In this document: positions 1 to 64,000 of the stretch, piece by piece
How positions within the stretch are numbered: position 1 is the stretch's first letter
How the letters are laid out: every line of letters starts with the position of its first letter
Assembly: GCA_006503475.1 (NCBI GenBank)
Contig: RSEH01000137.1
Coordinates: forward strand, 1 to 64,000
Direction of reading: 5' to 3'
DNA length: 64,000 nucleotides
From: Stentor roeselii
Lineage: Eukaryota; Ciliophora; Heterotrichea; Heterotrichida; Stentoridae
The notes under the pieces: generated by a model
Databases searched by the model: none
What the model saw: only the letters and a program-made list of their open reading frames with translations
Told to the model about the DNA's origin: nothing
Position numbers and translations under genes: made by a program

Positions 1-36
1 GCAAAAACCTATGATGTTCCAGGATATCTTATATAA
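1..36 (+). CDS. possible 3' end of a gene cut by the window edge
   Basis: An open frame from base 1 reads eleven residues (AKTYDVPGYLI) and ends in TAA at 34-36. Its composition is less AT-rich than the sequence that follows. Too short to identify; it may be chance. Confidence 0.25.
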   Translation, partial: AKTYDVPGYLI

Positions 37-662
37 ATAATGATTAATTTTCGAAATACTACTCACTTTAATCAATAAAATTCATAAAATATTCAAATTA
101 TAGCTAATATTACAAATCTTTAATGACATAATAAAAGGGATAAGTGGGAAGATGTTAATCTCACCAGATGGTAGCACTCAGCGATTTGCTCTTAAGGTAT
201 AAAATTTCATAAATTTGAATTTAAAATGTTCTAAATATATCACTTGATCTAGATACTAACAACCTAAACCTCTTATTTTTTAGCCTCAAACACTGATGAT
301 TTGAAATCATAATAAAGTAAGACATTCGTATATTTTCGAGTTGAACTCTGTTATTAAGAAAATTATTTTTCATATTAACTTGAACAAACTACATGATATA
401 GATGATGCAAATAATTTTGTACTTGCTATACAATTAGGGTTTTCCTTTTCAATCGGAAATAGCAAATCTATACACACTTAAATACTTCTAAAACTAAAAT
501 ACTTGTAAATTAGGGATATCATTATAATATTAAATTATATATTAAAGACAGTCCTAGTATAATTCATCTATTTTGAATTCCTCCATTCAAAGCTCTTAAA
601 TTTTTGAAATCATTGAATCCTTAACTCATCGATATTAACTCTCCAGAAGGCATCCAATAAAT
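37..662. other. intergenic, AT-rich
   Basis: No convincing gene. A short, less AT-rich patch lies at about 135-200 (open for some 20 codons before TAA) but has no recognisable start or domain. The rest is AT-rich leader for the gene at 663. Confidence 0.4.
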
Positions 663-3600
663 ATGTTGATTTTCCTTTGGGTGCTATTCCTAGTTGAATC
701 AAAGAATAGCTACTGCTGGGATAACCAGTGCTATAACTGCACTGATTCCAAGTTCAACTTTGCTGGGGCAAGCTGTTTAGATGTGTGCCCAACTTTCTTC
801 AGTTTAGATCAAAGTACATCGTCATGTGTCGGAACCACAGGAAGTCTAAGGCTATTTACGATAGAATTTTACTTGTATTTAGATTACTCTACGAAAACAG
901 TGAAGAATTTTTATCATCCGATGAATCAGCTATTCAAAAATGATCAAATTGGGCCTATACCAACCAAAGATAGGGGATTTTTTTTCTCTGATACAAGCCG
1001 ACTACTTACTGATGATAAGCCGATCTTAGCTCCTACCTTCGGACTGGGGATTATGCTTCGAGTTCTTTTTCCAGGTACAATATTTACGATAAATATGGGA
1101 GCATATATAGTCTTTGAAATGAAAGCCGTGGACTTAGAAGTGCAAATAAATTACTTTGTTTGCAATTTTACATGCGACTATCAAACAAGGTCTATAAATC
1201 ACTATAGCAAATGGATAAAACTAACAGTCAACTTTATTCAAAGTAATAGTATGCTAACAGTCGATATGAATTACAATAAACTTTATTATTATGAAGAGTT
1301 TCGACCTTCATCTAATGATAACTCATATTTTTTTGGAAAAGACTCTGGAGGATTCAAAGGATTTATTTATTATTTCGAGCTTAGAAATAAAAACAGTGCT
1401 CTAGATTTTAACTTCAATATCAACAGTTGTACTGAAACTCAATATTACTACGAAGGATCATGTTTGGAATGTCCTACTGATAAACTTTGGCCACTTTGTA
1501 CATTTGGAAATGGAGTTTCTTGCTACTCATCCAATTGTACTAGTTGCAGTGGCTTTGGGTATCAAGATTGCAGCAATTGTGGAAATTCCAGTCCTTCCCC
1601 TTGCATTTTAGGTAAAAACTGTAATGTTGGAAATCAATTCAGTTGTACTCAATGCGAATCTGGGTTCTATAACAGCAATGGAGTTTGCATATTAACGCCT
1701 ACTCCAAATAGAAACCCAAAGAAATCTATCGAAATAGATTTTGGATATTTTTTAGAGAATAACGAATACTTCGAATGGCCTTACAATGTCTTGAATGGAA
1801 ATGAGTCAATTCCAACTCCGATAAGATTCCGAGGACATTACTTTAACGGAAGTGCATACTTGAAAAACAAAGTGACTATCCTTCTGAATCACTCCTTAAC
1901 AATCGCATTTTGGTTATATAGCCAAAATTCAAGTACTTTATTGGAATCAAGTAAAGTTAAAATAACAGGATCAGGTGATATCAATATAACCTTATCAAAT
2001 AAAGAAGATACTAAAATAGTCCTATCCAGGGATAAACTCTATCCAAAACTATGGTATTTTTTTGCTGCCATCTTAAAATTAGAAAACTCCACAACTACCC
2101 TTTTAAGGTTTTATAATGATAAACTCGAAACTATTTACTCCATCGCTGGATACGCTTTATACGACGAAGCTGGTCAAACATTCATAGGATGTTCTCTTGA
2201 TAAAACGAATTGCTTTGTAGGTTTCATCCATAATATGGATCTTTGGCAATATGATTTCGGCTTCACAATTGATAACAGAACCCTGAGTTGTCCAGATAAT
2301 ACGACAAACTGTCTTCAAGTCTGTGAAGCGACTCAATATTTCAACACATGGGAAAACCTCTGCTTACCTTGTAACCCTGAATGTTTATACGGATGCGCAA
2401 GCTGGGCAAGTTGCAGAAAGTGCAACACGACGATATGTGTGTCGTGCTCTAGAAGTTACACTGGAGATTGTCTAATCAAGACTCCAAGTGATGGATCGTG
2501 TGCCGCTGGGCTAGTGCTGAAAAATGACACCTGTTGTGATAATGAATGCAGTGACTGCTATGGACCCTATTTCTTCAAATGCCTTAAATGCCATTCGCGT
2601 CGCTTCCTCCATAGTAATGTTTGTGTGGATCAATGTCCGACTGGTTATCAGAAAAATGTTAAATCAGAATGCGTTATGATTATTTCCCTTATAATGTCAT
2701 ATACCTTCGAAAGCATTCATAGTCCCAATTATGATGCTTACAGTAAACAACCTGCGAAATTCGGAACAGACATGCAAACTATAAGTGGAAATAATGAAAC
2801 TCATCCGAGACCAGCAGCTCAGAGAGGGTACTACTTCAGAAGTTCGAGTTTTGCAACTCTTCCTAAAGTGATAATTCCAGTTATGGCTACTGTTACTTTT
2901 TTTATTTATGTTGAGGCAGACGGGTTAATCTTTTCTCATGGAAAAATGAAATGGTTCAGTAACGGAACGATATTCTATGAACTAAGCAGAAATCTTAATA
3001 ATTTCGAAAAATTTTACACAAATTTCTTCAGTGTGAGTAAAATTTGGATTGAATATACTTTGACGGTATTTAAAGATATTCATGGAACTACCTACATCAA
3101 ACTATATAAGAATTATGAAGAGCAAGCAGCTAGTTATGCCTTTTACTTGTTGTACAATCCTAAGCCTGAATCTGTTATAATTGGGTTGAACACCAGTACT
3201 GGATTTCAAGGTTTTCTTTATTCTTTCAAGATTTACTCAGTAGTCCTTGACACTCAACAAATAAAAATGATAACCAACACGTCTTTGAATCTGAATTTAT
3301 GGACTTGCGAATTCAATAAATATTTTGATGGTTCTTGCAAAGACTGCAGATCTGACTGCAGCACCTGTGTCAGAAGTGGAGACTGTGTCCTTTGCAATGA
3401 TATGAAATGCAAAACATGTTCATCTTTTACATCAGCCTGCAGTGAATGTTTAGCTAACTCAATTCTCGATATTTCGACAGGATCCTGCTACTGTCCAGAT
3501 ATAACTGTCTGGAATCAGTCAACTAGCTATTGTGAAAATTGTGCTCCTCTCTGCAAATCATGCAGTAACTCCAACTGCATCGAATGTCCTAACAACGCAC

Positions 3601-6600
3601 TTAACATAAGCGGTACCTGCAGGTGTAATAATAAATTTTACCAAGTAAACTCAACTTTTTGCAACACTTGTGATATAACTTGCTTGGAATGTGATGGTCC
3701 TTCGAAAAGAAATTGCACAACTTGCGTAGTTAATTCAAAACTGACAATAAATAATCAATGCATTTGCAATCTCGGGTTTTTTAGAAATGGGTTTGATTGC
3801 AGTCCTTGTCATGAAACCTGCAAGACCTGCGAAGGAGCTGCTTTTAACCAATGTTTGTCCTGCAGAGTGAATCTTGTCCTAAAGAGCTCTTCTTGTGTTT
3901 GTCCTTCGAAAACTTACTGGAACCAGCCCTTGTTTTATTGTGATAGTTGTGAAGAGGATTGCCTTGAATGTAAAGGAAACCAGTTCTATCAATGCTCAAA
4001 GTGTCCTGATGATTTCAGCATGTTGGCCGGTTATTGCTCACAAGTGTGTCCCCTCGGATATCTACAAAGCGATGGAAAATGCCTTGAGAAGTATGGAGTT
4101 AAAGCTTTTATCAGGTTCTCTTTTGAGGAAATCAAGGGAGTTTTCTATGATGAGATCAGCAAGGTCAGGGCATTAACTGGAACTTCTTTGAAGTTTTACC
4201 TGGATGCTGATGAGAATGACCCTATTCCTACCTACAAAAGAGGTCTTTACTTTACAGGAAATTCAAGTTTTCTGAGTTTCACAAGTCTTGAAAAGCAAGT
4301 TTTGTTCGGTCCTGATTTTTCCATTTCTTTTTGGATATGGCCGGAGCTTCAGAACTTCTTGATTTTTCAGTACTATTATAATGAGACCTTGCAATTCAAC
4401 ATCTCTTTCGAGGGACTCAAGATGAGAACTGACTTTTGGTTATTTGGAGAAAAGTTTTATTATCTAAGCAGTGTGAAACTAGAGCTTAAAGAATGGAATC
4501 ATTTAGAGCTGGTCTTAGAATACTCTTATCTCACTGAGATCCACATTGTTACGAATACTTTCGAAGGGTCTCGTAAGTCGGCCACTTCAATTCCTTTTAA
4601 AGACTTCCTCAACGCGTCGTTTTACATCGGAAGTTTATTAAATTCATCTAATAGTTTCAAAGGCTTTCTTTACTCACTCGAGTTTTATGTTCGAAAGCCT
4701 TTATTAGAAACGTTGGTTTACCCAGGGATCTGTGAAAACTGTTTAGTGTGTCTTTCAGATGGTTCATGCATTCCTTCGTGCAACTTAACTGAATTCCCTG
4801 TTCTCGACAGATGCTCCTCATGCCTCGAACTATGCACATCTGGCTGCCGTCATAATTATTCTTGTAATCTCTGTTACGACCGTAACTGTTTAAACTGTTC
4901 CAATTATCAAAAAAACTCTTGTCTTGATTGTCAAGTTGGTTACGAACTGATCAACAACTCATGCAATAAATGTGAAAATATCACTTATTACAACAAAATA
5001 ACTAAAAAATGCACTCCTTGTGAAGGCCTCTGCAAAACTTGTCTTTCTCAAACTGAATGCACATCTTGCACTAGCCATAGTTCATTAAGTCAACAGTCAA
5101 AATGTCTTTGTGATGTTGGGTACTATGCAGTAATCGGATGTGAAAGGAAAATGTTTATTGCATTGATTTCTATTGACTTTCAAAATAAAGTAAAAATTAG
5201 TTTCACTGAAGAATTGATGATTCCCCTGAAAAATGATGATGCTGAAATTTTAGTAAATTCTGAAAATATCAACTTTGAAATAGAAAATATCGATGCTTTT
5301 AACTATCATTTTCTCTGCAATTTCTCAAAAAAAGTAAAAAAAGGAGATAAACTTGATTTTAGGTTTAAAAATCAATTAGTTTCTGGAAAGAATTCTTTAC
5401 TCTTAACGGAAAATCTTACGATTACTCTGAACTATGAAGAAAGTAAGAATCTTGATGAAATGGCTCAGGCGGTTCAAAGTTTTGTGTCAGGTAACTTGAT
5501 AACTGGCATTTTAGCCTCAGTAGGATGTGCTACAATATTGTCTGATCCATCATTTTTTTTCAGTACATTAACAAATGTGGAGATGTACTCTTATGCTGCG
5601 ATGTATGATATTCAATTTGACTCGTCTTTAGTAAAATTTTTTCATTCAATCCAGATCGAGTCAAAAGTTCCGAATCTATTAAATTTATTGATAACGGAAA
5701 CCAATACGAAACCCCTTAAAAGGAAATATGTTGAGTATGGCTATGATTCAAACTTGATCTTAAAAAATTCAGGAGTTAACTTTACCGTATTAAGTTTCTT
5801 CCTTATTATGATGATTATTGTTCTTCCTATCCCGAATATAAAATGCAATTATCTGGATATCAAGATAAGAGAATTAAAAGAGTCTTTTAAGTTTAGAATA
5901 TTTCTTAGAATATTTATTCAAAGTCTTTTTGAAGTTTTTCTTAATTCTTTGATTGGAATTACAACTTCTGAAATGATTGGACTGCTTCAAATTTTTGACT
6001 TCTCTGTTTGTATTATATGTTTAGTAATTTTTATCTAGATCTTTCAGACTTTGATTTCAATTTATTTAGTAGGATTGGTTATTAAGAGAAAATACCTTTC
6101 GGGAGAACAATTAAAACATATAATTCGAAAATATGAAACTATTTTTTGTGAGTTTAAAGAGTTTCCAAATCAAGGATTCTATTACATAATATTTATAATC
6201 AGAAGATTAAATATAGCTGCTTTGATAATTTTTGTAAGGCATCCAACACTTCAATTAGCAATTAGTGCTTGCTACCCAATTGCTGTAATCAATACCTAGA
6301 TAGTGGTCTTTATAATCGGGGCCTCCCCATATAAAAATTGTATTAATCAGTATTATACACTGCTCAGTGAACTTCTGTTATTCTCATTTTATTTTTTTTT
6401 GTCTTTACCATTCATTTCAAATATAAAATTCACAGAAGAATATTTGACATCGAGGTGCATTTATATAATTATCGGTGCACTACTACTAAATTTTATCTTT
6501 GCACTGATTTTGATATTTCATAAATTATATATATTGGTTCGACAAAAAATGGGAAGGTATAGTAAAGCCCGTGTTAAAAATTTCACTTGGAATGATCAAA

Positions 6601-6695
6601 ATCCGAATAGAGTAATTTCAACAAATGCTTTAGCAGATCATAAAAATGAAGTAAAATCAAGAAATATTATTATGCATCAAAATAAAATCATTTAG
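663..6695 (+). CDS. giant Cys-rich, LamG-like multipass surface protein
   Basis: Two 15-nt introns (6024-6038, 6285-6299) join three exons into one frame of about 2000 residues. Order of parts: signal peptide (about 1-18); four LamG/concanavalin-like modules near residues 60-255, 355-545, 680-880 and 1165-1365, each carrying a shared 'RGxYF...S.L' strand motif; furin/EGF-like Cys-rich blocks (CxxC repeats) after each module; a Cys-poor stretch (about 1505-1700); then about six or seven membrane segments and a basic tail (HKLYILVRQKMGRYSKARVK). The architecture matches large ciliate cell-surface Cys-rich proteins of unknown ligand. Both introns remove an in-frame TAG, so without splicing the protein would lose its later membrane segments. 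Stop is TAG. Confidence 0.85.
6024..6038 (+). other. 15-nt intron, gtaatttttatctag
   Basis: GT...AG, 15 nt, A at position 10, phase 0. It contains the in-frame TAG that would otherwise end the surface protein. Removing it keeps a hydrophobic frame open. Confidence 0.9.
6285..6299 (+). other. 15-nt intron, gtaatcaatacctag
   Basis: GT...AG, 15 nt, A at position 10, phase 0, ending in an in-frame TAG. Its removal joins the frame to the last membrane segments of the surface protein. Confidence 0.9.
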
Positions 6696-7340
6696 TTATT
6701 AGAGTAGTTAGAGTAGTAATTATTAAAAAAAATTCACCTGGCTACTAATATGATGGTAAAAACTATAAAATTATTTATATTCTTTGACATAACTCTTAAG
6801 AAATAATATTTCGTAAGCTTACTATCTACCCCTCTTTTTTGGTATACTCTTATTAATTTATGGATAATACAGAAATTTTCAATAATATTTCATTATATTT
6901 ATCACAATAACATTAATAATAAGGATTTCAAAGTCTGTCCTGAAATTAAGTTTGCATATTTTCTCTTCTTTGATAAAATCTACTAATGGATGTGTAAATC
7001 TTACTTCATTGGAAATTGAATAATTAAGTGCTCTGGTTTTATCTTGATTAAAATATTGAAGATAGACTCAAATTTTTATATAGCCCAGCCTTAATCATCA
7101 CTATTTAAAGTGTTTAAATATATGAATCAAACTCGTAGATATAAGAAAAATGATTAAATCTAACTATTCGGATAGAATGGATGAAATAATTATCCTGATA
7201 TAGAAAAATTATCCCCATAATCTCATCAATATCCAAAAAATCTTTTTAAATCTCTATAATGCTTATATTAAACATCTGGGGATTTTCAAATATTCAATGA
7301 ATAAAACGATTTTAAATCTTAAGCCATTCTAAAAGTAATT
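6696..7340. other. intergenic between convergent genes
   Basis: 645 bases, AT-rich, no ORF or repeat with support. From about 7010 rightward it belongs to the segment duplicated at 59.84 kb. Confidence 0.5.
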
Positions 7341-8340
7341 CTAATTATTGTTAAAGAAGTTCATAAGTTGACTCAAATCCATATTTCCAGTATTAGAACC
7401 TCTTTCATTATTAGACTGACCTAAAAGCATACGATAAAAGCTACCACAAAAATTTGAATAGCCTTGGGGATCAGTTTTAATCATCTTCTCACTCATTTGC
7501 ATTCCCAACTGCATAAGTTGTGGATTTGATGCATATAATCCCATGATGTTCTGAAATAAACTCATATTCCCACCCTGCTGGTCATTAAAAGGTTGATTTG
7601 TTTGATTATTTGGAAATGGAATTGGAGAGCTAGAAGGTTGAGTTGAGTGATTCATAGAACTGACTGCAGTATTCTGAATCGGTGGCTTGTTTGAGTCATT
7701 CTCTTCTGGGTTTTCTGGTAAATCGTCTAAAATGATGTAAAGTATTTGATTATCTTGTAGATTGAGAGGGTCTTCGTACAAGTAATTTTCATCGATACAT
7801 ATTTTGAAAGGAATATTTACTGATATCATTGACTTGCACTTTTGTATTAAGTCAGAGAGTTTGATATTCTTTGAGACATTTAATTCAAAAGTTTGTTCGG
7901 TGATTTCAACGATGCATTTCAAGTGAACACTCATTTATATATAATTATAGAATATGTAGATATTAATATTTACTATATAGTCAACTTTAATCAAAAAACA
8001 GAATTTAGAGTAGCCAATTTTTAATTATCTCAAATATTTACATTTAAATCAGTCAAGCCAAAACCTGATCTATCTTTATTTTTTTCTGATTTGATTAAAT
8101 TTATTTGAATTCTTATAAGTATTTGATTATTATCACTAGAGAATAAGTATGATGATCAATTAAATATAAACAAATAATCTTCAAAATATATATTTTACTC
8201 TTTTTGTGAGGAAGATATCTTATTTGACTTGCAAAATTTTATAAGATAAAGAATTTAAACATTCTAAAAAATTCACAGCAATATTACAAGCTCTTTCAAA
8301 GTTTAATCAATATCTTTATCTAATATTGATGAGCAGCACC
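7010..8340. repeat. segmental duplication, copy 1 (partner 59840-61165)
   Basis: By eye the gene at 7341-7934 and both of its flanks match 59840-61165 in the same orientation, with scattered substitutions and small indels. Shared landmarks include 'aagtgctctg' at the left edge (7026 and 59855) and 'aatcaatatcttta' near the right edge. Intergenic sequence is nearly as alike as coding sequence, so the copy is fairly recent. Confidence 0.8.
7341..7934 (-). CDS. small ubiquilin-like protein, copy 1
   Basis: 197 residues. Residues 1-72 look like a ubiquitin-like fold (HLKCIVEITEQTFELNV, LQDNQILYIILDD). A polar linker rich in N, Q, S and P follows (about 73-120). The C-terminal part contains ASNPQLMQLGMQMSEKM, which recalls the STI1-like 'NPQ' repeats of ubiquilin. 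No C-terminal UBA domain is visible, so it is much shorter than ubiquilin. Ubiquilins shuttle ubiquitinated clients to the proteasome; that role is inferred from similarity only. Paralogues lie at 60166-60759 and 59270-59814. Stop is TAA. Confidence 0.75.
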   Translation of the reverse strand: MSVHLKCIVEITEQTFELNVSKNIKLSDLIQKCKSMISVNIPFKICIDENYLYEDPLNLQDNQILYIILDDLPENPEENDSNKPPIQNTAVSSMNHSTQPSSSPIPFPNNQTNQPFNDQQGGNMSLFQNIMGLYASNPQLMQLGMQMSEKMIKTDPQGYSNFCGSFYRMLLGQSNNERGSNTGNMDLSQLMNFFNNN

Positions 8341-8434
8341 TGCTTGAAATTCAAGAAGCTTGATTATCTTTATTTATTTAAAAATCTACTTAAAAATCAA
8401 GTCTTTAAGTAGACATATTGTTCTATATTTTATT
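7935..8434. other. divergent intergenic region
   Basis: 500 AT-rich bases between the ubiquilin-like gene (minus) and the B-box/kelch gene (plus). Most of it is the right part of the duplicated segment. No further gene seen. Confidence 0.4.
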
Positions 8435-9667
8435 ATGCAAAAGTTATGCCATAGCATCGGCTGTACAGAGCAAGTATTTTTTGGGTGTTCCTGCTCAAAT
8501 TCAATGCTCTCGTGCCAAGCCCACATTTCGTCTCATTTACTTTCCTTCGGCCAGCACATTCCATCTAAATTGATGACCAGAATCCAAGAAGACCAAAAAG
8601 AAAATCTGATAAAAAACTTGATCGAAAGTAAAAAACTCATAAAAAATAACATAGAAAAGCTTAAAGAATTTTCTCAGATGGTAATAAAATCAATTGAGAA
8701 AGAATCAAATAAAACTATTCAGATGCTATCAAAAGAATATGATTTCTTCAAGCAAAGCTTAAAGCTATTCTTGAGTAAATCCATGATTGATGTCGAATAT
8801 CTGGAAAGCATTACGATAAAAAATGAAAAATCACTTAATAGATTTCATTTTCAATTTGAAAAAATCGAGATGATTATAAGGGACACTTTTAACTTAGACA
8901 TTTGGGAATACTCCACCTGTGATGATAACTATGCAATAATTTTCAATACCTCATCTTCGAAGTACATCGATATGGTGAGCTTAGATAATTTTACTAAAAT
9001 AACAACCAATCTTCATCTGGGAAAATTAATCGAACGCTGCATTTGCTGTAAAATAAACAACAGTCAATATTTCGTTTATGGAGGAGGTCCTTCGTCAAAA
9101 TTACAGTCAGCTAAGATTATTGACATAAAAAATAAAACTTATCAAATACTTCCATCTGATTCGGTTTTGTATCAATCAGGAGGATGCTTATTTAAAAATG
9201 AAATATATATTTTTGGGGGATTTAATGAAACTGAAAAAATTAAAGAATCTAAAAAGTACAGCATTCTTTCAAAAACTTGGCACGAGTTAGCATCACTTCC
9301 AAAAAAAATTGATTTTTCGAGTGCTTGCTCTGTAAATGGTAAGATATTTATAACAGGCCCTGATATAGAATACATTTATTTGTACGAGCCTGAGCTCAAT
9401 AGATATTCAATTTCAAAATTTCCTGTAGACAGTGGAAACAAAAAATTCTTCGTGAAAAACTGGCTTGTTTGGTTCTCAAGAGCACTTCTTGAACTTGATA
9501 ATAATGAAAATTTAATCAGCTATCATCCTATCACTCATTCAGCATCATGCCTAAACTCATCAGCCTATTTTCTCAGAGGTAAATTCATATATTTTACAAC
9601 TCAATGCTTAAAACTTTTTAGGATAGACACTGTTTCTAAAATATTAGAGTTAGTTAGTTATGGATAA
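8435..9667 (+). CDS. B-box-like zinc finger, coiled-coil and kelch-repeat protein
   Basis: 410 residues from the ATG at 8435; an upstream in-frame TTG at 8360 is not a likely start. Residues 1-45 hold a B-box-like Cys/His cluster (CHSIGCTEQVFFGCSC, CQAHISSH). Residues about 50-150 are predicted coiled coil. From about 190 on there are kelch-type blades (YGGGPSSK, GGCLFKNEIYIFGGF, WHELASLPKK). The layout resembles ciliate B-box/kelch proteins, often scaffolds or ubiquitin-ligase adaptors; no RING is visible, so ligase activity is not supported. Stop is TAA. Confidence 0.75.
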   Translation: MQKLCHSIGCTEQVFFGCSCSNSMLSCQAHISSHLLSFGQHIPSKLMTRIQEDQKENLIKNLIESKKLIKNNIEKLKEFSQMVIKSIEKESNKTIQMLSKEYDFFKQSLKLFLSKSMIDVEYLESITIKNEKSLNRFHFQFEKIEMIIRDTFNLDIWEYSTCDDNYAIIFNTSSSKYIDMVSLDNFTKITTNLHLGKLIERCICCKINNSQYFVYGGGPSSKLQSAKIIDIKNKTYQILPSDSVLYQSGGCLFKNEIYIFGGFNETEKIKESKKYSILSKTWHELASLPKKIDFSSACSVNGKIFITGPDIEYIYLYEPELNRYSISKFPVDSGNKKFFVKNWLVWFSRALLELDNNENLISYHPITHSASCLNSSAYFLRGKFIYFTTQCLKLFRIDTVSKILELVSYG

Positions 9668-9988
9668 TATAAAAAACTATTTAGATATAATTCAATATAA
9701 AAACTATTTAATTAACTAATCACGCTTAGGTTTATGTATGTCCTTGAAATTCTATATAATCATTTGAATTGGGTTTTACCAATTCAAGTTTAATCATCAC
9801 TGATTTAACTTTCGATATCTTTGAAATAATCAAATACTTGAATTGTCTATATTTAAAATTTTAGGTATTTATCTAATGTGAGAGGATAGTACTTATAAAT
9901 TGTCTAAATTAATACAATTGCTTTGAAATAATTATTGATAAGATAGGTTTACCTAAAAGATAAATAGCTATAATTTAAGATGTAGATC
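9668..9988. other. intergenic, nothing seen
   Basis: 321 AT-rich bases upstream of the intron-array gene. No ORF or repeat with support. Confidence 0.4.
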
Positions 9989-11626
9989 ATGCACAACAGT
10001 GAATCTTTACAAAAGATTGCTGAGGTTTCAAACTACAAACTTCAAATCTTCAATCTGATCAATCAAATCTTTTCATTCAAGGAGCTAAATGATGAAACTA
10101 AGAACCGAAATGACCGACTATTTGAGAAAATAATTGAAAAATACAATAAGTTTCAGGGTAAAAGCTTCAGACAAAAAAATACCACGGTAATTGAGCCTTC
10201 GATAAATACAAAAATAAATACAAAGTTGAATTGCACTCTAAAAAGAGATACTCAAGCTGAAGAACATAATGAAAAATTATGTTATGTTAGTACTGAACAA
10301 TTAGTTTGTAATACATAGAAGGTAAGCATGATTAAGCTGGTAAATTTAACAAGGTGAAGAACATTAAGGTATTTATTATGAAGAATGTAGACATGATTTA
10401 GGTGAGCTTAATTCAGGTTAAATCTATTAAGATTGTATCTAAAATAAGGTTAAATATATCAAGCAAGTATTTCCAATTTCGGTTATCTTAAAAAGGTGAA
10501 GATCAATAAGATTGTGAAGAAAATCAAGGTAATCTTGAACAAGGTAAGATATTATCAAGGTTTTACTTACAAAGGTAAAAAATACTTAGGTCCTGTCCAA
10601 AAAGGTTGAGAAAATTAGATAGTCAAAGACATAAAGGTTAATTTTACAAAGAAAGTACCGAAGAAGAAGGTCAGCTTTGAAATAGATCGCAAGGATTATC
10701 TAGGTCACTGAAATTCAGGCAACTGATATCAAGCCGGTTAAAGATATAAAGGTTTTCCTAAATTAGGTCAGCGATATGAAGTCCGTAAAAGCAAAAAGAC
10801 TGTAAAAAAAACAAAGGTTTTTTTTAATGTGAGTGAAAATGAGTTAGGTGATTTATTTTTAGTTTGTGAAATCTACCAAGGTAACAAATACTTAGGTGAG
10901 ATCTGCTTAGTTTGTAAAGGATGTTGAGGTAACATTAATAAAGGTTATCTCTATCAAGTCAGTCTTTAAGATTCAGGTCAAAAACATTAAGATGGCAAAA
11001 TAAACAAAGATGGTCAGATAAAACAAGGTTTGAATTATCAAGATTGTAAATAAAATGCAGATGGTAAGGATTATCCAGGTATGAAGAATTGAGAAAGTGA
11101 GATTTATAAAGGTAATTATAATTAGAATGTACAAAATACCAAGGTTTGTTATAAGAAGGTTTAGTTTACCATAGGTGAGAATCAATAAGTCAGTAAATTA
11201 GATGCAGAGAGTGAAAAAAATCTAGGTAGTAGATATAGAGGTGATTGATGAAGAGATACTTTTTACGGAAAAAGTAAAAACAAGACAGTCTGTTTTTCAT
11301 ATTAAGGTGAATAAAACTCAGGGAGTTTTTTCCAAATAGGACATGAAGATGTTGGTATTGCTTAACAAGTTTATCAATACAATACTTCATCAAATAATAG
11401 TCAAGAAGGTAAATTTGAAATAGCAAGTTGATTATATATAGGCCGATCAGACAGTATATGATGTCTTAGAATGCAAGGATTAGACAGACTGTATTCTTAA
11501 GTAGTGTTCGTTTTTGATATTTTCACTCCAAGATTTATCGGAAAGTTCTATATGAGAGACGAAGCAGCAAAAACCACGATATTTGAAAATCTTCAGAAAA
11601 AATTCCCCAAATTGTTCAGTAGATAA
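9989..11626 (+). CDS. unknown protein encoded around a tandem array of about 65 minimal introns
   Basis: The first exon (9989-10303) encodes 105 polar, helix-prone residues (MHNSESLQKIAEV...). From 10304 to 11441 the sequence is a run of 14-16-nt GT/GC...AG units separated by zero bases or by whole codons. Removing every unit leaves 23 single-codon exons, then an 18-nt exon (11256-11273, ILFTEK), two more single codons, a 69-nt exon (11340-11408) open only in the phase predicted by this model, and one further codon (CAA). The tail is less certain: a 30-nt GT...AG segment (11454-11483) and a 14-nt one (11491-11504) would join to a last exon that reads FTPRFIGKFYMRDEAAKTT and ends in TAA at 11624-11626. 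Product about 210 residues; no family recognised. Gene model moderate, tail tentative. Confidence 0.55.
10304..11441 (+). repeat. tandem array of about 65 intron-like 15-mers (GT-N7-A-N3-AG)
   Basis: Read base by base, this segment divides into about 65 units: about 52 of 15 nt, seven of 14 nt, three of 16 nt, and a few degenerate ones. Examples: gtaagcatgattaag (10322), gtagacatgatttag (10387), gtcactgaaattcag (10704), gtaacattaataaag (10929). Three start with GC (10689, 10719, 10995), one ends CG (10467-10481), and a 31-nt stretch (10817-10847) is a degraded pair. By my count 57 of 62 clean units have A six bases from the 3' end, and this A keeps its distance from the 3' end in most 14- and 16-mers. 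Units either abut (AG|GT) or are separated by exactly 3 nt. The longest abutting run is seven units (10514-10618). Middles of neighbouring units are not alike, so only the splice-signal positions are conserved. Confidence 0.9.
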
Positions 11627-11892
11627 ATAGTTTAATTATTAACTGAGGATTTGATTATTTTAATGTGTTAAAGAATATTGATAAGAATACTATTTATCAG
11701 AGGTTACTATTAAAGGAATATCTACATTTTTTGATACATTAAAATGAATCCAAAATAATAATTCCATCACCTTTCACATCTTTCAAATAATAACAATCCT
11801 ATTTCCATCACATTCACATCTTTCAAATAATAAAATCCTATTTCAATCACCCTGAAATTATATTTCTTGAATAATCCAAAATCTAATAAAAA
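11627..11892. repeat. intergenic with about 50-bp direct repeat
   Basis: Between about 11762 and 11858 a unit of roughly 50 bp, including 'cacatctttcaaataataa', occurs about twice in direct orientation just upstream of the helicase start. The rest is AT-rich. It could be promoter sequence; no function can be read from it. Confidence 0.6.
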
Positions 11893-13479
11893 ATGAGCTG
11901 GGAATCTCTTATAGATGATCCAGCTCTAATCTCAGCTTTAAAGTCAAACAACATGCCAGTTCCAACAGAAATCCAATCCCGTTCACTTCCCCACTCCTTA
12001 AAATACCGTCAAGACCTGATAATCTCCTCAAAGACCGGTTCAGGAAAAACTCTTTGTTTCGGAATTCCAATTCTTCATCACTCTTCAAAGTCAGAAACAC
12101 TTCAAACCCTAATAATATCCCCAACAAGAGAACTATGCCTTCAAATCGAAAGCCACTTAAAAGCCATAAACTTCAAAAACCTGACAATTTTGACACTGAT
12201 CGGAGGAATTTCCCACGAAAAGCAAGAAAGACTTTTAAAAAGAAAGCCAGAAGTACTCATCGGAACACCCGGCAGGTTATGGGAGTTCATAAAAGACCGT
12301 CAAAACGACTACGTCCGAAGCATCTCTTCCATAAAATTCTTAGTAATCGACGAGGCTGACCGGATGATTCAACTTGGGCACTTCCGCGAGTTGCGACTTC
12401 TTCTGAAATACATTCAAAACCCTGAACTCGTGCCTAAAGAAGAAGCACATTTGGAAGAACACGACGGCATTGTTGATTTGAACTTCGCTTTAGAAATTCA
12501 GGAAAATGAGAAAAAAGTTTTAAATAAAAGACAGACTTTCGTGATCTCTGCAACGATGACTATTGACAAGTCAACACGAAAAGCCTTTTCGGGGAAGTTG
12601 GGCAGGTTTAAAGATGAAGGAGAGGACATTATGGAAAAGTTGCATTCAGTCATTTCCTTCAGACACAAACCGAAACTGATCGACTTGACGACTGACTCGA
12701 AACTTCCAGAAGGACTTGAAGAGTTCATCGTGTTGTGCTCGGATGATCAGAAGAACAGTCTGCTGCATTACACGCTCAGTCTTTACCAAGGCACCAAAGC
12801 CATCATTTTCACCAACACTATTTCAACCTCGCGTAAACTGGTGCAGTTCCTCAAATACCTCGACTTCAAAGTCTCGAAACTTGATGGAAAAATGCAGCAA
12901 CGCGACCGTCTCAAGAAACTTGACAAGTAAGACCTAAACAGGTTCAACTCTTCTAATGACCTCCTCATCGCCACTGATGTCGCCGCTAGAGGACTTGACC
13001 TTCCACAAGTCGGTCTCATTATTCACTATAACCTTCCTCAAAATATAGAAAATTACATTCATCGCAGTGGAAGAACTGCCAGAATCAACAAACGAGGAAC
13101 AAGTGTCGCTTTCATTGGACCTGGCGATACTAAAAGTCTCTTGGAAATCGAAAAAACACTCAAAAAAAAAATACCGAAACTGGAAGTGGACCAGAAGAAA
13201 TTGATGAAAAGTCAGGAAGTCATCAGAATCGCGATGGACTTGGCTGAAAGTGAGTCTTTTAATATTAAACTGCAGAAGTCGAAGTCTTGGGAAAGTAAAG
13301 CTGCTGAGGCTGTCGGAGTGGAAGACCAGGAGTTTTCAGCGAAAATCGGGAAAAAAAGGATCAGAATGATGAAAAATATGCTGAGTAAAGCGAAAAAAGA
13401 AGTTGAAATCACGAAAAAAAGAACGAATGTGATCACTCCTGAGCTTTTTGAACTGGCGAAGAAGCAGAAACTAGTTTAA
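11893..13479 (+). CDS. DEAD-box RNA helicase, DDX24/Mak5-like
   Basis: 523 residues after removal of one 15-nt intron at 12927-12941, which carries the TAA that otherwise ends the frame at residue 345. All core motifs are visible in order: SKTGSGKT (motif I), PTREL (Ia), TPGR (Ib), DEAD (II) within 'DEADRMIQLGHFREL', SAT (III), IIFTNT (IV), ATDVAARGLD (V) and HRSGRTAR (VI). The extended motif II ('GHF.EL..LL') and the Lys-rich tail point to the DDX24/Mak5 branch, which acts in 60S ribosome assembly in the nucleolus. It is shorter than human DDX24. Stop is TAA. Confidence 0.88.
12927..12941 (+). other. 15-nt intron, gtaagacctaaacag
   Basis: GT...AG, 15 nt, A at position 10, phase 2. It separates motif IV from motif V of the helicase; splicing restores LDKFNSSNDLLIATD. 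Confidence 0.95.
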
Positions 13480-13509
13480 GTAGCCATTTTAAAAGTCGTT
13501 AAAAATTAA

Positions 13510-13926
13510 ATGTCTATGAGACACATCAAGAAAAATCCGGTTTATTACTTGCAGCACTTGAAGGAACAGGCCAAGCTGAAGAAGTCTCAGACAAGCTACC
13601 AGAACGAGAACCAGGAACGAGAACAAAACTTTCAACTGTTTTTTAGTGGAGCTAATGGAAATAGGATACAACTCAAGGCTCGGAGAGCGAATGAAAAGTC
13701 ACCTAGTCCTTGTATCAGGAAATTTGAAGGAACTCGCAAGAGATGGGGCACTCCTTCAACTCCTAATATCTTGAAAGAAACTCTTTTTGACAGAAATTCA
13801 CGGAATGAATCTGTGGATTATGAAAATGTACAAGAGCTTATCTACAGGTTTAAGAGACTAGACAGGGAGAAACAGGAGAAGCTTCTGGAGACTCTCACAA
13901 CTTTAGAAGATGCATCTGAATTTTAA
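13510..13926 (+). CDS. hypothetical basic protein
   Basis: 138 residues, Arg/Lys- and Gln-rich, starting 30 bases after the helicase stop. The C-terminal third (YENVQELIYRFKRLDREKQ) is predicted helical and may form a short coiled coil. No catalytic motif, signal peptide or membrane segment. The family is not recognised. The even Lys/Arg spread would fit a nucleic-acid or microtubule-binding protein, but that is only a guess. Stop is TAA. Confidence 0.6.
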   Translation: MSMRHIKKNPVYYLQHLKEQAKLKKSQTSYQNENQEREQNFQLFFSGANGNRIQLKARRANEKSPSPCIRKFEGTRKRWGTPSTPNILKETLFDRNSRNESVDYENVQELIYRFKRLDREKQEKLLETLTTLEDASEF

Positions 13927-14377
13927 GTATATAAATAGGTGAAAATAAGGTAAATGATTTCCTTGTGATATAATTTCAGAAGAATAAAGATTAAATGAAC
14001 CCTATCTAATATAATAAAATGTTTTTACAATGAAATAATTTAACATGTAAGAGATTATTACATGCTCGCATTTTTAAACCCAAATTCTTTCATTCAAAAA
14101 CCTGTCATCATTTCTTACACCTAAACCTAAAACCCAATCAAAGTCCACACATAAATCATTTACCTTAAATATGACTCAAAATCAATTACTTAACTATCCC
14201 AAACCCAAACCAAACCCTTGACCCCCATCACCTAATCTAATCAAACATTCAATTTCTTCCATTCCATAATTTTCACCAGCTGAAAGTTTTAAAATTTGAC
14301 ATTTTTTCAATACAAATTTAATTGACCATTATTCTTTATAAATCTCAAACAAATAGGAAAAATCTAGAGTTACCTTA
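13927..14377. other. intergenic between convergent genes, C/A-rich plus strand
   Basis: 451 bases. From about 14050 to 14260 the plus strand is strikingly G-poor, with many CCC and AAACC runs (aaacccaaaccaaaccc). No perfect repeat unit, ORF or RNA gene recognised. Confidence 0.45.
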
Positions 14378-14845
14378 TTAATTAATACTCTTGATGTTCA
14401 TGCAAGCAACGCACTTACACTTGTCAGTGCATTTTTTGCCATTCAAATGGCACTTGCAGTACTTTTTAAGGCAACCACTTTTCTTGCACACGCACCCAGA
14501 AGGGTTTGACTTGTCCTCTAGAAAAGCTTCTGCGTTTCTATGGACTATATGAACCATCGCTTTCGTCCTGACTGACTCGTAGTTCGGGACATTGAAGCAG
14601 TTGATGCAATTGCATCCGATGCAGTACCTGCCTTTCGCGAAACACTCGCAGTAAAGCTTCAGACAGCCGCTTTTTGAGCAGTTGCATGAAGCATTTTTTG
14701 ATTTTATGATTTCCTTGTCCTCTGAGATAAAAGGAAAATTTATCAGAGGAGTCAAGGTCTGCAAACAAAACTGGGCGAAAGTATCATCGACAAGTTTCTT
14801 TGCGGAATTTGAATTTTTGTCCATTTTAATTTCAGAGGAATCCAT
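14378..14845 (-). CDS. tesmin/TSO1-type CXC-domain protein (LIN54-like)
   Basis: 155 residues with two CXC (CRC) zinc-binding modules: CNCSKSGCLKLYCECFAKG (about 53-71) continuing to CIGCNCINC, and CVCKKSGCLKKYCKCHLNG continuing to CTDKCKCVAC near the C-terminus. The short linker contains a conserved-looking RNAEAF. CXC pairs bind the CHR element DNA (TTYRAA) in LIN54, tesmin and plant TSO1 and act in cell-cycle gene control. This one is much shorter than animal LIN54 and lacks its C-terminal helical part. A cyclin B gene lies 475 bases away on the other strand. Stop is TAA. Confidence 0.88.
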   Translation of the reverse strand: MDSSEIKMDKNSNSAKKLVDDTFAQFCLQTLTPLINFPFISEDKEIIKSKNASCNCSKSGCLKLYCECFAKGRYCIGCNCINCFNVPNYESVRTKAMVHIVHRNAEAFLEDKSNPSGCVCKKSGCLKKYCKCHLNGKKCTDKCKCVACMNIKSIN

Positions 14846-15320
14846 TACTTAGGTTTTTTTTCTGTTTTTGTAATAATGCTTCTTATTAAGTAAATAGGTC
14901 AAAGCTCTGCATACAAATTTAAATTTCTCTGCAAAATTCCAGGTTTTTCATTAAAATCCCTAACAATTTAAATTAAATTTCTCTCATCTCAGCCTAGTCT
15001 AACTTTTGGAGTTTTGGGTTTTGGAAAAATGTCACTAGAATTTAAGTTTTAAGCCTGAACCCCTTTTCAAGCTAATTCATATCACATCTCAAACCAAATC
15101 ACCAAAAGTAAATAAAAACAATAAAATCGTTAAAAACCCCTAAAAATTCCAAAACCCTAAAAAAACCCTAAACAATAAAATTCCTTCAAAACCAAGTCAT
15201 CCACAATCAACTACTAAAAACATTCATGATTAATTTTCATTCCAATATATATCCGCCTTGCCAATTAAACAATTACCCAGTCCCCCATATCATAGTTCCG
15301 TTAGATTATTCAAATATAAA
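14846..15320. other. divergent intergenic region (CXC gene / cyclin B)
   Basis: 475 bases. The cyclin-proximal half (about 15060-15200) is C/A-rich on the plus strand with CCCTAAA-like words; the other side is T-rich. These words are not in perfect tandem and are not read as telomere. Confidence 0.4.
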
Positions 15321-16232
15321 ATGAATGTGCCCGTCACGGTTGAATCAATCAACAAAGAAAATCTTGCCAATCAGATAAAGCCTCGACTCTCCCAAGGCAA
15401 CGCTCGAACTTTTGGGACTGACTTGTCGAAGCAGGCCGGGGTATTATTGAATCCGCAGAGTGACCCTCAAGTCCTGGACTACTACAAATCCGATATTCTT
15501 TCGCATTTGCTGGACTCTGAACGCGAGTTTCTTCCTCGGCTTGGGTATATGTCGGTCCATGTCGAAATCAATGAAAAAATGAGAGCTATTCTTATTGACT
15601 GGCTTGTTGATGTTCATTTCAAGTTCAAACTCAATGATGAGACACTTTATTTAGCTGTCAATATTATTGATAGGTATTTGGAACGAACTCCCATCACTCG
15701 AGTTCGACTTCAGCTTGTTGGAGTCTCTGCCATGTTGATTGCCAGCAAATATGAGGATATCTACCCACCAGAAGTGCAAGATTTCGTGAATATCTCCGAC
15801 AAGGCATACACAAGAGAAGAAATTCTTAATATGGAAAGAAGCATCCTAAAACAACTGAAATACTCAGTGACAGTCCCAAGTGCATTCAGGTTCTTGCAAA
15901 TGTTTTGTAAAATTTGCGGATCCACTGAACAGCAGATGTCATTTGCGAGGTATTTAGTTGAGTTATCACTAATTGACTACAAAATGCTGAAATACTGCAA
16001 CTCACTAAAAGCAGCTTCAGCTATTTATCTTATGCATAAGTTCAAAGAAGTGAAGCCTGAGTGGGATGCATGTCTCTTGCTCAGCTCGAGGTACTCAGAA
16101 GACGATTTGAAAGCTTGCACGAAAGACTTGTGTGGATTGTTTCAGCAAGCAAATAAGACGAATTTGCAGGCGGTTAAGAATAAGTTTTCCAGTCAGTTGT
16201 TTCATCAGGTTGCAAACACGCCGTCTTTTTAG
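15321..16232 (+). CDS. B-type cyclin
   Basis: 303 residues from the ATG at 15321 (MNVPVTVESINKEN); an upstream in-frame TTG at 15258 is rejected. Residues about 55-180 are the cyclin N box with EKMRAILIDWLVDVHFKFKL, the hallmark MRAILIDWL helix that contacts CDK. The C-terminal cyclin fold follows (about 185-290, YLVELSLIDYKMLKYCNS). Cyclin B with CDK1 drives entry into mitosis. The N-terminal region is short and shows RLSQGNART rather than a clear RxxL-type destruction box. Stop is TAG. Confidence 0.9.
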   Translation: MNVPVTVESINKENLANQIKPRLSQGNARTFGTDLSKQAGVLLNPQSDPQVLDYYKSDILSHLLDSEREFLPRLGYMSVHVEINEKMRAILIDWLVDVHFKFKLNDETLYLAVNIIDRYLERTPITRVRLQLVGVSAMLIASKYEDIYPPEVQDFVNISDKAYTREEILNMERSILKQLKYSVTVPSAFRFLQMFCKICGSTEQQMSFARYLVELSLIDYKMLKYCNSLKAASAIYLMHKFKEVKPEWDACLLLSSRYSEDDLKACTKDLCGLFQQANKTNLQAVKNKFSSQLFHQVANTPSF

Positions 16233-16405
16233 GATATGTAAGTATTTAAGGTTATTTGAGGGATGGAGTTATTAGAAAGGATGAGAAAGTTGAATAATTT
16301 TCTGTTTTTAAGTTTTGATTATTTTTTTAGTATTTTCATGGTTTTGCAAAGTCAATATTTTTGGTATTCATATTAGTTAATAAATTTTAGATATTCTATA
16401 ATTTA

Positions 16406-18097
16406 ATGTCTACTGCTTTTGATGTCTTAGGAAATGAATTAGACTCGTTCATTAAAGTAAACAGTGATTGGAAAGAGTACATCGAGGCCTTCAGAACAAC
16501 TTCAAGTTCAAAAACTTTAGATGAGCTTCTGAACTACAACTGCGGGCATAGTATCGATCTGAGTAATTTTCGATATTTATTGGCATTCCTGCAGTACCAC
16601 AACGAGGCTCCTAAAGGAGAGGGTTACTCCTATCTCAGCACAAGGTTCATTTCTTTATTCCAGTCGATGAAGCAAGAGGTTCAATCTTCAGTCATTCCAT
16701 TCATAGCCCTTCTCTACCTCGGGGCTTTAGCGAAGGAAATTCAAGACCTTGATAAACTCAGCAAATTTAACCCTTGGATTAAGGTTTACCAAGAACTGAA
16801 CGAATTCAAGAACCAGCCTGGTAATCAACTGGATATTAGCTCGTTTGCCGAACATTTGGCATTACAGATTACGTTTAGGTCATGGGATTTAATTGGGGAA
16901 CCGATTGAGGAGGAGAAGTTGGAAGACTTGACTTCGAGTATTGATACTCTTTTTATGGCACAGAGTTTGGGAATTGATATCAATTCTACGATTACTTCTT
17001 TGTTTAATCATGTGCATTCTAGTCTTGCTGAGAAGTATAAGATTTACTTTCCTAAGGAAGATGAGCAACAAATACCTAATTTTAAGTTCCCTGCTACAAT
17101 AGTAAAAAAGTTAAAAACCCTAAAATACGATGACGAAACAATTCAAACCCAACTAGAACATCTACAATCATTTTTCGTCTATTCAGAGAACGAAGACCAA
17201 GAAATGATATTTGTCCGTCCAAGTGACCTGCCATACGCTCAAATAGATTTCCCCTCCCTAACCTTCCAAAAGAACATATTCGTAAACGTCTCCAATCCAA
17301 AAGTCTCAGTAAACATTTACCACTACAAAGACCAGAAAAGCCACGACATCGCCTTAAAAGAATACTCAGCATCATCAAGTGTAAATGACATCCTTAAAGT
17401 AAAAGACGAAATCGACATCCTAGAAACTCTTTCCAAATACTCAAGTCCTCAAAATGCCTTTTTAACCTTTTACGGCAGCTGCTGGTATGATTTAAAGGTA
17501 TACCTCTCAATGGAGTACCACCCGAGGACTCTCATGCAAGTAATTTCCGAAATGAAGCAAAACAAGCAAAAGTTCTCAGACGATCACATCGTTTTCTACA
17601 CTTCTCAGCTTTGTGATGCTTTTTCCGTGATGGAGCAACTCGGGATCTACCATCAGGACATCAAGCCTCACAACATCCTGATGACCAACGATGGGTTCCT
17701 TAAGATCATTGACTTCAGCATTTCCTTCATCAAGACCCAAGCTGATGCGACTGTAGCAGCGACCGGGACTTTCTTGATTCAAGGAACTTCAGGTTATATG
17801 GCCCCAGAACTGGAAGACAACATCAGAAATCCTGAAAGAAAAGCGAGATTTAGAAGAAACAAAGCAGATGTTTTTTCATTGGGAATGACTTTGCTGCAAC
17901 TTTATACTTTTGAAGAGCTTCATACTTTGAACCTTGCCGAAAATCATAATCGACTGATGGACAAGGTTAATGCTATCAAGGTCGACTGGTTCAGGACACT
18001 GCTCAGCAAGATGCTTAAAAAGAACTACAATGATCGTCCTTCTTTCAAAGAAACTCTTCAGTATATCCCTGGGGGTAAGTCTACAACAATAGCTTAG
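16406..18097 (+). CDS. protein kinase with unknown N-terminal domain (active-type copy)
   Basis: 563 residues. Residues 1-270 form a helical region shared with the next gene and otherwise unrecognised. The kinase domain spans about 275-560: likely ATP-site Lys in IALKEY, catalytic loop HQDIKPHN (Asp about 418), DFS in place of DFG (Asp about 436), and MAPELE (about 465). It has no close match to a named group. Catalytic residues are kept, so activity is plausible. The 22-base gap to the paralogue at 18120 and the same strand indicate tandem duplication. Stop is TAG. Confidence 0.8.
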   Translation: MSTAFDVLGNELDSFIKVNSDWKEYIEAFRTTSSSKTLDELLNYNCGHSIDLSNFRYLLAFLQYHNEAPKGEGYSYLSTRFISLFQSMKQEVQSSVIPFIALLYLGALAKEIQDLDKLSKFNPWIKVYQELNEFKNQPGNQLDISSFAEHLALQITFRSWDLIGEPIEEEKLEDLTSSIDTLFMAQSLGIDINSTITSLFNHVHSSLAEKYKIYFPKEDEQQIPNFKFPATIVKKLKTLKYDDETIQTQLEHLQSFFVYSENEDQEMIFVRPSDLPYAQIDFPSLTFQKNIFVNVSNPKVSVNIYHYKDQKSHDIALKEYSASSSVNDILKVKDEIDILETLSKYSSPQNAFLTFYGSCWYDLKVYLSMEYHPRTLMQVISEMKQNKQKFSDDHIVFYTSQLCDAFSVMEQLGIYHQDIKPHNILMTNDGFLKIIDFSISFIKTQADATVAATGTFLIQGTSGYMAPELEDNIRNPERKARFRRNKADVFSLGMTLLQLYTFEELHTLNLAENHNRLMDKVNAIKVDWFRTLLSKMLKKNYNDRPSFKETLQYIPGGKSTTIA

Positions 18098-18119
18098 GTA
18101 ATAGAATATAGATATAATT

Positions 18120-19751
18120 ATGATGTCTAAGATGGTGAGTCAAGATCTTGATGAATTTGTCAAGGTTAATCCAAATTTTGCTAATTATGTGCAAGATTTA
18201 AAGAACAATATTGGGAATATGAGTTGGGCTGATATCATCAACTTCAATGACTATAACTCAGCCCCTTTAACAAAATATAGAACTTTAATGATGACTTTTA
18301 AATTTTTCCTAAGAGCTCCTATAGGACTTGAGTGCCTGACTCTTAGAGACCCTATTTTGTCGGTACTTAATTTAAATCCTCCGGATCTTGAATTGATGAA
18401 AAACCTTTACGACTTGTACCTGTCAGGACTTGCGAAAGAAGTAAAAATTGTAGAACATGTTAATCATTTTCGACCTTTTCTAGAAATTTTGCAAATTTTT
18501 AAAGGTCTAGGAGCTGACGTTGGGTTTTTTTCTCAAGAACTGAGTCTTCAAATCAGTCTTAAAATAATGATATTTGAAGTTGATCAGATTTACCAAGAAG
18601 ACAGCTTTGAAGAGACTTTGCAAATTTTACTGTGTTGTCAGAACTTGAACTTAAGTCTAAACCCAATGTTAGAGACCTTCATCAACCAAATAGTCGAACT
18701 CATTTCGAAAAAAAACATTTTAACCCGGCCTTCACTAGAAACACTTCCTCTTCATATAAAAATCTTAAAAATATTAAATGAATTCGAAATCACTGACGCG
18801 AGATTGAGGAACAACTTAACTCAAACCCTTTCAAATCTCGATTTCCGATACAATCAAGAAGCCTTCTCAGAAAACGAGACGAATTTCGTATCAGTGACTG
18901 ACAACACCCTGCCACCGTTAGACCTTTCAAAGTTCACATGGGTCAAGCTGCTTGGAGACGATACCTCGAATCCTAATTACGATGTCCAAAATCATGAATA
19001 CACGGAAAATGGGTCAACTAAAATAATACGAAAAATTTATAAATTTAAAAATATTAACAAAGCACTTGTTATCATGGATCTTTACATCAGGGCTTCAGAC
19101 TACCTCTCATCTCTTCCTCATGAAAATAACTGCTTCGTGAATCACAAGGGTTCAACTCTGATCGCAGGAAATGGAGCAGATATCTGCTCAGAGTACTTTC
19201 ATTTCACCCTTTTCAGTAAACTCACCTCTTATAAAGCAACAGGAAACAGTCTAACTGAAGATTACATAAAACATTACTCAAGAAACCTCGCCAATTCCTT
19301 CGCAATAATGGAAAAAGTTCACTTGTTTCACCAGAACATCAATCCTTATACTGTGTCAATGACTGAGAACTGGGAACTGAAACTTAATAACAGCGAACTT
19401 TTTTATATCAAGAACCTCGACGCGAGTCTTGCTGCTGAAAATCCAGTCTTTGCCAATCAGGACATGAACCAGTTCAGAGCTCCTGAAATTATGGAAGGAC
19501 TCGTTAATGGCAGGTGGGAAAGAATTAATAGGCAGAAATCAGATGTTTTTTCTTTTGGGTTACTCATGCTGTTTATTTATAAACATGAGTGGCAGGCTGG
19601 ACTCAATTTAAAAGAAAATCATGGACAATTGATGGAAATTGTCTCACAGGTAAATTTTACCTGGTTACGAGAAGCTCTTAAGATGACTTTACAGTTAAAG
19701 CAATATGAAAGATGTACTTTTACTCAGGTCTCAGAGTTTTTAAGTAGATAG
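18120..19751 (+). CDS. tandem paralogue, predicted pseudokinase
   Basis: 543 residues, colinear with the preceding kinase from its first residues (LDEFVKVNP against LDSFIKVNS). The catalytic loop reads HQNINPYT, with Asn in place of the catalytic Asp at about residue 406. The metal-binding DFG is replaced by NNSEL. The APE-like motif (RAPEIMEG) and later lobe are kept. This fits a pseudokinase that may regulate or pair with its neighbour; the pairing is inference. The reading frame is intact, so it looks functional rather than decayed. Stop is TAG. Confidence 0.8.
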   Translation: MMSKMVSQDLDEFVKVNPNFANYVQDLKNNIGNMSWADIINFNDYNSAPLTKYRTLMMTFKFFLRAPIGLECLTLRDPILSVLNLNPPDLELMKNLYDLYLSGLAKEVKIVEHVNHFRPFLEILQIFKGLGADVGFFSQELSLQISLKIMIFEVDQIYQEDSFEETLQILLCCQNLNLSLNPMLETFINQIVELISKKNILTRPSLETLPLHIKILKILNEFEITDARLRNNLTQTLSNLDFRYNQEAFSENETNFVSVTDNTLPPLDLSKFTWVKLLGDDTSNPNYDVQNHEYTENGSTKIIRKIYKFKNINKALVIMDLYIRASDYLSSLPHENNCFVNHKGSTLIAGNGADICSEYFHFTLFSKLTSYKATGNSLTEDYIKHYSRNLANSFAIMEKVHLFHQNINPYTVSMTENWELKLNNSELFYIKNLDASLAAENPVFANQDMNQFRAPEIMEGLVNGRWERINRQKSDVFSFGLLMLFIYKHEWQAGLNLKENHGQLMEIVSQVNFTWLREALKMTLQLKQYERCTFTQVSEFLSR

Positions 19752-19836
19752 AATAATAGTTAAATATATTGAACTTTATGAAAATTCATTCGAAACCTTA
19801 TAGTCAAAATCCATAAGTTAATAATAGAAAAATACA

Positions 19837-22611
19837 CTAATGAGAGTTAATTTTCTCGAGATACTCAATCGCCTGTGTAAAGTCAGGCTTAATCTGAAGT
19901 GCTTTCTGGAGATGATGTCTAGCTCCATCAGAGTCCTTCTTCTTAGCAAGGAGTACTCCAATATTATAAAAAGTTTCTGAGTTCTGGTCATCATACATTG
20001 CGCTTTCCTTGAAATGCATGAGTGCCAAGTCCTCCTGTCCATTATCACTATAAGCAGAAGCAAGGTTAAAGTGACATTCAGCAGAGCTAGGATTAAGTTT
20101 CAAAGCTTCCTTATAAGCGAAAATAGCATCATCATACCTATTCTGCATATACCATGCATTCCCTAAGTTATAATAAGCCGGTGCATTGTTTTTATCAAGA
20201 GAAATCGCTTTAGTGTAGGCAGTGACTGCATTTGCGAAGTCTCCTTTCAAACAAAGAGCATTTCCAAGGTTATAATAAGTTTCTGGCTTTTCAGGATTTA
20301 GTTTAATCGATATCTGGTAATGACTGATAGCGCCATCAATATCCTCTTTCAAATAAAGCGCATTTCCAAGATTATAATGAATATCAGACAAAGAGTCATC
20401 TTGCTGCAAGGCCTGTTCATAATACTTAATCGAATCTTCCGGTTTTCCCATATCATACAAAGCATTCCCTAATCCTATAAGTGCCTGAATCTCATCAGGT
20501 TTTATTTTCAAAGCCTGTTGATGATACTTTGCCGAGCTCTTCGAATTCCCAGCTTCAAACAACAAGTTTCCCATCGTCACAAGAGACAAGACGTATTTCG
20601 AGTTGATCTTAATTGACTGTTTCAAATACTCTCCTGCTTTTTCCAACTCGCTCTTCTCCAGATGATAAATTCCAAGTTGACACAAGGCCTTATAATGGCC
20701 AGGTTCTTTTTCAAGTACTTTCCTGTAATGATCCGCAGCTTCTTCTGCATTGTCGCTGCTTGAATGAAGGATTTTTCCCAGGCTGAAATGTGCTGCGATG
20801 CTTTCAGGGTCGAGTTTTAAAGCGTGTTCGAAGTACTTCGTCGCTTTGCTGGTCTCTCCGCAGTTGGCCAGAAGAGTAGCGAGATGAATAGTGGCTCCGA
20901 AGTGGGTCTTATCAAGGTTAAGACATTGTTTAAAAAGCTGGATGCTTCTTTTGTACTCCTTCTGCTTCTCATAAATAGTTCCCAGGTAAAAGTAAGCGTT
21001 TATGTTCGTGTAAGGCAGCAAAAGAGCAGTTTCATATCTTTGCACAGCTTCTTCAAGACGGCCTACTTTTTCAAAGGCTCTTCCTAAAGCGACTAGGGCG
21101 TCTGGGTTGTCTTTTTCAAGGGAAATGGCTTTTTCGAGTAATTCGATTGCTCGTGAGAGGTTTTTTCCTTCTTTTACGAGGACTTCACCGAGTTTTGTCA
21201 TTATTTCGCTGTGGTTTGACTGAAGCTCGTTTGCTTTTTCCAGGTTTTCAAGACCTTTTTCACGGTCACCTGAACGAACCTGCCCCCAGCCCAGGCGAAG
21301 GTACCCCAGGGCAAAGGTCTCGTCTAGGACTACCGCTTTTTTGTAGTCTTCGCAGGCTTGCACGAACTCTTTCCGCTTTTCCCAGCATTTTCCGCATTTT
21401 ATCCAGAGCTCGGGTTTTTTCTTTACCTCCATGGAAAGGATGAAGTATTTACGTGCTTTTGAGTAGTCTTTCTCGTCTTTGAAGAATACATCGCCCAGGT
21501 ACTCGTAAACCAGATCCGGGTAAAACTTGGTATCAAGTTCCAAAACCCTTAAAAACTTAACCTTAGCCTCAATATATTCTTTTTTCTCAAACAAAATAAC
21601 CGCTTTCCTAAAAAGTGCTTCAATTGCATCCTCATCATCCCTGAGTATTTTCTCACAAAATTCCTCTTCCCAAAGAAAAAAATCATTATGTTGTTCCTGA
21701 AGTTCTTCAGCTTCCATCTGCAATTTCTTCGCATGAATTTCATATTCTTTCATCATCAAAGCCTGTATTTTTTCCTGTACTCCTTTAATATAAGGAACAA
21801 TTTTCTGCACATTCTGATAAAGTTTCAAAGCCGCTTCATTATTTCCCTTAAGTTCTAAAGTATTAGCGATACCCAAACAAGCGAAAACATTAGAAGGCTC
21901 TAATTTAAAAGCGACTTCATAATGTTCAAAAGCCTTATCAAGCTGGTCTATTTCAGAAAGATGAACAGCAAGGTTATAATGAGCTAAAGAATACTCAGGC
22001 TCTAATTCACAGGCTCGTTCATAGAACTTAAGAGCATCTTCATTTTCTCCTAATTTTTTCAGACAAATTCCGAAATTATTACAAATTCTTGCATTTTCCT
22101 CTATTTTCAAAGCTTGTTCAAACAATTCTCTAGCTTCTTCACTTTTTCCTGTCTTATCTAAAGCTATTGCTTTGTTAGTCAGAGCTTTTGCATTATTCGG
22201 GTCAATTTCAATGGCTTTTGAGTAAAACTCAAGACTTTTAAGCGGCTCGGCGAGGAAATCGTGACAAACGCCGAGATTGTAAAAAGCTGCTGAATGGTTA
22301 GGGTCAAATTTAAGAGTTTCCAAGAAATACTTGATCGCTGGCTTGAAACTCGCTCTTTTGAAGTAATAACAGCCAAGGCTGAATAATATGAATGTGTCTG
22401 TTGGGTCTACTTGAATAGCTCTTTTTAATAACTGCAAAATCTTTGAAGAACTTGGGTCTAACTCTTGAAGAACTTTGGATAAATAGCCTAAAGCTTCTAC
22501 GTGGACTGGGTCGTTTGTTAGAACTTTCTCGAAACCGTCTTGGGCTTCTTCGAAACGACCTGAGAGAAGAGCTGCTTTTGCTTTGGAAATTTCGTTGTTT
22601 TGGTCGGTCAT
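19837..22611 (-). CDS. large tetratricopeptide-repeat (TPR) protein
   Basis: 924 residues made almost wholly of 34-residue TPRs (about 24), with typical W/Y-LG-A-F-A-P positions, for example YYNLGNAWYMQNRYDDAIFAY. A short charged break at about 275-325 (KEYEIHAKKLQMEAEEL) separates an N-terminal from a C-terminal superhelix. The repeats resemble the TPR part of O-GlcNAc transferase, but no glycosyltransferase domain follows. TPR solenoids are protein-binding scaffolds; the partner is unknown, and ciliary transport is one possibility. Stop is TAG. Confidence 0.88.
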   Translation of the reverse strand: MTDQNNEISKAKAALLSGRFEEAQDGFEKVLTNDPVHVEALGYLSKVLQELDPSSSKILQLLKRAIQVDPTDTFILFSLGCYYFKRASFKPAIKYFLETLKFDPNHSAAFYNLGVCHDFLAEPLKSLEFYSKAIEIDPNNAKALTNKAIALDKTGKSEEARELFEQALKIEENARICNNFGICLKKLGENEDALKFYERACELEPEYSLAHYNLAVHLSEIDQLDKAFEHYEVAFKLEPSNVFACLGIANTLELKGNNEAALKLYQNVQKIVPYIKGVQEKIQALMMKEYEIHAKKLQMEAEELQEQHNDFFLWEEEFCEKILRDDEDAIEALFRKAVILFEKKEYIEAKVKFLRVLELDTKFYPDLVYEYLGDVFFKDEKDYSKARKYFILSMEVKKKPELWIKCGKCWEKRKEFVQACEDYKKAVVLDETFALGYLRLGWGQVRSGDREKGLENLEKANELQSNHSEIMTKLGEVLVKEGKNLSRAIELLEKAISLEKDNPDALVALGRAFEKVGRLEEAVQRYETALLLPYTNINAYFYLGTIYEKQKEYKRSIQLFKQCLNLDKTHFGATIHLATLLANCGETSKATKYFEHALKLDPESIAAHFSLGKILHSSSDNAEEAADHYRKVLEKEPGHYKALCQLGIYHLEKSELEKAGEYLKQSIKINSKYVLSLVTMGNLLFEAGNSKSSAKYHQQALKIKPDEIQALIGLGNALYDMGKPEDSIKYYEQALQQDDSLSDIHYNLGNALYLKEDIDGAISHYQISIKLNPEKPETYYNLGNALCLKGDFANAVTAYTKAISLDKNNAPAYYNLGNAWYMQNRYDDAIFAYKEALKLNPSSAECHFNLASAYSDNGQEDLALMHFKESAMYDDQNSETFYNIGVLLAKKKDSDGARHHLQKALQIKPDFTQAIEYLEKINSH

Positions 22612-23167
22612 TTTTTATTGTTTTTGAAGGATTTAGCTTGGTGAGTCATTTATGGAGATTTGGATTAGTTGAATGTTGGGTTTGGGAATTGGGAATTGGA
22701 TGAATGGGGAAAGCTTTATGAGTATTATTTAGATAATGGTTGATGAAGTAGTTATGAAGAAGTTTTTCATTACTGATTAATTTTTTTTTTTATTTTTCCA
22801 ACATAAGACTGCTAACGTACTTAATCTCTACCCGTCAGTGGCATTTAGTCTATGCTAGGCCAAATAATAATTATTTAAATTCTAACCCCCCTAAAAATGA
22901 AAATTATGAATTTAGGATTCTCAAAGAACTCTAAGAAATCATCTTCAAGCACAAACTTTAACTTCAACAAGAAAATCCGAATTATGCAACATTTCAGTAC
23001 CCTAAAATTCCTTAAAATTCCCTCAATTTCCCTAAATATCCCAAAATATCCACCACCTTGCAAGATCTCAACGAATCCACCCTATGAAAACTGAAAACCC
23101 TCCAAATCCCTAACCAATAAATTTCTCCACTTTTCAAAACCCTATCAAAACCCAAGCCGATCAATAA
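22612..23167. other. divergent intergenic region (TPR gene / dynein gene)
   Basis: 556 bases. The part next to the TPR gene (about 22620-22740) is G/T-rich on the plus strand; the part next to the dynein gene (about 22880-23130) is C/A-rich. A less AT-rich patch of about 65 bases at 22797-22862 (contains 'ctacccgtcagtggcattta') has no ORF and is unexplained. Confidence 0.45.
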
Positions 23168-24355
23168 ATGTCCAGTCAAAAGTTATGGGAAAAAATCCTT
23201 CAAGATTCGAGCCAAAGCAAGCGTCACAAAGAAGGAACTCTGATCCTTGTAGGTCGAAAAGGTTGTGGTTCTCGTCACCTGATCTCAGCACTTCAAAAAG
23301 GTCCAGGAAGTCTGGGTCGTCATTCAATGTTCACGTCTCTGATCTCGCCAGACGACCCGATTCCGGTGACATGTCCTCTTCAATACTCTTACATCAACGT
23401 GAAAGACCCATCAGACCCTCACTCACCAAAACTATCAAAGGTCAACATTTACACCCTTGAACAGCCTGAGTTGAAAGACCTTCTCGAATTCGCCTTGAAC
23501 TCAAAAAACCTCGACTCTACCCTTTTCGGAATCGTTTTGGACTGGGAACAGCCCTGGCGCTTTCAGAAGGACTTGGAAATGTGGACTGACGTTTGGAATG
23601 AAATGCTTGGAAAAGTCCTCAGCGCACTTCCTGTTGAAGATCAGGACAAACTTATTAAAAAAGTCGCGGAATATGTCAGACTTTATAAAGAACCTGATAG
23701 TGAAAGTCAGGAAAGACAAGAAGTCCCTGAAGGTGTTTTAGAAGTCAACCTTGGAGTGCCTGTCATGATTGTCGTTTGCAAGAGTGACCTTGTATTTTCA
23801 GTTGATAAGAATAGAGACAATAATGAGAAAATTTTGAATTCAGCTTTAAGGGTCATTCGAGAATTCGCTGTTTCTTATGGAGCTAGCGTTTTTTACACCT
23901 CGAATAAAATCAACACGAATAACAACTTGAATGTGCTTTATGAGTATATTGTGCATCGGATTTATGGATTTCGCTTTAAATATAAGCCTCAGATCATTTC
24001 GAAAGAATCAATTTTTATTCCGAGTGGATGGGATTCGCCTGCTTTGATTAATGAAACTAGTTATACTACTGATAAAAGTCTTCAGGAACTCCTGCCGAAG
24101 GTCAAACCTAGAAACTTGCCTAAAGATGAGGTTAAAGTACCCTCGGATCAGGAGTTTTTGGCACAGATGAAGGAAAAACTTTTAAATACTTCGAAGAGTA
24201 ATATGAGACCTGCAATTAGGGATATTAAGATTGGAGGGGATGTCGTTGTTTCGGTCTCGGAAAATATGCAAGAGTCTGCACCTAAAGAGTCTCAGGTAAA
24301 ACTCCAAGACTTTTACAGAATGCTGCTAGAAAAAGGCAACAAGGAACAAAAGTAA
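23168..24355 (+). CDS. cytoplasmic dynein light intermediate chain
   Basis: 395 residues. The N-terminal Ras-like fold begins with LWEKILQDSS and a degenerate P-loop (LILVGRKGCGSRHLISALQ, where the usual GKT/S is lost). Family landmarks follow: LDWEQPWRF, MIVVCKSDL, 'GASVFYTS' and the C-terminal FIPSGWDS. The light intermediate chain links the dynein heavy chain to cargo adaptors or, for dynein-2, to intraflagellar transport trains. I cannot tell LIC1/2 from the dynein-2 LIC. Stop is TAA. Confidence 0.82.
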   Translation: MSSQKLWEKILQDSSQSKRHKEGTLILVGRKGCGSRHLISALQKGPGSLGRHSMFTSLISPDDPIPVTCPLQYSYINVKDPSDPHSPKLSKVNIYTLEQPELKDLLEFALNSKNLDSTLFGIVLDWEQPWRFQKDLEMWTDVWNEMLGKVLSALPVEDQDKLIKKVAEYVRLYKEPDSESQERQEVPEGVLEVNLGVPVMIVVCKSDLVFSVDKNRDNNEKILNSALRVIREFAVSYGASVFYTSNKINTNNNLNVLYEYIVHRIYGFRFKYKPQIISKESIFIPSGWDSPALINETSYTTDKSLQELLPKVKPRNLPKDEVKVPSDQEFLAQMKEKLLNTSKSNMRPAIRDIKIGGDVVVSVSENMQESAPKESQVKLQDFYRMLLEKGNKEQK

Positions 24356-24699
24356 TAATAATTAGTTAGACTTACTTAGAACAGCTCAGACTTTAGAGAC
24401 AGTTCGTCACTTGAAGTCAAGTTTTAGTTACACTCGATTTCACCCTGTCATCCTCCACTCGGCTCTTCCCTGGTTAAGCAGATGTTGAAGAGCTTTTTGA
24501 TGGTATTCCAAATAACTCAGAACATTTATAAGCCATATTTTAAATTGTTTGAGAATGATTTGAATAAAGCTTTAATCAATCAACTGGATGCAAAGTAACC
24601 TCTCAAATACCCCTAAAAAACCCCATCACCCCATCACCCCCAACCCCCAAAAAAATCCATCAAACCATTACCCAAAAAAATCCTCGTCCCCTGAAAAAG
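24356..24699. other. intergenic with a GC-richer 90-130-base segment
   Basis: Bases about 24380-24490 are near 47% G+C by hand count, unlike the AT-rich intergenic norm, with no long ORF on either strand. It could be a small RNA gene or an unrecognised exon. From 24590 to 24690 the plus strand is C/A-rich; an overlapping frame from 24588 (Pro/Lys-rich, 61 codons) is not accepted as a gene. Confidence 0.4.
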
Positions 24700-26982
24700 A
24701 TGAAAAAGCCAATTCTCAATCCTCTATCCCTAAAACTCCGAAACCAATACGCCTCATTCGAAGACTACGTTAATTCCCATCAACTATCTCTAGAAAGTCG
24801 TTCTCAAAACACTACTTCAGGAAAATGCCAGGTTCTCGGAAGCAAATCTCAAAGTTTTCTTCAAACCTCAGGTCTTCCAAGCCGTGACTTTAAAATGCGA
24901 GCGTTTACGCGAGTATCCGAAGCGCCTCGTGACTTAGTCTCCAGGTCTCACTTTTTCCGAGCGACTTCGACTCAAAACTTGACATCTCGATCAGCGAGGC
25001 AGTTCTGCAGCACGACGGCTCTTCACGAAGGAGTCAATTCACAGACAGGAAACTTTTACTCTCAAGACCGAATCCAAGAAGTGAAAGAAGAGTTGATAGA
25101 AGAAAATGATGAACATGTTGACATTGAAGAGTTCATTTCTAGTCTTTGGTTGTTGAATGACTTGAAGTTCGATTTACGTCTGACTTATGACCTGGCACAT
25201 TCTGATGACTTGGAACTTAAAGAAACTGATGACTTGGGATTTTTCTTTAATGTTCAGGAAAGTCTGAAAGAAATCATGAATCAGAGATTTGGAGAAACTG
25301 TTGAAACTTCAGAATTTGAAGTTGTTGAAAGTGTTGACAAGTTTTTAAAGTTCGTTAGGGAATTGATCAGGTCAGTTCGGAGAAAAGGGCAGAAAGATTC
25401 AGGGATTTTAATTGAAATGATCTTTAGATGCTTTCTTAAACTTATCGACTCGATTTTTCGAATTCATTCAGAAAATATTGAAAGTTTGAAACTTGAACAT
25501 TCGAATAATATCAACATGCAAATGATTGCTCGAGCTGTTGAACTGGAAAAGGTGCAGGAACAGTTCAAGGAAAAAATAGAGAAGTTAAAAGAAGAGATCT
25601 TGGAACTTAATTTGAAGATAAAGTTGTTGGAAGAAGAGAATCTTAAGTTGAATGATGATATTGTTGATAAGGAAATCAAAATTTCAAAGTTAACTGAAGT
25701 TGATTTCGGCTTCGGGGCTATGAAATCGATGGATAACTTGTTGAAAAACCTTAATCTTTTCATCAATGACGCGAAAATACAGAAAAAACAGAACCAGGCT
25801 GCGATGATTAACATTGGAGAGTTTTTTGATACTGCGAAAAATATTGTCACGCCCATTAAGTATAAGTCTCAGGTCGTTCAAACTGACTGTTTCTTTAAAA
25901 ATTGCCTGATTCGAGTGCCTTTGCTTGAAAAACCGATTCTTTCCAAACACCCGTTGTTTTCTCTTGACTTTGAAGCGATTCAAATAGAAGCTCATGAAGT
26001 TCAAGAATATTTCATGAAAAGTCTTCTTGAATTTAAACCTTTTCAACCCTTTTTTTATTACTTTTGTGCAAATTTCTTTAAAAATTCAGAACTTTCTAAA
26101 CAACGACTTTTCTCAGTGATTAAAAAACTGGAAAAGATTGAAGAACCTTGGGCTGGAATTTTGAAGATTTTTTTACAACTACAGCAAAAACTTCCGAAAT
26201 TTGTGGAATCTGAGATTTTTTATATTGTTTCAAGCTTCACCAGGTATAACAACAAGCAGCAACTCGTCAACAACTCACTTTCAGTTGAAGCTTTTCTTTC
26301 ATTTGTAGATAAAACCTTTCCTCCCAACGTCGAATTCCGTGATTTTCTATTAAAAAACATCCCGATTTCCTCAAAAGAAAATTTTTCTTACCACCCAAGC
26401 ACATTCGACTCCTTTTGCCTGAAATTCGCGATTTTATTCGAAAAAACCAAGAAAAACTTAAAAAGCAGTTTAGAAAAAATATCCGATAATAACAACAGTA
26501 AAAAATATTCAGTCAGTCAAGAAAAATTCCATTCTTTTCTCAACTCTAAAGTAAAACTAAAGGTTCCCGCATCAGAACTCGAAGAAATCTGGGAAAAACT
26601 CAGTCCAGGCCTAGACGACCAAGTCCATATTTCAGTCCTTTTCCAGCATTTAAGGTTCCTTCAATTCTCCCATATCAGTAAAAAAAGCATTATTCAACTT
26701 TTAGACTTTTTAACAGTTTGTTTCCGTTTTTTAACAGAAAAATGGACCCAGTACTCAAAAGTCCTTCAAAGCGCATTTCAAGAAAAAGATCTGGAAAATG
26801 CTGAAAAAATGCTCAATGATGCTGGAATCTTAATTTCCAATGAAGGATTCAAACTTGCCTCTGTTAAAGTCCAACTTGGAGAAGACTTGTCTGAAGTGGT
26901 AGATTCAACTGGCTTTACCTTTCGAGACTTCAACAGAAACTTGCTGGTATCTTCCAAGGTCAAAGCGAAGAAAGGGAAGTAA
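24700..26982 (+). CDS. large coiled-coil protein of unknown function
   Basis: 760 residues, starting MKKPILNPLSLKLRNQ. The N-terminal ~130 residues are basic and Ser-rich. Residues about 140-250 are acidic and helical. A long coiled coil lies at about 255-335 (EKIEKLKEEILELNLKIKLL). The rest is a mostly helical C-terminal half without recognised domains. No signal peptide or membrane segment. Such proteins are common in ciliate cytoskeleton and cilia, but the family is not recognised. The next gene starts 38 bases downstream on the same strand. Stop is TAA. Confidence 0.75.
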   Translation: MKKPILNPLSLKLRNQYASFEDYVNSHQLSLESRSQNTTSGKCQVLGSKSQSFLQTSGLPSRDFKMRAFTRVSEAPRDLVSRSHFFRATSTQNLTSRSARQFCSTTALHEGVNSQTGNFYSQDRIQEVKEELIEENDEHVDIEEFISSLWLLNDLKFDLRLTYDLAHSDDLELKETDDLGFFFNVQESLKEIMNQRFGETVETSEFEVVESVDKFLKFVRELIRSVRRKGQKDSGILIEMIFRCFLKLIDSIFRIHSENIESLKLEHSNNINMQMIARAVELEKVQEQFKEKIEKLKEEILELNLKIKLLEEENLKLNDDIVDKEIKISKLTEVDFGFGAMKSMDNLLKNLNLFINDAKIQKKQNQAAMINIGEFFDTAKNIVTPIKYKSQVVQTDCFFKNCLIRVPLLEKPILSKHPLFSLDFEAIQIEAHEVQEYFMKSLLEFKPFQPFFYYFCANFFKNSELSKQRLFSVIKKLEKIEEPWAGILKIFLQLQQKLPKFVESEIFYIVSSFTRYNNKQQLVNNSLSVEAFLSFVDKTFPPNVEFRDFLLKNIPISSKENFSYHPSTFDSFCLKFAILFEKTKKNLKSSLEKISDNNNSKKYSVSQEKFHSFLNSKVKLKVPASELEEIWEKLSPGLDDQVHISVLFQHLRFLQFSHISKKSIIQLLDFLTVCFRFLTEKWTQYSKVLQSAFQEKDLENAEKMLNDAGILISNEGFKLASVKVQLGEDLSEVVDSTGFTFRDFNRNLLVSSKVKAKKGK

Positions 26983-27020
26983 TGATTGGGTTTCATATAA
27001 TATTCAAATAATTCAAATAA

Positions 27021-28472
27021 ATGAATGTACCAACGCAAGATACCTGTAAAAGTTTTAGATTCACACCAAGAAGAACTGAAAGCTTCGCAGATTCCCGAGT
27101 ACAGCCGAAAGAAGCGCCTTTCTCGAGAAATCGCGTGTTTTCTTTTAGTCAGAGCAAAAGAATTCATATTCAAAGGAAACAGAATCAAAATGATTTGAAC
27201 TCGACTAAGGATTCTGTGAACTGCACACAAACTACTAAAGCTAATTCTTCTGCGATTTCGAAGAAGACTTCAAGACCACTCACTGCTCAGAATAATCAGA
27301 AGACGAGGAAGTCTGAGGGTGATAAGTTTAAGTTCACTTTAAATATTCCTGAAGAACAGAAACAAACTATTTTTGGACCTGTTGTGAAAAAAATTTATAC
27401 ACCTGTTAATATTCGCACGCCTTTTAATCAGATTAATAGTGAGTGTCAGTCGACTGAGAGGAATAGGATTGGAATGAATAAGTATTGTATTGGGAAAGAT
27501 ATTGGAAAAGGAGCTTATGCAGTGGTAAAATCCATAACAAACAAGCAAACAAACGAAAAATTCGCCTTAAAAATCTACGACAAGTTAAAATTCACAGAAT
27601 CAAGTCGTCTCCGAAACGCATTCCGTGAGATCGAGATCCTCTCAAGCCTAAGCCACCGTAACATAATAAAGCTTCACGAGCACCACGATTCCGCTGAAAG
27701 TTTATATCTAATCCTCGATTTAATCCAAGGTCCTTCCCTCTCCGACCATTCAAAGCGTTATTTCGAGCGTCGACTTCCCGAAAAAGAAGCATGTTCAATA
27801 TTTTACCAATTAATGCAAGCAGTGAGTTACTGTCATTCCCAGTCAGTGAGCCACCGTGACATAAAATACGACAACATCCTTCTCGACGAGACCAGCACCG
27901 TCAAACTAATCGACTTTGGCTTCTCAACTCGCACCCAGTCACCTTCAAAGGTCTTCTGCGGCACGCCGAGTTACATGGCTCCTGAAATAATCCAAAAAGT
28001 TGAATATTTTGGACCCCCTGTCGACATCTGGGCTTGTGGAGTTGTTTTATTTGGTTTACTTTGTGGGTACTTTCCTTTCAAGTCACAAAATGATAAAGAC
28101 TGTTATAGAAAAATCATTGCTGGACTTGTTTATATTCCTAATTTCGTCAGTAAAGGGCCCAGAGAATTACTTGAAAAAATGCTGAGGACTAACCCTGATG
28201 CTAGGATCACTGCGCAGGAAGTACTGAAATCGCAGTGGTTTTTAGATATGCAGGTTTTGGATAGGAAAGGGGAACAAATTGGAAAAGAAATAAGTTTGGA
28301 CTTAGCGTTTGAACAGCTGGTAAGGATTATTTAGAGGAAGTTGGGGTATAGTGAGGATTATATCTATAAACAGATGCAGGATGAGAAGAGTCATATTAGC
28401 TTGTTGTATCATCAGATACAGAAAAATTCTACGTGTTCTGTTTTGATTAGAAGGAATTTTTCTAATGTTTAA
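27021..28472 (+). CDS. CAMK/AMPK-like serine/threonine kinase
   Basis: 478 residues after removal of a 15-nt intron at 28320-28334. Residues 1-150 are a basic, low-complexity leader. The kinase domain spans about 153-410: IGKGAYAVVKS glycine loop, FALKIYDK with the ATP Lys, CHSQSVSHRDIKYDNILLD catalytic loop, DFGFS, and CGTPSYMAPE in the activation segment. The second exon adds a UBA/AID-like tail (LRKLGYSEDYIYKQM), as found after the kinase domain in AMPK/MARK-type enzymes. The last codons lie inside the first diverged copy of the following tandem repeat. Stop is TAA at 28470-28472. Confidence 0.87.
28320..28334 (+). other. 15-nt intron, gtaaggattatttag
   Basis: GT...AG, 15 nt, A at position 10, phase 0. 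It contains the TAG that would truncate the kinase just before its UBA-like tail. Confidence 0.92.
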
Positions 28473-28908
28473 ATTAAGAGGGTGTAGATATTTTTTGTTA
28501 TTTGTATGGTTTTATGTCATAATATGCAGTGTTGAATTAAAAGGTTGTAGATAAGGCTTTGAACATAATTTGTATTTTCTAATGTGTTTATTAAAAGGTT
28601 GAAGATATTGCTTGGACATAATTCGCATTTTCTAATGTTTAAATTAAAAGTTTGAAGATAGAGCTATGGACATAATTCATATTTTCTAATGCTTTTATTA
28701 AAAGGTTGAAGATAGAGCTTTGAACATAATTCGTATTTTCAATGTGTTAATTAAAAGGTTCTATATAGTACTTTAAACATAATTCCTGCTTTTAATCTTA
28801 AAAAAATCTCCTTTCCTATATATCCCCGAAATCTGTTGATTATTAAAATTTTCAACCTGAGTTAATTTTCATTAACCCAGTCTTTAAATCCACCCCATTA
28901 ACCCAAAA
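28473..28908. repeat. intergenic with five ~54-bp tandem repeats
   Basis: From 28536 to about 28794 a unit starting 'attaaaaggttgaagata' and ending 'attttctaatg' recurs five times with substitutions. A more diverged copy covers 28455-28535, so the array seems to begin within the kinase gene's last codons. The remaining ~110 bases are the C/A-rich leader of the SAPS gene. Confidence 0.8.
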
Positions 28909-30513
28909 ATGTTCTCTGGCAACTTATTCGCGATGTTTTCAAACTTCCGAAACTTTTCAAGTAACCTCGACACCCTTCTAGACAATCCAGAAGTAACCTT
29001 AGGTCAAGTCCTAGACGAGGAAAGTGTAATTTCAAGTCTCAACACCCAGAACTCCAAACTAATCGACTAGTACTTTCTATTCAGCCTCTCCACTGATCGG
29101 CTTTCGAATCTTCTCGACTTCATCCTTGTCTTCCCAGAAGAAGGTTCTGACAACAAGCGGAGTTTTCGCTATCCTTTCATTTCCTGCGAAATATTCTGCG
29201 CGGACTGCAGCCCCCTTTCCACAAAAATCTTTGAAAGTGAAGCCCTTCTCATGAAATTCTTCGATTTTCTTGACTCTTCAGGAAATGCGATTCAAGTCGG
29301 GTATTATTCCAGGATTTTTCTGAACTTTTTAATGAAAAACCCGAAAATTTTGCTTTATTTACTTGCACAACTCGGATTTTTTCCGAAACTTGTTCAACTT
29401 CTGGATTTTCGGGCTTTTGGAGAGGTTATTGAAAAAATCGTGATTTTTGAAGCGAATGTTCAGGAATCTTTTATTAAACAAAGGGTGGAACTGGTGAAGC
29501 AGGTTGCTTTAATTGCGAAGGAAGATGGAAATAAAGGGAAAAATGCTGCACAGGTCTTGGTGAATGTTTTGAACTGGACTGGAGATATCAATAATCGCGT
29601 TCTTCTCGTCGATTTTTTTCAATCTGAAGATTTTTTAGATATTGTCTTTGAATCAGAGATTTTAACGGTTATTAAAAGTCTCATCACCTCGCCACTTATC
29701 AGGTCTCGAGAAATGATTTTAAAGAAATTGTCAAGTTTTTTACCGAAAATGAAAAAAATCTTAGAAAGTGAAACTGAAGAGATTAGAAATACTTTACAAG
29801 AAGTTATGAAAACTTTAGGAAATCGCAAAATTTTAGTCATTTCTATTGTTTTAGAAGCTCTTAAATGTCGAGAGGAAGGATTTTATCAGGAACTTGCATT
29901 TTCTGGGATTTTAGAAAAAATTTTGAAGTTGTTTTGGGAACATGAATGGAACTCGTTTTTGCATGTTCAGGTTTTTTCTATTGCGGAAATCATCTTACTC
30001 GGCCAAGATTCTCTTAAAAAAATTTTACTTGATGATTCTGGACTTTTGCAGGGAATAGTCACCCGGTTCAACTCGAACCCAAGGAAAAAAACGTAAGTTT
30101 TAAAAAGGTATCATCCAGAAATTAAACCTGGATATGATGGAGTTCTCATCAAAATCGCAAATTTAATTGAAAAAGTTGAAAAAAACTCTGAAGAAATCGA
30201 AAAAATCACGGAAAAAATAGAAGGATGGGATGATTTCAAGAAAAATACCTTGAAAAATAAGAATTCTATTCAAAGTCGACAACTTGGAGGATATACTTTG
30301 GCCAGCTTTGAACAGGATGATGTACCTTTGCCTGAAGAAGAGGTTGAAAAAGAGCAGATTGAAAAAAATGATGAAAATCTTTTGGAAACTGATGAAAATG
30401 ATGGAAACTTCCAGGAACTTGAACTTAGTCCTGATGTTAAAAAAACTACCTTGGAATGGAAGGATTTCGGCACAAGTGTAGTTGATATTGATGAAGAGTA
30501 TTGGAGGTTTTAA
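28909..30513 (+). CDS. SAPS-domain protein phosphatase regulatory subunit (PPP6R/SIT4-associated)
   Basis: 524 residues from three exons; introns at 29070-29084 and 30093-30107. The N-terminus carries the SAPS signature: LDTLLDNPEVTLGQVLDEE, NSKLIDYL across the first splice junction, and RSFRYPFISCEIFCAD. An armadillo-like helical repeat region follows to about residue 400 and an acidic tail ends the protein. SAPS proteins bind the PP6/Sit4 catalytic subunit and set its substrates, including TOR-linked and DNA-damage targets. Splicing is required: both introns remove stop codons or restore the frame. Stop is TAA. Confidence 0.9.
29070..29084 (+). other. 15-nt intron, gtactttctattcag
   Basis: GT...AG, 15 nt, A at position 10, phase 2. 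The unspliced frame hits TAG at the junction; splicing gives KLIDYLS, a conserved SAPS motif. Confidence 0.95.
30093..30107 (+). other. 15-nt intron, gtaagttttaaaaag
   Basis: GT...AG, 15 nt, A at position 10. Splicing removes an in-frame TAA and gives KKTYHPEIKPGYDG. Confidence 0.93.
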
Positions 30514-30884
30514 TAGAAAGACAAGTTTTTATAGGATAATAAAGGATTAATTGAGTTATGATGTTTTATTGATGGATTATAAAGGATTAATTGAGCTATG
30601 ATGTTTTATCGAAGGATAATAAAGGATTATTTGAGTTATGATGTTTTATTGAAGGATAATAAAGGATTATAAAGGATTATTTGATTTATGATGTTATATT
30701 GAAGGATAATAAAGGATTAATTGAGTTATAATGTTTTATTCAAATGAGGTTATTTAAACTAAAACCTAGGTTTATCAAGAAAAATTCAATTTTCGATAAA
30801 ATTTCATCAATTAAATGAAAATCAATATAAACTCATTACATCCCAAAAAGCCATTCCTAAATCCTTAATAAAACCTTACTTACA
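30514..30884. repeat. intergenic with five ~40-bp tandem repeats
   Basis: At 30534-30743 a unit beginning 'ggataataaaggattaattg' and ending 'gatgttttattgaa' occurs five times. Four copies are 40 bp and the fourth is 50 bp through an internal 10-bp duplication. It lies between convergent 3' ends, like the 54-bp repeat upstream of this gene, but the unit is unrelated. Confidence 0.85.
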
Positions 30885-31676
30885 TTAAAACTCCGATTTC
30901 AAATTATGATTTATTACCGTCAAACACTTTTCACAAAGTATCTTCCTAACCTCATCCAAACTCAAACTTTCCCTTAATTCCTGAGTGATTTTTTCAATCT
31001 TTCCCAAGAGTTCATCTTTTTCCGTTTCCAACTGAAGCGCTTCAATTTTCAAGTTTTCAAGAAGAAATTCAGCTTCACTGCATTGTTCACTCATATTTTT
31101 TTCAGCACTATTAAGTTCATCTAAAATATTCCTGAGTTCATCAGCGACTTTTCGAAGCCTTGCACCTCGATTTTGTTCATTTTCCAAGGTGCTGATAAGT
31201 TCTTGCTCATATTTTTTATGATTCCACTCTTGTTTACTAAGTTCCATTTCAATATCATTCACCATACTTACCTTGTTCACATGTTCTCTAAATAAACTCT
31301 CATTGGTTTCTTTTGATTCTTTCAGTTCTAAAGCGATTCGAGTGATTTCTTTCGAGATTTCTTCATCGATCTCTTTTTTTGTCTCTTCTAAGTCGCAAGT
31401 ATCACAGATGGAAACTGACTCGTTCATCAAGAAACGCTTTCGGGTGCAGTGGTCTGAGCAGAAACAGCTGAAACAGACCTGACAGATTATTTTCCGACGA
31501 AGGACAAAACCTTTACGGCAAACTTGACATCGTTTGCCAAGACTGTCTTCTCCTGCTGCTGATGACTTGTTGGCTGGGTTAACCATGCCAGGTGCCGTCG
31601 AATTGGTAGTCGCTTCAGAAACCCAAGACTCATCATCCCGGCCCTTGTCCAACAACGACTTTCCCGATTGTTTCAT
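30885..31676 (-). CDS. FYVE-like zinc finger and coiled-coil protein
   Basis: 263 residues from ATG at 31676; a longer frame to 31739 would overlap the divergent J-domain gene and is not used. Residues about 50-92 hold a treble-clef pattern: CQVCRKGFVLRRKIICQVC, then CFCSDHC and CDTC, resembling FYVE/FYVE-related fingers. The classic R(R/K)HHCR patch is degenerate (RRKIICQVC), so PI3P binding is uncertain. The rest (about 95-260) is coiled coil. Stop is TAA. Confidence 0.75.
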   Translation of the reverse strand: MKQSGKSLLDKGRDDESWVSEATTNSTAPGMVNPANKSSAAGEDSLGKRCQVCRKGFVLRRKIICQVCFSCFCSDHCTRKRFLMNESVSICDTCDLEETKKEIDEEISKEITRIALELKESKETNESLFREHVNKVSMVNDIEMELSKQEWNHKKYEQELISTLENEQNRGARLRKVADELRNILDELNSAEKNMSEQCSEAEFLLENLKIEALQLETEKDELLGKIEKITQELRESLSLDEVRKILCEKCLTVINHNLKSEF

Positions 31677-31687
31677 GTTTATAAAAA

Positions 31688-32053
31688 ATGACAACAAAAA
31701 AATCTTTCTATCAAGTCCTCTGCGTCTCTCCAGATTCATCAGAAGCTGAAATGAAGCTAGCTTACCACAAACTAGCCCGAAGGTATCACCCAGACAAGAA
31801 CCTTGACGACGAAGAAGCGGCTACAGAAAAGTTCAAAGAAGTGATTTCCGCCTACAACACCCTGAGCGACCCTTACAAAAGAATGGTTTACGACTTGTAC
31901 GGGGCCGAAGACGATAAAACCCTCGAGTCCAGTCGCAGTGAAAAGTCCAGCGAAGAATGGAAGAATCTGGAAAAAAGGACTGCAAGAAAAGCCAAAAGAA
32001 GCCGGTCGAGAACTGACAATCGCCGAGGAAAAGGAAGGAAAACTTCGAATTGA
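31688..32053 (+). CDS. J-domain (DnaJ/HSP40-type) protein
   Basis: 121 residues. J domain at about 6-70 with the HPD motif (ARRYHPDKNLDDEEAATEKF) and helix IV LSDPYKRMVYDLYG. A Lys/Arg/Ser-rich tail follows (KRSRSRTDNRRGKGRKTSN), suggesting nuclear or RNA contact. No Gly/Phe or zinc-finger region, so it is a class C J protein that would stimulate an HSP70. Its ATG is 11 bases from the divergent ATG at 31676. Stop is TGA, rare in this window; the next in-frame stop (TAA) is 45 bases on. Confidence 0.88.
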   Translation: MTTKKSFYQVLCVSPDSSEAEMKLAYHKLARRYHPDKNLDDEEAATEKFKEVISAYNTLSDPYKRMVYDLYGAEDDKTLESSRSEKSSEEWKNLEKRTARKAKRSRSRTDNRRGKGRKTSN

Positions 32054-32101
32054 TTAATGATTAAAAACAGTTATGCGAGTTTCAAGAAGCCACGTTAATA
32101 A

Positions 32102-32545
32102 ATGATTTATCTTGTTTTTCTTCTTTTAATGATTTTCACTCACGGATGCAAAAAATACGAAACGAATAATCCTAGGTTTTACTGTGATGACATCGTTAAG
32201 TGGAAAGTATCAACTGAAACTCAGGAAAACGCCTGGAGTCTTAACAAACAAGCTTATTCTTTGTATTATGATTTGAAAACAAGGTACGTCGAAAATAAGA
32301 ATAGCTCTGCTCCGAGTTTGTCTTGTCTTGCCGTCGCTCGTGAATTTTTCTGTGCTTATTCATTTCCTTATTGCAAAGATGAAGTAAACGACCCAAATCG
32401 AGGAGTTTGTACTTTTTTATGCGACATTTTCAAGAAAAGGTGCCCGGACGAGGACCATCATAAATACTGCAAGAATAGCAAAAGTCAAGACTGTAGCTTT
32501 GGAAAATATTTTGTTTTGGGACTTTTATTTGCTTTAATTCTTTAG
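32102..32545 (+). CDS. secreted or anchored Frizzled-like Cys-rich protein
   Basis: 147 residues. Signal peptide MIYLVFLLLMIFTHGC; a Cys-rich core (about 24-127) with SLSCLAVAREFFCAYSFPYC and CTFLCDIFKKRC, matching the spacing of the Frizzled/CRD fold; and a hydrophobic C-terminus (YFVLGLLFALIL) suited to a GPI anchor or a single membrane span. Fz-type domains bind lipid-modified ligands in animals; the ciliate role is unknown. Starts 48 bases after the J-domain gene. Stop is TAG. Confidence 0.75.
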   Translation: MIYLVFLLLMIFTHGCKKYETNNPRFYCDDIVKWKVSTETQENAWSLNKQAYSLYYDLKTRYVENKNSSAPSLSCLAVAREFFCAYSFPYCKDEVNDPNRGVCTFLCDIFKKRCPDEDHHKYCKNSKSQDCSFGKYFVLGLLFALIL

Positions 32546-32617
32546 ACTTTAGTTTATCGGGTTATAGACCCTTGAATAACAGGATTTTCAAAGTGTTGGC
32601 TGTAGAAGAATATAAAA

Positions 32618-33583
32618 ATGTCTAAGCTTGTTCTGATTGCACTTGGATTACTTGCACTGTCATCAGGAATGAAACTTAGAGGGTCTGATGACCAGTCTGA
32701 AGGCAACTACGACGACTTGCAAGCGTTTTTAAATGGGTTCATGACCGGGTACACTGGTCAGAGCGCTAACCTTCAAAACTGTCTCTCGACTGAGACTCAG
32801 AATAACTTGAACAAAATCCTGGCCTCGACATACTTCTTCATGATTACTGAGCAGTTGTCAGAAATCAAATCAGCTTATGTGGAGTTCTTGCAAACCCTCT
32901 CCAATGCTTGCCTTGAATGTGGAGTCGGCTCTGTGGAGAAGTCACTTAACGAAGGTATCAGTGAAAAAGGACAGATCTGGTTCGAAGTAAACCTGGCGTA
33001 CAACTTCGGGAAAGTGGAAACTGCTTCAAAGAAGATTATTAGTCAGATTGAGTCTAGAGATTATCTTAATGCTGGAGTCACTGTTGGAGAATTGACTAAT
33101 CTTTTGATTCCTTATCAGTCTGCTTCGCACCTGTCATCGTCTTTGGAGTTCGAACAAGCTGCTTATCAAGCCTGGTGGAGAGGACTTGTTTCGGCTCTGG
33201 CAGTGAATAACAAGAAATATGGAGCTTGTGCTTTGTATTTATTGAACTTCGCCAATACTACTATTGCACCGATTACTGACTTTGAAAAGCTGTCTCATAG
33301 AGATATGTCTGGGTTTAACACCCTGTTTGGAGATTTAGCGACTACTCTTACTTATGTTAACACTAAGTATACAGGATTCTGCCAGTTCGACCTACTCATT
33401 GCGAATATTGAGGACTTGTTTGGAAAAGGCGGATTCACTGAATTGCTAACCAGATATGGAGCCCGAGCAATTACTATCAACTCAGCTTTTGTCAACATTA
33501 AAGACTGCAGTGCCAATACTTATTCATGTGGACAAGGATATGGAGTCGTCATCAAGTACCTCCTTAACTGGTCTATTAATTAG
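32618..33583 (+). CDS. secreted protein of unknown family
   Basis: 321 residues with a signal peptide (MSKLVLIALGLLALSSG). The mature part is mostly helical with scattered Cys residues that could pair. No transmembrane segment follows. Family not recognised. Codon use is somewhat richer in G and C than neighbours, as expected of a well-expressed gene (inference). Stop is TAG. Confidence 0.72.
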   Translation: MSKLVLIALGLLALSSGMKLRGSDDQSEGNYDDLQAFLNGFMTGYTGQSANLQNCLSTETQNNLNKILASTYFFMITEQLSEIKSAYVEFLQTLSNACLECGVGSVEKSLNEGISEKGQIWFEVNLAYNFGKVETASKKIISQIESRDYLNAGVTVGELTNLLIPYQSASHLSSSLEFEQAAYQAWWRGLVSALAVNNKKYGACALYLLNFANTTIAPITDFEKLSHRDMSGFNTLFGDLATTLTYVNTKYTGFCQFDLLIANIEDLFGKGGFTELLTRYGARAITINSAFVNIKDCSANTYSCGQGYGVVIKYLLNWSIN

Positions 33584-33600
33584 GATATATAAACTTAGAA

Positions 33601-34650
33601 ATGGAATTACTCAAACAAATCATTCGACAGAAACAGGAAAAAAAGAACTGTGAAAAAGAAGCACAAGTAGTGAGAGGAAAACAGGAATCTAATGGAATGG
33701 ATAATTTATTGGATGAAAAAAATAACACCTTGGATACGATAAATAACACCCTAGAAGAAAAAAATATCGATTTGGAAGAAAAAAATATCGATTTGGAAGA
33801 AAAAAATAACACCCTGGAAGGAAAAAATAACACCCTGGAAGGAAAAAATAACACCCTGGAAAGAAAAAATAACACCCTTGAAAGAAAAAATAACACCCTT
33901 GAAAGAAAAAATAACACCCTGGAAGAAAAAAATAACACCCTGGAAGATAAAAATAACACCCTAGATGAACCTGAACTAGTTTTTAGATTAAGAAAACTAA
34001 AACAACCTGTCAAGCTATTTGGAGAGTCATTCCAAGAAAGACTAGAAAGGCTGATGAAAGCTGAGGAAGATTTCATTCAACGTAAAAGAAACAAACCAGA
34101 AGCTGAAGTCAACATCTCAGCTTTAGAAGAAATCTTTCCTGCTGATGTTGGTTTATATGAAGATTCAAGTTTTTTCAGGCAAGCCCGTGAATGTCAAAGT
34201 TTTGAATCGCAAGGCAAGGTTTGGAAGAAAGAAAAGTGGAGACATCCTTTTATCGAAGAGGCTGAAGAACTTGATCAAGTATCCAAGTCATTAATTATCA
34301 GTCTTTATTGGAGGACTGTTTTAGAAAAATGGACTGAAAACTTCAGAGATGAAGAAAGAAAATTGTATTCTTCGACCCTTTTGATATTTAAAAAACTGAT
34401 TCATGTTTTGAAGATGCAGGATCTTCAAGATCAGGTGTTGAATATGCTGTTTATTTGTGTGAGACACTGTCAGCTCCATTCGTATCAAAAAGCTTATGAT
34501 GTGCATCTGCAATTGTCAAGTCTCACTTCATTCCACAAAAATGAGCACAAGTCAGGAGCAATGAACTCAGACCTAGGTTTCCGGAAAATAGCTCAAACAT
34601 TCAAGCGAATAATAACTTTATCCGAGAGACTTTTCCCTTCCCATTGTTGA
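33601..34650 (+). CDS. PRP18: pre-mRNA splicing factor Prp18 with a heptad-repeat insert
   Basis: 349 residues. Residues about 36-122 are about twelve imperfect copies of a 7-residue unit (KNNTLEE and variants), mirrored by a 21-bp DNA repeat at about 33716-33975. Next comes the Prp4/Prp18-type motif LRKLKQPVKLFGESFQERL (about 129-147). The C-terminal helical Prp18 domain lies at about 215-345 (VSKSLIISLYWRTVLEKW, YQKAYDVHLQLS). Prp18 acts with Slu7 in the second step of splicing at the 3' splice site. The 'WPIGVT' loop typical of other Prp18 proteins is not conserved. Stop is TGA; read-through would run about 300 bases into the next gene. Confidence 0.72.
   Translation: MELLKQIIRQKQEKKNCEKEAQVVRGKQESNGMDNLLDEKNNTLDTINNTLEEKNIDLEEKNIDLEEKNNTLEGKNNTLEGKNNTLERKNNTLERKNNTLERKNNTLEEKNNTLEDKNNTLDEPELVFRLRKLKQPVKLFGESFQERLERLMKAEEDFIQRKRNKPEAEVNISALEEIFPADVGLYEDSSFFRQARECQSFESQGKVWKKEKWRHPFIEEAEELDQVSKSLIISLYWRTVLEKWTENFRDEERKLYSSTLLIFKKLIHVLKMQDLQDQVLNMLFICVRHCQLHSYQKAYDVHLQLSSLTSFHKNEHKSGAMNSDLGFRKIAQTFKRIITLSERLFPSHC
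33716..33975 (+). repeat. 21-bp in-frame tandem repeat inside Prp18
   Basis: About twelve copies of a 21-bp unit like 'aaaaataacaccctggaag', encoding KNNTLEE-type heptads. Copy-to-copy differences are few, so the array is probably young or still changing length. Confidence 0.9.
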
Positions 34651-34675
34651 ATTTTAGCCATAATAATTAACAGTT

Positions 34676-35110
34676 ATGAAGAGAACAAAAGAAAACTGGC
34701 TCTTCGGTCATCCAGAAGACAGGTCAGAAATCTCAGGACTGCGAAAATTTGACGGAGAGGACTTACACTACCAAGAAAGAAAAAAAGCTCAGCAAGAGAC
34801 TCAGAAGCGCTGGTTAGAAGAGCAGAAGGCGGAAAAGGAAAGAAGGAAACAACAGGAGGAAGAAGAAGAAAGAATGTACGCCTTTCAAACAATCCAAGCC
34901 AACAGGATGAGAGGAATGTTAGAAGACGAGTTAGAAAACAAGAAGAGAACAATGCAAGCCTCAACACGAGACACTAACATTCAGCTTCACAGAGAAAGAA
35001 TGGATAAAGAAAAAAGAGAAAGAGAGACCAAACTCAGAGCAGAAGATGACGAGCTTGATCATCAGGCGACTATTCGAAAAGTGCCGGGATATGTGAATCC
35101 ATTGGAGTGA
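34676..35110 (+). CDS. RIB43A-like doublet-microtubule protein, short form
   Basis: 144 residues, highly charged. Family features: LFGHPEDR near the N-terminus, FDGEDLHYQERKKAQQETQ followed by KRWLEEQKAEKERRKQ, then an extended helix. RIB43A/RIBC proteins are filamentous inner proteins of ciliary doublet microtubules, usually about 380 residues. Only the N-terminal third is present and no continuation is seen downstream, so this is either a short family member or a truncated one. Stop is TGA followed by GTT TAA. Confidence 0.7.
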   Translation: MKRTKENWLFGHPEDRSEISGLRKFDGEDLHYQERKKAQQETQKRWLEEQKAEKERRKQQEEEEERMYAFQTIQANRMRGMLEDELENKKRTMQASTRDTNIQLHRERMDKEKRERETKLRAEDDELDHQATIRKVPGYVNPLE

Positions 35111-35183
35111 GTTTAAAATAGTTATTAAGATAGTTCAAATCTTTTACAAGTTTTCGATTATTCTATGCTTCATTGTGGAATAA

Positions 35184-36848
35184 ATGATTAACTGGGTAAC
35201 TTTTTTCTCCCTGTTCTTAACTTGCACCCTCTGCTTGTATATCATCTATCATTACTCATCAAAGTCAACAAGCAAGCTGATTTATATCACTGTCTTCTGC
35301 GGGCTCTTCTGTGCTTTCAGCCTGGTAGGTCTAGTCCCTTACGACATCTACACAACAAAGCACTTAAAAGATTCCTCATCTAAAAACGAACTTTTCATAA
35401 TGTGGCAAGTTCTCTTTTGGTCCTCATTCGTTCTTTGTTGGTTCTTTCTCCCTATTCTTAGAATCTATGAAATTTCAGGTGATTTTTCATGGAAAGCTCG
35501 ATTGAAAAGTTCGGTAAAGACTCAATTAAGAGAGTTTTTAATTGTCGGGATTATTGGAATTGTGATTCTTCTTGTTGTGTTGATTAAAAGTTTAGTTGAT
35601 TTTGAAGATTTGCCTACGATTTTAGCCTTTTTGAGCAATACCTGGGGACTTTTCTTGGTTATGATTTTTTTGGGATATGGACTTGTCGCTGTTCCTAGAG
35701 AATTCTGGAGAGCTGGAAATTTGAAAGGAAATTTGGAGTTTTTGTATGTTAAACTTGTGAATGTTGATGAGGAAGTGACACTTGCTAGTGGGAATCTTGA
35801 TGATGCTGTTAAACGTGTTTGTGCTGCTTCTAGTAAAGTGCCTAGGGATTCTATGTTGAGGGAACAGATTGATGTGGTTAATCAGGCTTGTCCTGATAGT
35901 TTGAGAGAGTTTCATATGAATAGGGGAGCTGATGCTAGTTTAATTACTGGAGTGGTCACGGAAAAAACTTTGGTTGACCTGCACTCTTCCCTAAAGATCG
36001 CCCTTGTTGAGTACAAAAGAAGTAAATGTGAATGGTCTAAATGCGTTCAAGAAATTTTAACTGCTGAAGATATCCTAAAATCTGAGAATTCACCAACACG
36101 TCGAATAAACTTCCTTCTTTTAGACCGTAGCGATAGTAGCAGATTATTTCAATATTTAGAATGGGCTTACTATATAAAGATTCGACCAGTACTCTGTCAA
36201 TTCTTATCAATGTTTTTTGCTCTGATGTCTATTCTGGTGATTTTAGGAGAATGTACAATGTTTACCAGTTTGCCAATTGGAGTTTTCCCTTTGATTGTTA
36301 AAGATGATCTGGGTTTATACTTAAGTCAGTTGTTGACGTTGCTGCCTTTGAGCTATATAATATTTTGCACATATTTCGCATTCTTCAATCTAAAACTTCC
36401 AGGTCTCTACGGCCTATACTCTAAAAACACCGAGCCCTGCAGTTTAGCCTACTGTGCCTTTTACTTAACCCGCCTTTCAGCGCCTCTGGCGCTGAACTTT
36501 TTCTACTTAGTAAAAGTGACAAACGCTGTATTTTGGGACGTTGTAGTATCCTCAGACGCCGTAGGTGACATATTCGAGATGCTAAACACTTACTTTCCAT
36601 GCACCTTATTCTTCTTCACCCTTCTAAACTACTTAAACACCTACTCAAAAATCTTAAGTCTCTTAGGCGTGAATCAATTAAACTTCATAGACGCAAGTTC
36701 GGCTTACAAGATAAAAGAAGGCAAAGCTTTAGTTAAACGTGAAAGAGTGAATCTAGAACGAGACCTAAAGACAAAAAGACTAACCGACTGGGAAATGTCA
36801 AGTCTTGAAGTTCTTCGCGATTCAGGTTACGGTTCTTTCAAGATTTAG
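35184..36848 (+). CDS. LMBR1-domain multipass membrane protein
   Basis: 554 residues with about nine hydrophobic spans: an N-terminal span, spans near 35-60, 75-95, 115-137 and 150-170, then four to five between about 335 and 500. A long soluble loop (about 190-330) with helical content separates the halves. Landmarks fit LMBR1/LMBD2: LVGLVPYDIYTTKHL and the region 'YLEWAYYIKIRPVLCQFLS'. LMBR1-like proteins include lipocalin receptors and endosomal or lysosomal membrane proteins. Stop is TAG, 19 bases from the convergent neighbour. Confidence 0.8.
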   Translation: MINWVTFFSLFLTCTLCLYIIYHYSSKSTSKLIYITVFCGLFCAFSLVGLVPYDIYTTKHLKDSSSKNELFIMWQVLFWSSFVLCWFFLPILRIYEISGDFSWKARLKSSVKTQLREFLIVGIIGIVILLVVLIKSLVDFEDLPTILAFLSNTWGLFLVMIFLGYGLVAVPREFWRAGNLKGNLEFLYVKLVNVDEEVTLASGNLDDAVKRVCAASSKVPRDSMLREQIDVVNQACPDSLREFHMNRGADASLITGVVTEKTLVDLHSSLKIALVEYKRSKCEWSKCVQEILTAEDILKSENSPTRRINFLLLDRSDSSRLFQYLEWAYYIKIRPVLCQFLSMFFALMSILVILGECTMFTSLPIGVFPLIVKDDLGLYLSQLLTLLPLSYIIFCTYFAFFNLKLPGLYGLYSKNTEPCSLAYCAFYLTRLSAPLALNFFYLVKVTNAVFWDVVVSSDAVGDIFEMLNTYFPCTLFFFTLLNYLNTYSKILSLLGVNQLNFIDASSAYKIKEGKALVKRERVNLERDLKTKRLTDWEMSSLEVLRDSGYGSFKI

Positions 36849-36867
36849 TTAAAATAAGCTTACATAA

Positions 36868-37566
36868 CTACCAAAACTTCGAGAAACTCGTACTTCGATC
36901 ACCTCTAACCGATCGATTCGCACTGATGACTGAAAATGAATTCCTTCTAGGATTTAAACTCACAGAAGAGTTACTTCGACTTTCTTTCCTTATCTCACTA
37001 TTACTCGAACATAAGTTTTCATTGAAAGGCGCCTTTATTTTTCTTTCCTTTCCCCTTCTTTCCTGAGGAATTCTGTGATTTTCAGTAGATTTTGGAATCA
37101 TTTTGCAGTATTCGTTAACGAACTGACCATTTAAAAACTGGTCAGCGATTCTTAAAACTTCGCTGTTTTCAACTGAAGCGTAGTCTGTTATTATCTCTGG
37201 GTTGACAATGCTTGGAGTTTTCATATGGTCTGGTCGACGTGATAGCGTCGGCTTCGTTGATAGGACTTGTGTTGAAGTCGAAAAGTGAAATTTTGAATTG
37301 TCTGGTCTTGAATCAGTAAATCTTGGAGTGTCTCCAGCCTCGTCTTTTATTTGAGACTTTATTCTTGATAGGAATGATGAAGGCTTTGAAGGCTTTTCTG
37401 ATGTTGTTGAGTCGATTTGTTCGAGGATTTTAGAGAAGTCGATTGAAAGGGATTGAATGTTGTATATGCCGAAGAGGATTATACCGAGAATGCAGTTTAG
37501 ATGCTTTTCTTCAGGGTATCTTGAAAGGAACTCTGATATTATCGGGTTTGATATTATTACATTCAT
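36868..37566 (-). CDS. hypothetical Ser-rich protein
   Basis: 232 residues. The N-terminus (about 1-45) is hydrophobic-helical (HLNCILGIILFGIYNIQ), the rest Ser/Arg/Lys-rich and probably disordered. No domain recognised. It follows the BTB gene on the same strand with a 57-base gap; the two C-terminal/N-terminal regions share a basic, Ser-rich style but not sequence. Stop is TAG. Confidence 0.6.
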   Translation of the reverse strand: MNVIISNPIISEFLSRYPEEKHLNCILGIILFGIYNIQSLSIDFSKILEQIDSTTSEKPSKPSSFLSRIKSQIKDEAGDTPRFTDSRPDNSKFHFSTSTQVLSTKPTLSRRPDHMKTPSIVNPEIITDYASVENSEVLRIADQFLNGQFVNEYCKMIPKSTENHRIPQERRGKERKIKAPFNENLCSSNSEIRKESRSNSSVSLNPRRNSFSVISANRSVRGDRSTSFSKFW

Positions 37567-37623
37567 TTATAAGGAAGTAGTGAAATTTTAGTGTAGAGGT
37601 AAAAGTTTAAGTTACATTTTAAG

Positions 37624-39420
37624 TTATCTATACTTTCTTGCGGATTTTAACTTGTGGACTAGGTCACCGATCACCGCCTTTGCCCTTTTCGGCTGGCTTT
37701 TAAGGAACCCTTCGACACTTTTGCCAAAAAAATTATCATTACTTGAAGATCTGGACTTTGGTTGACCTGTTCTATTCACAGGTGTAAAATTGATGCTATT
37801 TTCTTCATCTGGGATTTTTAGTTGAGGAATAGGAGAAAGGACGTCATTTCTAACACTTTTTAACATTTCGATTTCTTTTTCAGCTATTTGAAGTTTTTGA
37901 TTAAGTTCGAGGTCTCCTGTGTCCTTTTTAGAAATTACACAAGGTTGACTTTGAGTGTTTAAAATAAGGTCAAAAACAGTAGAAATAAACTCTTTTTGAT
38001 TAGAAAACTGTTCTCTTATCAAATGGTCTTTATAACTTTTTCTTCCTCCATTAGACTCTTCTGCTTAGTTCTTACTTCCAAGTTTTTTTCCTTTGTTTTC
38101 CAGTTCTTTTTTGATAGAATCTTGAAAAATTCGTATTCTTTTAAACTTCTGATGGTTAAAAGTAACGAAAATCAACTCTTTCATAGAAACATATTCCCAG
38201 AAAATCGCCTCGTTTAAAGCCTTTAAAAACTCTTCTTCAATATCTTTTTGCTCTTCAACCCAAGAAGCCATGATTTCAAGTGCTTGGTCTTCATGTTCAA
38301 CTTGTAAATACTTGCAGTTCAAAACACTTAAAACAAAATTTTTCGGCATTTTTCCAGGATTTTCTCGAATTAAAACCTGAGGATTTTTAACGATTTTGTT
38401 TAAAATTGCTGAAATGACTTCTTCAGAACTCGCATATAAAAGAATAGAAAACTTTGAAACTGATTCAATCTGAAAGTTTAAAATTTCCCTGATGATAGGT
38501 GATGTTGGGGAATATGCAGGAATAGGTTGAATCTTTGGAGAGACCTGAGAAAAATTTTCATCTTGAACAAGGACAACACTTGTGACAACTGAAAGTTTTT
38601 GCTTGAGTTCTTTAGTAACTTCTGCAAGTTTCAATGAAAATTCAAGTCTTTTCTCATGTTCAAAGCACCAAATGCACAAGACCCAATCAATTCCTCCAAT
38701 CTTAAAACTTTCACTTTCCTTATAAAAATTCCCAAATTCAAAATCCTGAATTTCCCATCGAAAAACAAGATTTTCTTCTTGACTCGCTAATTGTGAAAAG
38801 TCTTCTAAACTTTCCTTTTCAAGTACATTTAAAAGTTCAATTAACCCAGAAGAATCTTTTAATTCCTGTAGTTTTTCCAAGTAGTCAAAAAAAGAAGGAC
38901 TTTCAGCAGATCTTTCGAAAATTTCTTTTAAAGCCAAACGGTCGAGTTTCCGAAAGACTGAAAAAGTTTCACTGAGAAGGTAGTTCAAATGTTCAGAGGC
39001 GAATTGGCAGGAAGAGCGGAATAAGTCAAGCCAACAAGAAGAGACTTCAGAGGATGTTGAAAGTTTAGTGCAAGTGTCTTGAACGAAGAGAAGGACTGTT
39101 TCTTTGTTGAGGAAGGGGATTATGTGAGATTTGATTAAAGTTGATTGAAGAGTCTCGTCTTTAAAGAAGTCTCCCAACCATAAAAGCTTCTGTGCGATTA
39201 CAAGATCTAACTTTGGAAGACGATTCGTTTCTATGAAGCTTAGGTAGACCTTGAATGGACGGAGCTTTATCCACTCTGGAAGAATCAGACGCACTTCTGT
39301 GAAATCTTCGGATGAGGCAAATAGATCTTCGAAGTAACGACTGGATCTTGATAGCTTTTGACCTGAAATGTGGAACTCGTCGTTGCCTAGCACGAAACAC
39401 ACTTCTGAGATTTTAGACAT
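37624..39420 (-). CDS. BTB/POZ-domain protein
   Basis: 593 residues from two exons (39420-38076 and 38060-37624) joined by a 15-nt intron. The BTB fold is at about 5-105: FHISGQKLSRSSRYFEDLF, 'VYLSFIETNRLP' and KLLWLGDFFKDETLQ. A BACK-like helical region follows. A second part (about 230-400) has alternating strands and helices and is unrecognised. The second exon adds a basic C-terminal tail (SQPKRAKAVIGDLVHKLKS). BTB proteins often act as adaptors for cullin-3 ligases. The unspliced frame ends at TAA inside the intron. Stop is TAG. Confidence 0.8.
38061..38075 (-). other. 15-nt intron (minus strand), gtaagaactaagcag
   Basis: Read on the minus strand: GT...AG, 15 nt, A at position 10, phase 1. 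It contains an in-frame TAA; splicing joins KKLG to KESNGGRKS and keeps the frame open for 145 more codons. Confidence 0.92.
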
Positions 39421-39780
39421 TTGTAATTGATGGGTTTGAAATTTTGAAGTTTTGAAAGTTTTGGATTCGGGGATGGTTTAGATTGGGTTTGGATGGATGG
39501 GTGGATGGGTGGAGGTTAGGAGGATTTTAATGGGGTTTGAGAAGTGGATTTTTTTAGGGTGATTTTCGGATTTATTTTTGGAATTCAATCCATCTTCAGA
39601 TAATCAATATAAAAATTTCTAAAACTAAATCAATTAACCCTTACAAAAAACTCATGAATTAATCCAAACCCGCCTAAATCTATCTCTAAACCATCTAAAA
39701 AACTCACTTTCAATAACATTAAACATTCCATTTACATTTCAGGGGGAAAAATGGAGTTTCACTTTGATCATAATTAATTA
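39421..39780. promoter_or_regulatory. divergent promoter region with mirrored strand skew
   Basis: 360 bases between two divergent starts. On the plus strand 39470-39570 is G/T-rich (gggtttggatggatgggtgg) and 39590-39700 is C/A-rich. Each gene therefore has a C/A-rich, G-poor coding strand upstream of its ATG, with the switch at about 39570-39590. Confidence 0.55.
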
Positions 39781-41541
39781 ATGTCCGTTTCACCTCAAAA
39801 ACCACAAATTTCAGTATCAGATTCAAAAAAACCATCTCTTTTCGAGCTAGACCTATCTTACAGTGCTTCACTTTTACAAGGCAATTCCTACAAAAGCCGA
39901 AAAGATGCAACAACAGAGTCTTCAACTCCAACATCCATAGTCCAAGATTTAATTTGCTGTATTTGCGGTGGCGAGTCATTTTTAACACCCTGTGAAAAGC
40001 CAGGGTGTTCTTCAAAGGTTCATATTTTTTGTCTTTCTTACTTTTTCCCAGAACTCCTAAAGTCAAAAGTGACTTGTCCAAGTCATTCTTTTAATCGACT
40101 CGAAGACTGTTCAAAACTTGTCCATTTGTCAAACCAGTTCAATTCTCTTGAAGACCTTCACGAAAGAGTTAAAAAAAAGTCAAAAAACTTGGAAATGACT
40201 GGAAATTTCTTCTGGTTCGGAATTTCCCAACAATATTTCCCATTTTTTCAAAAAACGAAACCGAAACTTCTAAAACAAACCCTGAATTTAACTGAAAAAA
40301 CAGAAGAAAACAACTGGATTTCATCTAAAATTAACGAAACTTTAAAAAACCTCTCAATTATAAACCAAAAAACTGAAGAAATCTTTCAAGAACTTGGAGA
40401 AAATTCTAGAAATTACAGTAAAAATCCAAAAATCGGTGAAAATCTTGAAAATTCTTCAAGAATGAGTCTTGGACTTCAGGGTAAATTTGTAAGAAAATAT
40501 GAGAAGTTACAGTTGAAGTCTTTAAGTGCAGTTCGAAAAGACTATGAAGCGGTTTCAATCTGCGCTGTTTGTGACCAGTTCGGAGAAGAGAGGTTGACAA
40601 CCTGCTCGAATTGTTTGATTTCAGTTCATGAAAAATGCTATAAACTGAACCAGTTTGACTCTTTTTGGATTTGCGATCATTGCAAAGTACATCCGATGAG
40701 CGCCAAGATCTGTTTTTTATGTCCGGTCTTGGGAGGAGCTTTGAAATTGGCTCTGCCTAATCAATGGGTTCATGTCACTTGTGCCAAATATTTGCAGGAG
40801 AGTTTTAAGAGTGAATTTGATGTACGACTTGTTAATCAGGCGAAGTTTAAACTGAAGTGCTTTAGTTGTGGGATTAAAACTGGAGCTTGTGTTCAGTGCT
40901 CTTATGGACGATGTGCTAATGCTTTTCATGTGGAATGTCGCAAAGACCTCCTCGATTCCTCCTCCGCTTGGCTATGCCCTCATCATAAAGCCTCTAAACT
41001 GACGAGGATGGTCAGAGATTCCTTTGAAAGTCGCCAGGGGTTTATTAAAGACATAGCCATCGAGGTATGGAACTCGTTAATTGGCTTTAAACTCCCAGGC
41101 AAAAGAAAATATGTGAAAAGCAAGAAAAGGGCTAAAGACTCTCCCAAAACTAAATTTTGCATTGACTTTAAGCAGGATTCTGCTGTACTTAAAGTCTTCG
41201 TTGCTGGGAAATTACTCAAAGTTGTTAAGTATCTTGAAAAAAAAGGATTTGATGAGTCGGGGATTGTTAAGGATTTGGATAAAGATATTAAGGGTCAACC
41301 ACCTTTAAGAACTGATAAAGGGATTAAAGGCCCAAAGATGACTAAAGTTTGCAAGATGAAAAATAAACTCGCAGATGAGAAACTTGCTAGTCTTCCATTG
41401 GAGGTCAAAAATCTAGGAAAACCAAAATCAACCTACTGCTACAAAGGAAAAACCGAATCCCTAGGTGTGAAACTATTACTTCCAAAGTCACACCTGCATT
41501 CAAATCCCACAAAAAAGCCAAAAACCTGCGATTTTCCATGA
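39781..41541 (+). CDS. PHD/extended-PHD finger chromatin protein
   Basis: 586 residues. Residues about 60-90 carry a Cys/His cluster (CCICGGESFLTPCEKPGC). A PHD finger lies at about 260-303 (CAVCDQFGEERLTTCSNC). It runs directly into an extended PHD module (about 308-405, CFLCPVLGGALKLALPNQWV, then HVTCAK and FHVECRKDLL). PHD-knuckle-ePHD units are typical of BRPF/JADE/AF10 proteins that read histone H3. The C-terminal 180 residues are Lys-rich with no bromo or PWWP domain seen. Stop is TGA. Confidence 0.83.
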   Translation: MSVSPQKPQISVSDSKKPSLFELDLSYSASLLQGNSYKSRKDATTESSTPTSIVQDLICCICGGESFLTPCEKPGCSSKVHIFCLSYFFPELLKSKVTCPSHSFNRLEDCSKLVHLSNQFNSLEDLHERVKKKSKNLEMTGNFFWFGISQQYFPFFQKTKPKLLKQTLNLTEKTEENNWISSKINETLKNLSIINQKTEEIFQELGENSRNYSKNPKIGENLENSSRMSLGLQGKFVRKYEKLQLKSLSAVRKDYEAVSICAVCDQFGEERLTTCSNCLISVHEKCYKLNQFDSFWICDHCKVHPMSAKICFLCPVLGGALKLALPNQWVHVTCAKYLQESFKSEFDVRLVNQAKFKLKCFSCGIKTGACVQCSYGRCANAFHVECRKDLLDSSSAWLCPHHKASKLTRMVRDSFESRQGFIKDIAIEVWNSLIGFKLPGKRKYVKSKKRAKDSPKTKFCIDFKQDSAVLKVFVAGKLLKVVKYLEKKGFDESGIVKDLDKDIKGQPPLRTDKGIKGPKMTKVCKMKNKLADEKLASLPLEVKNLGKPKSTYCYKGKTESLGVKLLLPKSHLHSNPTKKPKTCDFP

Positions 41542-41580
41542 ATTACCTTAATTAGTTAATTCATCCATACCAAAACATAA

Positions 41581-43083
41581 TTAAATAGAGCAAGTTTTCA
41601 AATACTGAATCATCATTTCCTTAAACTCCTCTAAATCAATTTCTCCATCTCCATTCTGATCGACATCTCTAATAAGTCCATCCCAAACTTCCTTATTAAC
41701 ATTTCCTCCAGCAGCAAGAAATTCTTTCAATTCACTAGCCGTGATTTTTCCACTTTGATCCGCATCTAAAATCCTAAAAGCCGAGTCAATATTTTCCTTC
41801 GACAAAAGCTCTTGTTTCCTTGCACAAGCAGTGATAAACTCATGATAATCAATAAATCCCGAGCCATTGACATCAACTTGAATCATAGTCTTTCTTACCT
41901 CTTCAACAGCGGCTTCTTTTCCCATCTGCATGACATAAGCTTCTAACAATTCTTCATGACTTAGTTTTCCATCTCTATTCTTGTCAATCTTTGCAAAAGT
42001 CTCTGAAAGTCTTTTAGCCTCTTCTTTGCTGACCATTTGAAAAGCGATAAAACTTAAAATTGCATGTTGAAGTCTTAACTCTGCATGAAAACTTTGAAGA
42101 TTTGATAAAGCGGTACTGTCGATATTTACATTTTCACTTTGGGCAAGGCCGAGAATCCAAGGGTGGTTAAGGGCTTGCTCTGCTGAAATACGTTCTTTTG
42201 GGTTAAGTTGAAGCATTCGGCAAACAAGTGACTTTGCCTCAGGAGAAGAACGAGCCCATTCAGCGCCTTGCATCGAGTAATGACCTTCCAAGACACTTCT
42301 TAAAATTTCTTTGTCATTTTTTCCATAAAAAGGAGGTCTTCCTGATAAAAGAATATATAAAATAACTCCACAACTCCAAAGATCACATTTTTCTGAATAG
42401 TTTTTTGTTAAGACTTCAGGGGCAATGTAATAAGCAGTGCCATATTTATGAGTCATTTGTTTTTTCGTATCAAAAATCGCGGAAGTTCCAAAATCGACGA
42501 CTTTTAAAACTGCGTCAGGACCTTCCTTGTCCAGAAGAAGATTTTCAGGTTTTAAGTCACGATGCACGATGTTGTTTTTATGACAATAAGACACTGCTGT
42601 TAAGATCTGCTTCATGAAATTCGCAGATATCGCCTCTGATAAATGACGAGACTTGATGATGTAGTCAAAAAGTTCACCGCCGCTTACATATTCCAGGACA
42701 AGGTGAAAGTTTTCATCATCTTCGAAGAACTCGAATAAACGGATGATGTTTGGATGGTCTGTACGCTTTAAAATGTCGATTTCGTTGAAAAATTGAGACT
42801 TTTCTTTCATGTCTTCAGAGATTCGAGACTTTTTTATTGTTTTGATTGCTCGCTTTTGAAGAGAGGTCTTGTGAACTGCAAGTCGAACTGACCCGAAAGC
42901 GCCTGAACCTAGTTTTGATTGGAATTCGTAAAAGTCCTCAATGATTCCTTTTCGCTTTCCGATGAAACCTGAGGAATCTACTACGAAGTCGGAGGTCTTG
43001 TTGATGTTACCTGAAGGGATGTACTGTGTGTTGTTCGCTTTCGATTTCTTGTCGTTTGAACTTTTCATGCAGCTGCTGCCCAT
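41581..43083 (-). CDS. calcium-dependent protein kinase (CDPK)
   Basis: 500 residues, full-length for the family. N-terminal MGSSCMKSS fits myristoylation at Gly2 and palmitoylation at Cys5, so membrane attachment is likely. Kinase domain about 55-310: GSGAFGSVR, AIKTIKK, HRDLKPENLL, DFGTS, GTAYYIAPE. An autoinhibitory junction follows (about 315-355). Four EF hands are visible with full loops: DKNRDGKLSHEE, DVNGSGFIDYHE, DADQSGKITASE and DQNGDGEIDLEE. CDPKs couple Ca2+ signals to phosphorylation in ciliates, apicomplexans and plants. Stop is TAA. Confidence 0.95.
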   Translation of the reverse strand: MGSSCMKSSNDKKSKANNTQYIPSGNINKTSDFVVDSSGFIGKRKGIIEDFYEFQSKLGSGAFGSVRLAVHKTSLQKRAIKTIKKSRISEDMKEKSQFFNEIDILKRTDHPNIIRLFEFFEDDENFHLVLEYVSGGELFDYIIKSRHLSEAISANFMKQILTAVSYCHKNNIVHRDLKPENLLLDKEGPDAVLKVVDFGTSAIFDTKKQMTHKYGTAYYIAPEVLTKNYSEKCDLWSCGVILYILLSGRPPFYGKNDKEILRSVLEGHYSMQGAEWARSSPEAKSLVCRMLQLNPKERISAEQALNHPWILGLAQSENVNIDSTALSNLQSFHAELRLQHAILSFIAFQMVSKEEAKRLSETFAKIDKNRDGKLSHEELLEAYVMQMGKEAAVEEVRKTMIQVDVNGSGFIDYHEFITACARKQELLSKENIDSAFRILDADQSGKITASELKEFLAAGGNVNKEVWDGLIRDVDQNGDGEIDLEEFKEMMIQYLKTCSI

Positions 43084-43338
43084 TTATTAGGAAAGTCCAG
43101 GTTTAGAGTGATTTGGTTTATTGGAAGATGATTGAAAATAAAGAGATTTATTATTGATTTGGGTAAGTTTTCATTGTGAGAAAGATGAAGTTTTTTTTGT
43201 GACTTAAGAAAAATCTTTAAGAATGAAGGATTTTCAAGAATTGGTAAAAAAATTATTTAAAGTTTAGAATAATTCAATTTTTTAAGAAACTAAAAAATCA
43301 ACTTTTCTTCATATTGAGTCTTCTTTGTCCATAATTCA

Positions 43339-44301
43339 ATGGCTGAAGAAAACGACTCATATCAGTTCATCCCAAAACAAGACTACTCAAAACTTAACAT
43401 GTCAGGAATTCGTACTCCAGATATTTCCGGTGAAATCGAACCAATTTCACAAGTACGATTTTCCAGAGATGTCTTGACAAGAACATTAGAAGAATTTATA
43501 AATTCCATAAAAAGGATTCCTATTGAAAAGTACGAAGTTGATTTATTTGAAGTGACAAGAGTTTTTCATGATAAGCTTCATGGAAAGGAGATTGATATAA
43601 AATGTGTCGAACGAATTCACCACATTCAAAAACTGACGAATGGAGGCTTTAGACTTGAAGGAGTCCTTGAGAAGCAGATGCAGGCGAAGATAGAGAATAT
43701 AATGAGAAACCACCCAATGGTCACTCTTCAATACGACGTTTTTTGTAAGACTCTCGATATCTGGAATGGACTTTTAGTGAAATGGGGAATCACCGCTTCT
43801 AAGAACTACGACTATCGATATACAGGTCGAGCATTGAATGTAAAAATGTTGGATTTAGTAGAAATGAACTCATCTTTAATGACTCTTGACATTATTTGGA
43901 TCTCTTCAAAAGTATTCGTCCCTCCTCTTAACACGATAGCAAATTCATCATTAGTCGAATTAGCCAGAGTCCTTCACGACCAGTTACGTCATTGTTTCGA
44001 AGTATTCCTGATGTTAAACCCAAAACAATTCGACCCAAACTACAACATCGAAAAAACCATCGCATTTAACTCAAAGAAATTCATGATATTCTCGAAAGAA
44101 GTCCTTCCAGAGCAGAACCTCTGCAGTTTCCATCATACCGAGTTAAAAGTAGTGAAAGGTTTCGCTAAATGTTTCAAGTCATCTAATCCAAAAATCGACT
44201 ACGCGTATAAATCTCTACTTGAACTAGAAATGGCTTATCGAGCCTTTGAAAAGACTTTAATAGCTGCGATTTTAAAGGCAACAGGAAAAGCAGAGTTTTA
44301 A
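43339..44301 (+). CDS. hypothetical protein
   Basis: 320 residues, mostly helical with alternating hydrophobic positions, no signal peptide or membrane segment. Segments such as 'ARVLHDQLRHCFEVFLMLNP' suggest a compact globular fold. Family not recognised. Its stop is 14 bases from the convergent FRAG1-like gene. Stop is TAA. Confidence 0.7.
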   Translation: MAEENDSYQFIPKQDYSKLNMSGIRTPDISGEIEPISQVRFSRDVLTRTLEEFINSIKRIPIEKYEVDLFEVTRVFHDKLHGKEIDIKCVERIHHIQKLTNGGFRLEGVLEKQMQAKIENIMRNHPMVTLQYDVFCKTLDIWNGLLVKWGITASKNYDYRYTGRALNVKMLDLVEMNSSLMTLDIIWISSKVFVPPLNTIANSSLVELARVLHDQLRHCFEVFLMLNPKQFDPNYNIEKTIAFNSKKFMIFSKEVLPEQNLCSFHHTELKVVKGFAKCFKSSNPKIDYAYKSLLELEMAYRAFEKTLIAAILKATGKAEF

Positions 44302-44315
44302 TAGGAACTATTTAT

Positions 44316-45083
44316 TTAATCTTTGATGTCTCCTAACTCAATGTTGTAGTCAGTCCCTGGGTCTTTCCGGCTATGTCCGATGAGTATCTTGAAGGATCTG
44401 GTGAAGTTCGAAACCAAAGCAATGAAAATGAGTTGACAACTGAGTAAAATCCATTCAAAAGCACTCCACACTGAAGTATTGATGAACCAATTGTCAGTCT
44501 TGTAGTTCTGGTCACGTTCAATAAGTACCAAGACCCAAAGAGTGACAAGGCCAATAAGCCAAACAGCACAGAAGGTAAGGTGACTCTTCATGTTTACCCT
44601 TTGACGGAGCTTGAAAGCGACTAGACCAAGCCAGGCAATGTTGATGACAAGCAGGAGATAAGCAAGGGCCGAGTAGGCAAAAGTGAAAGAAATAAAGTGA
44701 CTTGAGTTTACCTCGTTAGTTAGAGCTATCAACGGAAGGATCACACAAGATGACATGCTCGACACTCGAAGTGCTAGAGACTCGTGATCAGAACATTGAG
44801 ACTTCACTTCTAAGTAGATCCCTAGGTATAATAGACCCATTGTTATCGTCAGAAGAACAAAGGACAACACGTAAAAACGGTTAAAACCTAAAAAACTTCC
44901 GAGGTAGTGAGGAGATGGAGTGAATGATGAACAAGTGAATGTATAGGAACAACCAAGGATTAAAGTCAGGTAAAAGGAAAGTCCTGTCAGAAGAGAACAT
45001 AACTTTATGATACGGGACATTGGAAGAAGGATGAAGTTCTTTCCGGCTACTAGGTTTAAGACTTCGATTGAGGGTTCTGCCAT
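44316..45083 (-). CDS. FRAG1/DRAM/Sfk1-like multipass membrane protein
   Basis: 255 residues from ATG at 45083 (MAEPSIEVL); the frame extends to a TTG at 45101, not used. Six hydrophobic spans are visible, beginning with IIKLCSLLTGLSFYLTLILG and ending WILLSCQLIFIALVSNF. The arrangement and the 'NTSVWSAFEWILL' segment before the last span recall the FRAG1/DRAM/Sfk1 family (PGAP2, DRAM autophagy regulators). Assignment by topology and weak motifs only. Stop is TAA. Confidence 0.65.
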   Translation of the reverse strand: MAEPSIEVLNLVAGKNFILLPMSRIIKLCSLLTGLSFYLTLILGCSYTFTCSSFTPSPHYLGSFLGFNRFYVLSFVLLTITMGLLYLGIYLEVKSQCSDHESLALRVSSMSSCVILPLIALTNEVNSSHFISFTFAYSALAYLLLVINIAWLGLVAFKLRQRVNMKSHLTFCAVWLIGLVTLWVLVLIERDQNYKTDNWFINTSVWSAFEWILLSCQLIFIALVSNFTRSFKILIGHSRKDPGTDYNIELGDIKD

Positions 45084-45271
45084 TTGGAATTTTTTAGACA
45101 ATATGAATGAATTCTAGAGAATGTTAAATGGTTTTATTTTTAGGGATTTTTTTAGGATTTTTATTTTGGGTGAAGGAATTGGAGAGAATAATTTTTGTTG
45201 AAATATTTTTTTTGGGTTTATTAGTTTTTTGTTGAAATATTTTTGGGTTTTTTATTAGTTGTTGGGATTTT

Positions 45272-46599
45272 TTATTGGTTATTTTGGTTTGTAACTCTGG
45301 AGATTTTGGTTAAATTACCGTCTTCCCAATGGCCGTAGATTTTTAAATTACAGCAAAAAATTACTCCTTTTCCATGAAAATTATCATTTTTCCAACCTCC
45401 GAAATAAAACTGATTGTTATTCATGATTAGTTTTCCAGTGCCTTCTCGTTTCCAATTATTTAACTGGCCAATATATCGATTAAGATTAGAATATCTGTAG
45501 ATTCCGTGATAATCTCCTGAAAGTCTATTTACAACTCCTTCAAAACTTTCACCGTTTTCAGAAAAAATTTTAATTTTTTCTTCATCTTTCTGAAAGTTTC
45601 GGTTTAACTCAATTCTTTCTGTTTCATACAAATTCCAAGATTCAACAATAGGAAGATTGAAATTATTTAAACAATGTTTTGCTACTACCAGATAAGAGAT
45701 GTTTTGTCTTTGTTCTAGTTTGAATCTTTTTATCAAAAATAAATTGGATTTTAAGGTCAATGAACTATTTATGGAAGAGAGGATATTTAGACTTATAGCA
45801 AGAGCTTCTTGAGATTTTTCTAATGGACTAAAATCTTTAGAATCTACTTTTCCTTCATAAACAAGTAATTTATTCTGAAATATTTTCCCTTTAGATTCAG
45901 GTTTATCATCTGTGAATTTAATCTTGATTTTATAATCAGATATATAAACTTTAAACATTCCATTCTTTTGAAATCCTTTAAAGTTTCCTTTAAATTTGAA
46001 TCCTTGATTTAAATCACTTTGAACAGCTAATCCGTAAAGATGACCATGATAAAACTCTCCTTTAAACGAGGAAAATTTATCGATCAAAAAACCTTTCCCA
46101 TGAAATTTTCCTTCTCTAAAAAAACCTCGATACTCATCCTTAATCCCAATTAAAATTCCAAACCCTTCAGGTTTTTGGTTCCATTCTCCGTAGTATTTTT
46201 TATTTTCATAAATCTTAATCTCAAAGCGATTAGATTCGAATTTATATATTTTTTTGCTTAAATCTGAACAAAATTCTGACTTTATTGAGATAAAATGAGA
46301 TTTAGACCCATCTAATTTTTCATAAAAATAGCCTGATTCTTCGAAGGTGATGAAAGGATGAACTAAGTAACAAAAGGATTCTTTGTATTCACTGTGAAGA
46401 ATTTTAGGAACTCCTTTTTTAAAGGTGATTTCATGCATGTTGTTTCGGTAGAGCAACATTCCTTTGCCTGATTTGCGACCTTTTTCCCAAGGTCCATGGT
46501 AAATAAGTTCAAGACCATCGTAAGTTTTGTTACCTGTTCCGTGAGGATCCCGTTTTCGACTTCACCTTCATATATTCCAAGGAAATCAAAATATTTCAT
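45272..46599 (-). CDS. MORN-repeat protein 1 (one-base frameshift near 46547)
   Basis: Starts MKYFDFLGIYEGEVENGI at 46599, then the frame must shift by one base near 46545-46550 to continue as PHGTGNKTYDGLELIYHG and run on to TAA at 45272. The joined protein would be about 442 residues, colinear with the paralogue at 49238-50560. MORN units are clear at both ends (YEGEVENG, HGPWEKGRKSGKG, IGQLNNWKREGTGKLI, FGGWKNDNFHGKGVI). A one-base loss in a CCC run explains the break; assembly error or a real allele cannot be told apart here. MORN repeats bind lipids or cytoskeleton. Confidence 0.7.
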
Positions 46600-47554
46600 T
46601 TATTTTAAAAACTGTGAATTCTAATAATATAGAATAAATAATATGGGAAAAGTGAAGATTTTCTTGATTAAGATGATGAAGGATTGAATTTAAGCATTTT
46701 TTAATAGTGAGTTAATGATTATAAGAATTTGATTAAGGGTTAAACTTAACTTGCATAATTATTGAACATAAAGATGGAAGTAAGATTAATTGATTAAGAT
46801 ATAGTTATTGTACTTTAATTTGATATTTGTTTAGATACTAAACGCAATAAGATTATAAATAAGTACTTTATGATCGCGAATCAAATCGATCGATTTTGAA
46901 CAGTCAAAGTAACAGAAGATTGATCATGATTTATTTGGTTTTTATTCTGAGATTTTTCTCTGTTCAGGTCTTTACAATTGTTAAGCTTGATAAGATTAAA
47001 TGTGCATAAGAATAAAGATTGAAGCAAGTTTTTTTGGAAAAATTATCTTCAACCTTACCAGGATAAAAAATTTTAAATATTTAATCTTCTAAAATTTTGA
47101 ATGGCAACGTAATTGACATAAAATATTTGATTAATCATTTCAAATTTAGATTGGCTATTCAAATTGGTTTATAAATCTATACCTGGTAATATTAACTTGC
47201 AAGAGTTTGGTAATTTGATGTTAATTTCATTTATGGTTTTCATTTATATTATACAAGTTCTTATCTTTTATTCTCATTAATTGTCAAATGGCAGTCAATA
47301 TGGTTTTATTAGATATAAGAAAATTTATTAAAATTAGGTTGAATACAATTACATTCTTGCTATTATTTATATCTTTTATATATCGCATCTTGGCACACTC
47401 CTTAGTTTAAGGTATATTATAGTGAAGTTTCGTATATAGTTGCTTAAAATCTTCATGATCATATGTTAAAATTTGCTTCAAAGATTACTTGTGAATGTAT
47501 TTCATTTAAATAGTAAGTTTGAATATAGCTTGTATAAACTAGATCAATATAAAA
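46600..47554. other. intergenic between divergent MORN genes
   Basis: 955 bases, very AT-rich. No ORF, repeat or RNA gene with support. Confidence 0.45.
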
Positions 47555-48895
47555 ATGCTTGAAGATGATTTTGGGAATTTTCAAGGCTCAGTAAAAAACT
47601 CTCTGCCAAATGGTGCAGGCATAAAAATCTACAAAACAGGTCACTCCATCGAAGGAACCTGAGTGCAAGGGCGTCCAGAAGGAAGAGTATTCCTCTCATC
47701 TCCACCTGAATACTTACCTGTGACCTTCAAAAATGGTAAAATCAGTCGAATCCATACAGATAAACCTTATATTTCAATTCATTTCCCTTACATCTTTTTA
47801 GAAATCAACGGAAATTATCATGAAAAACTAAATGATCCAGAAAAAAGTTGATTTTCGACTTTAAAAATCTCTAAGAATTATGATTTTTTTGAAAAAGCTA
47901 TAAATAAAAAGCTCTTAAATGTCAGAAGCTTTGAAATCAAGAATATTAAAGGTTATTTTAAGTATTTTGGAGAGTCTATTCAAGGGATTTGTTTTAAAAA
48001 AGGTCACGGATATGGAATTTATTTTAATGAAACTGAAGTTTATGCAGGATTTTTTGATAATGGACTGTTGGGAGGGCCTGGGTACATTGTTTATGGAGAT
48101 TATTTGATTTTAAAGGGTAACTTATATGAATATTCGATAAGTGGTCCTGGGACTTTAAAGCGACTAATACTGAATCAAAAAATCAAAGGAAACTTCAAAA
48201 AGAATTTTCAACATGGAAAGTGCGATGTTTACTTCGATCAATTTAGAATAGAAGCTTTTTATGATAATGGAAGACTAATCAATCCAGTGAAATACTACAA
48301 AAATGAAAGATTTATTGCAGAGTTAAGAGCTGAAGATAGAACTTTTATTCCACTTGATAAGGATCTTCTTCCAAAAGATCTTGCTGACTATTCCAGAAAA
48401 GTTAATGAAAAAATGATTGAATTCATAAAATTTCTCAAACAGCGCCATGGAAATAACTTTGCGAAAAAAAATATTGAAAACAATTTGATTGATGAGATGT
48501 GTTTAAATGGATTTTATGAAATAAATTTGGATTTATTTTGGCTTACTTATGAAATTATTAAGTTGGAAAGGACAGCATCGCAGGTTAAAAGTGATGTAAA
48601 TGATGATATTATGAGGAAAAATGATAATAAGGATAAATGGAGACCAAATAATGTTTCTTTTGAGTTTGAAACATATTATTATCCCTCTGGTGATAAGTAC
48701 ATCGGCAGCTTTAAGGAAGGAAAAAGAAATGGGCTTGGAGTTTATTTAAAGCAGGGGAGTGTTTTCTATAAGGGTTATTGGAAAAATGATTTTTTTGATG
48801 GAAAAGGTAATTTATTTTTGGGAAAGGTTAAAATTACTGCGATTTGGGTGATGGGCGTACCTAAAGGGCCAGTAAAATTACTTGAATTAGAATAG
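47555..48895 (+). CDS. MORN-repeat protein 2 with two in-frame TGA codons
   Basis: From ATG 47555 (MLEDDFGNFQGSVKN) one frame runs 446 codons to TAG at 48893-48895, interrupted only by TGA at 47660-47662 and 47849-47851. The first TGA sits exactly where both paralogues have Trp (EGTW in the gene at 49238, HGPW in the one at 46599). The second aligns with an aromatic residue in the paralogue at 49238. Codons elsewhere are intact, with MORN units such as YIGSFKEGKRNGLGVYLK near the C-terminus. Either a young pseudogene with two TGG-to-TGA changes, or UGA is read through as Trp here. A shorter product could start downstream of the second TGA. Confidence 0.55.
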
Positions 48896-49237
48896 ATAAT
48901 ACCTTCTGAACTCTTTTATATCTTAACATGCTACTAAACTAGTAAACTTTTATTTTTATAAAAATTTTTCTTTGAATTAATTTCTTTATTTCTAATCTAA
49001 TAACTATAAAAAATTAAATTAGAGCTGTTTAATATATCAAACGAAATCTATTTGCCAATCTCAACAAATACCTTGAGTTCCCAATCATCATCTGCACACT
49101 GGATATGCAAAAATAAAAAATCTTCAATCCAATCCTCTGAACATCATTTGAGATTATGATTGAGAAGGCTATAGAGTAAGTTTTGATAAATCTTATAATC
49201 AATTAATCAAACTAATCATTCTCATATCTATCTAATA
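48896..49237. other. intergenic, nothing seen
   Basis: 342 AT-rich bases between tandem MORN genes. No feature with support. Confidence 0.4.
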
Positions 49238-50560
49238 ATGCTAAAAACATCTCACGGTACCTATCATGGACAAACAATCAATGGAGTCCCCAACGGCTTC
49301 GGCAAAAAAACTTTTTTTAATGGTTACTCACTTGAAGGCACTTGGAACCAGGGTATACCTGAAGGCAGGCTAAACTTAAAAACTCAAGACATAGAAATTA
49401 TTGTGACATTCAAAAAAGGACTGATTTCCAAGATTCATACAGAAGAATCTATTGTAACTCTTCAGTTTCCTTATAAGTATCAACGATTTCAGAACACTTT
49501 TGATGAAATTTTTGATGAGTCTAGCACAAGTTTTTATACGAATCTAAAAATTGTTATAGGACAAAGTGTATTTGAGAAAACTTTTAATAAAAAGGTCAAA
49601 AATGTTCAAAAGGTCAACAAATGTAATTATTATTTTGGGGAAGTTGAAAATAATGATACTCCACATGGCGTTGGAATCATGGTTTTCAATGAGAATAATT
49701 TTTATTATGGGGAGTTTGAAAATGGAAAGATTAATGGTTTTGGAAAGTTTATTAAAGAGCTTTCGACTTTTAAGGGAAGATATGTTAATGGTATGCTAAA
49801 TGGAAGAGGGCAACAAAAAGATAAAATACGAAGATTAAAGTTTATAGGAAACTTTGAAAATTTCAGAAAGGTAGGCGATTTTGTGATATATTTATCAGAT
49901 TTTCGGCTAGAATGCAATTTAACACAAAATCACTATCAACATTCAGTGCTAATAAAATACTACAGAAAAGAACGATATTTAGGTGAAAATTTAGCAGATT
50001 CATTGAATTTTGAACCAATAGATGGCTACATTGGCGAAGATTTACTTGATTTTATAAGAATATCTCAAATGAATTATCATAAATATATAGATTCAATTAA
50101 AAGCTCTTCACATCAGAGCCCAAATAGAGTTCGGCATGCTTATATTAAGTTATCTCATTTAAATAAAAAAAAAATTCTACCTGATGTTAAAAACTGGCTC
50201 GATTATGAAATATCTGAAGTTTCTAAATTAAGAAAATTTTCTATAAAAAAATTTCAAGAACCTAAGAAAATTTTAAGAAATGATGAGTGTAATTTGAGTA
50301 CTTCAGAAAGAATGGAAAATGGAAAAAGTATTGTGAAATGCTCCTTCTTGGTGAGAGATGAGGTTTATGTGGGAGAAATGGCAGGGGGATTGAGACATGG
50401 ACTTGGAATTTTTAAGAGGTTTGATGGGTTCTGTTATAGGGGGTACTGGAAAAATAACAAGTTCCACGGAAAAGGAGAACTAATTAAAGAAAATTTGAAA
50501 ATAGCAGGCTTTTGGGAATCTGGAAGATTATTAGTTGTGTTTAGTATAGTTAAAGTTTAG
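49238..50560 (+). CDS. MORN-repeat protein 3 (intact copy)
   Basis: 440 residues. N-terminal MORN units (YHGQTINGVPNGFGKK, LEGTWNQGIPEGR), central ones (YFGEVENNDTPHGVGIM, YYGEFENGKINGFGKF, FKGRYVNGMLNGRGQQ), and a C-terminal pair (YVGEMAGGLRHGLGIFKR, YRGYWKNNKFHGKGEL). The 120 residues between them are Lys-rich and helical. It is the only one of the three clustered paralogues with an unbroken frame and serves as the reference for reading the others. MORN proteins sit at membranes and cytoskeletal structures. Stop is TAG. Confidence 0.85.
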   Translation: MLKTSHGTYHGQTINGVPNGFGKKTFFNGYSLEGTWNQGIPEGRLNLKTQDIEIIVTFKKGLISKIHTEESIVTLQFPYKYQRFQNTFDEIFDESSTSFYTNLKIVIGQSVFEKTFNKKVKNVQKVNKCNYYFGEVENNDTPHGVGIMVFNENNFYYGEFENGKINGFGKFIKELSTFKGRYVNGMLNGRGQQKDKIRRLKFIGNFENFRKVGDFVIYLSDFRLECNLTQNHYQHSVLIKYYRKERYLGENLADSLNFEPIDGYIGEDLLDFIRISQMNYHKYIDSIKSSSHQSPNRVRHAYIKLSHLNKKKILPDVKNWLDYEISEVSKLRKFSIKKFQEPKKILRNDECNLSTSERMENGKSIVKCSFLVRDEVYVGEMAGGLRHGLGIFKRFDGFCYRGYWKNNKFHGKGELIKENLKIAGFWESGRLLVVFSIVKV

Positions 50561-50861
50561 ATATATTGAGTGCTTGGAAGACACGGGCGATTTGATGATA
50601 TGCAGGTTTTAATGATTTGAGATCAATTAATACTTAGAAGATAAATCTTATTTGCTTAATATTTTGATTATATTTAAAATTATATTATTATAAGATGGTG
50701 CTAATCACATTTTGAAGCTCTTTAGTTAACAATTAACATTTAAGGGATTAACTTCATTAAATTTAAATTTAATTATCTCAATTGATTATAACAACAACCT
50801 TAAAAATTCTTTCATTAAGAGTCAATTCAATTTCACTAAATAAATTAATCTAGTAAAGATA
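50561..50861. other. intergenic between convergent genes
   Basis: 301 AT-rich bases. Nothing recognisable. Confidence 0.4.
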
Positions 50862-52324
50862 TTAAGACCCATTAAGCCCAGGGTATTTTTCTTTGATTTC
50901 TTGAATAACCTTAATACTAATATTCCTCATTTCCTCTTGTTCAAGGAAATAAAAGCTCGGTAAAATTGCTCCATTTTTCCATTTAAATTCATTTTCTACC
51001 AAGTTCAAGTCAATCCTCAATCCCAAAACTCTCATCAAATCTTTTCCATATTCATAAAATTTGTAAGGAACTTTTAACTCTCTTTGATTTTTTCTTATAA
51101 ACTCTTCGTTAGCCAGCCCTTGATTGACTTCTTCGTCAGTAAGATTAAGAGTATTGAGTAAAAAGCGAAAAGCGATTTCAGATTGAAGTTCAAATCTTCC
51201 TGGAAATCCGAATATGAAATTACCAACAAATGCGAGACCAGGAAGCCTAGGGTGAAATATAGACCTGTATAAGATAGTTTGTAAAAGCTGATCCTCTTCG
51301 TCGTATTGAATAATTTCTTTTATTTCAGATGATAGAAACTGGTAGTTGGTTGAATACCCACAGCCCATAACTATTACATCTGCATCTAAGTGACGGCCGT
51401 CTTCTAAAACAACTCCATCCTCAAAAAGACTGACGGCATTTCCTTTGATGCATTGAATTTTGCCTGACCTAACACAATCTTTGTATTTGTCGGAAACTAT
51501 TACAAAAGGGATAAAGTGTCTAGAAAAGTACTCTTCATCTAAAGCCATGTCAGGGTGCAAGTCTCCAGGGTTTCCACAAACTGGTATCAGATTTCTACAC
51601 ATTTCAATATTTGACTCAATTGTATGAAAAGGGCTAGATTCAGAGTGCACATCCCTCATATTGTAATATGCATACTCAAAAGGAACCCCAAACACAAACT
51701 TATCCATTAAAATACTCGGCCTTCTAAAGACCTGAACAACACTTTCCGCATTTTCAGTAGCTTGAGCAGCGATATCCGAAGCTGAAAACGATTTTCCAAT
51801 ACAAACAACTTTTTTTCCTTGAAAAATCGAAGATTCTCTGAAATCTCCAGCAAGGATAAGTTTCCTTTGAAATTCTGTGAATTAGGCAAAGGACTGCAGT
51901 TTTTGCTGTACTTTCCTGAGGCAATTATTATATATTTGAAGGTCTTTTTGTGGGTTATAGAACCTGAAGTCCAAGTGACCGAATAAGCTTCTTCTACTTG
52001 AGTCACTTCTTCAACGTTGGAATTGAGGCTGATGTATTGATTTAGGTTGTGCTTGGACACGTATGATAGTAAATAAGAGCAGACTTGAGATCTGCTTGGA
52101 TATTCAGGGTCATCACTCGGCCAAGGGTGGTCTGAAAACCACATCATTTGTTTGCTAGAGTTTGCATCAAGATCATCCCAAACACCTACAGAGTTCGGTT
52201 CACCTTGCCAGAGTCCTCCAATATTAGATTTTTTTTCAAGCACCAAAGGAACAAGTCCATGTTTCAAAGCTTGCTTGCAGGAAGCGATTCCAGAAAATCC
52301 TCCACCGATGATGCAAACTTCCAT
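50862..52324 (-). CDS. flavin-containing monooxygenase (one-base frameshift near 51870)
   Basis: About 487 residues once a one-base shift is allowed. The N-terminal FAD site is VCIIGGGFSGIASCKQALKH, followed by GLW and the WFSDHPWPSDDPEYPSR region. The frame breaks near 51870 in 'aaaggaaacttatcc'. In the other frame it continues LAGDFRESSIFQGKKVV, the NADPH site CIGKSFSASDIAAQ, and then the part from MDKFVFGVPFEY to the TAA at 50862. One extra A at the break would give the usual FKGKL. FMOs oxidise soft nucleophiles (N, S) with NADPH and O2. Confidence 0.82.
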
Positions 52325-52589
52325 TTAACTATGCAAGTAACATATCCCTAAAACTTAATCCAATATGATGATACTCTTCCATTTGCCTAAAATTTAAACC
52401 ATATCCAATAAACACCTAACATCTCATCGTTTAACATAAATTCATTAAAGGCAAGCAAAATCATTACTTAAAAGTTTTTTAACCTGATGCAACCCGTTTC
52501 CCTGCCTTTTTCATTAAAAAAGACTTTATATTGCTTGAAACAGAATCGAAACTTTCTTAAAAGATTCTTCATTTCTTATGGTCTTATAA

Positions 52590-53354
52590 ATGTCAGACGA
52601 ACAGTTTCTCAACAATCAAAGATCTCCTCGCTTTTTGTCCTTCAGGGAAAAGTTCAGATTGCATAACTTCTCGACTGGGAGAAAGAAAGTTTTACTTTGT
52701 CTTAGAGTTACTAGTGTTGTTTTGGGAATGGTCGCAGTATTGTCATCTTCTATTGCTGGAGTCGGAATACCTAATGAAAAAGTTGAATGTATGAGGGATA
52801 CATTGTTTGAATTGACCTCTTCTTTAAATGCATTTTTTAGTTCTAATGACTTGCCTCGGCACATTTTGCTAATATTTTCATCATCAATGATAGACTTTCA
52901 ATACATTTACTTCTGCACTCACTTCATTCTATGGGGTAAAAGTGGGCGACCAGTATTATTCCTAGTAATTTTTTACGCTTTCCGTTCATTCATCCAAAGC
53001 ATGTTCATGATGAAATTTCCCGAGGGGATGGTATGGGACTATCCAGGAATCCCTTCAATAACAATATCCTACGGGTACACCTCCGACTTTTTCTTTTCAG
53101 GCCACGTGGGGATCATGACATTCATCACCCTAGAGCACTTTAAATGCAAAAACATTCAAATGATGTACCTTGCAGCTTTCGGTGTCTGTTTCGAGTTCTT
53201 CACAATGGTAGTCCTTCGAGGTCACTACTCAATCGACTTATTTTCAGGAATAATTTTCGGTCATTACTTCTGGATCCTCTCAAAGAAAATCTGCAAAGCC
53301 ATGGACAAGAAGTGGAAAATAAAATATCGAGAAAATGAGTTAAATAAGTTGTAG
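52590..53354 (+). CDS. sphingomyelin synthase-like (PAP2-fold) membrane protein
   Basis: 254 residues with about six membrane spans. Catalytic motifs of the SMS/SMSr family are visible: FFFSGHVGIMTFITLEHFKC (the SGHxxxM-type C3 motif with its His) and VLRGHYSIDLFSGI (D4 motif with His and Asp), together the His-His-Asp triad for phosphocholine or phosphoethanolamine transfer to ceramide. No SAM domain precedes it. Likely in the secretory pathway or plasma membrane. The headgroup it transfers cannot be read from sequence. Stop is TAG, 15 bases from the convergent neighbour. Confidence 0.85.
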   Translation: MSDEQFLNNQRSPRFLSFREKFRLHNFSTGRKKVLLCLRVTSVVLGMVAVLSSSIAGVGIPNEKVECMRDTLFELTSSLNAFFSSNDLPRHILLIFSSSMIDFQYIYFCTHFILWGKSGRPVLFLVIFYAFRSFIQSMFMMKFPEGMVWDYPGIPSITISYGYTSDFFFSGHVGIMTFITLEHFKCKNIQMMYLAAFGVCFEFFTMVVLRGHYSIDLFSGIIFGHYFWILSKKICKAMDKKWKIKYRENELNKL

Positions 53355-53369
53355 ATAACGAAAATTAAT

Positions 53370-54311
53370 CTAAAACATGAAAAATAAATTTTCTAAAAGA
53401 CCTTTGCGAATACTCCATAACTCAGGGTGTTCATTTTCAGAGATTTTATGATTTTTGCTTATTCTTCTCATTATTTTATCTTTGTCAGTATCGCTGAAGA
53501 CAATTTCGATAAAAATCTGAAAACTTTCAATGACGATTTCAGAAGAAAAGTATTCTTTCCAATTATTTTTGTTGAATTTTTTTTTATTTTTTTCTTGTAA
53601 ATTGCAATATTTCTTTAAAATTTCATAGTTTTGTTGGGTGAATATCACAAATTTTTGGTGAAGGGCTCTGTTGTGTTGTGAGTAAACTAAACTGTCGATG
53701 TTTTGAGATAAACGAGACATGCTGGCGAGTTTAAGCATTTTTGAATGAGCTCTTGTGAATTTTATGCTGATCAGGTCCTTCCGGGCGCCGAATAGAAGTT
53801 CGATGATGTTTATTATTGACTTTACTCGAGTATGTGTTTCATTGTAGAGAATTTCTTCAAATCTCTCTGAAAGTTTTTTTATATTTTCTTCAAAAGTTGC
53901 AAAAGAAAAGGAAATTTTTGTTGAATTTGTTGAATCAACATCTACTATCATTAGTTGATTATTAATGGAATTTGATAAGTTTGATGGAGATTGATCTTCT
54001 AGAAGGACTTCTTGATGTTTGGAAATTTTACTTGGAAAAATATTGGATAGATTGAAACTGATAGATATTTCGTTTGAATTGTGAAGAAAAGAATTGCTGA
54101 ATAATGAGTTGTTATTTTCGATATCGATCAGATTTTCGGATCGAGGAGATTTTGGTGATTTTAAAGAAATGTAGATATTTGATGGCTCTATAATGTGTGA
54201 GTGAAAAAAAGAGTTATCGAAAACGATTTCGTCTTTGTTCTGGATTAATCCTCCTGTAAGGTACTTGGTGAAGAATGATTCGCTGTCGTCTTTTTCGGAA
54301 TGGTTTGACAT
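53370..54311 (-). CDS. hypothetical protein
   Basis: 313 residues. The N-terminal ~130 residues are Ser/Asn-rich and probably disordered (SNSFLHNSNEISISFNLSN). Residues about 150-310 are helical (IKKLSERFEEILYNETHTRV). No domain, signal peptide or membrane segment recognised. Stop is TAG. Confidence 0.65.
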   Translation of the reverse strand: MSNHSEKDDSESFFTKYLTGGLIQNKDEIVFDNSFFHSHIIEPSNIYISLKSPKSPRSENLIDIENNNSLFSNSFLHNSNEISISFNLSNIFPSKISKHQEVLLEDQSPSNLSNSINNQLMIVDVDSTNSTKISFSFATFEENIKKLSERFEEILYNETHTRVKSIINIIELLFGARKDLISIKFTRAHSKMLKLASMSRLSQNIDSLVYSQHNRALHQKFVIFTQQNYEILKKYCNLQEKNKKKFNKNNWKEYFSSEIVIESFQIFIEIVFSDTDKDKIMRRISKNHKISENEHPELWSIRKGLLENLFFMF

Positions 54312-54436
54312 GGATATTTATAATTATTATGGTTTTGATTGTAGACATCTTAAAATGGTCGAAGTTTCCATCTTTTATACAACTTAGAATAATTTGGAAT
54401 ATTATTGAAAGTTTCTCTAAAAATTCACATAACTAC

Positions 54437-55417
54437 TTATTTCTTATAAATAACATTTTTTCCATAAACTAAATTTTCCAATTTTTTGATCTCATCCAGC
54501 AATCTTTTATTATCATTATTGACCCTTTTCAATTCTCTTTCAAGTAACCCAAGTTCATTTCCAAGTAAACTTTCCTGATTTTTCACATGATGTTCATTAT
54601 CAATAATTTTTTTCAAGTTTTTTTTCTGAGTCACTAATTTTTTCTGTGAACTTTTCAGAGTATTTTCCATTTTTTCAATTTCCCCCTGAACAGAATTAGA
54701 CTGTTCAAGAAGATGACTTTGAAGTTTAAGAATTTCTTTCTCAACATTTTCAATTTTTTCATCTTTTTGCCTTAAGTCTTGTTTGATTTTTTCAGTCCAT
54801 TCTTCATGTTCAGCCAAAGCTTTTTCCATTCTTTTTTTATGTTCTTCGACTTGTGAACTGATCAAGTTTTCAAGTTGTTTGATTTCAGTTCTTGCTTTAT
54901 TCTGCAAAAATTCTTGACTTAAACTGATTTTTTCGTTGATTTCTGAGATTTCAGAGGAGATCTTTTGAATGTCGTCTTCATTTTTCACTCGAATTGTTTC
55001 AATATCTGCTCTTTCATAGTCGATTTTTGATTTTTCTTCTAAAATTGTTGATTCTGCCTCAATTATCTGATTTTTCAGCTCGTTTACTGTTTTTTCTCTT
55101 TCTTTTCGCAAACTGTCAAGACGAAGTTCGTATTCTTCTGAGATTCTTTCAATTTCTTTTTGATGGATCTCGGAGTTGAGCTTTATCTGTTCTTTTAGTG
55201 ACTCCAGCTGGGATTGAAGAGCGTGCTTTATTTTTTGGTAGTTTAGTTCTTGAGAGTTGTACATTTTTGATGCGGTTTGATAGGCTCGGTCTTTGTGGGA
55301 GGAGAGTTCTTGTTGGTATGTTGAATAAAAGTGACTACTTGATGAGTAAGGGTCTTGATCTTCTAAAGTTGATCGATGAAGTGATGAGAAGTTGTTCATG
55401 GACTCTGAAAAATTCAT
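54437..55417 (-). CDS. coiled-coil protein
   Basis: 326 residues; after a ~40-residue Ser/Tyr-rich leader it is almost one continuous coiled coil (about 55-320), for example HALQSQLESLKEQIKLNSE and KTVNELKNQIIEAEST. No globular domain. Candidate cytoskeletal or basal-body component by character only. Stop is TAA. Confidence 0.75.
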   Translation of the reverse strand: MNFSESMNNFSSLHRSTLEDQDPYSSSSHFYSTYQQELSSHKDRAYQTASKMYNSQELNYQKIKHALQSQLESLKEQIKLNSEIHQKEIERISEEYELRLDSLRKEREKTVNELKNQIIEAESTILEEKSKIDYERADIETIRVKNEDDIQKISSEISEINEKISLSQEFLQNKARTEIKQLENLISSQVEEHKKRMEKALAEHEEWTEKIKQDLRQKDEKIENVEKEILKLQSHLLEQSNSVQGEIEKMENTLKSSQKKLVTQKKNLKKIIDNEHHVKNQESLLGNELGLLERELKRVNNDNKRLLDEIKKLENLVYGKNVIYKK

Positions 55418-55675
55418 TTTTAATGATTTAACTTAAACAAAGATAGAACCTGTTAGAGCAGCTTTTCCAAATTTAAATTATTGAAAATTGTCAAGTTTTT
55501 CATGAATTTAAGGTTTTTAGTTGAGTCTTTTAATTGGATACCCGAAATTTTGACAGAAAATTGCATAAACGAACTTAGAAACTAATAAACGAAAAAAAAT
55601 TTGTAAAATTCTATAATTAAATCAAATATCTTCAAATTTTTTATCACTAACTATTCAAATATTAAACGTAACTAG

Positions 55676-57130
55676 ATGACTGATCGTAAAGCGAACCCAG
55701 ACAAGCTCGAAACAGAAAAAACCAATTCCGGCAAATTTAAGCCATACCAAAGCACCTACCGAATCCGCCTTCCAAAGTCGAAGCAAAGCAAATGCAAAAG
55801 CAGCGAGATAAGTCCAAAGCACAACAGCCACACAAGAAGATCATCTCTTCTGCCCTTGCAAAGTCCAATAATAATCCAAAAAGAGTCCCCAAATCGTCCA
55901 AAACCATTAAAACTCCAAAGCAAGTCAAGCAAAAGTCTCCATCCATCCCCTCCCCCTTCTTTAGGATCATCAAGTCACCGTCGTTTAGTCTCCGACGTCC
56001 TTTTAAAAACAAGGCCAAAGCGAAAACTAAAACTATTAAAACCTGATCACAAATCAAAGCAAGTCTCCAGCCTTCGGCTGTCGAAAGACGAAGAAAGTCG
56101 ACTACTTCTCATCAATTACATAAAAAATTCCTTTCTTTCCTTTCAGACCTGCCCAGAAACAACAGTCGAATTCTACAAGACCCTTTCTTTAATTGGAAAA
56201 GGAGCTTATTCAAAAGTCATTCTTTGTCGACATCGACTTACTAATAAAAAAGTTGCAATAAAAGCTATTCCTAAAGCTGCTCTTATGACTGAATACGCAC
56301 AAAGTAAGGTCATTCGTGAAATCTTTATTTTAAAAACTGTTAAAAGTCAATTTGTTGTCAAAATTTTAGAAGTTTTTGAAAGTGAAAAAAATGTTTTGAT
56401 TGTTTTGGAATATGCTGGTGAGGACTTACTTAGTTTTGTCAAGGGTAGGGGAAAGTTGGGTGAAAAGGAAGCTAGAGTGATTTTTGAACAGGTTGTTAGA
56501 GGAGCTGTTGATGTTCATGATGCTGGAGTTATTCATAGGGATTTTAAACTTGAGAATATTTTAATTGACCCAGGTTGTTTGAAGGTTAAAATTTGTGATT
56601 TTGGAGTTAGTCGGGTTGTTGAGCCTGATGAGGTTATTTTTGATCAGTGTGGCACCCCAGCATATATTGCACCTGAAGTGATTAGAAATCAAGGGTACTC
56701 AGGATTCTCTTTAGATGTTTGGAGCTTAGGAGTCGTTCTTTTTACTATAGTTAGTGGAAGGATCCCTTTCGCTGCTAAGACAATCGAGGAGTTGCATGAA
56801 CTTATCTTGCAGGGCAAATACGAAATTCCAGCAGAATTTTCCTTAAATCTCTGCTCTCTTATTCGAAAAATGCTAACTCTTGACCCATCAAATCGTATAA
56901 CAACAGAGATGATCTTAAAGCATCCCTGGCTTTCAACGAAAGACTCTCCTGAACAGGAAGTCGACATAAAGCCTCGAAAGATTCAATTCAAAGAAAACGA
57001 AGACCTTTGCATGAAGAGCTTAAAAAAAATGAATAATTTCGGATTTCCTTCTCAATTCATAATCGAATCTCTGAAAAACAAAGAGCTTAACCATGCAACA
57101 GCGACTTACACTTTATTAGATTCTCTTTAA
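55676..57130 (+). CDS. CAMK-type serine/threonine kinase
   Basis: 484 residues. The leader (1-160) is basic, Ser/Lys/Pro-rich. Kinase domain about 168-425: IGKGAYSKVILCRH, VAIKAIPK with the ATP Lys, VIHRDFKLENILID, CDFGVS, CGTPAYIAPEVI, and SLDVWSLGVVLF. The C-terminus (FPSQFIIESLKNKELNHATA) resembles the UBA/AID tail of SNF1/AMPK-like kinases, as in the kinase at 27021. The two kinases share this plan but have different leaders. Stop is TAA. Confidence 0.87.
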   Translation: MTDRKANPDKLETEKTNSGKFKPYQSTYRIRLPKSKQSKCKSSEISPKHNSHTRRSSLLPLQSPIIIQKESPNRPKPLKLQSKSSKSLHPSPPPSLGSSSHRRLVSDVLLKTRPKRKLKLLKPDHKSKQVSSLRLSKDEESRLLLINYIKNSFLSFQTCPETTVEFYKTLSLIGKGAYSKVILCRHRLTNKKVAIKAIPKAALMTEYAQSKVIREIFILKTVKSQFVVKILEVFESEKNVLIVLEYAGEDLLSFVKGRGKLGEKEARVIFEQVVRGAVDVHDAGVIHRDFKLENILIDPGCLKVKICDFGVSRVVEPDEVIFDQCGTPAYIAPEVIRNQGYSGFSLDVWSLGVVLFTIVSGRIPFAAKTIEELHELILQGKYEIPAEFSLNLCSLIRKMLTLDPSNRITTEMILKHPWLSTKDSPEQEVDIKPRKIQFKENEDLCMKSLKKMNNFGFPSQFIIESLKNKELNHATATYTLLDSL

Positions 57131-57229
57131 TGTAAAATAAAATCTTTAAATTTCTTAAATAATTCGAAAAAAAAACCAGAAGATAATAAAAAGTCTTTTT
57201 TTGAATTTAATGAATTAAGCTAAATAAAG

Positions 57230-58954
57230 CTACACTATCGTGTTCTTTCTAATCAACTTACTAGAAACAGGAGGTTTTTTCTTATCTGAAGGTCCTTTCG
57301 GGGACTTTTGAACTGCCAATTTCGGACTGTTCAAGAATTTCGGACTTCCAATCCTGTCAATTTTAGAAGGTTCAGGACTTGTATATATTGGACTGCTTGG
57401 AATGCTACGATGTGCTTTCAATTCTCTTTCTTTTATCTTTCCGATTTCGAATGGGGTTTGATTGTAAATAAAGTCATCTAGTTTGATGAAGCCTCCGCCG
57501 ACTCTGATTGAAATTTCAGAATTTTCTGCTTTTAGAACTACTCTTTTCGTGCCGAATAAGTATACTCCAGAAGAGATTCTTATGAAAGGGACTTCAATTG
57601 GAAAAGGACTGGAATTTATAAAACTTGCTAGTTGGTTATCAATGTAATCGTTTCTTATTGGAACATAAACAACTTTCAGTCTTTGAAGCCTGTCAAGTGA
57701 CTCCCTCATCAAAACATTTTCCAAGTCCTTATCCTTCAAATAAAGCAACACCTTACCCAAGAGTCTCTGAATCATCAAGTAATTTTCAGCAATATCTAAA
57801 AATCCAGAACTCATCAACTGGTTCTCATGAATAATTTTTTCCTCAAGTTTATTCGCCAATTCACAGAAGTCTTTCGAGTCCTGAAGCAGTTTCAAGTTCT
57901 GTTCAGTGAGAAGTGTGAAAGAAAGAGTATTCACATGAGAGTTATTATAACTTTTGCTTTGAAGTTCCAAGTAATTATTTTGCAAAGATATCAAATCTGC
58001 CTTTAAATGCGAGTAGTCTTCACAAAGTTGCTTGTTATGAGAGATCAATGAAGACTTTTCAGCAAAAAGTGATTTTAAACTGGACTCGTAGTAGTTTGAT
58101 GCGGTTTTTAATTCAATTTGAAGAGAGGTGATTGATTCTTGAGACTTTTTCAAGTCGTTTTTTAGTTTTTGTAATTGACTCTCGAGTTCTTCGACGTAAT
58201 GAGATTGGGTCTCTGAACTGATCATTGAAGTTGTGAGGAAGATCACTTCGTGTTTTAATTCGTTTAGGTCTGTTGTTAGTTCTAGGTTTTTTTTTTGAAG
58301 AGTTAAAATTTTTTGTCTTAAATCGTCGTTTTCTTTTGTTAGGTTTTGGAAGTTTTGTTGATATTCCTCTAAAATCTTCTCAAACCCGTCAGAAATCCCA
58401 TTTCCTTCAACTTTCCCATAATTATCATCAACCTTCTTCTGAAACTCAACAACCTCCATATTTTTCATCTGTTGAATTTGCAATCTTAATGCACAAATCT
58501 CATTTTCCTTCGCTTTTTTAAAATCCTCAAAAACTTCTTCAAACTTTTCCTGATTCTGTAGTCTAAGTGTAAGATTTTTATTCTGTTCAACTCTGAAATT
58601 TATTTCATTCTGCATTTTTTCCTTGTTAAGCAAGAAAGACCTGCAAGTTTTTGTAAATTCTTGTCGCATTTTTTCATTTTTAGATTGTTCTTCAATGACT
58701 TCTTGTTTCGACTTGTTTAACTGGGAACAGAGATGATCATAGACCTTTAACTTCTGGTTTATTCCAATCAGCATGCACTTCAAAGACTTTTGAAGTTGAG
58801 GGGAAAGGTCAACAGGGTCGTAGATTGGAAGGCTTTCGAAGGATGACAAGTCTGATGGGGAATATTTTTGATATTGAGTGTTTGATGAAAGGTCGAGGAT
58901 TGAGTCTAGTGTTTTGTGAGACTCTATTGAAAACTGCTCGAAATCGAGTGACAT
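57230..58954 (-). CDS. long coiled-coil protein
   Basis: 574 residues. Coiled coil from about 55 to 400 with breaks (EKMQNEINFRVEQNKNLTL, DLRQKILTLQKKNLELTTD). Then a small globular part (about 425-510, VPFIRISSGVYLFGTKRVVL) and a Ser/Pro/Lys-rich tail (SSPIYTSPEPSKIDR). The globular part has a beta-strand pattern and may be a binding module; family not recognised. Stop is TAG. Confidence 0.75.
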   Translation of the reverse strand: MSLDFEQFSIESHKTLDSILDLSSNTQYQKYSPSDLSSFESLPIYDPVDLSPQLQKSLKCMLIGINQKLKVYDHLCSQLNKSKQEVIEEQSKNEKMRQEFTKTCRSFLLNKEKMQNEINFRVEQNKNLTLRLQNQEKFEEVFEDFKKAKENEICALRLQIQQMKNMEVVEFQKKVDDNYGKVEGNGISDGFEKILEEYQQNFQNLTKENDDLRQKILTLQKKNLELTTDLNELKHEVIFLTTSMISSETQSHYVEELESQLQKLKNDLKKSQESITSLQIELKTASNYYESSLKSLFAEKSSLISHNKQLCEDYSHLKADLISLQNNYLELQSKSYNNSHVNTLSFTLLTEQNLKLLQDSKDFCELANKLEEKIIHENQLMSSGFLDIAENYLMIQRLLGKVLLYLKDKDLENVLMRESLDRLQRLKVVYVPIRNDYIDNQLASFINSSPFPIEVPFIRISSGVYLFGTKRVVLKAENSEISIRVGGGFIKLDDFIYNQTPFEIGKIKERELKAHRSIPSSPIYTSPEPSKIDRIGSPKFLNSPKLAVQKSPKGPSDKKKPPVSSKLIRKNTIV

Positions 58955-59269
58955 TTATTTGGAAAAATTTGATTTTTTAGAGGTTTGCATGATTTAATGG
59001 GGTTTAGATGTTTTAGGAGAGAAGGAGTAAATGGAGTATTATGGTGATGGGATTAAGGGTAAAGGAATTATGTTGATTTCATGGTATTGATAAGATGAAT
59101 CTATAGTTTAACTTCAATTGATTGGTCTCATTAAAACTTTAGTATCAGTAGTAAAACTAATTGATTGATCAAAATGTATAATTAAATGAATAACTCACTA
59201 TTCAAATCAATATAATCAATATTTAAGCCGTTCATAGTTAATACTGAATAACAAAAATGATCATGTTAT
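58955..59269. other. intergenic, nothing seen
   Basis: 315 bases, AT-rich. The part next to 58954 is G/T-rich on the plus strand, as upstream of other minus-strand genes. Confidence 0.4.
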
Positions 59270-59814
59270 CTAAAGTTTTATGCCCAACAATTTCAAAACC
59301 TCTTGAGTTATATCCCGGCCTTGTGCATGCATATTGAGGAGATTACCAACTGCAGCTGTATCTTGACGATTTCCTACAGGATTATTATCTCTTCTGTTAA
59401 TTGCTTCATTTAAAAATTGACCAGGAATTATACCTGAAAATCGTTCTTTTAGTACTTCTGGAATCGGACAATTATCGCCGAAGATAAAAGCTCTCTGAAA
59501 GATTTTAAAGTCTCCGGACTCTTGACTAATATCTGATGGCCTGTCAACTCTCTCTGATGGCCTGTCAACTCTCACAGGTGGGACTTTGTTATCAAATCTT
59601 TCTTTCGGTTTCTCATCAAAAAGAACGTAAATTTCTTGACCATCTACTAAGTTAAGAATATTTCCTCTGAGCACATCATTTCTGAGTAAAGCTTAAATGA
59701 AATATCTTCATTCAAATAATCCTTCACATTTTCATTGAGTTTGTTGAGGCTTATGTTTTTTTTTACAAGTAATTCAAAGATTTCCTCTGTTATAACAATG
59801 ATGCATTTGATCAT
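59270..59814 (-). CDS. ubiquilin-like paralogue 3 (one-base frameshift near 59685)
   Basis: Starts MIKCIIVITEEIFELLV at 59814; the frame stretches further up but only to a TTG. Near 59680-59690 the frame must shift by one base ('cagaaatgatg') to go from FKLYSE to NDVLRGNILNLVDGQEIYVL, which aligns with the ubiquitin-like fold of the 7341 and 60166 genes. The rest (about 180 residues in total) ends at TAG and differs from its paralogues, with a duplicated VDRPSER/VDRPSDI block from an 18-bp direct repeat. Assembly error or real decay cannot be separated here. Confidence 0.6.
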
Positions 59815-60165
59815 TTTATTTGAGTTAGAGTGCTTTATGACAAACTGAATACTCAAGTGCTCTGATTTTATCTTGATTAAAATATTTAGGATGGACTCAA
59901 ATTTTGATATAGCCCAGCCTTAATCATCACTATTTAAAGTTTTTAAATATATGAATCAAACATGAAGATATAAGAAAAATGATAATTTATTATTTGAATA
60001 GAATGGATGAAATAATTATCCAGATGTTTAAAAATTATCCCCATAATCTCATCAATTTCCAACAAATCTTTGTAAATCTCTATAATGCTTCTATTAAACA
60101 TCTGGGGATTTTCAAATATTTAATGAATAAAACGATTTTAAATCTTAAGCAATTCTAAAGTAAGT
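59815..60165. other. intergenic, left part of duplicated segment
   Basis: 351 bases matching about 7010-7340. No gene. Confidence 0.5.
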
Positions 60166-61165
60166 CTATTTATTGTTGAAGGAATTCATAAGCTGACTAA
60201 AATCCATATTTCCAGCACCAGAACCGCTTTCATTGTAACCCTGACCTAAAAGCATACTATAGAGGTTACCACAAATATTTGAATAGCCTTGGGGATCAGT
60301 TTTAATCATCTGCTCATTCAGTTTCAATGCCGACTGCATAAGTTGTGGATTTGATACAAATATTCCCATGAAGTTCTGTATTAAATTCATATTCCCACCC
60401 TGCTGGCCATTAAAAGGTTGATTTGCTTGATTATTTGGAAATGGAATTGAAAAGCTAGAAGGTTGAGTAGAGTGATTCATAGAATTGACGACAGTATTCT
60501 GAACTGGGGGCTTTTTTGAGTTGTTTTCTTCTGGGTTTTCTGGTAAATTGTCTAAAATGATGTAAAGTATTTGATTATCTTGTAGATTTAGAGGGTCTTT
60601 GTACAAGTAATTTTCATCGATACATATTTTGAAAGGAATATTTACTGATATCATTGACTTGCACTTTTGTATTAAGTCAGAGAGTTTGATATTCTTTGAG
60701 ACTTTTAATTCAAAAGTTTGTTCGGTGATTACAACGATGCATTTCAAGTGAACACTCATTTATATAAAATTATAGAATATATAGACATTTATATTTACTA
60801 TATAGTCAACTTTTCATCAGAAAACAGAATTTAGAGTAGCCAAGTTTTAATTACCTCAAAGATTTACATTTAAATCAGTCAAGGTAAATGTTATCTTTAT
60901 TTTTTTCTGATTTTGATTGAAGTTATTTGAATTCTGATAAATATTTGATTATTATCACTAGTGAATAAGTATGATGATCAATTAAATATAAACAAATAAT
61001 CTTCAACATATATATTTTACTCTTTTGGTAAGGAAGATATCTTATTCGACTTGTGAAATTTTATAAGATAAAGAATTTAAATATTCGAAAAAATTCAAAG
61101 TAATTATTGCATAATCTTTCAAAGTTAAATCAATATCTTTACCTTATATAAATGACCAGCATCCA
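59840..61165. repeat. segmental duplication, copy 2 (partner 7010-8340)
   Basis: Same-orientation match to 7010-8340, including gene, both flanks and small shared words. Both ends are gradual, so exact limits are uncertain by some tens of bases. Confidence 0.8.
60166..60759 (-). CDS. small ubiquilin-like protein, copy 2
   Basis: 197 residues, same length as the gene at 7341-7934 and identical over most of the ubiquitin-like part (SDLIQKCKSMISVNIPFKI). Differences cluster in the C-terminal third (NLIQNFMGIFVSNPQLMQ against NPQLMQLGMQMSEKM). The higher divergence after residue 120 suggests relaxed or different selection there. No UBA domain. Stop is TAA. Confidence 0.75.
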   Translation of the reverse strand: MSVHLKCIVVITEQTFELKVSKNIKLSDLIQKCKSMISVNIPFKICIDENYLYKDPLNLQDNQILYIILDNLPENPEENNSKKPPVQNTVVNSMNHSTQPSSFSIPFPNNQANQPFNGQQGGNMNLIQNFMGIFVSNPQLMQSALKLNEQMIKTDPQGYSNICGNLYSMLLGQGYNESGSGAGNMDFSQLMNSFNNK

Positions 61166-62096
61166 GTATCAAAAATTTTCCTTGATAGCACTCTAATTCT
61201 GTTCATTTTAACAAATGTGAAAAAAAAAGGAATAATTGAATCGTTGAAAATGAGTTAAATTTTTATGTTTCAGGCGATTTGTTTTGTTTTTTGTTGGTTG
61301 GACTGGAATTATCGCTATTAAAACTAAAGTATTATTTCAATCTATACTTATCAACTTTTATTTTCTGCTGGAAACTTGTTTAGAAGGGTTTTCGTTGATT
61401 TTAAATTAATGTTCAAGTATATATGGTAAAGAATAAGACTATCTTAACCTATTATATTTACTCGCATCATTGCCAAATGTACCCGGTGATTATTATAACT
61501 CTTGTCTGATCGATTTTGATTATTCAGTTACCCAAGTTACTAAGAATATTTGAGATTTCGATTTTTTCCTCTGAACTACATTTTTTTATAAATTTGAGTT
61601 AACAAAAGAGAGATTAACTTTTATTTCCTACATTAGTTTAGCTTAATATCTATAACTACTTTGATATCTAACAATTACAAATATTCATTAATGATTTATT
61701 CAGTCTAAGTTTGAATATATGCTGATAGACTTTTGATATTAATAGAGATATCAGTAAAATCCGTTTGAATTTACTACTCAAATCTTATTCCACTTGATGA
61801 AACATTAAACACTATTGTGAATTCAATTATATCTAAAATAAACTAAAAAATTCTCATCAATTCTAACTTCATTAAAAATTCTAAAAATTAAAACAAAACA
61901 AATAAAACTTTTACAAATGACCAAAAAAAACTCCTAAAAATTCTCTCCAAACCATCCACCTCCTAAATTAACCAAATCCCAAAATTGAAAAAATAAAACA
62001 CCTCCAAAAAATATCCCCAAATCCCAACCTAAACCCTAAAAAATCCAAACTCCTCTCAAAACTGAAAAATCTAATAAAATCTTAAATTTTAATTCA
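60760..62096. other. long intergenic region
   Basis: 1337 bases. The left 400 belong to the duplicated segment. 61200-61900 is AT-rich with no ORF. 61915-62090 is C/A-rich and G-poor on the plus strand (many CCTAAA and CCAAA words) although it lies downstream of a minus-strand gene. No RNA gene recognised. Confidence 0.45.
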
Positions 62097-62882
62097 CTAC
62101 CGAAGAAAAATCGACGGCGACGGAGTCCCTTCAGGCAAAGCCTCCCTCCTCAAGCTTTCCTTAGTCTGTCTGACCTGTTCCACAGCAGGAAGTCGATCTC
62201 TAATAGGTCTCATTTCGACTGGTCTAGGTACAAAAAACTGTTTATTCATTTCATTATCCCGATCAGAAAAATCAAAATTAACAATTTTCGGCGACATAAA
62301 CAAAAGTGGGTCTAAAATATCCCCAGGAATAACTTTCACCTGATTTTTCCCTTCTTTTTTTTTTCCTTTACATTCAGGAATTCCATTCTTTTTCGCAAGT
62401 GACTTAAACCTGTTCTTTACGCTATTTTCAGTTCTTCCTTTCATTCTTTTCGCGATGTCGCTCCATCGATTACCGAATTCTTGATGAAGCTGAAAAAGTA
62501 ACTCGTCTTCTTCTTCTGACCAGTTTCCTTTGATGAGGGAAGGGTCGACGTGATTGAACCAGCGCTCTCGGCAGTGTCTTCCTTGACGGACTTTTGCACC
62601 GTCATGGATCATTGCGTTTAACTCTTTCGCAATGCCGCTCCAGGCTTTTGCCCCTCGGGAAGAAACGATTTTTAAAAGAATTTCGTCTTCCATTGAAGTC
62701 CAACCTTGACGGTTTATTTGCTGGTCTGGAAGGACTTCGCATGTAAGAGGACGAAGAAGTGGCTTGAAGTCGTTTTCGATGTAGTTTGCTACGCACGGGA
62801 CTAACCAGATGTCACCCTCGATGTGGAACTGCTGGTTTATTGAGTCTTTTAGTTGCTCTCGAAGATAGGTGCCTATGTCCAT
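62097..62882 (-). CDS. R2R3-type Myb DNA-binding protein
   Basis: 261 residues. Two Myb repeats: R2 at about 60-115 (GWTSMEDEILLKIVSSRG, then AWSGIAKELN and RQGRHCRERWFNHVDP) and R3 at about 116-170 (KGNWSEEEDELLFQLHQEFG, NRWSDIAKRMKGRTENSVKN). The regularly spaced Trp residues and the RTENSVKNRF recognition helix are intact, so DNA binding is expected. R2R3 proteins of this type include c-Myb relatives that control cell-cycle genes. The rest is basic. Stop is TAG. Confidence 0.9.
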   Translation of the reverse strand: MDIGTYLREQLKDSINQQFHIEGDIWLVPCVANYIENDFKPLLRPLTCEVLPDQQINRQGWTSMEDEILLKIVSSRGAKAWSGIAKELNAMIHDGAKVRQGRHCRERWFNHVDPSLIKGNWSEEEDELLFQLHQEFGNRWSDIAKRMKGRTENSVKNRFKSLAKKNGIPECKGKKKEGKNQVKVIPGDILDPLLFMSPKIVNFDFSDRDNEMNKQFFVPRPVEMRPIRDRLPAVEQVRQTKESLRREALPEGTPSPSIFLR

Positions 62883-63320
62883 AGATTTATTTGAGGTTAA
62901 TATTTAAAGTTTTGTGATTCGGTTGGGATTTTTACCGATTTTTGAGATAATTAATATTTAGAACTTGGAATGCTGGAAATATGAATTTTGAATATGGAAG
63001 AAGTGATCAACAAAAAAACTTTCCCAAAAAAATACAAATTTTACCTTTTTTTACACTAGAAAATATTCTAGAACATAAATGAACTTCAAAGGGTAGTCAT
63101 AAAATAAATTCCATCAAACCTATGCCTGAGTGATAATTATTTTCAGAAAAATATTCAAATATACAACCATTTCTCTAAAATACTCAAAATTTTAGATTAT
63201 TTGATGAAACTTCTGAATAAACATAATCCAATATATCAAATATATATATCCTTTTCCAGCAAATTCTTGCAAGAATATCTTCAACTAATAAAACATCCTC
63301 AAATATATCATAAAACAAAA
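62883..63320. other. divergent intergenic region
   Basis: 438 AT-rich bases. An upstream in-frame ATG at 63204 could extend the next gene, but the sequence there is low in coding character. Confidence 0.4.
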
Positions 63321-63566
63321 ATGGAACGAAAAGTCAATTCAACAAAGCAATCTCCAGGCGGGAATTCATTTGTTAATCTTGGCTGGCAAGAGAAAAGTGA
63401 AGCACCCCAGCCTGTCCCTGAATCATCCTCATCCGATTTTCAAAGCCGTTTATCCCAAATCCTAAAAAACGAGGAAAAGCGAAAGATCCTAACAAAAAAA
63501 GAAGTAAAAACCTCAGTTAAAGTAAACAAGCCTCCAGGAGGTTCAAACAACTTTTTCTTCGGTTAA
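63321..63566 (+). CDS. small PPGG-motif protein (HN1/Jupiter-like)
   Basis: 81 residues from ATG 63321 (MERKVNSTKQSPGGNSFVN); the same frame continues upstream to 63204. Two copies of a Pro-Gly-Gly motif flank it: SPGGNSFVNLGW near the start and KPPGGSNNFFFG at the end. Such (P)PGGxSxxxFG motifs characterise HN1/Jupiter microtubule-associated proteins. The protein is short, polar and probably disordered. Its stop is 9 bases from the convergent neighbour. Stop is TAA. Confidence 0.65.
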   Translation: MERKVNSTKQSPGGNSFVNLGWQEKSEAPQPVPESSSSDFQSRLSQILKNEEKRKILTKKEVKTSVKVNKPPGGSNNFFFG

Positions 63567-63575
63567 TAGCATAAT

Positions 63576-64000
63576 CTAATTAATCTCAGAATAAAACTCG
63601 CAATCTTTACAAAAAACAACGATTTTGTCGATATGATTAAAAGTGAAAGGAATATTCTTGCAAATGACTTGATGATCGATGTATTTATTCCTAATCATTT
63701 GAATCAAGTTGACACTATTCAAGACTACAGCCTGAGAAGTGATTTTAAAGAAGCAATTCGCGAAAGAACAATAAAAGTTGACATCGTCATTTGTTTTTAT
63801 CATCCCGGGGCACACCAGCGTCGGACATTGCAACACGAAAGCCTCGTAATTAAAACAAGGGTCAGGAAAATCATCGAAATAATCTTCAGGGTCGTCGTTT
63901 TCTTCGTTGTTTGTTGACAAGTTGATTAAATCGTTCACGTCTATTTCATCGTAATAACCCTCGTTTCGAAGGTGAATGTATTTGAAGTACTCACTGTCTT
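63576..64000 (-). CDS. RPA-interacting protein (RPAIN)-like, 5' end cut by window
   Basis: The frame is open from the window edge (DSEYFKYIHLRNEGYYDEID...) to TAA at 63576; 140 residues are visible, and the start lies beyond 64000. The C-terminal Cys cluster (LQCPTLVCPGM, FYCSFANCFF, then VVFCKDCEFYSEIN) resembles the RPAIN zinc-binding domain, which carries replication protein A into the nucleus. A GTG at 63938 is not the start because the frame continues upstream of it. Confidence 0.6.
   Translation of the reverse strand, partial: DSEYFKYIHLRNEGYYDEIDVNDLINLSTNNEENDDPEDYFDDFPDPCFNYEAFVLQCPTLVCPGMIKTNDDVNFYCSFANCFFKITSQAVVLNSVNLIQMIRNKYIDHQVICKNIPFTFNHIDKIVVFCKDCEFYSEIN

Follow-up and report, generated by a model that had tools for sequence, protein, structure and literature searches.

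The window analysed here, a stretch of 64,000 nucleotides, carries on its forward strand between positions 9989 and 11626 two short open reading frames separated by about 1.2 kb of DNA that falls into intron-like units of 14 to 16 nt. The upstream frame begins with an ATG at 9989 and is open to 10318; its first part, a putative exon 1 (9989-10289, coding log-odds 0.138), holds 100 codons including the ATG plus one further base, and the chain of units is entered in phase 1. The chain itself (10290-11504) is resolved into 69 candidate introns and 32 internal exons, with the introns placed at 33 sites, one to seven at each and all in phase 1. A candidate last exon (11505-11626) then supplies the two bases that complete the open codon, 39 further codons and a TAA stop at 11624-11626. 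Judged from the letters of the DNA, this is probably a protein-coding gene of a heterotrich, most likely Stentor, that uses the standard genetic code and whose middle portion consists of about 69 tiny introns of the U2 type.

The chain opens with the candidate intron GTACTGAACAATTAG (10290-10304), which competes with another 15-nt candidate at 10304-10318 that leads into a different frame. Most of the internal exons in the final path are single codons, 27 of the 32 being exactly 3 nt long, and the remaining five are one of 12 nt (11442-11453), one of 15 nt (11340-11354), two of 18 nt (10464-10481 and 11256-11273) and one of 39 nt, the longest (11370-11408). In the parse, the longest run of introns with no exon between them comprises seven units (10514-10618), and GC-AG introns lie at 10689-10703, 10719-10733, 10995-11009 and 11473-11487. 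The chain closes with introns of 16, 15 and 14 nt (11454-11504), separated by the codons AAT and ACT. The sequence-only reading that drew attention to the region had placed about 65 introns between 10304 and 11441, with three GC donors and exons of zero or one codon. The array proved somewhat larger than that, with one more unit before those limits and three more after them, and the fourth GC donor, at 11473, lies among the added units; the description of the exons holds for most of the chain but not for the five longer exons, nor for one apparent nested intron (see below).

The 69 units account for 1,032 nt and comprise 56 of 15 nt, eight of 14 nt and five of 16 nt. All end in AG, and 65 begin with GT and four with GC, although these ends were demanded by the parse. 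An A at position -6 from the 3' end, which had been claimed for about 57 of 62 clean units, is found in 62 of the 69, as against 23, 19 and 33 units with A at -5, -7 and -8. Within the 15-nt units (n = 56) the most informative positions are 1, 2, 10, 14 and 15, with a weak preference for A at positions 4 and 8. The unit middles do differ from one another, as had been stated, with interior identity at the column background (0.33).

Comparison with shuffled sequence, which had been named beforehand as a possible refutation, gave far fewer units than the locus. The pattern GT-N(6-8)-A-N3-AG starts 57 times on the plus strand of 10304-11441, whereas 500 dinucleotide shuffles contained 9.6 on average and never more than 19; it occurs about 2.3 times per kb of plus strand in the rest of the window, and on the minus strand of 10304-11441 there is no occurrence. 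Furthermore, pairs of abutting 15-nt units that both carry the A number 17 in the 64 kb, all of them inside 10354-11321, where 0.13 would be expected. The excess of the pattern and that of the abutting pairs together argue that the array is real.

The first parse was made by dynamic programming without regard to reading frame; each unit had to begin with GT or GC and finish with AG, and an A at -6 and a length of 15 nt were rewarded. Because the unit ends were demanded, the test of the GT/GC-AG ends lies in how much of the region is covered in comparison with random sequence. The stretch 10261-11560 was therefore parsed again, still blind to frame, under six scoring schemes from which rewards were removed, each with 200 random first-order sequences. 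All six schemes found 69 units in the stretch fitted, where the random sequences averaged 22-38 and reached maxima of 31-47, and 67-68 of these units, 50-56 of them 15 nt long, fell within 10290-11504. When 15 nt was favoured and the A went unrewarded, 61 of 68 array units had A at -6 (random fraction, 0.40); when lengths of 12 to 20 were all treated as equal and the A again went unrewarded, 67 units were found, of which 50 were 15 nt long and 58 had the A. The range for the A in the absence of any reward is thus 58-61 of 67-68 units, compared with 0.40-0.41 in random sequence. These parses and the shuffles bear out the claim that 10304-11441 is tiled by such units almost without remainder.

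The lengths of what is left between the units are equally non-random. In the frame-blind parse with the A unrewarded, 27 of the 33 leftovers in the array were exactly 3 nt and 32 were multiples of three; across the six schemes 30-32 of the 33 were multiples of three, whereas in 300 random sequences the mean fraction was 0.32 and the largest 0.65. The 14- and 16-nt units are needed for this result, since a parse with 15-nt units alone (56 units) left multiples of three in only 21 of 32 cases. The first parse failed at one place in the array, a leftover of 16 nt at 10817-10832 that was the only one not divisible by three. If the 15-nt unit GTGAGTGAAAATGAG (10829-10843), which has A at -6, is taken out first, the preceding GTTTTTTTTAAT joins TTAG to form a 16-nt intron that also has A at -6; in this way 31 nt disappear (10817-10847) and the frame is kept. 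With moderate weight, as one parse of a short stretch, 10817-10847 is apparently a nested pair of introns.

Removal of the units in silico joins the frame that begins at ATG 9989 to the one that ends with TAA at 11624-11626, giving 201 codons. The 13 units of 14 or 16 nt break the unspliced frame repeatedly and the spliced frame is open, which is what removal of the units predicts; we know of no other reading that explains an intact spliced frame in spite of 13 shifting units. This open frame supports, at the level of sequence, the earlier proposal of a chain of real introns with exons of zero or one codon that is held by selection for splicing. Moreover, phase 1 is shared by every one of the 33 intron sites, while the seven ordinary introns listed for the window have phases 0, 0, 0, 1, 2, 2 and 2.

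The choice of path through the chain depends in part on the downstream frame. The full path, which respects the frame and contains the one nested pair, scores 26.5 under a scheme in which exon bases beyond the array cost nothing. Four paths extend past 11500; this one ranks first among them, and the path in the second open frame reaches 17.6. Higher scores, up to 35.2 against 26.5, were obtained for five of 96 candidate ends (11248-11365, every one within the array), because such paths save the cost of the later exons. Three of the five were traced: they have 58-62 introns, the nested pair included, and run into a stop within the array; in two of the three this comes about because the beginning of a unit is left in. 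Since five paths score above it, the full path was chosen by its match to the downstream open reading frame and not by score alone.

Several tests addressed whether the internal exons look like coding sequence in the predicted phase. Their composition by codon position is fitted best by phase 1 (log-likelihood -234.6, against -238.3 and -247.3), and when letters were permuted within exons (n = 20,000) only 0.04% of permutations reached the phase-1 fit and 0.7% left the frame open. If stops are disregarded, the mean score of the 33 split codons is 0.139 and that of shuffled letters 0.090, but 22% of shuffles reach the value of the real codons, which is not significantly coding. Permuting the order of the exons gave an equal or better score in 97.5% of cases, and only 2.9% of the permuted orders stayed open. 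Codon log-odds had been considered as strong proof of translation; this use was dropped after the split-codon shuffles in favour of the phase likelihood test, and a coding figure of 0 in 5,000 was not relied on, as it was inflated by its own stop penalty.

A second frame through the chain, phase 0, is also open; it is entered by way of 10304-10318 and ends at a TGA at 11553-11555. Its array score is 0.036, compared with 0.179 for phase 1, and on sequence grounds phase 1 is preferred, although both frames may be in use. The two candidates for the first intron, 10290-10304 and 10304-10318, overlap by one base and feed two stop-free frames of about 62 codons, and a switch of frame by alternative splicing is possible. 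When single 15-nt units are taken as retained, 22 of 55 contain a stop in phase 1, against 24.6 expected from column shuffles, and no phase is enriched or depleted. Because the stop content is that of the shuffles, there is no sign here of selection either for nonsense-mediated decay or for tolerated retention.

The units resemble the ordinary introns of the window and of a related ciliate. Outside the array, eight 15-nt candidates that join reading frames were counted, and the seven printed all have A at position 10, in agreement with the earlier statement that seven ordinary introns share the 15-nt form; a further 76 frame-joining candidates of 13, 14, 16 or 17 nt we read as mostly due to chance. 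The excerpted text of PMC9505925 gives 8,806 annotated introns for Stentor coeruleus, 92.8% of 15 nt and 7.2% of 16 nt, and the branch A falls on position 10 or 11 in about 96% of them. GT-AG ends and the position of the branch A are common to these introns and the array (PMC9505925), 62 of the 69 array units having the A in the Stentor place, position 10 of 15 or 11 of 16; in length, 61 of the 69 are 15 or 16 nt. The 14-nt length, seen in eight array units, is absent among the annotated introns of S. coeruleus as described there (PMC9505925). The genes differ more than the introns do, in that most intron-bearing genes of S. coeruleus have one or a few introns, whereas about 69 are packed here into 1.2 kb, mostly abutting or one codon apart (PMC9505925). 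The same excerpt (PMC9505925) describes genes that have over eight introns as uncertain; loci like this one may therefore be present in the annotation without having been recognised. As far as the sequence can tell, the units would belong to a known type, that of the tiny heterotrich intron, and their arrangement is new to us.

The array donors are nevertheless weaker than ordinary ones at position 3, where GTA is found in 32 of 67 array units and, among the window's ordinary introns, in 7 of 7 (p = 0.012), and this makes full splicing efficiency somewhat less likely. Within the array, GTA begins 21 of 33 units that follow an exon and 11 of 34 that abut an upstream AG (p = 0.015); as one of nine comparisons this is a hint only, namely that the upstream AG may help pairing with U1 at abutting donors. 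Another irregularity is the 18-nt exon at 10464-10481, which reads CAA followed by GTATTTCCAATTTCG. Its last 15 nt (10467-10481) look like an intron that has no final AG and are read as five codons in frame, which suggests that introns of the chain can turn into exon.

Both irregularities would fit if the locus were a decaying or unexpressed relic of a chain that was once spliced, with the flanking open reading frames surviving by chance or because the loss is recent. The equally stop-free second frame can be counted on the same side, as can the failure to find a homologue in Pfam, NCBIfam, solved structures or viral contigs. We nonetheless regard such a relic as unlikely. Nearly all of the stretch parses into units with intact ends, and the branch A is kept in 62 of 69 units whose interiors are saturated with change; decay sufficient to randomise the interiors would also have erased the splice signals. 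A spliced frame with no stop likewise speaks against decay.

It is less probable still that the region is removed in large steps, either in one piece, as an intron of some 1.2 kb, or in blocks of units lying between the longer exons. The whole span from the first GT through the last AG could likewise be excised without loss of the frame, and fungal stwintrons are occasionally excised almost whole as one (PMC12403724). An intron of 1.2 kb is, however, without annotated precedent, all 8,806 introns of S. coeruleus in the excerpt of PMC9505925 being 15 or 16 nt. Large-step removal would not conserve the inner signals, and it offers no reason for leftovers of three bases or for their fit to the predicted codon phase.

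Since 15 nt equals five codons, the units might instead be mistaken for introns in a region that encodes a pentapeptide repeat of the Val-x-x-Ile-Lys type, in which GT starts a valine codon and AAG is lysine. The control for this was a scan of viral and prokaryotic collections for four-unit chains, which returned 6 and 35 stretches, respectively (n = 41); a five-unit chain pattern found no match in the viral contigs. A stop-free frame runs across the chain in 39 of the 41, as is easy for the shorter ones, and the one that was examined closely is indeed a peptide repeat (GGGQQ, L002); in L033 and L012, the two mimics that have no open frame, unit identity is 0.88 and 0.80, respectively. Chain length alone is not special, as 3 of the 41 have at least 13 units by the strict rule. 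By that same rule the chain in the window has 13 units, but with an identity of 0.33, whereas mimics of at least six units have identities of 0.61-1.0, and the six mimics below 0.5 are chains of four or five units in open frames; no mimic combines a long chain, unlike units and stops in all frames. Stops are present in all three forward frames of 10290-11504 (38, 46 and 30), and this refutes a continuous coding repeat under the code in use. Furthermore, the fifth codon of the units always ends in AG, and is TAG in 12 of 56 units of 15 nt (AG was demanded by the parse, but little of the region is left unparsed). The 20 long open reading frames of the window use AAA for lysine 710 times and AAG 301 times, and because AAA is preferred, a repeated peptide would not keep AG at nearly every unit end; 13 of the 69 units, moreover, are 14 or 16 nt. 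A coding repeat is accordingly very improbable. Hardly credible, too, is a non-coding minisatellite with a unit that is intron-like by chance: it would explain why 1.2 kb of DNA repeats with a period of 15 or 18 nt, and duplication is the likely origin of the chain, but at a minimum score of 40 Tandem Repeats Finder lists no array at this place, neighbouring interiors (lag 1) are no more alike than distant ones (3.25 against 3.28 of 10 matches overall), and only the splice-relevant columns are strongly held, which upholds the earlier judgement that this is not a fresh minisatellite.

The most far-reaching account, to which we give a probability of roughly 0.75, is that of a working gene in which introns would outnumber the codons they interrupt: about 62 codons, one to seven abutting introns at a site, one nested intron, and some 69 splicing reactions for a protein of 201 amino acids. 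For a spliceosome able to use 15-nt introns, the signals of the intron itself are sufficient, and extending this principle of intron definition to the present organism, each unit of the transcript, if the locus is transcribed, would be recognised singly and then excised. The approximately 62 codons would be interrupted at 33 phase-1 sites by one to seven consecutive tiny introns, and the product remaining after splicing would be exon 1, the 32 tiny phase-1 internal exons and the last exon, 201 codons in all. The sequence-only reading had held that removal must be sequential or recursive. Abutting AG|GT introns would in fact need no fixed order, because each removal leaves the ends of the neighbour in place, and they could be taken out in any order; for the nested pair at 10817-10847 the requirement does stand, as the inner intron must go before the outer one. 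Steric limits nevertheless suggest that removal would be serial rather than simultaneous. By simple arithmetic, the yield of complete mRNA would be the per-intron efficiency raised to the 69th power, or 0.50 at 99% and 0.03 at 95%, and one could speculate that this falling yield makes the gene act as a strong brake, or else lets it sense splicing capacity.

A founder intron in phase 1, copied in tandem either alone (15 nt) or together with one codon (18 nt), is the probable source of the chain; this is argued by the finding that all 33 sites share one phase. A 15-nt duplication would be silent for the protein, and an 18-nt duplication would add one residue. The growth would be old, since the interiors show no similarity that depends on distance and pairs that are very similar are only slightly in excess (15 pairs with at least 8 of 10 matches, against a mean of 6.5 and a maximum of 15 in 300 permutations). 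By this comparison of units, the interiors appear to have diverged to saturation, the splice signals excepted. That an array so old still has intact splice signals is the best sign of function.

Searches with the spliced protein placed it in no known family. Against Pfam, the only match was a sub-threshold one to DUF6169 in exon 1 (E 0.0033; 18 bits, with a cut-off of 27), which with exon 1 alone fell to E 0.031, and the C-terminal 83 residues had no Pfam match. Nothing credible was found in NCBIfam (best E 0.073) or among solved structures (best E 1.7), a peptide pattern matched five stretches in viral contigs with none confirmed as a homologue, and tblastn within the 64-kb window gave no significant match outside the gene. 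The window has no tRNAs and no Rfam families at the gathering threshold.

The genetic code can be judged from the 20 long open reading frames of the window, of which 10 end in TAA, nine in TAG and one in TGA, so that TGA is rare as a stop; the spliced frame of the gene contains no TGA. A code of the Blepharisma type, with UGA as tryptophan (as given in the excerpt of PMC9942806), was considered and does not fit, as for instance an open reading frame of 1,791 codons has 19 TGG and no TGA. A few frames of the window, among them 47555-48895 and 33601-34977, do continue past one or two TGA. The first of these lies in an AT-rich stretch (45272-50560) with MORN-repeat proteins at 49238-50560 and, if TGA is read as tryptophan, at 47555-48895 (otherwise the open reading frame is 48068-48895), and with a third, sub-threshold MORN match at 45272-46459 on the minus strand. 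The second contains the open reading frame 33601-34650 on the plus strand, whose product has a PRP4-like domain above the Pfam cut-off and a sub-threshold match to Prp18, and on that sequence evidence is perhaps a splicing factor of the Prp18 type; its N-terminal part has about twelve 7-residue repeats of the KNNTLEE type, encoded by a 21-nt tandem repeat (33710-33969). Other tandem repeats are one of 54 nt at 28529-28785 (4.8 copies, 82% matches), just downstream of a protein kinase frame (27021-28334), and one of 40 nt at 30533-30740 (4.9 copies), between the frames 29251-30096 and 30885-31739.

Elements of the proposed arrangement are known from other systems. Almost all fungal stwintrons, which are nested spliceosomal twin introns, are split between the first two bases of the donor, and the introns concerned are of ordinary fungal size. 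Here, unlike in stwintrons, the split would fall after base 12 of a 16-nt intron that is itself part of a chain of 69. The likeness would be that of an intron within an intron, with the inner one removed first, which in the present case is read from sequence (excerpt of PMC12403724). The ratchet points of Drosophila share with the array the juxtaposed AG|GT joints of acceptor and donor, but as described in the excerpt of PMC8605326 they are sites within long introns, and their use depends on a cryptic exon which is later skipped. In contrast to such recursive splicing, the pieces in the array are 14-16 nt and no long intron is involved, the longest that is needed being the 31-nt nested pair. 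The 1-nt exon of Arabidopsis APC11 resembles the array exons in being far too short for exon definition, but it is a single tiny exon, whereas the gene described here would have 27 exons of 3 nt (PMC4674806). Thus stwintrons, ratchet points and single-nucleotide exons, as represented in these excerpts, each share one element with the array, and none is a chain. Among the literature matches listed (titles and abstract openings, a scope outside which the Slabodnick 2017 genome paper falls), no gene of this kind appeared, and PMC12862383 has nothing on abutting introns in the points checked.

If RNA confirms the chain, this would be the densest arrangement of introns known to us, and the locus would become a test bed for how 15-nt introns are handled, for whether exon sequence is needed (given exons of zero and three bases) and for how introns multiply. 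Gene finders tuned to few introns may call such loci as two short open reading frames with non-coding DNA between them. The uniform phase and the saturated interiors together provide a concrete model, in which introns duplicate in tandem and the duplication is neutral because each copy is removed. If the reading is true, the heterotrich spliceosome would need no exon sequence, and the number of introns in a heterotrich gene could grow in the manner of a minisatellite.
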